A DNA stretch of 37,646 bases from a virus: the IMG/VR virus record IMGVR_UViG_3300025872_000141, positions 1 to 37,646 of that record; one strand, written 5' to 3'. The translations under genes and the position numbers were made by a program. Positions 1-37,646 of the stretch are shown one piece after another. Under the pieces are notes generated by a model that searched no databases, was not told the origin of the DNA, and saw only the letters and a program-made list of their open reading frames with translations. Each line of letters begins with the position of its first letter. Positions within the stretch are counted from its first letter, which is position 1.

Positions 1-259
1 TGGGGCCTGTAAGCCTCACTGCGCCGAAGAATGCAATCAGCACTTTGGTCTTCAGCATGTCCACGTCCCATGTAATGCCGCGATCCGAGAGCAGCCATTG
101 ATTCAGCAGCCAATGGAAGCCCTTCTCCTCTTCCCGTGAATACTCCGGCTCTACTGGCGTTACCTCCACCATTGCCCCCAGCGGATTGCGCTCGCATACG
201 TCCCTGATCGCTTGCACGATCCTGTCGCATGACTGGCCTTTGCCGATCTTGACGATCAC
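1..259 (-). CDS. ninB: NinB-like recombination protein, N-terminal part (continues at 37520-37344)
   Basis: The frame starts at a GTG at 259 that overlaps the stop of the ParB-like gene as GTGA. It runs off the left edge of the contig after 86 codons. Because bases 2-127 repeat at 37521-37646, it continues in frame at 37520 and ends at 37344, giving 144 residues; lambda NinB has 146. The assembled protein has a charged N-terminal half, a conserved-looking WLLNQWLL segment near residue 55, and a C-terminal ELIPVRRTTSEW plus YAELIDFVYQMAAEDG. That resembles the C-terminal half of the NinB family (a lambda protein that binds single-stranded DNA or SSB and acts in RecF-type recombination). The assignment rests on length, layout and C-terminal motif. 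Neighbouring SSB, annealing protein and exonuclease fit. Confidence 0.65.
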   Translation of the reverse strand, partial: MIVKIGKGQSCDRIVQAIRDVCERNPLGAMVEVTPVEPEYSREEEKGFHWLLNQWLLSDRGITWDVDMLKTKVLIAFFGAVRLTGP

Positions 260-1053
260 AGTTTGTACCTGTCCTCTTCGTTGTCGAAGTTCACCTTCAG
301 CATCTTGCAAGGCTGGTCATCGCGGTACATGCGGAACGCCTTGAATACCATCGCGAGAAGATAACGTCGGTCCAGTTGCGTGATTTTGGTCTGCAATACC
401 AGCCTTTCCCGCAACGCTCTGATTGGGGAGTTCGGCTCAAGATTCGCGCCGCTATCAAGAGAATCAAAGAACAGCGCCGCTGCGGTGTCGTCGTTTTCGT
501 GAAACACCACCATCATGAAGATGGCGGGAGATGGCTTGATATAGCGCAGAACAAATCCGAGTCGCGATCCTACCCTTTCCGCGAATTCATGGATGCGCGG
601 CGTGGCTTCAACCTCGCGCACGATGTCTTCCGGGGTGGTCAGCAATTGATTCGCAAAAGGCGTTTTCATCAGACGGTAGGAGACAAGCATTTTCCCTGCC
701 CCTGCCACTGAATCCGCATATGTGTGCCCCTTCATCTTGAGCACATCGCCTGCCCCGCGCTTCTTGCCCTGATCCAGCGTGATGAAGGTAGACATCGGCA
801 ATCCTTCAACTACAAGAAACTCAACCGGGATGCCGGATGCTATGACCGCCGACAGCCGATGCTGTCCGTTGAGCAATGTTCCATCTTCCGCGACTTGAAT
901 AGCCTCGCCGTTCATCTGCCAGTCCCCGGCCCGCATGATTTTGGCGTATCTCGCGACAATGCCACGATTCATACGCCGGTTATGTGTGTTGTGTTCAAGC
1001 ATCGCCTCTGCTTCTTTTGGGCCAATGCGCTTTACGCTGATATATGCACTCAT
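256..1053 (-). CDS. ParB/sulfiredoxin-fold N-terminal domain protein
   Basis: 265 residues. Residues 60-69 read LLNGQHRLSA, the D/N-GQHRL signature of the ParB N-terminal/sulfiredoxin-like fold common in phage proteins, preceded by a beta-rich segment (WQMNGEAIQVAEDG). The remaining ~190 residues are helical with no motif I recognise. It is not a partition ParB: there is no HTH region and no parA. Such phage proteins are often near DNA-modification or nuclease genes, and some ParB-like folds have nuclease or CTP-binding activity; which applies here is unknown. The start is preceded by GAGGGTGA. The stop overlaps the NinB-like start by 4 nt, and SSB lies 13 nt upstream, so it belongs to the recombination operon. 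Confidence 0.75.
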   Translation of the reverse strand: MSAYISVKRIGPKEAEAMLEHNTHNRRMNRGIVARYAKIMRAGDWQMNGEAIQVAEDGTLLNGQHRLSAVIASGIPVEFLVVEGLPMSTFITLDQGKKRGAGDVLKMKGHTYADSVAGAGKMLVSYRLMKTPFANQLLTTPEDIVREVEATPRIHEFAERVGSRLGFVLRYIKPSPAIFMMVVFHENDDTAAALFFDSLDSGANLEPNSPIRALRERLVLQTKITQLDRRYLLAMVFKAFRMYRDDQPCKMLKVNFDNEEDRYKL

Positions 1054-1066
1054 GAGTCACCCTCGG

Positions 1067-1456
1067 TTAAAAAGGAATTCCGTCGTCATCAAGATCATCT
1101 GACGGTCTTTGTGCCGCCTTGTTTTCCGTCCTTCCGTCGAGCATCTGCAATTCCCGCGCTACAATCTCCGTGCGGTAGTGCTTCTGTCCGTCCTTCTCCC
1201 ATGACTGGGTGCGCAGGCTGCCCTCCACGAATATTTTGGAGCCCTTCCGCAGGTACTCGGATGCGATCTCAGCGAGGCGCTTGAAGCAGACAATATTTAT
1301 CCATTCTGTTGAGGTTTTCTGTTCTCCGGATTTGTCTTTCCACGATTCACTGACAGCGACACTAAAAGACGTAACAGGATCGCCGCTTGGCAAGTATCGC
1401 GTTTCGGGGTCGCGCCCCAAATTCCCTATGACGAGCGCCTTGTTTATTCCTCTCAT
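1067..1456 (-). CDS. ssb: Single-stranded DNA-binding protein
   Basis: 129 residues when started at [14 protein letters not shown] (ATG at 1456), which overlaps the upstream HNH stop as ATGA. A longer frame starting at 1510 lies inside the HNH gene and is unlikely. The OB fold spans residues 1 to ~105, with the family signatures [14 protein letters not shown], the WINIVCF strand and [12 protein letters not shown]. The tail ends DDDGIPF, the acidic-hydrophobic tip through which bacterial SSBs recruit partner proteins. The linker is very short compared with cellular SSB, as is usual in phages. It probably coats replicating phage DNA and works with the annealing protein and exonuclease upstream. 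Confidence 0.96.
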
Positions 1457-1965
1457 TGAATGTGCCCCCATGTTTTGTTTCGGATGATGCTTGAGATGGC
1501 TGTCTGACATACTCCATACGCCTCCGCAATCTCGTACTGATTAAAAAGCCCTGCCGCATAAATGCGGCGTATATTTCTCACATCTTCTTCATCGAATTTG
1601 CTATTGCCGTTTGTTTCGCCCCTGGCGGCGGTATGTTTCGGCTTACCTCGCCCCTTTAAATACATGTCTGTTGAGTTCGCCTTCTTTGTGCCCAAAGCAA
1701 GATGTTTATGGTTGCAACATCCTGGCTCGTCACAAAGATGAATAACGCACAATCCCCTTGGAATTGGACCTACAAACATCATGTATGCAGCTCTGTGTGA
1801 AGAAAGATGGCGCTTCCCGATCCTGACATTCCCGTATCCAAGAGGTCTTTTGGCTCCGCTCCAAATTAAACAGCCCCTTTCGTTTGGCGCGAGCAATTTG
1901 GATAGAAAGGCTGATACGTGGTCGTTTGTGAACTCGATCATTTCGGCGTCAATGACCACGTTCAT
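1453..1965 (-). CDS. HNH endonuclease with C-terminal HTH, homing type
   Basis: 170 residues. Residues 74-89 ([16 protein letters not shown]) form an HNH_3-type zinc-linked active site with the H...CxxxxCxNxxHL pattern. SKFDEEDV followed by a helix-turn-helix (about 143-165, [16 protein letters not shown]) is the usual C-terminal DNA-binding module of free-standing phage homing endonucleases. It sits between the YqaJ-type exonuclease and SSB, overlapping both as ATGA. So it was either inserted precisely or has been tuned for translational coupling. It probably cleaves an endonuclease-less relative at the same locus and spreads by recombination. Its base composition looks more A+T-rich than its neighbours, in keeping with separate origin. 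Confidence 0.9.
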
Positions 1966-2573
1966 GCGCGCAACTCCTCAAGTTTTTTCATTCGCTTTTC
2001 CAGTTCCAGCAGGAATTCTGTTACCTGCTCCTCCAGCAGTTTGATCGCCGCATCGTCACGCTCGACCCGCATAACCCACATCTCCAGTCCGGGAAGGCGC
2101 GGATCAAACGAGATGAAATCAACCCACTCCAGACCAGCACAGGCCATCTGCCAGAGCATCTGTGTCCGATACTTGCCGTCGATGGTGCCGTTGAGCAGCG
2201 TGTCGATATGCGTGGCCGTGTTGGGGCACTTGATCTCTATCCCGCCCTTGTCCACCAATCCATCAGGAGAGGCCCCTGTGCCGTTGATAGTGGGGTGACG
2301 GATAAATGAGCACTCCTGCACATCCACATCACGAGAGAAGGCGTAGGCGGCGCGCGCTTGCGGTTCTGTGGCCGCTCCCCATTCCATAGCCGACGATGAG
2401 AATCCTTCAGTTGGGATTCCGGTCATGCGCTCCACAATGAGCTGCGCCATGACGTTTTCACGTGATGCAGACCAGCCTGATTTTGTCCTGGCGATTGCAA
2501 GGTGGACCTGACTTGCGCCAAGCCACCCGCAGCGCATCTGCCGCCATTCTGGGGTTCCCTGTTCAGGCAGCAT
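1962..2573 (-). CDS. YqaJ-type viral recombinase (lambda exonuclease-like)
   Basis: 203 residues with a PD-(D/E)XK active site laid out as in the YqaJ/lambda exonuclease family: E70 in WGAATEPQAR, D104 in ASPDG (101-105), then EIK at 113-115, and the YRTQMLWQM helix at 135-143. It should degrade one strand of duplex DNA 5' to 3' so the annealing protein encoded just upstream can load. The gene starts inside that annealing gene (11-nt overlap) and ends in a 4-nt overlap with the HNH gene. The pair forms a Red-like two-component recombinase. Length is typical for the family. Confidence 0.92.
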   Translation of the reverse strand: MLPEQGTPEWRQMRCGWLGASQVHLAIARTKSGWSASRENVMAQLIVERMTGIPTEGFSSSAMEWGAATEPQARAAYAFSRDVDVQECSFIRHPTINGTGASPDGLVDKGGIEIKCPNTATHIDTLLNGTIDGKYRTQMLWQMACAGLEWVDFISFDPRLPGLEMWVMRVERDDAAIKLLEEQVTEFLLELEKRMKKLEELRA

Positions 2574-3165
2574 CTTGATTCATCCTTTCCTGCTTCTTCA
2601 GCAACATGGCATGCGCCGTTGCGTATACCCGTTTCGGGAGCGCATCGACCGACTGCGCGTCTTTGCATACGGCCAGAAGAAACTTTTTCACGTCGGTCTG
2701 TGTGGCTTCAATCAAGTTCTTGAGTGTTGCCGACTGCTCTTCAGATACGATCAGCGCATCAGAAGCGGGTGATTCCGTTGGCAGGTCTTCGCCGGCATAG
2801 ATGTAGTGGCCGAGACCAAACATTGCGAGACACTTGGTCAGGCATCGCATGCGTGACGAATTGATCTGGAACGCATCGGGGTGCTGGATCGGCTTGTTCC
2901 GGTGATCCATGACGGGCAGCCACATACAGCGAACCAGCGTCTTATCGCCGTCGCGCACCGTCACCTTGACCCAGATTTGCGTCGTGCCATCTTGGCGCAC
3001 TTCCTCTTCCATGAAATCGAACTCAGATTCGGGGAAGTGTTCCATAAGGATTCCCCATGCCCACGCCCACGAGAGGTATGACAGTCCGGCTTTCTTTTCG
3101 ACGTGGGCAGAACAGTCGACCTTTGAAAGCGTGTTCCATACCCGGCCAGCGAATGATTCAGACAT
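2563..3165 (-). CDS. DUF1071-family single-strand annealing protein
   Basis: 200 residues. Residues 28-37 (LSYLSWAWAW) with the downstream MRCLTKCLAMFGLGHYIY segment are the hallmark of DUF1071, a phage family regarded as a Rad52-like annealing protein (Sak3 group, as I recall). Partnership with the YqaJ-type exonuclease immediately downstream supports that role: exonuclease makes single strands, this protein anneals them. The C-terminal ~60 residues (SEEQSATLKNLIEATQTD) resemble the flexible tails of annealing proteins that contact SSB. Both gene junctions overlap (8 and 11 nt). Confidence 0.88.
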   Translation of the reverse strand: MSESFAGRVWNTLSKVDCSAHVEKKAGLSYLSWAWAWGILMEHFPESEFDFMEEEVRQDGTTQIWVKVTVRDGDKTLVRCMWLPVMDHRNKPIQHPDAFQINSSRMRCLTKCLAMFGLGHYIYAGEDLPTESPASDALIVSEEQSATLKNLIEATQTDVKKFLLAVCKDAQSVDALPKRVYATAHAMLLKKQERMNQDAA

Positions 3166-3400
3166 GATTACTCCTGATCTTTTTCAATTGGTTGTGAGCG
3201 TCCGCAGCGAATGCGAACAAGTCCGCAAACCGCTCATCGTCGTATTTCGTCATCCGCGCCAGTGCTGACATTGCTTTCCGCTGCGCTTCGATGCAGGCGT
3301 CAAGGTCAGCCGGATACGAATCAACGCGATCCGTGAGCAGGGGCGGGAAGCTGTGGCGCTTCCAAGGCAAGCTGCGGGGGAAAGTGACTACGTTGTTCAT
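3158..3400 (-). CDS. Small hypothetical early protein (80 aa)
   Basis: 80 residues, no motif I recognise. It begins MNNVVTFPRSLPWKR and has a helical C-terminal half (residues ~30-75) rich in Ala, Asp and Lys; no signal peptide or membrane segment. It is coupled on both sides: its start overlaps the stop of the gene above (ATGA at 3400-3397), and its end overlaps the annealing-protein start by 8 nt. It is probably translated with the recombination genes. Coding status rests on operon packing and absence of a competing frame. Confidence 0.65.
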   Translation of the reverse strand: MNNVVTFPRSLPWKRHSFPPLLTDRVDSYPADLDACIEAQRKAMSALARMTKYDDERFADLFAFAADAHNQLKKIRSNHV

Positions 3401-3675
3401 TCTCCAATCTCCCGAATTGCGGCCCGCAACAATTCCATTTGCCCCAGAACAAGATGAATCGGGGCAAAAGGGTTAGCCATCACAACGGCATCAGGTATGG
3501 CATCCGCCGCTCTCTGGAAAGATGAGTAATAGCCGCGATCCTCCCATCGGTACTCGCCAGCGCGAGACGTCTTCCCCTTCGTCAGATGGCTTTCTTGGAT
3601 CTGGACCCGCTGCTGTATCACGTAGTTGCGGGGAATCGTTGTGATTCTCCAGTCGTCGCCTATCAATACGTTCAT
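3397..3675 (-). CDS. Hypothetical early protein (92 aa)
   Basis: 92 residues. The first ~55 look like beta strands (MNVLIGDDWRITTIPRNYVI ... EYRWEDRGYYSSF), followed by a helical C-terminus. The pattern 'DDWRIT...NYVIQ' then 'W...GYY.....A' recalls small phage proteins of unknown function found beside recombination genes, but I cannot name a family. No membrane segment or metal-binding motif. ATGA overlaps link it to both neighbours. An alternative start 4 nt upstream lies in another frame and is a shadow. Confidence 0.65.
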   Translation of the reverse strand: MNVLIGDDWRITTIPRNYVIQQRVQIQESHLTKGKTSRAGEYRWEDRGYYSSFQRAADAIPDAVVMANPFAPIHLVLGQMELLRAAIREIGE

Positions 3676-3857
3676 TCATCTTCCCTCATCCACGCCATTG
3701 ACCGACGCTCATCAGCATCGGACTGGCACTCATCGCACAGCTCGTCGCGTTCCTGCTTTACCTTCCAGTCGCAGGGATCGCATTCGTACACAACCTGCCC
3801 GCATGAGCAGAGGACAAGCGCGAGGACTTTGCCGCTTCTCGTGGTGTACGTTTCCAT
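3672..3857 (-). CDS. Small Cys-rich (zinc-ribbon-like) protein
   Basis: 61 residues from the ATG at 3857 (METYTTRSGKVLALV), which overlaps the stop of the gene above by one base (TGATG). A longer in-frame version would lie inside that gene. It has five cysteines arranged CSCG, CDPCD and CDEC, so it probably binds one zinc ion, perhaps as a small ribbon for protein or nucleic-acid contacts. The C-terminus is charged and helical. Function unknown; such mini zinc proteins are common in early phage operons. Confidence 0.6.
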   Translation of the reverse strand: METYTTRSGKVLALVLCSCGQVVYECDPCDWKVKQERDELCDECQSDADERRSMAWMREDE

Positions 3858-4123
3858 CAGCAATCCCTCCCGTCTGCAGCCAGACGCCTGATGTCGGCAG
3901 TGATGTTCTTCACCGTGTGAATAAGATCGACCTGCGGTTTGCTGCGCGTCGCCCATTCGATGGTGTCTTTGGTGGCTTGCTTGTAGCCATCGCGATCACC
4001 CATCCCATACGCCTGCCGACACGCGGCTTCGACGTACTGGATAACGTTCTCGTGGATGCACATGGCCTTGAGGTCGCGGCGAATCGTGGGGAGCGTGACA
4101 GAGGTATAGGTTTCGAGGTTCAT
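3857..4123 (-). CDS. Hypothetical early protein (88 aa)
   Basis: 88 residues, mostly helical, without a recognised motif. It starts MNLETYTSVTLPTIRRDLK and carries the pattern CxxxxVxxYVEAACRQAYGMGDRDGY, which looks like two packed helices; no membrane segment. The start overlaps the stop of the small membrane protein at 4120-4266 (ATGA). The end shares one base with the zinc-ribbon-like gene. Function unknown. Confidence 0.65.
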   Translation of the reverse strand: MNLETYTSVTLPTIRRDLKAMCIHENVIQYVEAACRQAYGMGDRDGYKQATKDTIEWATRSKPQVDLIHTVKNITADIRRLAADGRDC

Positions 4124-4266
4124 GCCATTGCTCCGATCACTACACAGACGCCGATCAGCGCCATGCCGATCAGCAACCAGATTCCGTCGCGCTCTTCACG
4201 CCATCCCTCGCGGTAGTCGTGCTCCTGCCGCTGAAATTCCCTGTGAATTCCCTTGTAGTCCTTCAT
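4120..4266 (-). CDS. 48-residue single-TM protein
   Basis: 48 codons from the ATG at 4266, overlapping the gene above as ATGA and the gene below as ATGA. Residues 1-26 are strongly charged (MKDYKGIHREFQRQEHDYRE...), and the last ~21 form one hydrophobic helix (GIWLLIGMALIGVCVVIGAM). The topology suggests a cytoplasmic N-terminus anchored by a C-terminal tail. Role unknown; it could act in superinfection exclusion or host membrane takeover. Support is the exact 4-nt coupling at both ends plus the clear TM segment. Confidence 0.6.
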   Translation of the reverse strand: MKDYKGIHREFQRQEHDYREGWREERDGIWLLIGMALIGVCVVIGAMA

Positions 4267-4451
4267 GCTTCCTCCACTCCGGTTACGTCGTGATCCCACT
4301 CGTTTCCGGTGAGTGCGAATTCTTCGGCTTCCTTTTCGCTCTCGGCATAGACCGTGTAAACGACAGTGACCTTGTATTCAGTCTGTCCGGGTTCGCCGTA
4401 GAAAGCCTTTTCGATCATCGCGTCAGTGACGCCGGCTGGAAGATTGCTCAT
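4263..4451 (-). CDS. First gene of the leftward operon, hypothetical (62 aa)
   Basis: 62 residues from MSNLPAGVTDAMIEKAFYG (ATG at 4451). A longer frame begins at 4505, but that start falls inside the -35 element of the promoter proposed here. The protein has a short N-terminal helix (VTDAMIEKAF), then a beta strand (YKVTVVYTVYAES), then an acidic helix (EKEAEEFAL). The strand-helix layout resembles small 'YxVxVxVxxxxEEEA' phage proteins of unknown role. It ends in ATGA overlap with the small membrane protein. As the promoter-proximal gene it is expected to be made first after infection. Confidence 0.65.
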   Translation of the reverse strand: MSNLPAGVTDAMIEKAFYGEPGQTEYKVTVVYTVYAESEKEAEEFALTGNEWDHDVTGVEEA

Positions 4452-4476
4452 GTCTGTCTCCGCTGTTGATGAAATG

Positions 4477-4505
4477 ACGATAGCAAGAGCAAAAAGGGCT
4501 TGCAA
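4477..4505 (-). promoter_or_regulatory. Putative leftward early promoter
   Basis: On the minus strand: TTGCAA (4505-4500), a 17-nt spacer, then TATCGT (4482-4477) preceded by TGC, an extended -10. That would start transcription near 4470, about 20 nt before the first leftward gene. The TTGCAA is a perfect palindrome and is also a candidate -35 for the rightward promoter. The -10 matches consensus at only 4 of 6 positions, so this is a prediction. Confidence 0.45.
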
Positions 4506-4528
4506 GCATTTAATTAACTAATTATTGT
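4500..4528 (+). promoter_or_regulatory. Putative rightward early promoter
   Basis: TTGCAA (4500-4505), a 17-nt spacer, TATTGT (4523-4528); expected start near 4535, about 23 nt upstream of the regulator gene. It shares its palindromic -35 with the leftward promoter. The A+T-rich spacer (TTAATTAACTAATTATT) fits a promoter or an operator for the regulator encoded next door. The -10 is weak. Confidence 0.4.
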
Positions 4529-4557
4529 GATGCCATCCTGCAAACAAGGAATAACGG

Positions 4558-4752
4558 ATGAATCACGCAGAGAAGTGCATAGAGAGGGCTGGTGGTGTGG
4601 AGGCGGTTGCATCCGCATTCAATCCGCCGATAACGATCAACGCTGTTTACGCATGGCAACGGAACGGTTACATCCCGCTGGATCGGGTGAGAGTTGTTGC
4701 GAAGCTCTCGGGCTTCACGCCTGAATACGTAGCGAGGAGGGAGATACCGTGA
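4558..4752 (+). CDS. YdaS/Cro-like HTH regulator
   Basis: 64 residues, preceded by AAGGA. The sequence AEKCIERAGGVEAVASAF, then INAVYAWQRNGYIPLDRVRVVAKLSG, matches the YdaS-type phage HTH: an N-terminal helix-turn-helix in which VxAVxxW serves as recognition helix and the GyIPxxR turn precedes the last helix. It probably binds the A+T-rich region at 4506-4557 and sets the balance between the divergent early operons. It is the only lambda-repressor-type regulator seen in the window. The end overlaps the next gene as GTGA. Confidence 0.8.
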   Translation: MNHAEKCIERAGGVEAVASAFNPPITINAVYAWQRNGYIPLDRVRVVAKLSGFTPEYVARREIP

Positions 4753-5042
4753 CCAAAACCGAAGCAATCGACGCCGTTGAAGTGGGCAATGCCGAATGGA
4801 TCGAGCGGGCTGAGAAGCTGGCGCTGATGTGGTTGAGGAAGACCGGCGAAGGGGCCATTACATCCGATGACATTTGGCGGGTTGTGAAACATGCCGGCAT
4901 CCCTCGCGAACCTCGCGCAATGGGCGCACTAATGCGCAGGCTTCAGCGTAGTGGTGTGATTGCGCCGATGAACGTCTGGACTCCATCAACCCGCCGCGAG
5001 TGCCACAGCAGGCCGGTCAGGTGGTGGAGGGTTGTTGTATGA
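4749..5042 (+). CDS. Hypothetical phage protein with winged-helix-like pattern (97 aa)
   Basis: 97 residues, GTG start overlapping the regulator stop (GTGA) and ATGA overlap with the helicase. The chain is a helix (AEWIERAEKLALMWLRKTG), then ITSDDIWRVVKHAGIPREPRAMGALMRRLQRSGVI, then a C-terminal CHSRPVRWWR. That 'xxDDxWxxxxxxGxxxEPRAxGxxxRRxxxxGxI' order is one I associate with small conserved phage proteins beside replication or regulator genes. It looks like a winged helix, but I cannot name a family. Confidence 0.65.
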   Translation: MTKTEAIDAVEVGNAEWIERAEKLALMWLRKTGEGAITSDDIWRVVKHAGIPREPRAMGALMRRLQRSGVIAPMNVWTPSTRRECHSRPVRWWRVVV

Positions 5043-7747
5043 ATTACGAAGCATTTGTGGAAGGCAAGGCAAGACGAGAAGTAGCAACGGGTCACGAGCC
5101 AAGCGCGCTTCCCGATGCCATGTTTGATTTCCAATCCGTAATCGCATCATGGGCTATTCGCCGTGGTCGAGCTGCGATTTTCGCAGATACCGGACTCGGC
5201 AAAACACTGATGCAGCTCGCATGGGCGCAGGACGTGGCAAGCCATACCGATGGCATCGTGTTGATTCTCGCGCCATTGGCAGTATCAGAGCAGACCATCG
5301 AACAGGGGCAGACTTTCGGGATTGATGTCAGGCGCGTTCCGCATGGGCAGACGCCAAGCGATCCGGGCGTGTGGATCACGAACTACGAACGGATGGACGC
5401 CATAGACTTTGAAAGTTTGCACGGGCTTGTCCTGGATGAGTCAAGCATCCTCAAGAGCCATGACGGGAAGACCCGGACAAAGATCATTGATGTTGCGCAG
5501 GGCATCCCATACAGGCTTTCCTGTACCGCCACGCCATCGCCGAATGACTTTGAAGAACTGGGCAATCAGTGTGAATTCCTTGGCGTTATGTCTCGCACCG
5601 AAATGCTCGCGACGTACTTCGTCAATGATACCGGCGACACTGGAACATGGCGGCTGAAAAAATATGGCCGGGTGAAGTTCTGGGAATGGATGGGCACATG
5701 GGCTGTAGTGCTTCGCAATCCGTCAGACATCGGATTTAACGGCGATCAGTACATTCTCCCGCCTTTGGAATACTTCGAGCACGTTGTGGAATCTCGTGTT
5801 CTCGGGGATCTGTTCGCAAAACAGGCCGGCACACTTCAAGAGCGCAGACAAGTCCAGCGGGATTCAATCGAGGATCGGTGCAGGAAAGTCGCGGAGATTG
5901 TCGCGAAAGAACCTGATGAGCCGTGGTTGATCTGGTGCCATCTGAACGATGAGGCCGAAATGCTCGCATCACTGATACCTGGCGCTGTGAATGTTCAGGG
6001 ATCGGATACACCAGAGTTTAAGGTTGCGGCTACGCGGTGGTTTGTCGGGGCTGATTCATTGCGAAGCACGGAGTTTAGCGATAAACTTACTCCATCTCAA
6101 ATGGAGCTGCTGGGATGGACGCAAAGAAAGAAAAACGACGCGCCTACATGCGCGAATACTACAAAAACAACAAAGGGAAATTCAGGCCAAGAACGCCAGA
6201 GAAAAGAGCCGAGTACAACGCTAACAGGCGTAAAAAGTACGCAACTGATGAGGGCACACGCCAAAAATACATATCCGCCGCAAAACAGTGGTCCGCAGCA
6301 AATCCAGAAAAACGCAAAACCCAGCGAGTCAAAAGGTACGGGCTTGACGCCGACGGATACAACACAATTTTTGAGCAGCAAGGCGGGAGGTGTGCAATCT
6401 GCGGATCAACTGATTGTGGAGATAGCAGAGGAGGAAGATTCCACGTTGACCACTGCCATTCAACAGGGGTTACACGAGGAATCTTGTGTGCAAATTGCAA
6501 TCTCGGGCTCGGGAAATTCAAGGATTCAATCTCATCACTTGAACGAGCCATTGAATACCTCAAGGCGCGCGCCGGTTCTGATTAGCAAAGCGCGCATGTT
6601 CGGGTATGGGTTGAATTTCCAGCACTGCGCACGCATGGCATTTGTCGGGCTGGATGACAGTTTCGAGAAGTTCTATCAGGCCGTCAGGCGGTGTTACCGC
6701 TTCGGGCAGAAGCGAAGCGTGCAGGTTCATGTTGTCATTGCCGAGTCCGAGGGGATGATTCTGCGCAACCTGAAGCGCAAAGAGACCCAGCACCATGAAA
6801 TGAGCGCATCAATGATCGATCACATGAGGGGAATCATGGACAAAGAACTGAGGGGCACAACCATCGTGACGAACGAGTACGAGGAGGACGTTTACGAAAC
6901 GCCGAACTACACGGTCTATCTCGGGGACTGCGTAAAGCAATCCAGACACATCCCGGATGAGTCGGTTGATTACAGCGTGTTTTCCCCGCCGTTCGCTGAT
7001 TTGTTTGTCTACTCAAATTCAGATTACGACATGGGCAATTGTTCAGATGATGCGGAATTCGCGGCGCAGATGAAGTTCCTGATTGCCGAATTGTTCCGAG
7101 TCATGAAGCCCGGCAGGAATGTTTCATTCCATTGCATGAATCTTCCGACCACAAAAATGCGGCAGGGATTCATTGGTCTGCGAGACTTTCGAGGGGATCT
7201 GATCCGCGCATTTCAGGACGCGGGGTTTATCTATCACTCAGAAGTCTGCATCTGGAAAGACCCGGTGACTGCGATGCAGCGGACAAAGGCGCTCGGACTG
7301 CTCCACAAGACCATCCGCGAGAATGCCACCATGACGCGCATGGGTCTGCCTGATTACGTGGTGACGATGCGCAAGCCTGGCGAAGTTCAGGATCGCGTTA
7401 AACACGGCGACGACCTCCCCGTTGCGCTGTGGCAGCAGTACGCATCGCCGGTATGGATGGACATCAACCAGTCGCGGACCTTGAACAAACTGCCGGCAAG
7501 GTCGGAAAACGATGAGAAGCATATGTGTCCGCTTCAGCTTGACGTGATCGAGCGGTGCATTCATCTGTGGACCAGCCCGAATGATCTGGTGTTCAGTCCG
7601 TTTACTGGCATCGGATCGGAAGGTTACTGCGCGGTGAAGATGGGGCGGCGTTTTGTTGGGATCGAGTTGAAGCGCCAGTATTGGGAGCTTGCAATCGAGA
7701 ACATCAACGACGCGGCGAACACTGAGCAAATGGACCTCTTCGCATGA
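5039..7747 (+). CDS. SNF2-type helicase fused to a DNA methyltransferase, with an out-of-frame endonuclease insertion
   Basis: 902 residues from MNYEAFVEGK (ATG at 5039, ATGA overlap). The helicase N-lobe has Walker A DTGLGKT (50-56), DESS (133-136) and SCTATP (161-166). The C-lobe has WLIWCHLNDEAE (~296-307), the GSD-PEFK segment (~321-327), then after a gap LISKARMFGYGLN and QAVRRCYRFGQ (~548-558). The methyltransferase follows with FSPPFADLF (~648-656, motif IV, N4/N6-amino type) and VFSPFTGIGSEG near the C-terminus (motif I, beta-class order). Residues ~340-508 are low-complexity and unlike any helicase. In another frame that DNA encodes the endonuclease VII-like gene at 6115-6585. The likely role is methylation and protection of phage DNA, somewhat like P1 DarB, though that parallel is inference. 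Confidence 0.9.
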   Translation: MNYEAFVEGKARREVATGHEPSALPDAMFDFQSVIASWAIRRGRAAIFADTGLGKTLMQLAWAQDVASHTDGIVLILAPLAVSEQTIEQGQTFGIDVRRVPHGQTPSDPGVWITNYERMDAIDFESLHGLVLDESSILKSHDGKTRTKIIDVAQGIPYRLSCTATPSPNDFEELGNQCEFLGVMSRTEMLATYFVNDTGDTGTWRLKKYGRVKFWEWMGTWAVVLRNPSDIGFNGDQYILPPLEYFEHVVESRVLGDLFAKQAGTLQERRQVQRDSIEDRCRKVAEIVAKEPDEPWLIWCHLNDEAEMLASLIPGAVNVQGSDTPEFKVAATRWFVGADSLRSTEFSDKLTPSQMELLGWTQRKKNDAPTCANTTKTTKGNSGQERQRKEPSTTLTGVKSTQLMRAHAKNTYPPQNSGPQQIQKNAKPSESKGTGLTPTDTTQFLSSKAGGVQSADQLIVEIAEEEDSTLTTAIQQGLHEESCVQIAISGSGNSRIQSHHLNEPLNTSRRAPVLISKARMFGYGLNFQHCARMAFVGLDDSFEKFYQAVRRCYRFGQKRSVQVHVVIAESEGMILRNLKRKETQHHEMSASMIDHMRGIMDKELRGTTIVTNEYEEDVYETPNYTVYLGDCVKQSRHIPDESVDYSVFSPPFADLFVYSNSDYDMGNCSDDAEFAAQMKFLIAELFRVMKPGRNVSFHCMNLPTTKMRQGFIGLRDFRGDLIRAFQDAGFIYHSEVCIWKDPVTAMQRTKALGLLHKTIRENATMTRMGLPDYVVTMRKPGEVQDRVKHGDDLPVALWQQYASPVWMDINQSRTLNKLPARSENDEKHMCPLQLDVIERCIHLWTSPNDLVFSPFTGIGSEGYCAVKMGRRFVGIELKRQYWELAIENINDAANTEQMDLFA
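6115..6585 (+). CDS. Endonuclease VII-like HNH gene nested out of frame in the helicase
   Basis: 156 residues. A basic N-terminus (MDAKKEKRRAYMREYYKNN) leads to the recombination endonuclease VII signature: YGLDADGYNTIFEQQ (75-89), CAIC (93-96), HVDHCH (110-115) and CANCNLGLGKF (125-135). A TGGAG lies upstream of the ATG. The whole gene lies within the helicase/methyltransferase frame at 5039-7747, in the +2 frame, and ends where recognisable helicase sequence resumes. It is probably a mobile homing-type nuclease rather than a packaging resolvase, because it is one of several scattered nucleases each sitting in a DNA-metabolism gene. Confidence 0.88.
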   Translation: MDAKKEKRRAYMREYYKNNKGKFRPRTPEKRAEYNANRRKKYATDEGTRQKYISAAKQWSAANPEKRKTQRVKRYGLDADGYNTIFEQQGGRCAICGSTDCGDSRGGRFHVDHCHSTGVTRGILCANCNLGLGKFKDSISSLERAIEYLKARAGSD

Positions 7748-8103
7748 TCGACCTCCCGCAAAGAGACGGCACTACATACACCATCGACCAGATGATGATT
7801 GATACCTGGCAGCGGTCATCCGCGTTCAGCAACATCAGCGTCAAGGTCGAAGTTGAAAAAATGGCGCAGTGGCTTGAGGCCAATCCGAAGCGGCGCAAAG
7901 TCAACACGCACGCCTTTGTCATCAACTGGCTTACGAAAGCGTCTGAAAACGCACCCAGAACTGCGCACACGTCATTCAGGGATCGCGTACAGGCTGAACA
8001 CAGGGAGGAGATGCGTAAGCCCGTAGCGCGTCCTGAAGTGGCGCGACTGGCACTTGACGAGGCTTTCAGAATTCTCGGGATCAAAAAAAATGCGCCGGGT
8101 TGA
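7744..8103 (+). CDS. Hypothetical protein resembling the C-terminal part of phage replication proteins
   Basis: 119 residues, ATGA overlap with the methyltransferase gene. Residues ~20-65 contain the pattern 'W...S.F..I.V..E...M.QWL.ANP.RRK....FVINWL.KA', which I recognise from the C-termini of phage DnaT/replication-initiator-like proteins; the remainder is basic and helical. Standing alone it may be a detached partner domain that recruits a helicase or primase. Its 3' end forms part of the terminator stem that follows. Assignment to replication is inference. Confidence 0.65.
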   Translation: MIDLPQRDGTTYTIDQMMIDTWQRSSAFSNISVKVEVEKMAQWLEANPKRRKVNTHAFVINWLTKASENAPRTAHTSFRDRVQAEHREEMRKPVARPEVARLALDEAFRILGIKKNAPG

Positions 8104-8128
8104 TTTTTCAATCGCTCCGGCGCATCCT
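8083..8128. terminator. Bidirectional intrinsic terminator
   Basis: A 9-bp perfect stem, ATGCGCCGG (8090-8098) with CCGGCGCAT (8117-8125), is flanked on the left by A8 (8083-8090) and on the right by CCTTTGT. On the plus strand the T tract is poor. On the minus strand the stem is followed by TTTTTTTT, so it would stop leftward transcription more strongly than rightward. Confidence 0.7.
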
Positions 8129-8463
8129 TTGTCGTGCTGCGGGTTGACAGACCCTAGGCGCCCACTAGGAAAGGTTAGTAAGCACTTACACACGGTGCCG
8201 AAATCATCCCAGAAAGCTCCTTACTCTGCAACCCGGCAAAAAGCCCCCGAGATCGGGACCGCCGAGGCTCAATCTGCCCTCTCAGCACAAGCGATAATCC
8301 GGGCAATGTCCTTCCCCCTTCTGACAGCCCGGTGCCAAATGGCGATGCCTTGGGTCCGTGCGACTCAGGGGCTACAGCTTGCTGTGGCAGGGCACCTATC
8401 TTGTAAGGCCAATGGATACTCCAAAGGCATAGAGAAGGGGGTTGGTATGTCTGGAGGGAAATC
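8104..8463. other. 360-nt non-coding region with a tRNA-like fold
   Basis: No credible gene on either strand. It holds TTGACA (8144-8149) with only a weak -10 (TAGGAA at 8166), and an inverted repeat GTAAG-CA-CTTAC. GGTGCC (8331-8336) pairs with GGCACC (8391-8396) and encloses three hairpins. On the minus strand CCCGATCTCGGG is followed by GGCTTTTT (around 8234-8255), a second leftward terminator candidate. It could be a small-RNA locus, a long leader for the operon at 8464, or an origin, since a DnaA-like gene follows. I saw no iterons or DnaA boxes. Confidence 0.5.
8331..8396 (+). ncRNA. Possible structured RNA, degenerate tRNA-like cloverleaf
   Basis: A closing stem GGTGCC/GGCACC (6 bp) surrounds GGC-GAT-GCC (8341-8349), a 17-nt arm with 5-bp stem TGGGT/ACTCA and 7-nt loop CCGTGCG (8351-8367), and an arm CTACA/TGTGG (8372-8387) with loop GCTTGC. 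This is the order and near-size of a tRNA. But the D loop is only 3 nt, position 33 of the anticodon loop is C not U, and there is no TTCRA T loop, so it is not a normal tRNA. Confidence 0.35.
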
Positions 8464-8667
8464 ATGACAAAAAAACTCGACGCCAGCGAAAACGAGATCG
8501 AGATGGCAATCCTCGCGATCTATCCATCCGATCAGGTGGGGATAAAACTGGTACAGCCTTGGTACGACGCAGAGACATCAACGCGGATCGCGACGTTAAA
8601 TGCGTGGATTGACCTGCTGAACAAAATCAAGGCGGCGACCGAATACGAAGCGGAGATGATGAAATGA
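8464..8667 (+). CDS. Small hypothetical protein (67 aa)
   Basis: 67 residues after a strong GGAGGG ribosome binding site. It is helical and acidic (MTKKLDASENEIEMAILAIYPS ... LNAWIDLLNKIKAATEYEAEMMK), with no membrane segment and no motif I recognise. It is the first gene after the 360-nt non-coding stretch and is coupled to the DnaA-like gene by an ATGA overlap. It may therefore be a replication accessory, but that rests on position only. Confidence 0.65.
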   Translation: MTKKLDASENEIEMAILAIYPSDQVGIKLVQPWYDAETSTRIATLNAWIDLLNKIKAATEYEAEMMK

Positions 8668-8993
8668 GGCTTTTGCAATTTATCTCGAAGGATGCGAAAA
8701 CCGCCCTATCGGCAGTGGCGGACACACAGAAAACCCTTAAGGGGATGCGCCTACTGCGGAGCATCGTTGAAGACGTGGGCGATAAATATGGCCTGACAGT
8801 GCAGCAAGTCTGTGGGCGTAAGCGCGGGAAAAGCTACGTTGATTGCCGGGCAGAGATTGCCATCAAATTGCGCAAGAGCGGCTACACATACCCGGAGATC
8901 GCCGAAGCCCTCGACCGCGATACCTCATCCATACAGCATCTAGTCAAGAGGCGCAAACGTGCAGAGACATCTACCGACACAAGCGGCGCGTGA
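8664..8993 (+). CDS. DnaA domain IV-like HTH protein
   Basis: 109 residues. Residues ~38-98 follow the DnaA C-terminal domain: helix (VEDVGDKYGLTVQQVCGRKRGKSY), then DCRAEIAIKLRKSGYTYPEIAEALDRDTSSIQHLVKRRK, which mirrors the DnaA signature 'R.IAMYL.r.....YPEIG..FGRDHTTV.HA'. There is no AAA+ domain, so it could bind DnaA-box-like DNA without melting it. It may mark a phage origin, regulate host DnaA, or act as a transcription factor. The end overlaps the next gene by 35 nt. Confidence 0.85.
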   Translation: MRLLQFISKDAKTALSAVADTQKTLKGMRLLRSIVEDVGDKYGLTVQQVCGRKRGKSYVDCRAEIAIKLRKSGYTYPEIAEALDRDTSSIQHLVKRRKRAETSTDTSGA

Positions 8994-9315
8994 AGAGATT
9001 GCGCGGGATATGGCCGAATACCTCAAGCGCGGGGGCAAGATTAAATCCTGCACGAGTGATGACAACGCATTTCAGGAGCAATACACCCTGTCCGGCACAT
9101 GGCTCCGGCACAAAACCCCTCGCGGGCCTGAGCCGATGGCGATTCACCGATCCAGCAAATACCCGTGGCATATCGAGGTTGGCAAATCATTCTGGGTGCC
9201 CGGCAGAGAGCCAAAATTCATGACGGACAAGGCCCGAGAGCAGCACAGGCGGCATGCGCGGGTCTACGAGTGCAGAAGCGAGAACGGCGGAACACGGGTG
9301 ACGAGGGTCAAATGA
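8959..9315 (+). CDS. Hypothetical protein (118 aa)
   Basis: 118 residues from a GTG at 8959 preceded by AGAGG; an ATG at 9010 is an alternative. The N-terminus has 'AAREEIARDMAEYLKRGGKI', a pattern I know from small phage proteins next to replication genes. It is followed by a basic, aromatic region (GPEPMAIHRSSKYPWHIEVGKSF), reminiscent of an RNase- or DNA-contacting beta fold, but no catalytic motif is apparent. The end overlaps the next gene as ATGA. Confidence 0.6.
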   Translation: MQRHLPTQAAREEIARDMAEYLKRGGKIKSCTSDDNAFQEQYTLSGTWLRHKTPRGPEPMAIHRSSKYPWHIEVGKSFWVPGREPKFMTDKAREQHRRHARVYECRSENGGTRVTRVK

Positions 9316-9554
9316 CTGAAAACCGGCACGTAATCGACATTTTGGTGCGACATGGGCTGTCTGCTGGCACAGCAGCATTCATTGCTGAAATTCCGAAAGG
9401 CGGTGAGTTTAGTTCGAGCGGCATGCATGCTTCGGAATTTGCAATGTTGCGCGAAATACCAGACCGCGAGTATTCAATCCGCGAGGGCGCTGTGAGTTCA
9501 GGCGCGTCATCAGGAATGCACTCCTACGGCGTAATCGTGAGGCGCGTTAGATGA
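9312..9554 (+). CDS. Hypothetical protein (80 aa)
   Basis: 80 residues from the ATG at 9312 (MTENRHVIDILVRHGLSAG), ATGA overlap with the gene before. A longer upstream extension lies in the preceding gene and is a shadow. The N-terminal helix is followed by a Gly/Ser/Met-rich segment with two GMH sequences (SSGMHASEF and SSGMHSYGV) in similar contexts, suggesting an internal duplication. No known domain. The next gene overlaps its stop as ATGA. Confidence 0.6.
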   Translation: MTENRHVIDILVRHGLSAGTAAFIAEIPKGGEFSSSGMHASEFAMLREIPDREYSIREGAVSSGASSGMHSYGVIVRRVR

Positions 9555-9901
9555 ACCTCGACGCAGTGCCCAACGTGAAACACCCCGTAAAGTCTCGCGG
9601 ACAAGAGGCACTACGACTGCAACTGATGGCGCTGAAAATTCCACACGAGATGGAATACCGATTCGATAAGGTGAGGCGCTGGCGATTTGATTTCGCGATA
9701 CCGGAAAAGCGGATCGCGATTGAAGTAGAGGGCGGCACCTGGACAAACGGGCGACATAACAGGGGATCGGGAATGGCAAAAGACTTGGAGAAATACGACG
9801 CCGCAATGCGGCAGGGCTGGAGCGTATACCGGTGCAGCACCGAGATGGCGACCAGCGGGCATGCAATCGAAACGATTCAGATCATGCTGGGACTGAAATG
9901 A
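9551..9901 (+). CDS. PD-(D/E)XK-type nuclease-like protein (DUF559/Vsr-like)
   Basis: 116 residues. The core is WRFDFAIPEKRIAIEVEGGTW (~45-65), where the Asp of FDFA and the Glu pair of EVEGG sit as in the D...ExK/ExE active site of small PD-(D/E)XK proteins (DUF559 and Vsr relatives). It is followed by KDLEKYDAAMRQGWSVYRCST, the usual 'K...K..aL...GW.V.R' motif. It could act as a resolvase, mismatch-nicking enzyme or defence nuclease. Similar genes in phage replication regions are usually unassigned. ATGA overlaps on both sides. Confidence 0.8.
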   Translation: MNLDAVPNVKHPVKSRGQEALRLQLMALKIPHEMEYRFDKVRRWRFDFAIPEKRIAIEVEGGTWTNGRHNRGSGMAKDLEKYDAAMRQGWSVYRCSTEMATSGHAIETIQIMLGLK

Positions 9902-10413
9902 TCGCACAGGCCATCGCAGCACAATTCCGCTGGCAGTCGCTCCCAATGCTGCAGACGCCGGTTTATCGCGATCCTTACAGCCCACGAGGCGGACGGCCAC
10001 GCGCACACACACTGACCGACGCCGAGTGCATCCAGCTCATGATGTACTACGCCTATAGTCAGATTCTCGGAAACGGCATCAACTGGCGGATGATCTCAGA
10101 TCACCTGAGCGTCGAGAAAAACAACCTCAGGCTCATCTGCATGCGGGCAGTCCATGCCATGCAGACCCGTGGAGAGGGCCAGCAACGGGCAAAGCGGCTC
10201 GGTGTGCTGACGATGGCGCAGCGGGATGACATCGCGAAAATCTGGATATTGCGCCATGCCATGAGCGGGCGGATGGGGGTCAATTGGCCGGAGATTCAAC
10301 AAACGATTCTATCGACCACGGGCGCAAGCGCATCGGCTCCGTTTCGGATTGCGCAGTTCATTCGGGAGCATGCGAAGGCTCGTGGGTACTCGGTGGAGGC
10401 GGTCAAGCGATGA
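9898..10413 (+). CDS. Hypothetical helical protein (171 aa)
   Basis: 171 residues from the ATG at 9898 (MIAQAIAAQFRWQSLP), ATGA overlap with the nuclease-like gene. The body is helical with 'LTDAECIQLMMYYAYSQ', 'INWRMISDHLS' and, near the end, 'GVNWPEIQQTIL'. The last two could be two HTH-like units, since both read N-W-x-x-I followed by a short helix. It might be a DNA-binding protein with a duplicated module, but no family is recognised. It ends in ATGA overlap with the 68-residue gene. Confidence 0.6.
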   Translation: MIAQAIAAQFRWQSLPMLQTPVYRDPYSPRGGRPRAHTLTDAECIQLMMYYAYSQILGNGINWRMISDHLSVEKNNLRLICMRAVHAMQTRGEGQQRAKRLGVLTMAQRDDIAKIWILRHAMSGRMGVNWPEIQQTILSTTGASASAPFRIAQFIREHAKARGYSVEAVKR

Positions 10414-10616
10414 ACAAGGCCATTTATGCCCTCTGTGCCATCGCATACGCCGCGATCCACGCGTGGGCATGGCATGGTGGCGGTGGTAGTGCAGAAGCCC
10501 GCCAAGCGCCTCCTATTGCGCCTCAGATGGACATAAGGCAAAAGGTCAAAAAGGTCAGCACCACGCGCGCGGTCGTCAATGAGCCGATCAAAACTGATTG
10601 GGAGCAATGGGGATGA
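10410..10616 (+). CDS. Small signal-anchored protein (68 aa)
   Basis: 68 residues from the ATG at 10410. The first 20 (MNKAIYALCAIAYAAIHAWA) form a hydrophobic segment after one Lys, fitting a signal anchor or signal peptide. A Gly-rich turn and a basic, Pro-containing tail follow. Upstream in-frame sequence belongs to the preceding gene. The stop at 10614-10616 overlaps the ATG of the long methyltransferase-associated frame (10613) as ATGA and lies one base before the methyltransferase start at 10618. Confidence 0.55.
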   Translation: MNKAIYALCAIAYAAIHAWAWHGGGGSAEARQAPPIAPQMDIRQKVKKVSTTRAVVNEPIKTDWEQWG

Positions 10617-11836
10617 CATGGATAATCAGCAGGGCACTTTGCGAGAGCTTGCGCTTTTCGCCGGAGCGGGAGGGGGAATCCTCGGCGGGATACTCTCAGG
10701 ATGGCGGACAGTCTGCGCCGTCGAAATCAACCCCTATGCCGCAGGCGTACTTGTCGCCAGACAAAACGACGGCATCCTTGCGCCTTTTCCTATATGGGAT
10801 GACATCAGAACTTTTGACGGCAAGCTGTGGCGAGGAATTGTTGACGTTGTATCGGGCGGGTTTCCTTGTCAGGACATCAGTTCTGCCGGAAGAGGAGCCG
10901 GAATCGAAGGAGAGAAATCAGGACTGTGGAAAGAAATGGCCCGGATTATTGGCGAGGTACGACCACGCTACGTCTACGTGGAAAACAGCCCAGTTCTCAC
11001 TTCTCGGGGACTCGGAGCCGTACTCGGAGACTTGGCCGCGATGGGGTATGACGCGCAATGGGGGGTTGTATCTGCAGCCGATACCGGCGCGCCTCATCTG
11101 CGCCAGAGAATCTGGATCAGGGCCGTTAATGGCAACACCAACGGCAACAGCGAATCAGTTATCACCCAGCATGATGAAACACCCTGGATGTCGAGCGTGG
11201 TGGCCGACTCCGCAAGCATCGGACAATCGAGATCGGGGGAACCTCTCATCGCCATGCATCGCAAGACGCAAGCAGAAGGGCAAGCAAATCATGTTGAGCC
11301 AGTCGGTTTCTATGGAAAATGGCCGGCTGAACCCGACGTGGGTCGAGTGGTTGATGAATTGGCCCTTAGGCTGGACTTCGCTGGAGCCGATGAAAAGTGA
11401 AAATTGGGAATACTGGAAGGAAAGCAGCGCAACGTACATTCAAAGTAACGGAATGCGTGAAATGTGGTTCGACAGAGACCCTTCAACGCCATCACAAGGA
11501 CAGGAATCCGCTGAACAATACGCCAAACAACGTAGAGATTCTGTGCCAAATTTGCCACACAGCGGAGCATATGACGGACGGAACATGGGGATCGGGGAAA
11601 GTGGGCCCGGCGATCTGCAAAGTTTGCAGCTCAACGTTTCAGCCGGTCAGAACGAGACGTGCTTCGATATGCAGCAAAGGATGCCTATTGGAATGGGGGC
11701 GGATCAACGCTGCAAAACGATGGGATACACCCCGCGCGTTATAACTGGATTGATAGCTAGGGCGGACCGACTTACAGCCATTGGCAATGGACAAGTTCCG
11801 CGAGTGGCTGCGACAGCATGGGAAATGCTGAGTTGA
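10613..11836 (+). CDS. Long +1-frame open reading frame overlapping the C5 methyltransferase; carries motif X at its end
   Basis: 407 codons open from the ATG at 10613, which overlaps the previous stop as ATGA and has GGGAG ~10 nt upstream. It covers the same DNA as the methyltransferase and the HNH gene in a different frame, yet shows protein-like motifs. These are STWKTAQFSLLGDSEPYSET (121-140) followed by WPRWGM, MATPTATANQ (173-182), WWPTPQASDN (196-205) and NPTWVEWLMNWPLGWTSLEP (240-259). Residues 382-407 contain ADRLTAIGNGQVPRVAATAW, the motif X end of a C5 methyltransferase. From memory, WPTP and LNPTWVEWLM sequences are annotated in phage methylase proteins. It may be a real second product or a frame kept open by chance; motif X must be used by something. 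Confidence 0.6.
   Translation: MTWIISRALCESLRFSPEREGESSAGYSQDGGQSAPSKSTPMPQAYLSPDKTTASLRLFLYGMTSELLTASCGEELLTLYRAGFLVRTSVLPEEEPESKERNQDCGKKWPGLLARYDHATSTWKTAQFSLLGDSEPYSETWPRWGMTRNGGLYLQPIPARLICARESGSGPLMATPTATANQLSPSMMKHPGCRAWWPTPQASDNRDRGNLSSPCIARRKQKGKQIMLSQSVSMENGRLNPTWVEWLMNWPLGWTSLEPMKSENWEYWKESSATYIQSNGMREMWFDRDPSTPSQGQESAEQYAKQRRDSVPNLPHSGAYDGRNMGIGESGPGDLQSLQLNVSAGQNETCFDMQQRMPIGMGADQRCKTMGYTPRVITGLIARADRLTAIGNGQVPRVAATAWEMLS
10618..11400 (+). CDS. C5 cytosine DNA methyltransferase, interrupted before motif X
   Basis: 260 residues from the ATG at 10618. Motif I FAGAGGG (14-20), motif IV GFPCQDIS with catalytic Cys84, motif VI ENSP (122-125), motif VIII LRQRIWI (161-167), a short variable region, then EPDVGRVVD (238-246, motif IX side). 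It would transfer methyl from SAM to C5 of cytosine. Motif X (GNGQVP) is missing from this frame: after ELALR the sequence is interrupted at about 11371, and the expected continuation ADRLTAIGNGQVP lies at 11762-11836, in frame +1. The insert between holds an HNH gene. The truncated protein may be inactive unless the frames are joined. Confidence 0.88.
   Translation: MDNQQGTLRELALFAGAGGGILGGILSGWRTVCAVEINPYAAGVLVARQNDGILAPFPIWDDIRTFDGKLWRGIVDVVSGGFPCQDISSAGRGAGIEGEKSGLWKEMARIIGEVRPRYVYVENSPVLTSRGLGAVLGDLAAMGYDAQWGVVSAADTGAPHLRQRIWIRAVNGNTNGNSESVITQHDETPWMSSVVADSASIGQSRSGEPLIAMHRKTQAEGQANHVEPVGFYGKWPAEPDVGRVVDELALRLDFAGADEK
11371..11761 (+). mobile_element. 391-nt insertion carrying an HNH gene, splitting the methyltransferase
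   Basis: Removing 11371-11761 joins ...GAATTGGCCCTTAGG to GCGGACCGACTTACAGCC and restores a continuous motif IX-X region reading ELALRADRLTAIGNGQVP. The left boundary ends CTTAGG, the right GCTAGG, so the exact edges are uncertain by a few bases. The HNH frame starts 26 nt inside the left edge and ends 17 nt before the right edge, leaving no room for a standard group I intron core. 391 is 3n+1, explaining why motif X is now in another frame. Confidence 0.6.
11397..11744 (+). CDS. HNH endonuclease, zinc-linked, inside the methyltransferase
   Basis: 115 residues from a GTG that overlaps the methyltransferase stop as GTGA. CVKC (20-23), RHH at 31-33, NNVEILCQICHTAEH (44-58) form a zinc-stabilised HNH site. 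A second zinc knuckle follows (CKVC 74-77, C92, C96), ending GRINAAKRW. I recognise this two-part layout from free-standing phage HNH proteins. It belongs to a different HNH group from the genes at 1453 and 6115. Probably a homing endonuclease specific for the methyltransferase gene. Confidence 0.88.
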   Translation: MKIGNTGRKAAQRTFKVTECVKCGSTETLQRHHKDRNPLNNTPNNVEILCQICHTAEHMTDGTWGSGKVGPAICKVCSSTFQPVRTRRASICSKGCLLEWGRINAAKRWDTPRAL

Positions 11837-12828
11837 ACCCCGAAAAACTCGCCAAACTCACTCCCCACGGCGTGACAGACCTCATCGGCAAGGAAACCTC
11901 GCTCAATGTTGTGTCCGTCAGCGGTGGCAAAGATTCTACTGCAACACTGCTGCTCGCCATTGAACGCGACGTGCCGAATCTCAGGGCTGTCTTTGCCGAT
12001 ACAGGGAATGAGCATCCGGCGACATATGAGTACGTCGATTATCTAGAGCAGGCTGTTGGCGTCCCAATCCGCAGAGTGAGGGCGTCATTTAAAGCGCAGA
12101 TTGCGAAAAAGCGTGAGTGGATTGTGGCCCGCTGGGCAAAGGATGGAGTGCCGCAGAATTGCATCGACCGCGCCCTTGAGCTGCTTGTACCGACCGGAAA
12201 CCCTTTTTTGGATTTGTGTCTTTGGAAAGGTCGGTTTCCGAGTGTAAAGGGGAGATTCTGTACCGATGAGCTGAAAGTCTCCCCCATTTTGGAGCAGATT
12301 TTCATCCCCGCGATCAAAGACGGATATCAGGTCATCTCGTGGCAAGGTGTGCGAGCCGATGAATCTGCCAGTCGGTCCAAACTGCCGGAGTCCGATGTTG
12401 GCGATCTTGGCGAGATCAATTACAGGCCTATCCTGCGGTGGGCTGCAGAGAATTGTTTCGAGATGCACCGCAAGCATGGGGTCAAATGGAATCCGCTGTA
12501 TGAGCAAGGCATGAGTCGAGTGGGCTGTATGCCCTGCATCATGGCGCGCAAGGGCGAACTGGCCGAAATCCAGCGACGATTCCCGGAGGAGTTAGACCGC
12601 GTCGAGCAATGGGAGTGGTTGGTGTCTGAGGTAAGCAAGAGAGGATCGCCAACATTTCTCGATGGTCGAATTCCAGCGGCATTGCTCGATGACGAAAACA
12701 TCCACTACAGCACGCATGGCATGGGCTACATGCGCGAGTGGGCTTTAACGTCGCGTGGCGGGAGGCAGACCGATATTTTCGCCGATGACACTCCCATGTG
12801 CCTGTCCAGTTACGGGCTTTGCGAATGA
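11833..12828 (+). CDS. PAPS reductase-family PP-loop protein
   Basis: 331 residues from a TTG at 11833, which gives the same N-terminus (NPEKLAKLTPHGV) as the next gene and a TTGA overlap with the long frame before it; an ATG at 11818 is the alternative. SGGKDST (30-36) is the PP-loop, followed by FADTGNEHP (54-62). Further on are RFCTDELK, WQGVRADES and GCMPC, all usual for phage members of the PAPS reductase/DUF3440-like group. The real substrate is probably not PAPS. Relatives such as DndC use this fold to put sulfur into DNA, and position next to methyltransferases suggests DNA or tRNA modification, which is inference. Confidence 0.88.
   Translation: MNPEKLAKLTPHGVTDLIGKETSLNVVSVSGGKDSTATLLLAIERDVPNLRAVFADTGNEHPATYEYVDYLEQAVGVPIRRVRASFKAQIAKKREWIVARWAKDGVPQNCIDRALELLVPTGNPFLDLCLWKGRFPSVKGRFCTDELKVSPILEQIFIPAIKDGYQVISWQGVRADESASRSKLPESDVGDLGEINYRPILRWAAENCFEMHRKHGVKWNPLYEQGMSRVGCMPCIMARKGELAEIQRRFPEELDRVEQWEWLVSEVSKRGSPTFLDGRIPAALLDDENIHYSTHGMGYMREWALTSRGGRQTDIFADDTPMCLSSYGLCE
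11834..11873 (+). repeat. Direct repeat copy 1 (5' end of PP-loop gene)
   Basis: TGAACCCCGAAAAACTCGCC and about 20 further bases recur at 12826-12865 with two or three mismatches. Both copies overlap a stop codon and encode the same N-terminus, NPEKLAKLTPHGV. The mismatches near the end are silent in the protein. Confidence 0.85.
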
Positions 12829-13322
12829 ACCCCGAAAAACTCGCCAAACTTACCCCCCACGGCGTAGACCCTGGCAAAGCTCCGGGCCGTGGAACGCCCG
12901 AGATCACCGCGCAGGACATTGCAGCGGCGATGGGTATGGCGAGGCTGTCGGAGCTTGAGTACCAGATACTTCTTGTTAAGTATGCGGGTCACGGTCGATT
13001 TATGATCCTCTTTGCCACAATCTGGGATTGGGTGTTGCACCAAAATTCGTGGAAAGAACCGAAAAAACGAAATCTTCAGATGTGCGCAGAGATCACGATG
13101 GCCGCCACATCTCGTTTTATGGGCAAGGATCGCTGCGAGGTATGCGAGGGCACAGGGGAGGACTGGTCAGTCGCACCGCCCATAACCTGCAAAGCATGTC
13201 ACGGTCATGGCACAGTGCCGGACACGGGCAGGTTCGAGGGCGTGTGGCAGAGCAGGTACAGGATGCTGATCGCGATGCTTGAGGACGCAGAGGAGCGGGC
13301 ATTGCGAAGGGTGAAGGCGTGA
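12825..13322 (+). CDS. Antitermination protein Q-like, with CxxCxGxG zinc motif
   Basis: 165 residues from the ATG at 12825 (ATGA overlap). The N-terminal half is helical, with 'LSELEYQILLVKYAGHG' and 'IWDWVLHQNSW'. Residues ~106-133 hold CEVCEGTG and CKACHGHG, a DnaJ-like pair of zinc knuckles seen in one group of lambdoid Q proteins and related phage regulators. Its position, just before a strong promoter, a structured leader, a terminator and the lysis/late genes, is that of Q. It would load on RNA polymerase paused at the late promoter and let it pass the leader terminator. Naming is by motif plus context. Confidence 0.65.
   Translation: MNPEKLAKLTPHGVDPGKAPGRGTPEITAQDIAAAMGMARLSELEYQILLVKYAGHGRFMILFATIWDWVLHQNSWKEPKKRNLQMCAEITMAATSRFMGKDRCEVCEGTGEDWSVAPPITCKACHGHGTVPDTGRFEGVWQSRYRMLIAMLEDAEERALRRVKA
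12826..12865 (+). repeat. Direct repeat copy 2 (5' end of Q-like gene)
   Basis: Partner of the copy at 11834-11873. The repeats flank the PP-loop gene exactly, so that gene plus one repeat forms a unit of about 992 nt that homologous recombination between the repeats could gain or lose. Confidence 0.85.
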
Positions 13323-13366
13323 TGCTGCTCGCAATCGAAAAACAGACTGAGGAGGTAATGCGATGA
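13322..13366 (+). CDS. 14-codon mini-ORF, possible coupler
   Basis: ATG at 13322 shares one base with the Q-like stop (TGATG), and its stop (13364-13366) overlaps the next start as ATGA. The predicted peptide is MLLAIEKQTEEVMR. Its sequence contains GAGGAGGT, which serves as the ribosome binding site of the next gene. It may be only a spacer, or may keep ribosomes on the message. Confidence 0.25.
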   Translation: MLLAIEKQTEEVMR

Positions 13367-13536
13367 ACCGCGAGGATTACCCCAAGCTGCAGGCGCACGC
13401 ACGCATCGGGAATGTGATATTTGCTCCGGGCGTGTCGGAAAGAACCGTTGTCGAATACGCAATGGCTGCGGGAAGAGCAAATATGGAAGGATACAGATGG
13501 CTAAAATCATTCTATTCACAGGGATCACGTCATTAG
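13363..13536 (+). CDS. Small hypothetical protein (57 aa)
   Basis: 57 residues, strong ribosome binding site GGAGGT 7 nt before the ATG. MNREDYPKLQAHARIGNVIF then 'GVSERTVVEYAMAAGRAN'. The C-terminal part is basic. No family known to me; the layout (short strand, helix with ERTV) could be a minimal DNA- or RNA-binding protein. It overlaps the next gene by 40 nt in another frame. Confidence 0.5.
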   Translation: MNREDYPKLQAHARIGNVIFAPGVSERTVVEYAMAAGRANMEGYRWLKSFYSQGSRH

Positions 13537-13712
13537 ACTTGCCCCCTGATCGTGTCTTGGAGCAGGCCATCGGGCAGCTCGAAGGCGTTGTCATCATGGG
13601 TTTCGACAAGGATGGTGGTGAGTATTTCGCATCATCCTATGCAGACGGAGGGACTGTTATCTGGCTTGCTGAGAGAATGAAAAGAGCGCTGCTTAATGTG
13701 GCGGCGGACTAA
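13497..13712 (+). CDS. Conserved-looking small phage protein (71 aa)
   Basis: 71 residues: MAKIILFTGITSLDLPPDRV, then ALEQAIGQLEGV-type helix, a strand VVIMGFDKDGGEYFASSYAD and a C-terminal helix TVIWLAERMKRALL. The pattern 'LPxDRVLEQAxGxLxxVVIxGxDxDGxEYFASSxADGxxVxWLxER' is one I know from short proteins in many phages, usually of unknown function and sited near the end of the early region. It is the last gene before the late promoter. A good AAGGATACAG ribosome binding region precedes it. Confidence 0.8.
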   Translation: MAKIILFTGITSLDLPPDRVLEQAIGQLEGVVIMGFDKDGGEYFASSYADGGTVIWLAERMKRALLNVAAD

Positions 13713-13722
13713 GCGTGGAGGC

Positions 13723-13750
13723 TTGACTCCCCTCCCGAAATCTGTATATT
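13723..13750 (+). promoter_or_regulatory. Strong sigma70-like promoter, probable late promoter (pR'-like)
   Basis: TTGACT (13723-13728), 16-nt spacer, TATATT (13745-13750): five of six matches in both hexamers, the best promoter seen in the window. Transcription would begin near 13757. It follows the Q-like gene and precedes a terminator about 200 nt away, as with lambda pR' and tR'. Confidence 0.75.
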
Positions 13751-13756
13751 GACAAA

Positions 13757-13970
13757 TCTAAGGGGACGTGTCTCCGCGGTTCCCTTGGCCGGTAGCGTAG
13801 CCATTGGGCGCTACAGGTAGCTGGTCCACCGTAGGTAGTGGGTAGCCAGTAAACGTGTCAAGTCCAACTTGGCATGATCAAGTCCGCAATGGCCGGCATC
13901 CGGGGACGCTCGGAGTATATGCAGGTGCGAGTCACCTGCTCACAGAACCCGCCGAAGCGGGTTTTGTCTT
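13757..13970 (+). ncRNA. Structured late leader RNA
   Basis: No credible gene. GCCGG (13788-13792) pairs with CCGGC (13893-13897) and encloses three hairpins: GTAGCG/CGCTAC (13792-13814), CTGG-CCAC with GTGG-CCAG (13821-13849) and CAAGT-CCA-ACTTG (13859-13871). A 7-bp hairpin GCAGGTG/CACCTGC (13921-13939) and then the terminator follow. The expected ~210-nt transcript matches the idea of a terminated leader such as lambda 6S RNA (194 nt). An independent regulatory RNA is also possible. Confidence 0.5.
13946..13970 (+). terminator. Intrinsic terminator in late leader (tR'-like)
   Basis: Stem AACCCGC (13946-13952), loop CGAA, GCGGGTT (13957-13963), followed by TTGTCTTTT. Placed between the strong promoter and the lysis genes, it would block late transcription until antitermination by the Q-like protein. 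Confidence 0.8.
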
Positions 13971-14106
13971 TTCTGTCCCCTGAAAATATCCAAGTGCGCA
14001 TTATTCCATCCAGATACATGCGCCAAATTCATACCACCCGCCCAATCCATAACGGAAAGGAATACAACGAAAACTGCCGGGCTATCGTCGCGGCTGAGGA
14101 CTCGCT
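13971..14106 (+). other. 136-nt untranslated stretch before the first late gene
   Basis: No gene supported on either strand; an 81-codon frame at 13874-14119 runs through the leader structures and is rejected. It is A+C-rich and lacks obvious hairpins. The last part contains GAGGA about 10 nt before the ATG at 14107. Confidence 0.5.
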
Positions 14107-14334
14107 ATGGAAATACTAGACCCAGCGATGTCAGTCGTGGAACGGTGGGGAATTGTCGGCGTGCTCGCACTGGTGATCGCGGGGCTGATCATGACTGTGG
14201 TCAGGCTGGACGGACGCAACCAAAATCTCGTGGACCGGCACCTGGACGACAAGGTGAAGCAAATCGAGGGGGCAACAACTACCAACAACTTGCTCGGTCA
14301 GATACTCAAGCTGGTCGAGAGGATGGACAGATGA
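14107..14334 (+). CDS. Small membrane protein, first late gene (75 aa)
   Basis: 75 residues with one clear membrane helix (WGIVGVLALVIAGLIMTVV, ~14-32), preceded by an acidic N-terminus and followed by a polar helix (DRHLDDKVKQIEG...LLGQILKLVERMDR). The one-TM plus coiled tail layout matches small proteins found at the head of phage lysis cassettes, sometimes called holin-like or hemolysin XhlA-like. I cannot tell whether it forms holes; the better holin candidate is at 15682. ATGA overlap with the next gene. Confidence 0.6.
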   Translation: MEILDPAMSVVERWGIVGVLALVIAGLIMTVVRLDGRNQNLVDRHLDDKVKQIEGATTTNNLLGQILKLVERMDR

Positions 14335-14519
14335 AGTGGCTCGACACGTTAATCAGTCCGTTTCGCGCGCCCAACGGCATCCACGATGAACGACTGGACA
14401 AACTCGAAGCGGAGTTGAGGGTGCACGAAGAGCGTCGAGACAAATCAATCAGGCAGATAGCCGCAGCAATAGCGCGGATCGAAAAAAGCGAGGCACAAGG
14501 AGAGGGCAAGCGTGCATGA
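14331..14519 (+). CDS. Small coiled-coil protein (62 aa)
   Basis: 62 residues from the ATG at 14331 (MKWLDTLISPFRAPNG), ATGA overlap with the gene before; in-frame sequence further upstream is shadow. From residue ~18 on it is one long charged helix (DERLDKLEAELRVHEERRDKSIRQ...), likely a coiled coil. The amphipathic N-terminus could touch the membrane. It and its two neighbours are of similar size and all carry a membrane segment and/or coiled coil, so they may form a membrane complex. Confidence 0.55.
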   Translation: MKWLDTLISPFRAPNGIHDERLDKLEAELRVHEERRDKSIRQIAAAIARIEKSEAQGEGKRA

Positions 14520-14793
14520 AATTCTGTTGTCATGTGTCCTCGTGACTCAGGCTGTAATCCTGCTGGTCTCGTGGCTCAAGTACATGCACCAGCGGATGAT
14601 TGATGAGCGCATCGGGCGGATGGAGCGCATTCTGGACATTGCCGAATCTGTCCTGTTCAACCAGCGGCGGTTCCTCCCGATGATGACTGCGATGGCCGAC
14701 ATGCACGAGGCGGTGTGTGGTCATTCGCAACTCTCTCAAGACCTGCGGAGTGAGGCGGTGGTGAAGGATTGGGCAGACGATGTGGACCGTTGA
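14512..14793 (+). CDS. Single-TM protein (93 aa)
   Basis: 93 residues from a GTG at 14512, overlapping the previous gene by 8 nt. The N-terminal helix (EILLSCVLVTQAVILLVSWL, ~3-22) is hydrophobic; the rest is a helical, amphipathic domain (YMHQRMIDERIGRMERILDIAESVLF...). The topology is like that of the first late gene. Role unknown; an antiholin, holin partner or i-spanin-like part are possibilities. It overlaps the next gene by 14 nt. Confidence 0.55.
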   Translation: MHEILLSCVLVTQAVILLVSWLKYMHQRMIDERIGRMERILDIAESVLFNQRRFLPMMTAMADMHEAVCGHSQLSQDLRSEAVVKDWADDVDR

Positions 14794-15613
14794 GCGGTTC
14801 GCGTACCTCCCACAGTGTGTGCTCGGCGAGTTGTTCATCCCTGATTGCCCGCGTATCTGGACAATCGAACGCCCGTGGCGTGACAACATCAAACAGCAGT
14901 CCTGCATCCCTGAAGGTGAATACGGACTTAAAGTACATACCGGACGGATTCAGCCGGCCATCCTGATCGACGGCGTACCGAATCGAACGGCGATCCTTTT
15001 TCACTCGGCGAACTACGCATCTGAACTCATGGGCTGCATCGCTCCAGGATTGCACTGGAGGACCGGCGAGCCTCCAGCAGTCCTTAACAGCAAGGCCGCA
15101 ATGGCAACGCTCATGGAACGATTCAAGGCCGATAACGAGCGCGGTGTTTTGCGGATCACGACGAAGAGATCGTTGGTTGGGGGGAGCATGAAACTATTCA
15201 TCGACTGCGAGTGGAACAGTTATCGGGGCGAACTGATTTCCATCGCTCTGGTGCCGCTGAAGGATGATAGGCCGGCGTTCTACGGCGCGATTCCTCCCCC
15301 GGAGAATCTTGACCCTTGGGCGGCTGAAAACGTGATGCCGGTCATTGGCGAGCCGACGGCATTCTCGGGCGAGGTCGAATTGGGGGCCAATGTTGCCCGC
15401 TATCTACAGCAGTTCCGAAAAGCACACATCATCGCCGATTGGCCCGAAGACATTGAACGGTTCTGTCGGCTGTTGATATGCGGGCCGGGTGAAAGATTCG
15501 ACACACCGCCGCTCACGATGGAAGTGCTGCGAATCGACGCGAAGAGCAAAACACCGCACAACGCATTGGCCGATGCCGTGGCGTTGCGTGACGCCTACAA
15601 AACATCGCTTTAG
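14780..15613 (+). CDS. DUF5675 domain fused to a 3'-5' exonuclease-like domain
   Basis: 277 residues. Residues 1 to ~130 look like DUF5675: TIERPWRDNIKQQSCIPEGE, then VPNRTAILFHSANYASELMGCI. It is a compact beta domain found in phage lysis cassettes and thought, not shown, to process peptidoglycan. Residue 137 (Met, ATG at 15188, preceded by GGGGGGAG) begins MKLFIDCEWNSYRGELISIA, the DEDD-type start of phage 3'-5' exonucleases of the DUF5051 group (D142, E144), with FCRLLICGPGERF and HNALADAVALRDAY (Asp of motif III) near the end. Normally these are separate genes. The strong internal ribosome site suggests the exonuclease is also made alone. Confidence 0.75.
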   Translation: MWTVERFAYLPQCVLGELFIPDCPRIWTIERPWRDNIKQQSCIPEGEYGLKVHTGRIQPAILIDGVPNRTAILFHSANYASELMGCIAPGLHWRTGEPPAVLNSKAAMATLMERFKADNERGVLRITTKRSLVGGSMKLFIDCEWNSYRGELISIALVPLKDDRPAFYGAIPPPENLDPWAAENVMPVIGEPTAFSGEVELGANVARYLQQFRKAHIIADWPEDIERFCRLLICGPGERFDTPPLTMEVLRIDAKSKTPHNALADAVALRDAYKTSL

Positions 15614-15616
15614 CCC

Positions 15617-15664
15617 CGGACGGCACTGAACACCCCTCCTCCCCTTCGCCGTCCGTGGGCTTTT
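15617..15664 (+). terminator. Intrinsic terminator after the fusion gene
   Basis: CGGACGGC (15617-15624) pairs with GCCGTCCG (15648-15655), 23-nt loop, then TGGGCTTTTTA. An 8-bp perfect stem and T5. It lies before the holin and may reduce expression of the genes downstream. Confidence 0.7.
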
Positions 15665-15681
15665 TATCACTGGAGACTGAA

Positions 15682-15864
15682 ATGGGCGCAATCCTCGACT
15701 TCCTGAAAGAGCGCATCACCGAAAAGAGCACGTGGGCTGGACTCATCGTGCTGATCCTCGGCATTGTTGGCATCGAGGCCACTGCGGTACAGACCGAGAC
15801 AATGGCCGGTGCAATCACTGCGCTGCTGGGCGTGATCCTCGGGCTGCTCCCCGAGAAAAAATGA
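15682..15864 (+). CDS. Holin-like protein (60 aa)
   Basis: 60 residues from the ATG at 15682, ribosome site GGAGA upstream; a longer frame from 15655 would begin inside the terminator stem. Charged N-terminus (MGAILDFLKERITEKS), two hydrophobic helices (TWAGLIVLILGIVGIEATAV and ETMAGAITALLGVILGLLP) and a basic tail (EKK). This is the layout of class II phage holins. It is followed at once by the Rz/Rz1 pair. ATGA overlap with Rz. Confidence 0.75.
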   Translation: MGAILDFLKERITEKSTWAGLIVLILGIVGIEATAVQTETMAGAITALLGVILGLLPEKK

Positions 15865-16100
15865 TCGAGCTGGCGCTTGTTGTCGTCATCCTCGGGTGCT
15901 TCGTAGGCGCTGTTGTCTGGCTGATGAACTGGTCCGGCAAAGCAGGCCAGAACAGAGAGATTGTCGATCAGCAGAAGCGTGATATTCAGGAGCTTCAGGA
16001 GGTTAACGAGAATGCACGCAGGCGTGAAGACCTTGAGCGCAGCATTCCTGTTGATGGCGCTTCTGAGCGGCTGCGCAAAGGACCGTTTGTCCGTGATTGA
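15861..16100 (+). CDS. i-spanin (Rz-like)
   Basis: 79 residues, ATG at 15861, ATGA overlap with the holin. An N-terminal membrane anchor (IELALVVVILGCFVGAVVWL) is followed by a periplasmic coiled coil (REIVDQQKRDIQELQEVNENARRRE). A lipoprotein gene starts inside its 3' half in another frame, the classical Rz/Rz1 arrangement. Partner of Rz1 in fusing inner and outer membrane at the end of infection. Confidence 0.85.
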   Translation: MIELALVVVILGCFVGAVVWLMNWSGKAGQNREIVDQQKRDIQELQEVNENARRREDLERSIPVDGASERLRKGPFVRD

Positions 16101-16251
16101 CACATTCTGCAACGAATACGAGCCGATCATGGTGAGCCGGCTAGACGTGCTGACTGACGAAACAGCGAAGCAGATTGAAGTTCAGAATTGGTGGTGGGAT
16201 CAGAAGTGCAACGGCGGCAAATTGACGGAGAGCATGCGTGGCGGAAAGTAA
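16012..16251 (+). CDS. o-spanin lipoprotein (Rz1-like)
   Basis: 79 residues from the ATG at 16012 (MHAGVKTLSAAFLLMALLSG), overlapping Rz by 89 nt in another frame. Signal peptide with lipobox LLSGC, predicted lipidated Cys at residue 22 or so, then 'FCNEYEPIMVSRLDVLTDETAKQI' and WWWDQKC. The CxxYxPIxxSR...DT...Q pattern is familiar from o-spanins of Gram-negative podoviruses. Two further Cys may form a disulfide. It is strong evidence for a Gram-negative host. It overlaps the next gene by 14 nt. Confidence 0.88.
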   Translation: MHAGVKTLSAAFLLMALLSGCAKDRLSVIDTFCNEYEPIMVSRLDVLTDETAKQIEVQNWWWDQKCNGGKLTESMRGGK

Positions 16252-16846
16252 CAAGGGCGCGATAGCTGCGGTGTTCGCTGCCGGTCTGGCTGCTGGCGGT
16301 GGCGGAACAGGTGTAGTCCAGCAACAGGAGATTGACGCAGCAAACCAACGCGCCGATGCCGCTGTTGCCATCGTTGACCAGCTCGATACCCACATGCCGA
16401 CGATCAAGACCTACATCAGCAACGCCGCTGAGATGACCGTCACTGATGTCCTGGACGACAAGCTGCCGAAGGTTCGCGCTGATCAACTGCGCATGGTCGC
16501 AGACGACATTGATGCGGACATTACTACAGGCGAGAACGTCCCGTTGCGTGATCTGGCTGGAGCAGTTGCGGGCAAGCTGGAATCGAACTGGATGGATTGG
16601 TACTCGACGACATTTGGCAAGTACCTGCAAGAGCAGGTAGCAACGGGCACAGCCATCGGCAACCTGTCGTATGACCAGCTTGTCAGGCTCAAGGATGTGA
16701 CCGACTCCATGAGGGCGGTATCCGTACTGCACACGCCGCCTGAGCCAGCGAGCAAGGCAGCAGAGGACGCGCAGACGCTGCAAGCACTCGAAGAAATCGC
16801 CGAAGAAGAAGCCGCGCTTTCCCTGCGAGGCAGGAACGATGGTTAA
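16238..16846 (+). CDS. Hypothetical protein, Gly/Ala-rich N-terminus (202 aa)
   Basis: 202 residues, GTG start, 14-nt overlap with Rz1. Residues 7-27 (GAIAAVFAAGLAAGGGGTGV) form a weakly hydrophobic helix; then helical, acidic sequence (EIDAANQRADAAVAIVDQLD...), with a C-terminal coiled region (KAAEDAQTLQALEEIAEEEAA). No enzymatic motif. It could be an inner-membrane or virion protein. Located between the lysis genes and the secreted beta-helix protein, and overlaps the latter by 8 nt, so they may be made together. Confidence 0.6.
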   Translation: MAESNKGAIAAVFAAGLAAGGGGTGVVQQQEIDAANQRADAAVAIVDQLDTHMPTIKTYISNAAEMTVTDVLDDKLPKVRADQLRMVADDIDADITTGENVPLRDLAGAVAGKLESNWMDWYSTTFGKYLQEQVATGTAIGNLSYDQLVRLKDVTDSMRAVSVLHTPPEPASKAAEDAQTLQALEEIAEEEAALSLRGRNDG

Positions 16847-18941
16847 AGTTGCTGCGCTGCTCCTTGGCCTGCTCGTGCTGTGGGCGAATCCGTCGCATGC
16901 CGTGGTGATGGCCGCGTGCCCCGATGGCGCGCATTGGTACAACCCTGCTGATGGGGTCGAAACGTGCCCGAACTCGTTTACTATCACAGGGGCCGACGCA
17001 TCAACGACAAGCGTTACGCTGACGGGCACGGTTGCTGAGAACAGCGGGACGGTTCATTCCGCGATACGCCTGTCATGCACACTTCTGCAATGGCGCAACA
17101 CCACGGCGGGAATAGGCGCCGAAGCCGCCGTAGACGATACTGACGTGAGCAGTGGCTCGTTTTCGATCAACGTAACCGGCCTGGCAGAGAGCACGACGTA
17201 CTGCGCACACATCGTGCAATACGCCGAAGACAAGGTGACGGTGCAACAAACAATCCAGTTCACCACGCTGGACAGTACACCATCAGAAGACGGCGACGAG
17301 ATCACTGGCGGCGATGACTGGTTCTTTTGCCCCGATGGCAACAATGCCAATTCCGGTCTGGCTCACGCGCAGCGCAAGGCGTCGATACCCGCCACTGACA
17401 CCACGCTCCTGAGCGCAGGTGATGACATGTGGTTGTGTGCGGGAGGGGTTTGGGAAAACTCGCACCACGACATCAACCGGCAGGGGTCGAGCGGAAACTG
17501 GAACGAGATCGGCACGTACTACATGGACGGCTCAACGCCGCGCAAGGCGCTTGATGGCATCCTCGGGCCTGAGACCACGCACACCAAGGCGGTCATAAAA
17601 GGGGCACTCACGGATGCGTGCTTGACCGCTGGAACGTGTATCTACCCCTCGACGGGGTTTCCGGTAAACGGATACACCTCAATCTACGATGGGTTGTGGA
17701 TGATGTCCTCGACGGCGGACTACACCTCGATACTTAACGTCGCGTTTTCGCACTTCCAGTACAACAGCTTGACCGCAGCCGGGGACAACACTGAGGGTTC
17801 GCTCCACCATTTGATCTTTGATGGGATTGATCTTTATTACGGCGGCACAGGGTCACGGCTCACATTCATCAACGGCGTGACGGACTTTGTAGTGCGCAAT
17901 GGCGACAGTTACGGCGCGAATTCGTGCGAGTGGATACGCAGGATGGGCACATCGTCCGACACGTCTGCATGCAGCCCCGGCGGCTGGTCTGGCACCGTGC
18001 TCACGGTCACGCGCAAATCGGGGCGCGGACTGGTCGAAGGGAACACGTCAAGGCGTGGATTCGGCGAGGGCTACAACTGCTACGCCACCACGCTCGGCAA
18101 GATGATTTATCGTCACAATTACGTGGTCAACAGTTGGTCGGGCGGATACTACCTCGACGCGTGCCCGTATTCGGTGATCGAATCCAACATGGCGCTGGGC
18201 GGCAACAGTCAGCAGCTCGGGGGCGTTGAAAACACAGGGCCAGCGTTTAGCGGGGTTGGTATAGGGAGCGAGTCAGCAAGTTACCCGAACGGTATTGGTA
18301 ACGTAGTGCGCAACAATCTGTTTGTCGGCGCACGAATCGGGATCTGGCTGAACATGAACAACGCAGTCGCCGCAGCGGGTGATATTCTCGGCGCGAAGGT
18401 GTACGGGAACACTACTATAGGTGCCACGAACCTCGGCAAAGTGGGGGATGAGTGGGAGGTAGCCGTCTCGGAGGTCTCGGCTAATGTCGATGAGGCTCCC
18501 TTCGTAAATAACGCCCATTGGAACGACGACGAGACAACCGATAACTGCAATTCGACAAGCGCAATGGACCCGCTCGATAACCACTGGTCGCACAATCCGG
18601 CGGACAGTGATTGCGATGGCACTGGAGACACGTATGGCTCTCTCGGCCTGACGCTCTCGACGTATTCGAGTTGGGGGGCTCTTGCGAATGTCACGGGCGA
18701 CCATCCGATGACGTGGCCGACATGGGCGCAAGCCACGCCTGCTGGGGGCAGCGCGTTGATTGGCAGCGGCACTGCGTTGACCTCTACCATCTTGGACAAA
18801 GACACCTACGGCTTCGCATGGGAGCAGATTGCCGAAGTGCTCGATGGCTCACTGACTGAGGCCGAGTGGGAGTGTGCGCTGTGTGTTGATGCAGAGGGCA
18901 CGACTCGCGCTAACCCGCCCAGCAAAGGGGCGATTGAGTGA
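16839..18941 (+). CDS. Secreted right-handed beta-helix protein with signal peptide (700 aa)
   Basis: 700 residues. MVKVAALLLGLLVLWANPSH, then A21, looks like a Sec signal peptide with cleavage after SHA. Residues ~40-145 are an Fn3-like beta-sandwich (SFTITGADASTTSVTLTG ... STTYCAHIVQYAEDK). From ~165 onward the repeated 'N.f.gi...D......i..N' spacing, with GLVEGNTSRRGFGEG, MIYRHNYVVNSWSGG and VVRNNLFVGARIGIW, suggests a right-handed parallel beta-helix (pectate lyase fold). Several Cys occur, fitting an oxidising compartment. Such folds serve as glycan-degrading spikes. A signal peptide is unusual for a virion protein, so it may be an exported enzyme or host-surface modifier. GTGA overlap with the LamG gene. 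Confidence 0.75.
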   Translation: MVKVAALLLGLLVLWANPSHAVVMAACPDGAHWYNPADGVETCPNSFTITGADASTTSVTLTGTVAENSGTVHSAIRLSCTLLQWRNTTAGIGAEAAVDDTDVSSGSFSINVTGLAESTTYCAHIVQYAEDKVTVQQTIQFTTLDSTPSEDGDEITGGDDWFFCPDGNNANSGLAHAQRKASIPATDTTLLSAGDDMWLCAGGVWENSHHDINRQGSSGNWNEIGTYYMDGSTPRKALDGILGPETTHTKAVIKGALTDACLTAGTCIYPSTGFPVNGYTSIYDGLWMMSSTADYTSILNVAFSHFQYNSLTAAGDNTEGSLHHLIFDGIDLYYGGTGSRLTFINGVTDFVVRNGDSYGANSCEWIRRMGTSSDTSACSPGGWSGTVLTVTRKSGRGLVEGNTSRRGFGEGYNCYATTLGKMIYRHNYVVNSWSGGYYLDACPYSVIESNMALGGNSQQLGGVENTGPAFSGVGIGSESASYPNGIGNVVRNNLFVGARIGIWLNMNNAVAAAGDILGAKVYGNTTIGATNLGKVGDEWEVAVSEVSANVDEAPFVNNAHWNDDETTDNCNSTSAMDPLDNHWSHNPADSDCDGTGDTYGSLGLTLSTYSSWGALANVTGDHPMTWPTWAQATPAGGSALIGSGTALTSTILDKDTYGFAWEQIAEVLDGSLTEAEWECALCVDAEGTTRANPPSKGAIE

Positions 18942-20209
18942 CCATCCCAACTCCAGACTTCCAGGCCGATGTAAACACCCGTGGCCGCACTGACGACACG
19001 TTCTACGATCACGTCAACGATGCGGTCATGTCGGCAACAGGATCACCGACTGTCGCAGGCTCGGGCAATGACCAGTACCTGACATTCAACGGCAGTTCGC
19101 AGTATGTGCAGACTTCGATGCCGGCCAGCCTATCGGCCACGTTCGCGGATTCTCAGTACACGATTTCTGCACGGGTAAAATCTACGGGTGCGATAGCAGC
19201 GTATTCGCACATATTCGGCTTCAACAACGCCACAGATTCGCGCCGCGTAAACATTCTGTTTGATAACACAGCGGGGTATGCGCTCGCAGGGTTTGACACG
19301 CCCAGCGGGACGGATGTTTTCCTGAACTCGACCACACAGATTGACGACACGAATTTCCACGTAGTCACGATGCGCGCAGACGGCACTGACCTTTCTCTGT
19401 GGGTTGATGGTACTGAGGTCGACACCGATACGACCACACGCGGCACGATGGGGACGCTGAACGAGCTGTGTATTGCCCGGCGTGGCGGCACGGGCGACAA
19501 CTGGCATCTCGCAGGTTCGGTGCAATGGGTTGCCGTGTGGGAATCGGCGCTCACTGATGCGCAGATCGGCGAACTGGATGACTTGTCGAATCCGTTTGCG
19601 TTAACAATTTCCGTCGATGATTCGACCATTGATCCGCACCCCGACACAGTGGTAACGATCACGAAGTCTGCTGTGTGGAACGGCACTGTTTCGGCGACGA
19701 TTGAAGGATCAACGATCACGCTGACCGACATCGACACGACGCACAAGTCATTTACTCTTGATATTGACGACCTCTTGCCGGGCGGCGATTGGAATGCGAT
19801 TAGACCTGTAACGGACGCAACACTTGCGGTTACTGATTCGGATGGCACATTTACGACCGAAGTGCAGATCGTGTTCTCGCCATCTGTCGCGGAGGACTAC
19901 GTAAACAGTCCGGGCGTGAACGTCGGCACGTATCTCGCAGTGCCCGGCGCTGTGACGGGCGATCCACATTTTGCGTTCTGGCATATCGGCGGCGGAGTTC
20001 GCGACAAGACAATCAGCGGCACGACGGATGCGGGTACGGGTTATTTCGCGCCAATCACCCTGCCATCACAAGGCCGGCTGATTGCGTATGACGTGTCGGC
20101 GGGGGCATGGCTGGCTGCTGTTGATACGGAGCTATTTCAGCAGCCTGCGAGCGCCGAAGGGGGCAAGAAGGGTTACACCCTTTCCATAAAAATTTCGATT
20201 TCTTTGTGA
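18938..20209 (+). CDS. LamG/concanavalin-like beta-sandwich protein (423 aa)
   Basis: 423 residues, GTG start (GTGA overlap). Residues ~40-210 form a LamG-like jellyroll: YLTFNGSSQYVQTSMPASLS, YTISARVKST, FHVVTMRADGTDLSLWVDGT, then WVAVWESALTDAQIGELDDL, the usual C-terminal LamG signature. A second beta domain (~215-310) reads like an Ig-like or carbohydrate-binding unit, with the remainder another small beta domain. A function in glycan binding is likely, probably as part of a surface complex with the beta-helix protein upstream or as a tail appendage. No signal peptide is apparent. Confidence 0.78.
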   Translation: MTIPTPDFQADVNTRGRTDDTFYDHVNDAVMSATGSPTVAGSGNDQYLTFNGSSQYVQTSMPASLSATFADSQYTISARVKSTGAIAAYSHIFGFNNATDSRRVNILFDNTAGYALAGFDTPSGTDVFLNSTTQIDDTNFHVVTMRADGTDLSLWVDGTEVDTDTTTRGTMGTLNELCIARRGGTGDNWHLAGSVQWVAVWESALTDAQIGELDDLSNPFALTISVDDSTIDPHPDTVVTITKSAVWNGTVSATIEGSTITLTDIDTTHKSFTLDIDDLLPGGDWNAIRPVTDATLAVTDSDGTFTTEVQIVFSPSVAEDYVNSPGVNVGTYLAVPGAVTGDPHFAFWHIGGGVRDKTISGTTDAGTGYFAPITLPSQGRLIAYDVSAGAWLAAVDTELFQQPASAEGGKKGYTLSIKISISL

Positions 20210-20215
20210 GGCAGC

Positions 20216-20458
20216 ATGAGTAACGAAGTACAAACCGAACCTGGTGGTAACGCTGAAGCGGTAACGCCAAGTGACGAGACAGAGATATACTCCAGAGGGA
20301 TTTACGTCGGGACCGGTGGCGATATTGCCGTTGAAATGCTTGAGAACGCAGAGACGGTAACGTTTGTGTCGGTCGCTGCTGGGACGCTGCTGCCGATCAA
20401 GGTGAGCAAAGTTCTCGAAACCGGCACCACGGCAGAAGACATCTTACGCATATGGTGA
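20216..20458 (+). CDS. Conserved small structural-type protein (80 aa)
   Basis: 80 residues. After an acidic N-terminus, SRGIYVGTGGDIAVEMLENA, then VSVAAGTLLPIKVSKVLETG and TTAEDILRIW. This 'xGIYVGxxGDIxVxMxxxxxVTFxxVxxGxxLPIxVxxVxxTGTTAxDIxxxW' pattern is common in phages next to terminase or structural genes. It resembles a small spike or decoration protein, but no function is established to my knowledge. Ribosome site GAGGCAGC. One-base overlap (TGATG) with terminase small subunit if that starts at 20458. Confidence 0.75.
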   Translation: MSNEVQTEPGGNAEAVTPSDETEIYSRGIYVGTGGDIAVEMLENAETVTFVSVAAGTLLPIKVSKVLETGTTAEDILRIW

Positions 20459-20817
20459 TGCAGCGTCTGTACGAAACCCCGGAGCAGTTGTATCGGGACG
20501 CGATGAAATACTTCGATGAGGAAGACCAGCCGACAATGGCCGGTCTCCAGTCGTTTCTATGCATGACGCGGGCGAAGTGGCACGCCTACAAGCTCAACGA
20601 AGAGTTTTCCGAAGTCGTACAGCAGATCAATCAGGAAATGGAATCCCGAATCGAAGCGATGCTGCTGTATTCAAAGAACCAGACGGGCTCGATCTTCTGG
20701 TTGAAGAATCACGCGCAATGGCGAGACACGCAACACACTGAAAACGTCAATCATCATCGCGTGGTTATCTCGGATACGCCGATGGACGAGGATGAATGGC
20801 AGAGGCAGAACAGCTAG
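20452..20817 (+). CDS. terS: Terminase small subunit
   Basis: 121 residues from 20452, or 119 if started at the ATG at 20458, which overlaps the preceding stop by one base. N-terminal HTH region (YETPEQLYRDAMKYFDEEDQ, PTMAGLQSFLCMTRAKWHAY), central helices with EVVQQINQEMESRIEAMLLY, and the typical C-terminal GSIFWLKNHAQWRD segment shared by phage DNA-packaging small subunits. It recognises the packaging site on phage DNA and hands it to the large subunit, whose gene overlaps by 22 nt. Confidence 0.88.
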   Translation: MVMQRLYETPEQLYRDAMKYFDEEDQPTMAGLQSFLCMTRAKWHAYKLNEEFSEVVQQINQEMESRIEAMLLYSKNQTGSIFWLKNHAQWRDTQHTENVNHHRVVISDTPMDEDEWQRQNS

Positions 20818-22241
20818 AGACGCTGCTGTGGGCTCCGCAGAAGGGGCCACAAAAGGCGCTGATTGATTGCCCTGTTCCTGAGATTTTCTATGGTGGGGCG
20901 CGTGGTGGTGGCAAGACCGATGGCGTTATCGGCAAGTACGCACTCAAAGAGCAGCGGTACAAGAACCGATTCAACGCAATCATTTTCCGCAAAGAACTGC
21001 CGATGTTGGATGACCTCATCGAGCGGTCGAAAGAGATTTATACCCCACTTGGCGGCAGGTACATCGACTATCGCAAGCATTGGGAAATGCCAAACGGCGG
21101 GCGATTGCGATTCCGGCCCCTTGAGCGCGTGTCCGATGCGGACAAGTATCAAGGGCAGGGCATTACTGATGCGTGCGTTGAAGAGGCAGGACAGTTTGCT
21201 TCGCCCTCTGCGATAGATCGCCTCAACGGTATCTTGCGGAGTGCGTATGGTGTGCCGACGCAGTTACTCCTGACGGGGAACCCTGGCGGCGCTGGGCAAC
21301 TCTGGATCAAGCAGCGGTATATCGACCCACATCCTGCGGGCATGAAGATACTGCGCAGGCCGCTACCGAACGGGAAGGAACATCGATATGTGTTCATCCC
21401 GTCGAAGCTGCAGAACAACCTGCGGCTGATGAACAGCGATCCGGAATACATCAACCGGCTGTATCTGGTAGGCAACAAAGAGCTGGTCAGGGCGTGGCTT
21501 GATGGCGACTGGAGCGCGGTTGAGGGCGCGTTCTTCGATGATTGGTCGCAAGACATGATCATTGATCCGTTCCTGATCCCTGAGCATTGGACGCGGCTTG
21601 TATCGTTCGACTGGGGCTATGCAAGGCCATTTTGTGTGCAGTGGTGGGCAGTGGCTTCGGAGTCGGTAAAGCGCAATCACGCACGTATCGAGCAGGGCGC
21701 GATGGTGTGTTATCGCGAGTGGTACGGCGCTGCGAAGTCGAGCACGGGCGATACGATTCCGAATACTGGCCTGAAGCTGACAGCGGAGCAGGTGGGCGAG
21801 GGCATACGCAATCGCACGGTTGAGCAGATACATGATTGGGTCGCTGATCCTGCGATCTTCAGCGAGGACGGCGGCCCGTCGATATTTGAGCGCATGCAAG
21901 TGCCATTCAGGCGTGCTGATAACAAGCGCGTTGGCACCATCGGGCAGATGGGCGGATGGGATGCGATGCGCCAGCGCATGCGGGCGGGGATGTTGTTTTA
22001 CTTCCACACCTGCGTGGATTCGATCCGGACGATTCCGGTATTGCAGCATGATCAAACACGTACAGAGGACTTGGACACAGATGGCGAGGACCACGCAGCA
22101 GACACAACCCGTTACGCCTGTATGGCGCGACCGTGGGTCAGTGATGCGCCAATTGCGCCTGAGAGTGCGTTCAAATTCTCTGAACCGACCCTTGATGAAC
22201 TTTTCAAGGGCCAGCGGATGGATGACATCAAACTGATATGA
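20796..22241 (+). CDS. terL: Terminase large subunit
   Basis: 481 residues. Walker A FYGGARGGGKT (31-41); Walker B region ITDACVEEAGQF with acidic residues at 125-130; C-motif LLTGNPGG (coupling motif). The nuclease domain has SFDWGYARP (~269-277, first Asp), ADPAIFSEDGGPSI (second acidic group) and HAADTTRYAC (~432, third). Two-domain ATPase-nuclease of normal length for the family; it translocates DNA through the portal and cuts the concatemer. The start has GAGG upstream; ATGA overlap with the portal gene. Confidence 0.96.
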   Translation: MAEAEQLETLLWAPQKGPQKALIDCPVPEIFYGGARGGGKTDGVIGKYALKEQRYKNRFNAIIFRKELPMLDDLIERSKEIYTPLGGRYIDYRKHWEMPNGGRLRFRPLERVSDADKYQGQGITDACVEEAGQFASPSAIDRLNGILRSAYGVPTQLLLTGNPGGAGQLWIKQRYIDPHPAGMKILRRPLPNGKEHRYVFIPSKLQNNLRLMNSDPEYINRLYLVGNKELVRAWLDGDWSAVEGAFFDDWSQDMIIDPFLIPEHWTRLVSFDWGYARPFCVQWWAVASESVKRNHARIEQGAMVCYREWYGAAKSSTGDTIPNTGLKLTAEQVGEGIRNRTVEQIHDWVADPAIFSEDGGPSIFERMQVPFRRADNKRVGTIGQMGGWDAMRQRMRAGMLFYFHTCVDSIRTIPVLQHDQTRTEDLDTDGEDHAADTTRYACMARPWVSDAPIAPESAFKFSEPTLDELFKGQRMDDIKLI

Positions 22242-24016
22242 ACTACGCCGACTGGATCAAAGAGATTGAGAACGAAGACCGCGTTCACAGCAAGTTTCGC
22301 GAGAAAGCGAAGCGCGTAGAGAAGCGCTATCGACTGCAGGAAAAGTCGAACTTCAATATCCTCTGGTCGAACGTCGAAATTCAACAGGCTGCGCTGTATT
22401 CGCAGACGCCAAAGCCTGATGTTCAGCGACGGCACAAAGAGCCCAACGATACCGCACGACAAGCGGCAGAGATCATGGAGCGGGCGCTGAACTTCTCGAT
22501 TGATCAGTACGACTTTGATGGTGTCATCAACCCGGCGGTCAACAATCATCTTGTTTCTGGGCTGGGGCAGGTGAAGGTTGTCTATGACGCGGTGACTGAG
22601 CCCTTACCAGAAGAGCGGCTTCCCGTCGATACGGTTGCCAATGAAGACGGTGATGAATACTTCCTTGATGGCGAGAAGGTCGAGGCCAACCTTGATGAAG
22701 GTGGCGCATTCGTCTTGAGAAGCCCTGGGGAGGCGATCACCCGGCAGGACATATGGACGCGAGTGGTGCCGTGGGAGCGCTTCCTGTGGTCCCCTTCAAA
22801 AGACCATGAGGGTGTCTGGTGGCAGGGCGAAATCCTCTACATGACAGAGGAACAGGTGCGGTCGACGTATCTTGTTTCTGACAAGCTCACGATCCCTGTA
22901 CAGCATGCCGAGAAGGGCGATAAAGACAGCGTGCGCGATACGGAAGGGAAACTCGCCAAAGTCTATGAACTGTGGAACAAGCGGGACCGGAAGCGCTGCG
23001 GGCTGATTGTCGGGCTCGATCAGGTGCTCTACTACCGGGCAGGTGATGAGCGCGCGCCGGATGATCCGTACCAGTTGCAGGACTTCTGGCCGTATCCGAA
23101 GCCATTGTTTGCAAACGCATCAGCCGGTGAGTGGTGCCCGATTCCTGACTACCTTTACTACCAAGATCAGGCGGCAGAGCTGGAGCGGGTGTCACAGCGT
23201 ATCAATGCCCTCACCAAGGAACTGAAATGGCGCGGCGTGGCGGATGGTGCGTTTAAAGAGCTGGCCGACCTTGCTGCTTCACCGGATGGAAAGTTTGTCG
23301 CGGTTGCCAACTTCGCGGAACGATTCGCAGGGAAGGGCGGACTTGAAACCGTGTTCGCAGAAATGCCGCTGAACGGGCTTGTTCAGGCGCTCAAATTCCT
23401 TTACGAAACACGCGACCAGATCAAGCAAACGATCTTCGAGATTACCGGGCTGTCCGACATCGTGCGCGGGGCGACAAACCCCAACGAGACGCTTGGCGCA
23501 CAGCAGATGAAGGGGCAGTTTGCCAACATCCGCACATCGAAGCGGCAGCGTCAGATTCAGCGGTTCATCAGAGACATTCTGCGCATCAAGGCGGAAATCA
23601 TCGCGGAGCATTTCGAGCCTGAGCAGCTTTCTATGATGACGGGGATTCAGGTCACGCCAGAAATACAGCAACTGCTGAAATCGGACGTGCTCCGTAATTT
23701 CGCCATCGACATCGAAACGGATTCCACGATTCTTGCTGATCAATCTGTCGAGCAGAAGAACAGGGTTGAGGTTGTTCAGGCGATTACGCAGTTGGTGACA
23801 TCGTGGGCTCCGCTTGCGGCACAAGCACCGCAGATGCTGGAAATCATCAAGGAAACCACTCTGTTCCTGTTGGGCGGATTCAAAGCGGGATCGGCACTTG
23901 AAACAACGTTCGCGAAGCTTAGTGACGGTACAACATCCAGCGTTGACAACATGGCTGGAGTCCCGCCTGGGGCCGGTGCCGCACCCCCTGACAACGTTAG
24001 CGCTCTTCGACGGTGA
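22238..24016 (+). CDS. Portal protein
   Basis: 592 residues, located after terminase. The features are of the podovirus portal group: N-terminal 'RVHSKFREKAKRVEKRYRLQ' and NFNILWSNVEIQQAALYSQT, a middle region with DIWTRVVPWERFLWSP, and the conserved EITGLSDIVRGATNPNETLG followed by a long helix (IRTSKRQRQIQRFIRDILRI). It forms the dodecameric DNA channel and the terminase docking site. The C-terminus is low in complexity (VPPGAGAAPPDN). The 3' 74 nt overlap the GNAT gene in another frame. Confidence 0.92.
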   Translation: MNYADWIKEIENEDRVHSKFREKAKRVEKRYRLQEKSNFNILWSNVEIQQAALYSQTPKPDVQRRHKEPNDTARQAAEIMERALNFSIDQYDFDGVINPAVNNHLVSGLGQVKVVYDAVTEPLPEERLPVDTVANEDGDEYFLDGEKVEANLDEGGAFVLRSPGEAITRQDIWTRVVPWERFLWSPSKDHEGVWWQGEILYMTEEQVRSTYLVSDKLTIPVQHAEKGDKDSVRDTEGKLAKVYELWNKRDRKRCGLIVGLDQVLYYRAGDERAPDDPYQLQDFWPYPKPLFANASAGEWCPIPDYLYYQDQAAELERVSQRINALTKELKWRGVADGAFKELADLAASPDGKFVAVANFAERFAGKGGLETVFAEMPLNGLVQALKFLYETRDQIKQTIFEITGLSDIVRGATNPNETLGAQQMKGQFANIRTSKRQRQIQRFIRDILRIKAEIIAEHFEPEQLSMMTGIQVTPEIQQLLKSDVLRNFAIDIETDSTILADQSVEQKNRVEVVQAITQLVTSWAPLAAQAPQMLEIIKETTLFLLGGFKAGSALETTFAKLSDGTTSSVDNMAGVPPGAGAAPPDNVSALRR

Positions 24017-24353
24017 CGAGATTCTGTGCGTAGTTGGCTTCTTCAACTACGACAAGATCAGCGTTGAGGGGGCGATAGCGTCGGATCGGCCTTGGGGGGA
24101 TCGGCGATTCATTCGCAAGGTGTTTCACTACGTTTTCAATGAACTTGGCTGCAGGCGGTTCTATGTGCGCGTCGACGCGAGCAATACGCAGGCGCACGAG
24201 ATGGATTTACGGCTTGGGTTCAGACATGAAGGCACGTTGAGAGAGGCGGCGCAGGATGGTGGTGATGTCCACGTCCTTGCAATGCTGAAGTCAGAGTATT
24301 TGGAGAGTAAATGGCATGGGAAAGAAAGCGCCAAAAGCGCCGGCAACGCCTGA
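23943..24353 (+). CDS. GNAT-type N-acetyltransferase
   Basis: 136 residues if started at the TTG at 23943; no ATG is available before the conserved sequence, and a GTG at 23979 is the other choice. The fold follows GNAT: strand-turn LALFDGDEILCVVGFFNYDK, then RRFIRKVFHYVFNELGCRRFYVRVDASNTQAHEMDLRLGFRHEGTLRE. This contains the motif A/B region (the pyrophosphate loop is weak) and the RLGFRxEGxLR signature. Podoviruses often carry such a gene next to the portal. The target is unknown. Start choice inside the portal gene is uncertain; it overlaps the next gene by 38 nt. Confidence 0.75.
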   Translation: MTTWLESRLGPVPHPLTTLALFDGDEILCVVGFFNYDKISVEGAIASDRPWGDRRFIRKVFHYVFNELGCRRFYVRVDASNTQAHEMDLRLGFRHEGTLREAAQDGGDVHVLAMLKSEYLESKWHGKESAKSAGNA

Positions 24354-25734
24354 TCCCGTAGACGCTATTGATGCGCAGGCACGGGTCAATCGGGTTGATA
24401 CGGTCACGCCGTATGGGTCAACGCGATACATCAGCAATCGACCGCTCGCGACCGGCACAAGCGCTGGCAAGAACGGTGGCGGGTTGAATGGTGGCTATGG
24501 GCTGTATGGCATCCCAGCGCCATCTTCTGGCTCCTATGGTGCGCCTATCAACCTCGGCAATGGCGCGTACACGGCTGGGGATGTTCGCCTGTCACCCGTC
24601 GAGGGTAATGGGCAGTTTGTTGGTGTGAGCCCTCAAACCTACGCTGATCCGTACTCAGCTGCCGACTACTCGCAGGTGACTCAACTGTCGCCAGAATTGC
24701 AGGCGGTGTTCAACAATGCCATTGGCCGCAGCCTGAACAATTCGCAAGTGCCGTTTGAGCAGCGGTTACTTCCCACTGAGCGTTTCAATGTGAATCTCGC
24801 ATCCCCCGGCGCTCAGGGCGCAGACATCCCGCGCCCAACTGCGGGAACGTTTGCCAATGGCGCACTGGATACGGGGCGCTATGAAGATGCGCTGTTTAAG
24901 CGACAGACACGCCTGCTCGAACCTCAGTTGCAGCAGCGGGAAGGTCGGTTGCGTCAGAACCTCGCAGACCGTGGACTGGTTGAAGGCTCTGAGGCGTACA
25001 CCGAAGCGCTGAACATGGAGATGGATCAGGCAAACCGATTGCGCCAGGACGCGGCGCTGTCATCGGTGCTTGCGGGTCAGGATGTTGCGGAGCGTGACCG
25101 GGCGTTTGATTTTGGTGTGTTCACTGATAACAGGAACTTCGGTCAGGACGCATTCCAGCAGGATCGGTTGATGGGCCTACAGGAAGATACGCTGAATCAG
25201 CAAGCGTTCCAGGCTGATCGCGATCTTGCACGCACACTCAACAATGATGACTTTGCCCGACGCTTCGACCTCGACAATGCCGACCGCAACTACTTCCTGC
25301 AGCGGCAGCAATTGGGTGTGCAATCGGATCAGGCGAAATTCCAGCAGCTCGCATCATTGCTTGGGCTATCACCGGCACAACCGATCACGCCGATTGATGT
25401 ACAGGGCGCGATCAACAATTCGACCGATGCAGCCTTTGCCAGCTACAACGGCAAACTGAGCAACTATAACCAGCAGCAGCAGCGCATGGCATCGGATGCA
25501 CAGACGGCAGCGACCATCACAACCATTGCGATGATGATGGCCTCTGACCGACGGCTGAAAACGAATATCCAGCGCATTGGCGAAACGGATCAGGGCCATA
25601 ACCTGTATTCGTGGGACTGGAAAGACGGCAGCGGTTCGAGCGTGGGCGTGATGGCTGACGAAATGCCGGCGAGCCGGCTGCACATGCGTGCGGATGGATA
25701 CCTGATGGTGAACTACGCGGGGATCACATGGTAA
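24316..25734 (+). CDS. Virion-associated protein with C-terminal S74-like chaperone segment (472 aa)
   Basis: 472 residues. The N-terminus is Pro/Ala/Lys-rich (MGKKAPKAPATPDPVDA), followed by Gly-rich sequence. A long helical section (~190-370) is full of Gln, Arg and Asp (RLLEPQLQQREGRLRQNLAD, FDFGVFTDNRNFGQDAF). The last ~65 residues carry ASDRRLKTNIQRIG, YSWDWKDGSGSSVGVMADE and DGYLMVNYAGI, the start and core of the peptidase S74 intramolecular chaperone domain. S74 is normally on tail fibres and endosialidases; here it ends a helical internal-type protein among ejection genes. TAATG overlap with the next gene. Confidence 0.7.
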   Translation: MGKKAPKAPATPDPVDAIDAQARVNRVDTVTPYGSTRYISNRPLATGTSAGKNGGGLNGGYGLYGIPAPSSGSYGAPINLGNGAYTAGDVRLSPVEGNGQFVGVSPQTYADPYSAADYSQVTQLSPELQAVFNNAIGRSLNNSQVPFEQRLLPTERFNVNLASPGAQGADIPRPTAGTFANGALDTGRYEDALFKRQTRLLEPQLQQREGRLRQNLADRGLVEGSEAYTEALNMEMDQANRLRQDAALSSVLAGQDVAERDRAFDFGVFTDNRNFGQDAFQQDRLMGLQEDTLNQQAFQADRDLARTLNNDDFARRFDLDNADRNYFLQRQQLGVQSDQAKFQQLASLLGLSPAQPITPIDVQGAINNSTDAAFASYNGKLSNYNQQQQRMASDAQTAATITTIAMMMASDRRLKTNIQRIGETDQGHNLYSWDWKDGSGSSVGVMADEMPASRLHMRADGYLMVNYAGITW

Positions 25735-26813
25735 TGCCCTACGATCAGGAGCGCGCCCAACTTGAGCGGCGCATGAGAATTGCGCAATTGCTGGGCGGGC
25801 AGGTTGCACAGCAGCCACCCGTTGGCGGGCTGGGTAGTGGGCTTGCGCGTGGCATTGCGCAGGCCATGTCGATGATGCTGCAAGACAAGCAAGGCAAGCG
25901 ACTGGATGAGCTGGATGCCGGCCAGCGGCAGGCTGATATTGCTGCGTTGCAGGGCATGCAGACGCCTGATATTGCAACGCTAGCAAACATCCGCACACCA
26001 GAGATTCAGCAGCTTGCTGCGGCAATGGCTTCGCGCCAGCCACCAAAGCGCCAGATTGTCACAGGCCCGGACGGCAACAGCTACTTCGCGGACACGCAAG
26101 AGCCGGTATTGCCGAACGTCAAGCCCGATCCTGCAACCACCGTAACGCCTCGACAAACGTTCGAGCAGAAGCAACAGGAAATCAAACTTCGCGAAATGGA
26201 GGCAAATAATCGCCTCATGCTCGGGAAGAGCGCGGATGCCGACCGAGATGCCCGGCTGGAGTTCGATAAGAAAGAAGCAGATCGACAGAGAGGGAAGCTC
26301 TCCGCTGCGTCTGAAAAAGCGCTGATCGGCTATCAGGATGCGTATTTCGCTGCAGGGAAAAGCGCGGGCGAACTCGAAACGCTCGCAAGTGAATGGGAGC
26401 GCTCAAAACCGACGGCTGGTGTTGCGGGGACGTTTGAAGAATTCGTGAAGCGCATGACGGGCGAACAGAACGGCGACACACTGATCCGCAAGCGGTTCAT
26501 TGGTGTGCGCAACAGCCAAGTGGTCAAGAACCTGCCCCCCGGCGTTGCATCGGATCGTGATATTCAGATCGCGATGGAAGGCTATCCGACCGATACGACA
26601 AACCCCGAAACGATGGCGGCGTTCCTGCGCGGCATGGCGAAACTTGAGCGCTACAACGAGGACTTCAACGACTTTGCCGCTGGGTATGTGGACAAGAACA
26701 ACGGCACGCGGGGCATGGTCGATGCCTGGAAAGCGCGGTTTGGTCAGTCGGGCAGTGAAGCGGCAGCGCTGGAAAATATGTCTGACGATGATCTTATCAA
26801 GGCGCTGCAGTAA
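25734..26813 (+). CDS. Putative ejection/internal virion protein (359 aa)
   Basis: 359 residues from the ATG at 25734 (shares the A of the previous TAA), or 361 from 25728. It is almost wholly helical, with Gln/Ala/Arg-rich stretches (ERRMRIAQLLGGQVAQQPP, QQLAAAMASRQPPKRQ), a short beta element (IVTGPDGNSYFADTQEP) and a charged coiled coil (RQTFEQKQQEIKLREMEANN). No enzymatic motif. Position between the portal and scaffold, together with the next gene, matches podovirus DNA-ejection proteins, which leave the capsid with the DNA to extend a channel through the envelope. Assignment is by context and composition. Confidence 0.6.
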   Translation: MPYDQERAQLERRMRIAQLLGGQVAQQPPVGGLGSGLARGIAQAMSMMLQDKQGKRLDELDAGQRQADIAALQGMQTPDIATLANIRTPEIQQLAAAMASRQPPKRQIVTGPDGNSYFADTQEPVLPNVKPDPATTVTPRQTFEQKQQEIKLREMEANNRLMLGKSADADRDARLEFDKKEADRQRGKLSAASEKALIGYQDAYFAAGKSAGELETLASEWERSKPTAGVAGTFEEFVKRMTGEQNGDTLIRKRFIGVRNSQVVKNLPPGVASDRDIQIAMEGYPTDTTNPETMAAFLRGMAKLERYNEDFNDFAAGYVDKNNGTRGMVDAWKARFGQSGSEAAALENMSDDDLIKALQ

Positions 26814-28909
26814 TGCCGTCCAAACTTGAACTGCTCGCCGAAGCCGACAAGCGCGGATTGCTCACGGGCGAGAAAAAAGCGCTGTTCGATGAAGCTGTGC
26901 GCCGTGGCCTTGTAGGCCCGACGAAACTGCCAGTCCCAGACATCAAGGGCGCAAGTGATCGTGCCGTAGCGGGCGTAGCAACGGCTATGCCGGAGCTTGG
27001 CAGCTTTAACGATGTGGCGCGCAGATCGGGTGGCAATATCCCCGCAATGGCGGCTCAAGTGCTGTCTAACCCTGCGGTGCGTGTGGGCATGGGCTCGCAG
27101 CTCAACGACTACGGCGAGAACCTGCAACGACTTGGGCAACGTGCTGGCGAGATGGTTGGCGTACTCGGCCCGAATGACCGCGCAGTGATGGAGCAGCGGC
27201 TATCGGTCGATGATGCTGGCATGAAGGCCATGCGTGACAACCGGGCTGCTGAAACGTATCTGGGCAGGGGCATCACGGATACGGCGGCAATGGCTGCGGT
27301 TCCTGCAGGTGTTGGAACAGGCATGACTGTGCGCACGTTATCGGGTGCGTTGATTAATGGCCTTCAATTGGCTGCGGGCACGGGTGAAGGTGAAAGTCCG
27401 TGGTCCAACTTCATGATTGGCGCAACGGGCGGGGCGATAGGTCCGGTGCTTGCGCGTGGCGTTGGGGCGGTGGTCAATCGCTTGTCCACGAAGCCCATTC
27501 AAGTAATCCAGAACGGCAAGTTCACGCCAGAAGCAATCGATACGCTGGAACGGGCCAAGATTTCACCCGAGCAGTTTCACGACGAAGTGTCGAACAAGCT
27601 GCGCGAGTCTGGCGTGACCAAAGAGATGCTGGAGCGGTTCAACCTGTTCCGTGAGATGAACATCCAGCCAACGATGGCAAACATCACTGGCGCAAAGGAC
27701 GACTGGGTTATCCAGCGAGAACTGCAAAAGCGGTCTGGCAAGGTAACGGAATTCGTCGAGCAGCAGGACATTGCGCTTGGCAAGCACATGGATGCGCTCA
27801 TCCAGAATGCGGGTGGAAAAGCCACCGATAACATCGACGCCGGCAACCTGGTGGCGCGGACTGTCTTTGATCGGGTCAACGCTGTTGATTCTGCCATTGA
27901 TGACGCCTACAAAGCCGCCAGAGCGACGGCGAACAAGGACATGCGGGTTAGCGTGCCTCGACTGGCTGCGCGCCTCAGAGCGCTTGCGCCGGAGAATACG
28001 GGCACCAAGGGCATGATTGACGCTGTTGTCGGCGATCTTGAGCGGCGCGGGTTGCTGGTCGATATGTCGGCCAAGGGCAGGCGCACGAATGTCGAGCACA
28101 TCGAAGAAGCCCGTAAGTACATCAACGCACTGATCAGCGATAGCCCGCGTGAACGATCACGGGTTGGTCGGATGCTCAAGGATGCGCTTGATGATGATGT
28201 GGCTGCTGCGGTGGGGGATGATGTGTTCGCCCCAGCACGGAAAGCAAAGGCGGAGTTCGAGCGCAGTCTGGAGCGTGTGCGTATGACGCGCAGAGACGCA
28301 GGCAAGGACACGCTGCTGGAAATGCTGATCGACAATCGAGGCAACCCCGATCAGATCATTGACCAGATTCAGCGCAAGTCCACGCGCAGTGAGGATGTCG
28401 GCCATCTGCGGCGGTTTCTGGAATCTGGAAGCCCTGAGCAGGTTCAATCGGGACAACAGGCGGTGTCTGAAATCAAGTCTGCATTGCTGCGTGACATCTA
28501 CATCAAAGCGACCGGAACCAGCGGAATCAATGAAACCGGAGCGCCTGTGTTCTCCGGAGTGAAGTTCAAGAAAGCACTGGATGCCATTGGCAATCAGAAA
28601 CTGACGGCGCTGTTTTCCCCTGAAGAACTGTCGACGCTGGGTAGCCTTGCAAGGCTTGGCGAATTGCGTATCCCACCGGAAATGACAGCGCTCGGGGGTG
28701 GTCCTTCAAGTCTTGGCGCAATGGCTGCCGGCGGCAGAGATGTGATGTCACTGATCAATGCGGCGGATCCGCAGACAAACATGCTCATGGATTTGACGAA
28801 TCGCGCCTTCCGCGTCGTTCAGCAAGGGCGCGCCGAAAAGCGGCTTCTGAACGTGGAGAGCCAATTGCGAAAAGCCACTCCAAGTCGAGTGCCGGCGGAC
28901 GCGCTCTGA
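26813..28909 (+). CDS. Putative large ejection/internal virion protein (698 aa)
   Basis: 698 residues, TAATG overlap with the preceding gene. The N-terminus (PSKLELLAEADKRGLLTGEKKALFDEAVRRGLV) is a repeat-like pair of short helices. Residues ~150-220 are Gly/Ala-rich with hydrophobic segments (ALINGLQLAAGTGEG, NFMIGATGGAIGPVLARGVG), which could insert in a membrane. The rest is helical and charged. There is no lytic transglycosylase motif visible. It resembles the long injection proteins of podoviruses in size, position and composition. It shares no motif I can name, so the assignment is by context. Confidence 0.65.
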   Translation: MPSKLELLAEADKRGLLTGEKKALFDEAVRRGLVGPTKLPVPDIKGASDRAVAGVATAMPELGSFNDVARRSGGNIPAMAAQVLSNPAVRVGMGSQLNDYGENLQRLGQRAGEMVGVLGPNDRAVMEQRLSVDDAGMKAMRDNRAAETYLGRGITDTAAMAAVPAGVGTGMTVRTLSGALINGLQLAAGTGEGESPWSNFMIGATGGAIGPVLARGVGAVVNRLSTKPIQVIQNGKFTPEAIDTLERAKISPEQFHDEVSNKLRESGVTKEMLERFNLFREMNIQPTMANITGAKDDWVIQRELQKRSGKVTEFVEQQDIALGKHMDALIQNAGGKATDNIDAGNLVARTVFDRVNAVDSAIDDAYKAARATANKDMRVSVPRLAARLRALAPENTGTKGMIDAVVGDLERRGLLVDMSAKGRRTNVEHIEEARKYINALISDSPRERSRVGRMLKDALDDDVAAAVGDDVFAPARKAKAEFERSLERVRMTRRDAGKDTLLEMLIDNRGNPDQIIDQIQRKSTRSEDVGHLRRFLESGSPEQVQSGQQAVSEIKSALLRDIYIKATGTSGINETGAPVFSGVKFKKALDAIGNQKLTALFSPEELSTLGSLARLGELRIPPEMTALGGGPSSLGAMAAGGRDVMSLINAADPQTNMLMDLTNRAFRVVQQGRAEKRLLNVESQLRKATPSRVPADAL

Positions 28910-29111
28910 GGATGTCGAAGTCTTGCCACAGCACCCAGACCGCAAACGATGAGATGAGCGCGCCGGCCACGGCGGCTTGCCAGAAGTAGAAACCGAACAG
29001 GCCCCATACAGCCCACGTACCCATACACCAGACCACTGCCATAAACAGCAGTGTCAGGAGTTGCTTTGTCCGAAACCAGAGGTATCTGAACAGCCATGCC
29101 GTTATACGCAT
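28785..29111 (-). CDS. Two-TM membrane protein on the opposite strand (108 aa)
   Basis: 108 residues on the minus strand amid rightward late genes. It fills the 186-nt space between the ejection gene and the zinc-ribbon gene and overlaps both (125 nt and 16 nt). Residues ~16-45 (QLLTLLFMAVVWCMGTWAVW...FYFW) and ~47-65 (AAVAGALISSFAVWVLW) are hydrophobic, then DFDILRA and a charged C-terminus. Trp- and Phe-rich membrane segments are unlikely to arise as an antisense shadow of intergenic DNA. The C-terminal third overlaps a coding region and may be less constrained. Possible superinfection-exclusion or 'moron' gene. No ribosome site of good quality was seen. Confidence 0.45.
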   Translation of the reverse strand: MRITAWLFRYLWFRTKQLLTLLFMAVVWCMGTWAVWGLFGFYFWQAAVAGALISSFAVWVLWQDFDILRARPPALDLEWLFAIGSPRSEAAFRRALAERRGRRDSSNP

Positions 29112-29419
29112 ATCGGTGCGCCTGCGGAAATGAACGCCGCGAGTTTAACAGCATCGCCAACCGTCACGCTGGCCCGATCTGTTGCGGGAATGTGATGGAG
29201 AAGGTGATCGAAGCGCCACAGATACAGGCGCAGATTCTCGGCGGCGGGAATCTCCATGGCTACAAGTGCCCGATTACCGGGAAGTGGATCACCAGCCGTC
29301 GAGAGCGGCGCAACATCATGGCGGAGCACGGCGTAATTGAAGCCGGGGATTCGTCGAACAAGAGCCGGCATCGTGAACAGATGCTGGAAAACACCAACGG
29401 AAGCGGAGTCGCTAACTAA
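29096..29419 (+). CDS. FmdB-like zinc-ribbon protein (107 aa)
   Basis: 107 residues. MPLYAYRCACGNERREFNSI, then ICCGNVMEKVIEAP: the 'MPxYxYxCxxCG...F......C..C' start of FmdB/CxxC_CxxC_SSSS-type zinc ribbons, with the zinc ligands C8, C10 and the CC pair at ~29-30. The remaining sequence (HGYKCPITGKWITSRRERRNIMAEHG) is a basic tail. Phages of this group carry such a gene just before the scaffold; its function is unknown, possibly in assembly. TAATG overlap with scaffold. Confidence 0.8.
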   Translation: MPLYAYRCACGNERREFNSIANRHAGPICCGNVMEKVIEAPQIQAQILGGGNLHGYKCPITGKWITSRRERRNIMAEHGVIEAGDSSNKSRHREQMLENTNGSGVAN

Positions 29420-30363
29420 TGAGTGAAATGCCGGTCAGCTTAGTCGAAAGCCTTGCGCAGCAGTATGACGCGCAACTGGAAAACGATCCTCAGCGCCCTG
29501 AAGTCACGCAAGAACCCGAAACCCCCATCGAAGAGCCGGTTCAAGTCGAAGAGCCTGCCCTTTCTGCCCCGCAACATTGGGCAAAGGAGCGGCAGGACAT
29601 CTTCAGCCGTGCGCCACGCGATCTGCAGCAGGTGTGGCTGGATCGCGAGAAGGAGTTCGACCAGGGGATCACACAGAAATCACAGGAGGCGCGTGAATTC
29701 AAAGCGCGTCTTGATCAATTCGAGACGGTAATCAATCCGATCAAGAATGCTCTGCTCTCGCAGGGCATGAATGAGTACCAGTGGATGCAGCAGATGGGGG
29801 CGTACACGCTGGCGTTGCAAAACGATCCAGCGGGCGTCATCCGGGCTGTAGCCAACCAGTACGGCGTCGATCTCTCCAATCTCGGGCGAGGCTCTGATGA
29901 GTTCATCGATCCGGCGATAAAGGGGCTGAAAGACGAAATCGCCACGCTGAAGCAGCAGCTTTCGCAGACAGCGCAGGCCACCCAAACCCAAACCCTCCAA
30001 GCACAGGAGCAGGTCATCAGCAATTTCCGCGAGGCGAAAGACCCTCAAGGGAATGCCATGCACCCGCATTTTGATGCGGTGTCCGATGACATCCTGACGC
30101 TGGCGCAGGGATACCGATCACGGGGAGCAGAGATGCCCACCCTCGAAGATCTGTATCAACGCGCTGTCCGGTTGCACCCGGAATTGCAGGAGGGCGACCG
30201 CCAGAAGGCAGAGCAGCAGAAGAAGCTGCAAAGCATCGAAGCGGCGAAGCGGGCAAAGGGGGCAAGTTCGCGTCCGAGAGACACAGCCACCGATGCAGGC
30301 AACGTCAAGCCACGGTCATTGAAGGACCAGTTGGCACAAATGTACGACCAACTTGCAAGCTAA
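29419..30363 (+). CDS. Scaffolding protein
   Basis: 314 residues, immediately upstream of the coat gene. Acidic, Pro/Glu-rich N-terminus (PEVTQEPETPIEEPVQVEEP), then PQHWAKERQDIFSRAPRDLQ and a long helical middle with a coiled coil (IKGLKDEIATLKQQLSQTAQ), and a basic C-terminus (KAEQQKKLQSIEAAKRAKGA). Low in aromatic core residues, highly charged, and of normal size for podovirus scaffolds, whose C-terminus binds coat. 14 nt before the coat gene with its strong ribosome site. Confidence 0.85.
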   Translation: MSEMPVSLVESLAQQYDAQLENDPQRPEVTQEPETPIEEPVQVEEPALSAPQHWAKERQDIFSRAPRDLQQVWLDREKEFDQGITQKSQEAREFKARLDQFETVINPIKNALLSQGMNEYQWMQQMGAYTLALQNDPAGVIRAVANQYGVDLSNLGRGSDEFIDPAIKGLKDEIATLKQQLSQTAQATQTQTLQAQEQVISNFREAKDPQGNAMHPHFDAVSDDILTLAQGYRSRGAEMPTLEDLYQRAVRLHPELQEGDRQKAEQQKKLQSIEAAKRAKGASSRPRDTATDAGNVKPRSLKDQLAQMYDQLAS

Positions 30364-30377
30364 AGGAGGAGCCGTAA

Positions 30378-31328
30378 ATGGCTACCATCAACATCGGTGA
30401 GCTTGCGACGACAACCCTGCGTAACCGTAGCGGGGAACTCGCCGACAACGTCACCAACCACAACGCGACCTTTCAGCGTTTGAATACGAAAGGAAACGTT
30501 CAGACTGCAGACGGCGGACGATCGATCATCCAGGAACTGATGTATGCCGAAAACTCCACGGTCACGTGGTATTCCGGTTACGAGACCATTCCTGTGATCG
30601 CTTCCGATGTCATGGATGCGGCTGAATTCTCATGGAAACAGCTCGCCGGCAACGTGGTGATTTCAGGTCTTGAAGGCGAGGTGCAGAACTCGGGCAAAGA
30701 GCGGGTGATAAACCTGCTGTCTGCGCGGATTCGTAACCTTGAACTCAGCCTGCGCAATGCTGCGGCTACTGCGGTGTATGACGACGGCACGAGCCATTCC
30801 GGTAAGTGCTTCGGTGGTCTTGCGCTTCTGGTGCAGACCGATCCGACCACATCATCCAGCGTAGGCGGCATCAACCAGTCAACTTACTCGTGGTGGAGGA
30901 ATCAGACCACGGGCGACATTTCGTCGCTCTCGTCGTCCAACATCACCGGCAAGATGAACCTGTTGTGGCTGTCCTGCACGCGCGGTACTGACAAGCCGGA
31001 CCTGATCCCGGCTGACGCCAACACCTACACCTTCTACGAAGAGTCTTTGCAGCCGCTCCAGCGGTTTGCCTCTCCGTCGATGGCTGATGCTGGTTTCACC
31101 TCGATCAAGTACAAGTCCGCTGATGTGGTGTACGACGATCAGTGTCCGGCGAACAGGATGTACTTCCTGAACACGGACTATCTGTTCCTTCGCCCGCATG
31201 TGAACCGCCAGTTCGTGACGCTGGACCAGCGCAACGCGACCAACCAGGACGCCACGGTGATCCCGGTTGTCTATGCCGGCAACATGACCGTCAGCAACCG
31301 TTCACTGCAAGGGGTCCTTTGGACCTGA
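30378..31328 (+). CDS. Major capsid protein
   Basis: 316 residues, preceded by the strongest ribosome site in the window (AAAGGAGGAG). MATINIGELATTTLRNRSGE, then the N-arm and WYSGYETIPVIASDVMDAAE; the middle has KMNLLWLSCTRGTDKPDLIP and the C-terminal part TSIKYKSADVVYDD and NRMYFLNTDYLFLRPHVNRQ. This 'F.S.KYK.ADV.YD......MYFLNT.YL.L..H' is characteristic of one group of podovirus coat proteins with the HK97 fold. Placed between scaffold and decoration protein. Its product would form the T=7 shell. Confidence 0.92.
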   Translation: MATINIGELATTTLRNRSGELADNVTNHNATFQRLNTKGNVQTADGGRSIIQELMYAENSTVTWYSGYETIPVIASDVMDAAEFSWKQLAGNVVISGLEGEVQNSGKERVINLLSARIRNLELSLRNAAATAVYDDGTSHSGKCFGGLALLVQTDPTTSSSVGGINQSTYSWWRNQTTGDISSLSSSNITGKMNLLWLSCTRGTDKPDLIPADANTYTFYEESLQPLQRFASPSMADAGFTSIKYKSADVVYDDQCPANRMYFLNTDYLFLRPHVNRQFVTLDQRNATNQDATVIPVVYAGNMTVSNRSLQGVLWT

Positions 31329-31337
31329 GGAGCAAAC

Positions 31338-31838
31338 ATGGAAGCAACCATCGGGCTGACCGCCGATCAGGTCAAAACCAGCACGGAAGGCCCTGAATTC
31401 CGTCTGGGTCAGAAAGGCGTGCTGCATTCCAGCGCGGGGACGAAGGAGTACATCTACGTCCAAGCGTCGGAAGCCATCACTGCTGCCGGCTATCTGTGTG
31501 TGGTCAAAACCGGGTACACCGTGGAAATGGTGGACGTGACGGCGACCACTGCTGGCACGGCGGGCTATGGCTCGCCATGCGGCGCTGCGCAAGCGGCGAT
31601 TGCATCAAGCGGCTATGGCTGGATTCAGGTGTACGGGAAAGGCTCGCTGCGAACCCTCGCAAGTTGCGCCAAAGGTACGCGCTTGAATTCGACCAGCACG
31701 GCAGGCGCGGTTGACGACGACGGCGGCACGGGCTCTGAGGCCATACTCGGCCTCGTGCTTGGCACTGCAACAGGTGGATCAGAAGCAACCAATACGGACG
31801 CTTACTTCTTCTACCCGGCGGTCGGTACCACGCTGTAA
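31338..31838 (+). CDS. Head decoration/cement-like protein (166 aa)
   Basis: 166 residues, directly after coat, with GAGGAGC ribosome site. Beta-rich and small-residue-rich: VLHSSAGTKEYIYVQASEAI, TAAGYLCVVKTGYTVEMVDV, YGWIQVYGKGSLRTLASCAK, ILGLVLGTATGGSEAT. The order resembles 'head fiber or cement' proteins of podoviruses, where a 'G..vWvqvyG...vkv....a.G..L....tpG.......' pattern is usual. It is followed by a tight hairpin terminator, as expected for the end of the abundant coat transcript. Name by position and composition. Confidence 0.65.
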   Translation: MEATIGLTADQVKTSTEGPEFRLGQKGVLHSSAGTKEYIYVQASEAITAAGYLCVVKTGYTVEMVDVTATTAGTAGYGSPCGAAQAAIASSGYGWIQVYGKGSLRTLASCAKGTRLNSTSTAGAVDDDGGTGSEAILGLVLGTATGGSEATNTDAYFFYPAVGTTL

Positions 31839-31842
31839 CAAG

Positions 31843-31870
31843 CAGGGGGCTTCGGCCCCCTCGCTTCTCA
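31843..31870 (+). terminator. UUCG-loop terminator after the head genes
   Basis: AGGGGGC, tetraloop TTCG, GCCCCCT, then CGCTTCTC. A 7-bp G+C stem with a very stable UUCG loop, but without a clean T tract, so it may act as a partial terminator or as a 3' end that blocks exonucleases and stabilises the coat message. Confidence 0.65.
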
Positions 31871-31880
31871 AGGGGATCAA

Positions 31881-32429
31881 ATGGCAGAGCATCTTCAGGC
31901 GCGGTTCTATGACCACGCCACGCTGAACGTATCCGAGTCCGAAATCAAAGGCACGAAGATTTTTGATGATGTCGTGATGATCGAGCTCACGGTGAGAGGG
32001 GCGCGCGAATCAATTTCCTACGTCGCCACCGAAGAGCACAAAGCCGAATATCCGGAAGCATGGGCCTTGTACAGTGGAGAGCGTTTCACGGGAAACCACG
32101 GTACGCCGCTTAACGTATTGGGCGAGGGGTTCACGATGGCTCGGGTGAAGGAATTCGAGGCGATGCATATCCGATCCGTCGAACAGCTCGCGTTGGTATC
32201 TGATGCCAACATCATGCGGCTGCGCGAAGGGCTCAAGGCCAAGCATCTTGCGGTGACGTATCTGGAAGGCCAGAAGCTCGCGCAGCAGAACGTGTCGATG
32301 GATCAATTCCACGACATGCGCAGGATGATCGAAGAGCTGAAAGAGCAGAACGAACAGCTTGCGTTGAATCAGCGGTTGAAACCAGGGCGAAAGGTGCGAG
32401 ATGGCGAAGACGCTCAAGCAGTTATGTGA
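31881..32429 (+). CDS. Hypothetical head-tail region protein (182 aa)
   Basis: 182 residues, ribosome site AAGGGG. A beta-rich N-terminal half (IKGTKIFDDVVMIELTVRGA ... SYVATEEHKAEYPEAWALYS) is followed by a helix-hairpin-helix-like segment (MHIRSVEQLALVSDANIMRL) and a C-terminal coiled coil (MRRMIEELKEQNEQLALNQ). The 'xSVEQLAxVSDxxxxRL' piece resembles the SAM/HhH-type unit in similar phage proteins located between coat and adaptor genes. Function unknown; it is likely a virion or assembly component. It overlaps the adaptor by 29 nt. Confidence 0.7.
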   Translation: MAEHLQARFYDHATLNVSESEIKGTKIFDDVVMIELTVRGARESISYVATEEHKAEYPEAWALYSGERFTGNHGTPLNVLGEGFTMARVKEFEAMHIRSVEQLALVSDANIMRLREGLKAKHLAVTYLEGQKLAQQNVSMDQFHDMRRMIEELKEQNEQLALNQRLKPGRKVRDGEDAQAVM

Positions 32430-33111
32430 CGCAGCGCGTGAGGAATTGGGCTGGGATGCGCCCAACGTCTACGCATCGGCAACCGATCCGGATGGTAAGC
32501 AGACGTTTCGGCTTGCAAACCGTCAAGGTCATGATCTGTCACAAGAAGATGTGGTGTGGCAGGCGCTGAAGACAGAAGAAACGATCACGCTTGTGGCTGC
32601 AACACAGAGCTACGCATTGCCGTCCGACTATCGCTACATGGTGCCCGGCTCTGAATGGGATCAGGACGCACAACGACGCGTCCTCGGCCCGTTGACACCT
32701 CGATTGTGGGCGATGGAGGAATACGGCGGTGTCGTGTTTGGCCTGAACTGGCGGTATGAAATCCGCAACGGAAACGTTGTGATACAGCAAGCCGTTGCTG
32801 CGGGTGATGCGGGCGCGATCATTTCGTATGAATACGTGTCTTCGCATTGGGCGAAGGATTCGGGCGGAACTGCAAAAGCAGAATTCACTACAGACACCGA
32901 TACACAGCGGTTCGACGATGACCTGTTCATCGCTGGGATCATGTGGCGATTGAAGCAGGCGAAGGGATTCCCCTACGAAGTCGAACTTGCTGAATACGTC
33001 AGGCGATTGAACCGCATCAAAGCGCGTGATGGTGGGATGGCGGATGTATGGTTTGTCCCGCCAATGGAAACGCTTGATCCGAACATAGCAGAGACCGGGT
33101 ATGGCCTCTAA
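32401..33111 (+). CDS. Head-tail adaptor protein
   Basis: 236 residues. KTLKQLCDAAREELGWDAP, then LANRQGHDLSQEDVVWQALK and ATQSYALPSDYRYMVPGSEW, with a later YEIRNGNVVIQQAVAAGDAG and a C-terminal helix (DDDLFIAGIMWRLKQAKGFP). The 'LcxaAxxELG...q.l.lAN..g..l......W..L......l....q.y.LP.Dy..m....w' order matches the podovirus adaptor protein that extends the portal ring below the head. The next gene is the stabilisation protein, as expected. Overlap with both neighbours. Confidence 0.82.
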   Translation: MAKTLKQLCDAAREELGWDAPNVYASATDPDGKQTFRLANRQGHDLSQEDVVWQALKTEETITLVAATQSYALPSDYRYMVPGSEWDQDAQRRVLGPLTPRLWAMEEYGGVVFGLNWRYEIRNGNVVIQQAVAAGDAGAIISYEYVSSHWAKDSGGTAKAEFTTDTDTQRFDDDLFIAGIMWRLKQAKGFPYEVELAEYVRRLNRIKARDGGMADVWFVPPMETLDPNIAETGYGL

Positions 33112-34564
33112 GGTCAAAACAATACCCGCGCCTGTGGGCGGTTGGAACGCTCGGGATTCATGGGCGTCGATGAAAGAGACCGATGCGGTGCTGCTGGATA
33201 ACTGGTTTCCGATGGAGGGCGCAGTCAGGCTCAGGAGGGGCTACACATCGCATCAGACCGGCCTGAGTGATTGGGTTGATTCCCTGATGGTGTACAACGA
33301 CGGGAACAATGCGCGCCTCCTAGCTGCGGCCAATGGTCATATCCGAAACGTGACCAGCGGAACCACGTCGCTGGCGTCAAGTCTCACCAATGATCTTTGG
33401 TATTACGCGCAGCTTGATGGCGTGATGGGCCTTGTGAATGGGGCTGATGCGCCGAAGACATACAACGGCTCGACCATCTCTGGCATGACGCTTTCAGGTA
33501 CAGGATTGACGACGACCAGCGTTATAGGGGTGAATGTCTTCAAGTCGCGGTCCTACTTCTGGATGTCGGCCTCGCAGTCGATGTGGTATTCCGACGTCAA
33601 TACGATGGGCGGGACGACGACAGAGTTCAAACTGGGCCGGGTTGGGAGCATCACCGGCTACCTCGTGGCAATGGCAAACATCACGATTGATGGCGGGGCA
33701 GGCATTGATGACTTTGCCGCGTTCATTTTCTCGTCGGGTGATGTTGTCGTGTATCAGGGCTCAGACCCTGGCGATGCGGCAAACTGGTCGCTTGTGGGTC
33801 TATACCGGATGCCTGCGCCCGTAGGTAGGCGATGCGTGGTCCAGTATCGAGGTGACGTGCTTGTCCTGACGACGGATGGCGTCATTTCGCTGACCAGCGT
33901 CATGCAGGGGCGCGCGTCGGAGATTACTGCAAAGATTGATCAGGCCATCACATCGGCCATTTCTGCAGGGTCTTCGTTGACCGGATGGGAGATGTGCTAT
34001 TTCCCGGCAGGCAACATGTTGATTATCAATGTACCCACGTCAACAACGCTGATGTGTCAGTTCGTCATGAACACGAACACAGGCGCATGGTGTCGATTCA
34101 AGAACATCAATGCGCGGTCATGGGCGGTGTTCAACGGCCTGCTGTATTACGGTGGGTCTGGGGCTGTCAATCGGGCATGGTATGGCACGACGGATAACGG
34201 CGATGCGATTGCATGTGACGCTGTGCCGGCGTTCTCCTTTTTCGGATCGAACCGGCTGAAGCAAGTCACGGCGGTACAGCCCTCACTGACGGCAAACGGC
34301 ACACTTGATGTGGGGATACGCACGGAGAAGGATTACAGCCTTGGTGCTACGCCATCGGCAAACCTCTCCACGGGCACCAGTGACACCCTTTGGGGCTCTG
34401 CATGGGGCTCATCATGGAGTACCGGCACACAGTCCTACAGTCCGTTTAAATCTGTGGCTCGCGTAGGGCGGGCGCTATCTGGACGCATTTCAACGACCAC
34501 GAAAAACCATCAATTGACGTGGTATGCAACAACGTATTTCTACCTCGATGGAGGATTCATCTGA
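33101..34564 (+). CDS. Tail hub/stabilisation protein (P22 gp10-like)
   Basis: 487 residues. PAPVGGWNARDSWASMKETD, then AVLLDNWFPMEGAVRLRRGY is the usual N-terminus of podovirus packaged-DNA stabilisation proteins ('P.GGln..d..a.m...dA..leNwfP....v..R.G'). What follows is a beta-propeller-like run of strands (LWYYAQLDGVMGLVNGADAP, IGVNVFKSRSYFWM, GLYRMPAPVGRRCVVQYRGD, VLTTDGVISLTSVMQGRA) and a C-terminal beta domain. It closes the portal after packaging and carries the tail spikes. TGATG overlap with the next gene. Confidence 0.88.
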   Translation: MASKVKTIPAPVGGWNARDSWASMKETDAVLLDNWFPMEGAVRLRRGYTSHQTGLSDWVDSLMVYNDGNNARLLAAANGHIRNVTSGTTSLASSLTNDLWYYAQLDGVMGLVNGADAPKTYNGSTISGMTLSGTGLTTTSVIGVNVFKSRSYFWMSASQSMWYSDVNTMGGTTTEFKLGRVGSITGYLVAMANITIDGGAGIDDFAAFIFSSGDVVVYQGSDPGDAANWSLVGLYRMPAPVGRRCVVQYRGDVLVLTTDGVISLTSVMQGRASEITAKIDQAITSAISAGSSLTGWEMCYFPAGNMLIINVPTSTTLMCQFVMNTNTGAWCRFKNINARSWAVFNGLLYYGGSGAVNRAWYGTTDNGDAIACDAVPAFSFFGSNRLKQVTAVQPSLTANGTLDVGIRTEKDYSLGATPSANLSTGTSDTLWGSAWGSSWSTGTQSYSPFKSVARVGRALSGRISTTTKNHQLTWYATTYFYLDGGFI

Positions 34565-35214
34565 TGGGCTGGTCAGGCGGCACATTTTCCAGAACGAATG
34601 GCACACACACGGGCACTACGGTATGGCAGCAGGACGAAGCTGCGCTGACGAACATTGAAGCCGATCTGCACGACACCCACGACCAAGACCTGGCGGACGG
34701 GATAAATTCGTGTGTTGCGAAAGATGGCAGCAACGAGATGACAGGCCCACTCGACATGGGCGGTCAAGAAATACACAACGCCGACAATATCGGGGTAAAT
34801 ACCAGCAGCCCAAACATTGCGGGATGGGGGGTTTCATTCACCCTCAATGGTTCGTCGTCTGAAAACGCAGCCTACGAGCTTGCGCTTGATGGCGCGTTGA
34901 TTGGCTATATGTCCTACTCGGTCAGCGGCGCATCAGCCATAGCGGTGAATCTGTACGCCTACGCGAACGTGCCGATGATATTCGGCACCAACAATACAGC
35001 GCGGGGGAAAATCGACGCAAACGGCAACTGGATATTTGGAACTGCGGCATTGGCGACGAATGCAACCAACGGGTTCACCTACGTCCCTACATGCGCGGGG
35101 ACTCCGACTGGCACCCCGACATCCGTTACGGGTATGTCGCCCATCGTGATCGACTCAACGAACAATCGGCTGTACTTCTATTCGGGCGGAGCATGGCGCA
35201 ATGCCGGACCTTGA
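34564..35214 (+). CDS. Tail fibre/appendage protein (216 aa)
   Basis: 216 residues from the ATG at 34564 (shares one base with the previous stop; MGWSGGTFSRTNGTHTGTTV). The N-terminus matches tail-appendage proteins that start 'WSGG.F.R..G...G...W..D......I......D.HD.DLA.GIN.C..KDG', then a beta-helix or trimeric fibre section (MTGPLDMGGQEIHNADNIGV ... WGVSFTLNGSSSENAAYELA), with a C-terminal SPIVIDSTNNRLYFYSGGAW. The DxHDxDLAxGI plus NxM-TGxLDMGG order is common in podovirus tail fibres. It probably links to the spike encoded next. Confidence 0.82.
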   Translation: MGWSGGTFSRTNGTHTGTTVWQQDEAALTNIEADLHDTHDQDLADGINSCVAKDGSNEMTGPLDMGGQEIHNADNIGVNTSSPNIAGWGVSFTLNGSSSENAAYELALDGALIGYMSYSVSGASAIAVNLYAYANVPMIFGTNNTARGKIDANGNWIFGTAALATNATNGFTYVPTCAGTPTGTPTSVTGMSPIVIDSTNNRLYFYSGGAWRNAGP

Positions 35215-35974
35215 TTTCACGCCGGAACTGAACCGCCTGGCGACAGAAGCGGCGCAGTCGAGCAATCGCACGTTGTTCCTGCCGCCCGGCAACCTTCACC
35301 TCAAGACACAGCCAGATCCGCTGCCAGACATCAGGATAGAAGGCGCGGGGATGTTGCGAACGGTGCTGGTCCGAGACTACAACGGCTCAGATGGATACGG
35401 CGTGCTTCACTTCACGAAATCCGGCTTCGAGCTCAGGCGTCTTGCCATCAATGCGGCAGCGGGCACCTCTCGCGGGTCGGCCATTTCCGTCATTGCATCA
35501 CCTGATCGCGGTGTTGATGGCTGGGTGATGGAGGACTTGTATATCTCGACATGGGCCACGGATGGCTGGAACTGCGCGGTCAACATTGACGGCACAGCAA
35601 AGGACACAGGGGCAAGAGGCAACCGCATCAATGCGATGCGCAACATCCACGTATTCGGCGCTTCATGGTGCTCAGTGCGAATGGCTGGCGTGGTTGGTTT
35701 GTCGTGGCACGGTGGTGGGCTGTACACAGCAGGAGGCACCGGCACAACGTCGCTGATGGTGGCCGGCGTGCCGCAATGTCAGTCGTGGTATCTCGATCTG
35801 TCGTTGTCGAACATCAACGGTGCGGTCAACCTGTCCCAGTGTAAAAGCGTATCGTTGCGCGCGTCGCAAATCGGTGACGTGCAGAACGACAGCAGCGCGG
35901 AGGATGTCGCCATCATCGCCAAAACTGGAACAGTTCAAGGCAACTGGGTCAGGTCTGGAGTGATTCAAGTGTGA
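35201..35974 (+). CDS. Tail spike-like beta-helix protein (257 aa)
   Basis: 257 residues. After a short adaptor (PDLDFTPELNRLATEAAQSS), RTLFLPPGNLHLKTQPDPLP then IRIEGAGMLRTVLVRDYNGS is the usual entry into a pectate-lyase-like beta-helix ('l.lP.G.Y.......p..i.g..iiG.G...T.i'). Rungs follow (VLHFTKSGFELRRLAINAAA, WVMEDLYISTWATDGWNCAV, INAMRNIHVFGASW). No catalytic residues can be assigned. The probable role is receptor (surface glycan) recognition. It overlaps the preceding fibre gene by 14 nt and ends 9 nt from the convergent leftward operon. Confidence 0.8.
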   Translation: MPDLDFTPELNRLATEAAQSSNRTLFLPPGNLHLKTQPDPLPDIRIEGAGMLRTVLVRDYNGSDGYGVLHFTKSGFELRRLAINAAAGTSRGSAISVIASPDRGVDGWVMEDLYISTWATDGWNCAVNIDGTAKDTGARGNRINAMRNIHVFGASWCSVRMAGVVGLSWHGGGLYTAGGTGTTSLMVAGVPQCQSWYLDLSLSNINGAVNLSQCKSVSLRASQIGDVQNDSSAEDVAIIAKTGTVQGNWVRSGVIQV

Positions 35975-35983
35975 TAGCCGGGT

Positions 35984-36172
35984 TCATTCTTCATCCTCCA
36001 TCCAAGCCACGATAGCCGCGAGTTGAGCGTGGGTCAGAGTGCAGCATAGGTCTGCCCCTTCCTTCGTCACGCGGAGCCACTTACCCGTTTCGTTTGAGTT
36101 GGCGCACTCAAGTACCGATCCTTCAAGTTTGACGGGTATCGTCAGCAGAGCTTCCCAGTGTTCTTTGTTCAT
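35984..36172 (-). CDS. Last gene of the leftward operon, hypothetical (62 aa)
   Basis: 62 residues from the ATG at 36172 (MNKEHWEALLTIPVKLEGSV), with GGGAGGGTAAGGGG just upstream; extension to 36214 would enter the preceding gene. It looks like a small beta protein (VLECANSNETGKWLRVTKEG) with a C-terminal helix (THAQLAAIVAWMEDEE). No known family. Its stop is 9 nt from the end of the rightward tail-spike gene, and no clear intrinsic terminator sits between the convergent operons. Confidence 0.6.
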   Translation of the reverse strand: MNKEHWEALLTIPVKLEGSVLECANSNETGKWLRVTKEGADLCCTLTHAQLAAIVAWMEDEE

Positions 36173-36176
36173 CCCC

Positions 36177-36683
36177 TTACCCTCCCAATGATTCTGTCCT
36201 GCAACGTCGTACACGGCGGCGGGGCTCCTTCACGTCGAGCCAGTGGGTGACAAACTCGCCTGGCTCGTCAAATCGTTCTGGGGATTCGCCTAACAATTCG
36301 TGCCACTCGTCGCCAAGCCGCATTGCTGAGATTTCCTCTCCGTGATTGAAAGTTACAGTGTGGTACTGCTCGTCATCCGGCAACCGCTCACTACACGGCA
36401 CCCACACCCCCGCGCACACCTTCTCGTGCGCAGCGATCTGGGCCTGTAACTTGCTGATGCAATCCTCAGCGGCGAGGTGATTATCTTTGTGCCATTGACT
36501 GCGCTTTGCTGCGTTGTCTAGCTCGGTCTCCAGCTCGCGGATGCGGGCATCCCCTTTTTCGAGTAGGCCGGCGTAGCGGGTGAGCACCCCGTCAGCCTCT
36601 CCCCATAACACAACGCCGTAGCTGCTCACGTGCGCCATGCGGCCAATCATCGCCCTCACGCTCTCCGGTGTGTCGGCGATCAT
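36177..36683 (-). CDS. DUF551-containing protein with coiled coil (168 aa)
   Basis: 168 residues from the ATG at 36683, ATGA overlap with the gene before. The N-terminal half is helical (YAGLLEKGDARIRELETELD, a coiled coil). The C-terminal part is GVWVPCSERLPDDEQYHTVT ... VTHWLDVKEPRR, the DUF551 signature ('W..V.eRLPe........V......VTHW.pLpepP'). DUF551 is frequent in phage early regions; its function is unknown. The fusion with an N-terminal coiled coil is common in the family. Confidence 0.85.
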   Translation of the reverse strand: MIADTPESVRAMIGRMAHVSSYGVVLWGEADGVLTRYAGLLEKGDARIRELETELDNAAKRSQWHKDNHLAAEDCISKLQAQIAAHEKVCAGVWVPCSERLPDDEQYHTVTFNHGEEISAMRLGDEWHELLGESPERFDEPGEFVTHWLDVKEPRRRVRRCRTESLGG

Positions 36684-36847
36684 GATTTTCCCTCCTGTAT
36701 CGGACAATGCAGCGCAGCCATAAGTTGTATGGTTGCAAGCGTCAGTCGATTGTCATCTCCGAACTGCCTTTGCGCTTCAGCGATACGACAAAGGTAAAGG
36801 ATCAAGTCGGCAGTGCTGACAGGCGTTGTGGTTTCGTTGCTCATCAT
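36680..36847 (-). CDS. Small hypothetical protein (55 aa)
   Basis: 55 residues from the ATG at 36847 (MMSNETTTPVSTADLILYLC) or 54 from 36844. The first overlaps the upstream stop as ATGA, the second as TGATG. Much of the 137-codon frame here is upstream of these starts and conflicts with two small genes. The protein is a single helical domain (RLTLATIQLMAALHC) without known motifs. Confidence 0.5.
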   Translation of the reverse strand: MMSNETTTPVSTADLILYLCRIAEAQRQFGDDNRLTLATIQLMAALHCPIQEGKS

Positions 36848-36999
36848 TCCTCCCTCCTCATCACGGCGATCCAGTAGGGCATAAAGATCATTGCCCCTGC
36901 TACGATGCTTTGTACGACCTGACGCCCCGGAGTGGTGGCTGCATCGACGTACAGCATCAATCCCCCACACATCACAATAAACCCAAAGAATGTGAACAT
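36844..36999 (-). CDS. Two-TM mini-protein (51 aa)
   Basis: 51 residues from the ATG at 36999: hydrophobic segment 1 (MFTFFGFIVMCGGLMLYV), a short polar loop (DAATTPGRQ), hydrophobic segment 2 (VVQSIVAGAMIFMPYWIAV) and a basic-acidic tail (MRREE). The start shares bases with the stop of a micro-ORF (TAATG), and the end overlaps the next gene. The strongly hydrophobic sequence and coupling support coding. Possible small membrane toxin or exclusion protein; unknown. Confidence 0.5.
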   Translation of the reverse strand: MFTFFGFIVMCGGLMLYVDAATTPGRQVVQSIVAGAMIFMPYWIAVMRREE

Positions 37000-37058
37000 T
37001 ACTCCTCCCTCCTCGCCGTGATGGCGGCAAGGAAATCCCGTGATCTATCATCTGACAT
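36999..37058 (-). CDS. 19-codon micro-ORF
   Basis: Peptide MSDDRSRDFLAAITARREE, with AAGGAGA 7 nt before the ATG at 37058. Stop and next start overlap as TAATG. Its end (TARREE) resembles the MRREE end of the following two-TM protein, both encoded by AGGAGGGAGGA, which doubles as a ribosome site for the next gene. May be a translation coupler. Confidence 0.3.
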   Translation of the reverse strand: MSDDRSRDFLAAITARREE

Positions 37059-37347
37059 TTCGAGTCTCCTTGATCCATCCCTGCCGGTAGCAATGGTCAA
37101 GCCACTGCAACAGGCCGATGAAAATGTTGTGTTCTATATCTTCCCATCTGATCGGATACCGACCATCCATCGAATCGTGGCATGTCGCACACGCAGGCAA
37201 TGCGCACACATCAGCCGGCTTGATCCCCATTCCGCCTGTTCCACCTTTGCGGATGTGGGCCAAAACAACCGTCTCAACATTGCCGCAGCAGATTCCAGGT
37301 ATCCGGGCGTAACACTGCTGGCCTCTTGCGCGGTCGCGGAGGTTCAT
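37048..37347 (-). CDS. DUF1364 putative nuclease
   Basis: 99 residues. MNLRDRARGQQCYARIPGIC, then CGNVETVVLAHIRKGGTGGM, GIKPADVCALPACATCHDSM: the DUF1364 pattern ('LR..ARG..C..RIPG.C......tvlAH.r..g..G.G.K..D.....aC..CHd..DGR'). This is an HNH-like, zinc-linked fold found next to NinB-type genes in lambdoid phages. Likely a structure-specific nuclease; activity in this family is not established to my knowledge. It overlaps the NinB-like gene by 4 nt and the micro-ORF by 11 nt. Confidence 0.85.
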   Translation of the reverse strand: MNLRDRARGQQCYARIPGICCGNVETVVLAHIRKGGTGGMGIKPADVCALPACATCHDSMDGRYPIRWEDIEHNIFIGLLQWLDHCYRQGWIKETRNVR

Positions 37348-37520
37348 GCTGCCTTCTCCATCACCGGCAACACCGTGCCGTCCTCTGCTGCCATCTGATA
37401 CACGAAGTCGATCAACTCGGCATACTGCTCAACCGAGAGTTTCTTCTTCTTGTACCGCTTCTTTTCGTGGTCCCATTCCGATGTCGTGCGGCGTACAGGA
37501 ATCAACTCCTCCTGCCCGCC
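37344..37520 (-). CDS. ninB: NinB-like recombination protein, C-terminal part (continues from 259-1)
   Basis: Codons 87-144 of the gene that starts at 259 and passes the contig joint. In the joined sequence TGP meets GGQEELIPVRRTTSEW, then a basic loop (DHEKKRYKKKKLSVE) and the NinB-like helix QYAELIDFVYQMAAEDGTV. In the duplicated end of the contig (37521-37646) the same frame is open as well. ATGA-type overlap with DUF1364 (37347-37344). Confidence 0.65.
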   Translation of the reverse strand, partial: GGQEELIPVRRTTSEWDHEKKRYKKKKLSVEQYAELIDFVYQMAAEDGTVLPVMEKAA

Positions 37521-37646
37521 GGGGCCTGTAAGCCTCACTGCGCCGAAGAATGCAATCAGCACTTTGGTCTTCAGCATGTCCACGTCCCATGTAATGCCGC
37601 GATCCGAGAGCAGCCATTGATTCAGCAGCCAATGGAAGCCCTTCTC
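37521..37646. repeat. Terminal duplication of bases 2-127
   Basis: Exact 126-bp copy of positions 2-127; the base before it differs (T at 1, C at 37520). It most likely is an assembly overlap of a circularly permuted or circular genome, so the real unit is about 37,520 bp. A true short terminal repeat cannot be excluded, but it falls within a gene, which argues against it. Confidence 0.95.

Follow-up and report, generated by a model that had tools for sequence, protein, structure and literature searches.

A homing-endonuclease gene very probably resides within the helicase-methyltransferase gene of this virus, carried by neither an intron nor an intein and with the host frame read through across it; homing itself is presumed. 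The stretch analyzed here (the window) is a complete IMG/VR virus record of 37,646 nt. The anatomy of the insertion, its phase with the host gene, the open host frame, the pattern of conservation and a recent transfer between two Gordonia phages are directly observed. We propose that an Endonuclease-VII (His-Me/HNH) homing gene inserted into a loop ahead of helicase motif V. The HNH protein would be translated in one frame from its own start, and the same DNA, open and in phase in the host frame, would allow the full host protein to be made, with a loop of ~171 additional residues, disordered and mostly polar, projecting from the C-lobe. Presumably, where a co-infecting phage has an empty allele, the nuclease would cut it, and repair would copy the insert together with short flanks.

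An HNH gene inside a helicase-methyltransferase gene

The host gene (5039-7747, plus strand, as are all features given within it) encodes a SNF2-like helicase fused to an N6/N4 DNA methyltransferase, according to the ORF listing, Pfam and PHROG. It is a single open frame of 915 codons when counted from 5000, where a GTG is a possible alternative start to ATG 5039, and it runs to 7747. Its Pfam matches are SNF2-rel, DEAD, Helicase_C and N6_N4_Mtase, its PHROG match is helicase/MTase, and a structure match assigns the helicase the fold of SNF2-type motors. Comparison by tblastn with ~150 relatives places the helicase N-lobe and the first portion of the C-lobe at 5039-6049. Helicase conservation breaks there, after RWFVG (residues 333-337), and restarts at APVLISKARM, which is motif V (6569, residue 511). 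The C-lobe restart, delimited against homologs without the insert, spans 6569-6860 and contains the HNH stop codon; the methyltransferase domain identified by Pfam follows at 6965-7696.

The inserted segment lies at 6050-6565, with limits accurate to a few codons relative to the empty homologs, and the host frame is open throughout. It carries an Endonuclease-VII-type HNH gene of 156 amino acids (6115-6585; ORF listing, Pfam and PHROG), out of frame with the host such that host = HNH+1. This ORF takes up 471 nt of the ~510-nt insert, so that only ~20 codons fall outside it. It matches Endonuclease_7 (PF02945) with an E-value of 1.9e-24 and 85.8 bits, against a gathering cut-off of 23.6; the domain itself maps to 6325-6564 (profile search, E 2.8e-26) and is the sole PF02945 match in the whole record. 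The CxxC, DHCH and CxxCN residues are present in the window protein, and across the family the catalytic and zinc residues (D-H ... N and the CxxC pairs) are invariant and match those of Hpy99I and T4 endonuclease VII, which the profile places in the same family. The protein is presumably an active nuclease. T4 endonuclease VII resolves junctions and is encoded by a free-standing gene, and Hpy99I is a restriction enzyme; the window HNH differs from both in being nested within another gene.

Searches with the two helicase halves (tblastn) returned ~150 loci, nearly all of them empty. In 74 distinct empty junctions, the interval spanning motifs IV (WLIWC) and V (RVLISK...) is always 62 residues long, and the segment is therefore an insertion, not a host domain. 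In pairwise DNA alignment of the window to one relative (L002), gap placement is messy, owing to local divergence around the site. The original prediction, made from the letters of the window, had placed an Endonuclease VII-like HNH gene out of frame within the helicase C-lobe, as the ORF listing and Pfam confirm, and had described the host frame as open through it; indeed, the 915-codon ORF has zero stops across the insert. It had also raised the question of whether the insertion is a multiple of 3, and the window exceeds the empty homologs by 513 nt, or 171 codons. Finally, it had singled out HNH-less homologs carrying the ~170-residue segment as evidence against it, and none occurs among the ~74 distinct empty homologs.

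Carriers at two sites and transfer between phages

HNH and profile searches, together with phage records, yielded 144 distinct HNH ORFs. Of these, 21 are nested with zero stops inside a longer host frame: 20 in helicases, and one (L252) within an intein of a terminase. The same kind of insertion, which had been proposed for a search in other phages, is thus found in 20 helicase-flanked cases at two sites. Site B, the window's own, precedes motif V (L001, L159, L067, L160, L205, L207, L300), and site A lies between AEIV and motif IV (L137, L161, L166, L212, L221, L282, L283, L288-L293). Nestedness was initially defined by openness, and the test was redone using the helicase flanks alone: all HNHs with helicase on both sides (20/20) are in phase, with zero stops in the host frame. 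An open alternative frame over the gene was found in 0 of ~120 free-standing HNH relatives; L164, for example, has 9 and 17 stops in its alternative frames.

Among the 20 helicase-nested genes, 18 use one relative frame and two (L137, L221) the other. The stop density in free-standing genes is 0.047 per codon in the +1 frame versus 0.098 in the +2 frame, and this halved density can explain the predominance of host = HNH+1. In the tree, nested L137 is sister to free-standing L164 (99/97), so nesting was gained or lost more than once. There are at least two origins, and relatedness limits the independence of the 20 cases. The L164 gene (L164:2905-3450) stands immediately downstream of an intact, empty helicase, and may be a source or an escape form. 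One site-B carrier, L300, lies on a contig of the bacterial MAG CSMAG_437, which may represent a prophage or else a phage contig caught up in the binning.

Two cultured Gordonia phages, Malisha (L282; OP434458 gp71) and Squiddly (L283; MN096370 gp64), carry a site-A element; their host genes are annotated merely as DNA helicase, and the nested HNH genes are unannotated. The two share a block of ~840 nt centered on the insert with a single mismatch, and the sequence on either side is ~15% different. The near-identical block reaches beyond the insert by ~110 nt on its upstream side and ~190 nt on its downstream side, the footprint of homing with co-conversion in a recent transfer. Horizontal spread across divergent host alleles is thereby observed for Malisha and Squiddly only, and not for the window's copy. 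A relative, Holliday, is empty and 81% identical over the matched part, with a 3' flank at the site unlike Malisha's. The two carriers and this empty relative make both homing and tolerance of the loop directly testable.

The two reading frames and competing explanations

We estimated the probability of an open host frame by synonymous resampling, using either the GC3-matched codon usage of control HNHs or a shuffling of each gene's own codons. GC3-matched resampling gave P(no stop) values of 0.0005-0.026 per nested gene, with 0.0125 (~0.013) for the window. Own-codon shuffling raises P(no stop) for many genes, and for the window it reaches 0.38, since the codons in use are already adjusted to avoid stops. 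Although this last value might suggest that A-rich HNH genes encoding much K, R and E commonly have an open alternative frame, the ~120 free-standing relatives never are, against 20/20 nested genes, which moreover use two relative frames. Pure chance is rejected by these controls and is scarcely credible as an explanation. The open frame is beyond chance; the window alone gives modest evidence of this, and the comparison (20/20 vs 0/~120) decides.

Pairwise comparison of carriers shows conservation of the HNH reading frame, where third positions evolve fastest, and of the helicase flanks, both at nearly saturated synonymous sites. The host-frame identity of the insert is approximately at the level forced by HNH coding, and slightly higher in a few pairs. 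Selection on the host-frame amino acid sequence was rejected on these grounds. The host-frame peptides contain fewer hydrophobic residues than expected in every nested gene except one. Thus, only openness and polarity seem to be kept in the host frame, with its sequence close to free.

In the AlphaFold model of the window host protein, the helicase lobes are mostly above 90 pLDDT, and residues 362-507 are below 50, so that the host-frame insert peptide is predicted to be disordered. Five of the seven site-B inserts (L067, L160, L205, L207, L300) have a CxC near both insert ends in the host frame, compared with 0/120 for CxC at both ends in free-standing +1 frames. The window and L159 inserts are without CxC pairs, and the feature is therefore not general. 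The N-terminal pair mostly lies beyond the HNH ORF, so HNH coding does not explain it. We hypothesize that the CxC pairs may form a zinc clasp that staples the loop at its base; in the AlphaFold model of L067, the blocks holding the insert ends have pLDDT values of only ~36-63, that is, low confidence.

Shine-Dalgarno-like sites suggest that the nested genes may be expressed separately. In the window, GGAG (6103-6106) lies 8 nt before the HNH ATG, and GATAAACTTACT (6080-6091), a degenerate copy of the motif GCTAAACTGGCA, sits exactly at -35 of the HNH start. A Shine-Dalgarno-like match precedes the start of about half of the nested HNH genes, and about half are without one. The motif GCTAAACTGGCA, or a near form of it, occurs exactly at -14 in five genes of this latter kind (L282, L283, L067, L166, L293), in a weaker version at -14 in L160, and at -35 in L212, L288, L290 and L300. 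Within two mismatches, it is found upstream of 10/21 nested versus 1/120 free-standing genes; L292 is another nested gene with the motif upstream. It is possibly a -10 promoter element or a binding site. Its placement at -14 or -35 would fit a -10 promoter whose transcripts are leaderless or leadered, and a leaderless transcript at GCTAAACTGGCAAC-ATG would fit separate expression of the HNH. Inspection by eye found no slippery heptamer for ribosomal frameshifting or reinitiation at TAAACTGG.

Two splicing elements could in principle relieve the host of the insert. Introns are common vehicles of phage HNH genes, and a self-splicing group I or group II intron, removed from the mRNA, would be in keeping with an allele-specific insert at a conserved motif. 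However, searches of the window region, L282, L137 and L160 with Rfam covariance models of group I and group II cores returned nothing at E<=1, and an insert in which 471 of ~510 nt are HNH leaves little room for a ribozyme. Moreover, an intron requires neither a length divisible by 3 nor an open host frame, and 20/20 have both. We consider this explanation very unlikely. Removal at the protein level, by a novel protein-splicing element in the manner of an atypical intein, would account for the open host frame and fixed phase, and the HNH family does sit out of frame in genuine terminase inteins. Nonetheless, Pfam detects no Hint or intein splicing blocks at the insert ends in the window's or the other helicase hosts, only ~20 codons are available beyond the HNH ORF, and the host-frame sequence is unconserved and predicted to be disordered, which makes protein splicing at the helicase sites highly improbable as well.

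The more serious competitor concerns the fate of the enzyme. Motifs IV-VI are essential in SF2 motors, so a 171-residue loop beside motif V could impair it, and read-through might merely sustain translation from a dead helicase into the methyltransferase. The gene arrangements would allow this: the methyltransferase is fused downstream in the window, its start overlaps the helicase stop in Malisha, and the open frame would preserve its expression in either arrangement. But the helicase codon changes between Malisha and Squiddly outside the insert are 65 synonymous to 7 nonsynonymous upstream and 26 to 3 downstream, a ratio to be read with the proviso that the insert may be recent, and the flanks of the long-diverged L212, L288, L289 and L291 remain 65-80% identical with near-saturated synonymous sites. 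A dead helicase thus appears unlikely, if clearly less so than splicing. In keeping with read-through of a tolerated loop, we infer that the host protein functions with the loop in place.

Precedents and related loci

This kind of element has been known since 2025, when Arsenault, Gosselin and Gogarten (PMC11855218) described the ShiLan domain, also the subject of an earlier paper (PMC9957025, 2023), as an HNH that lies out of frame in a methylase of actinophages, whose own frame stays open. ShiLan, compared here by its description only, shares with the window insert the out-of-frame HNH, the open and in-phase host frame, the lack of an intron or intein signature, horizontal spread and a predicted loose loop. 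It differs in that its HNH is I-HmuI-like with zinc fingers and resides, with a GTG start, in a methylase of Mycobacterium phages (PMC11855218), whereas the HNH described here belongs to the Endonuclease-VII family and sits in the helicase C-lobe. It is found across many phage groups, at two sites and in two relative frames, and was compared with a control set. The second case in PMC11855218, Pacc40 gp60, is distantly homologous to the helicase-methyltransferase of the window and also has host = HNH+1. Its insert (L305) resembles several site-B inserts in that the host-frame peptide has CxC pairs at its two ends, but occupies a third site (after RPSDI, before GYDLPP), has an HNH of another family and was reported from one phage. 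The gene (L305:2102-6127) is labelled "anaerobic ribonucleoside reductase large subunit" and is actually a helicase-methylase.

New here are the Endonuclease-VII family, two further sites and carriers well beyond Mycobacterium phages, as well as both relative frames, the control set, the co-conversion footprint and the terminase inteins. The 2025 report concerned a few Mycobacterium phages; to these are now added another nuclease family, several sites, many phages and controls. Selfish nucleases can apparently inhabit core enzyme genes without splicing, with a second frame kept open, and genes nested in larger ORFs in this way escape annotation.

The terminase case L252 (1745-4219) matches PF14890 and terminase families, and is recognizable as a Hint/intein element. 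All distinct relatives of its nuclease gene (60/60, among L308-L387) are out of frame, with host = HNH+1 and a stop-free host frame, and in most of these terminase hosts intein blocks A and G are picked out by regular expressions. We found no paper on out-of-frame HNH genes in terminase inteins, within a partial coverage of the literature. A broader picture, which we hold tentatively and would not quite call probable, is that of widespread overprinted homing elements under two-frame selection, for a nuclease in one frame and, in the other, for a tolerated loop that is polar and free of stops, with a CxC...CxC zinc clasp in several lineages and a related out-of-frame lineage in a splicing terminase intein. 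If this is true, the read-through loop and the terminase intein are two solutions to one problem.

In its overall interpretation, the original prediction stands as regards the insertion, its phase, the open frame, the existence of other carriers and the absence of an HNH-less segment, but the parallel that it drew with a methyltransferase locus, whose plan the helicase was said to repeat, does not. That locus (METHYLTRANSFERASE) is a C5 methyltransferase at 10579-11836 of the window. Its motifs I-VIII lie in a first frame that stops at 11400, and GNGQVP is in another frame (ORF 10598-11836) that overlaps nearly all of the first; an HNH ORF lies at 11397-11744. From PCQ to GNGQVP there are 925 nt (mod 3 = 1), whereas in nearly all relatives this spacing is a multiple of 3 in one frame; L389 and L417 share the window's spacing. 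Given this spacing and the stop at 11400, the locus is not a simple frame-preserving insertion, and was rejected as a second example.

In the phages Dante (L284:1471-5013) and Clifton (L285:1453-5004), the homologous helicase-methyltransferase gene carries an intein-like insert with Hint and LAGLIDADG domains in its methyltransferase part. These in-frame-nuclease inteins resemble the window insert as selfish nucleases in a conserved phage gene with a continuous host frame, but unlike it, inteins splice out, and their nuclease is normally in frame.
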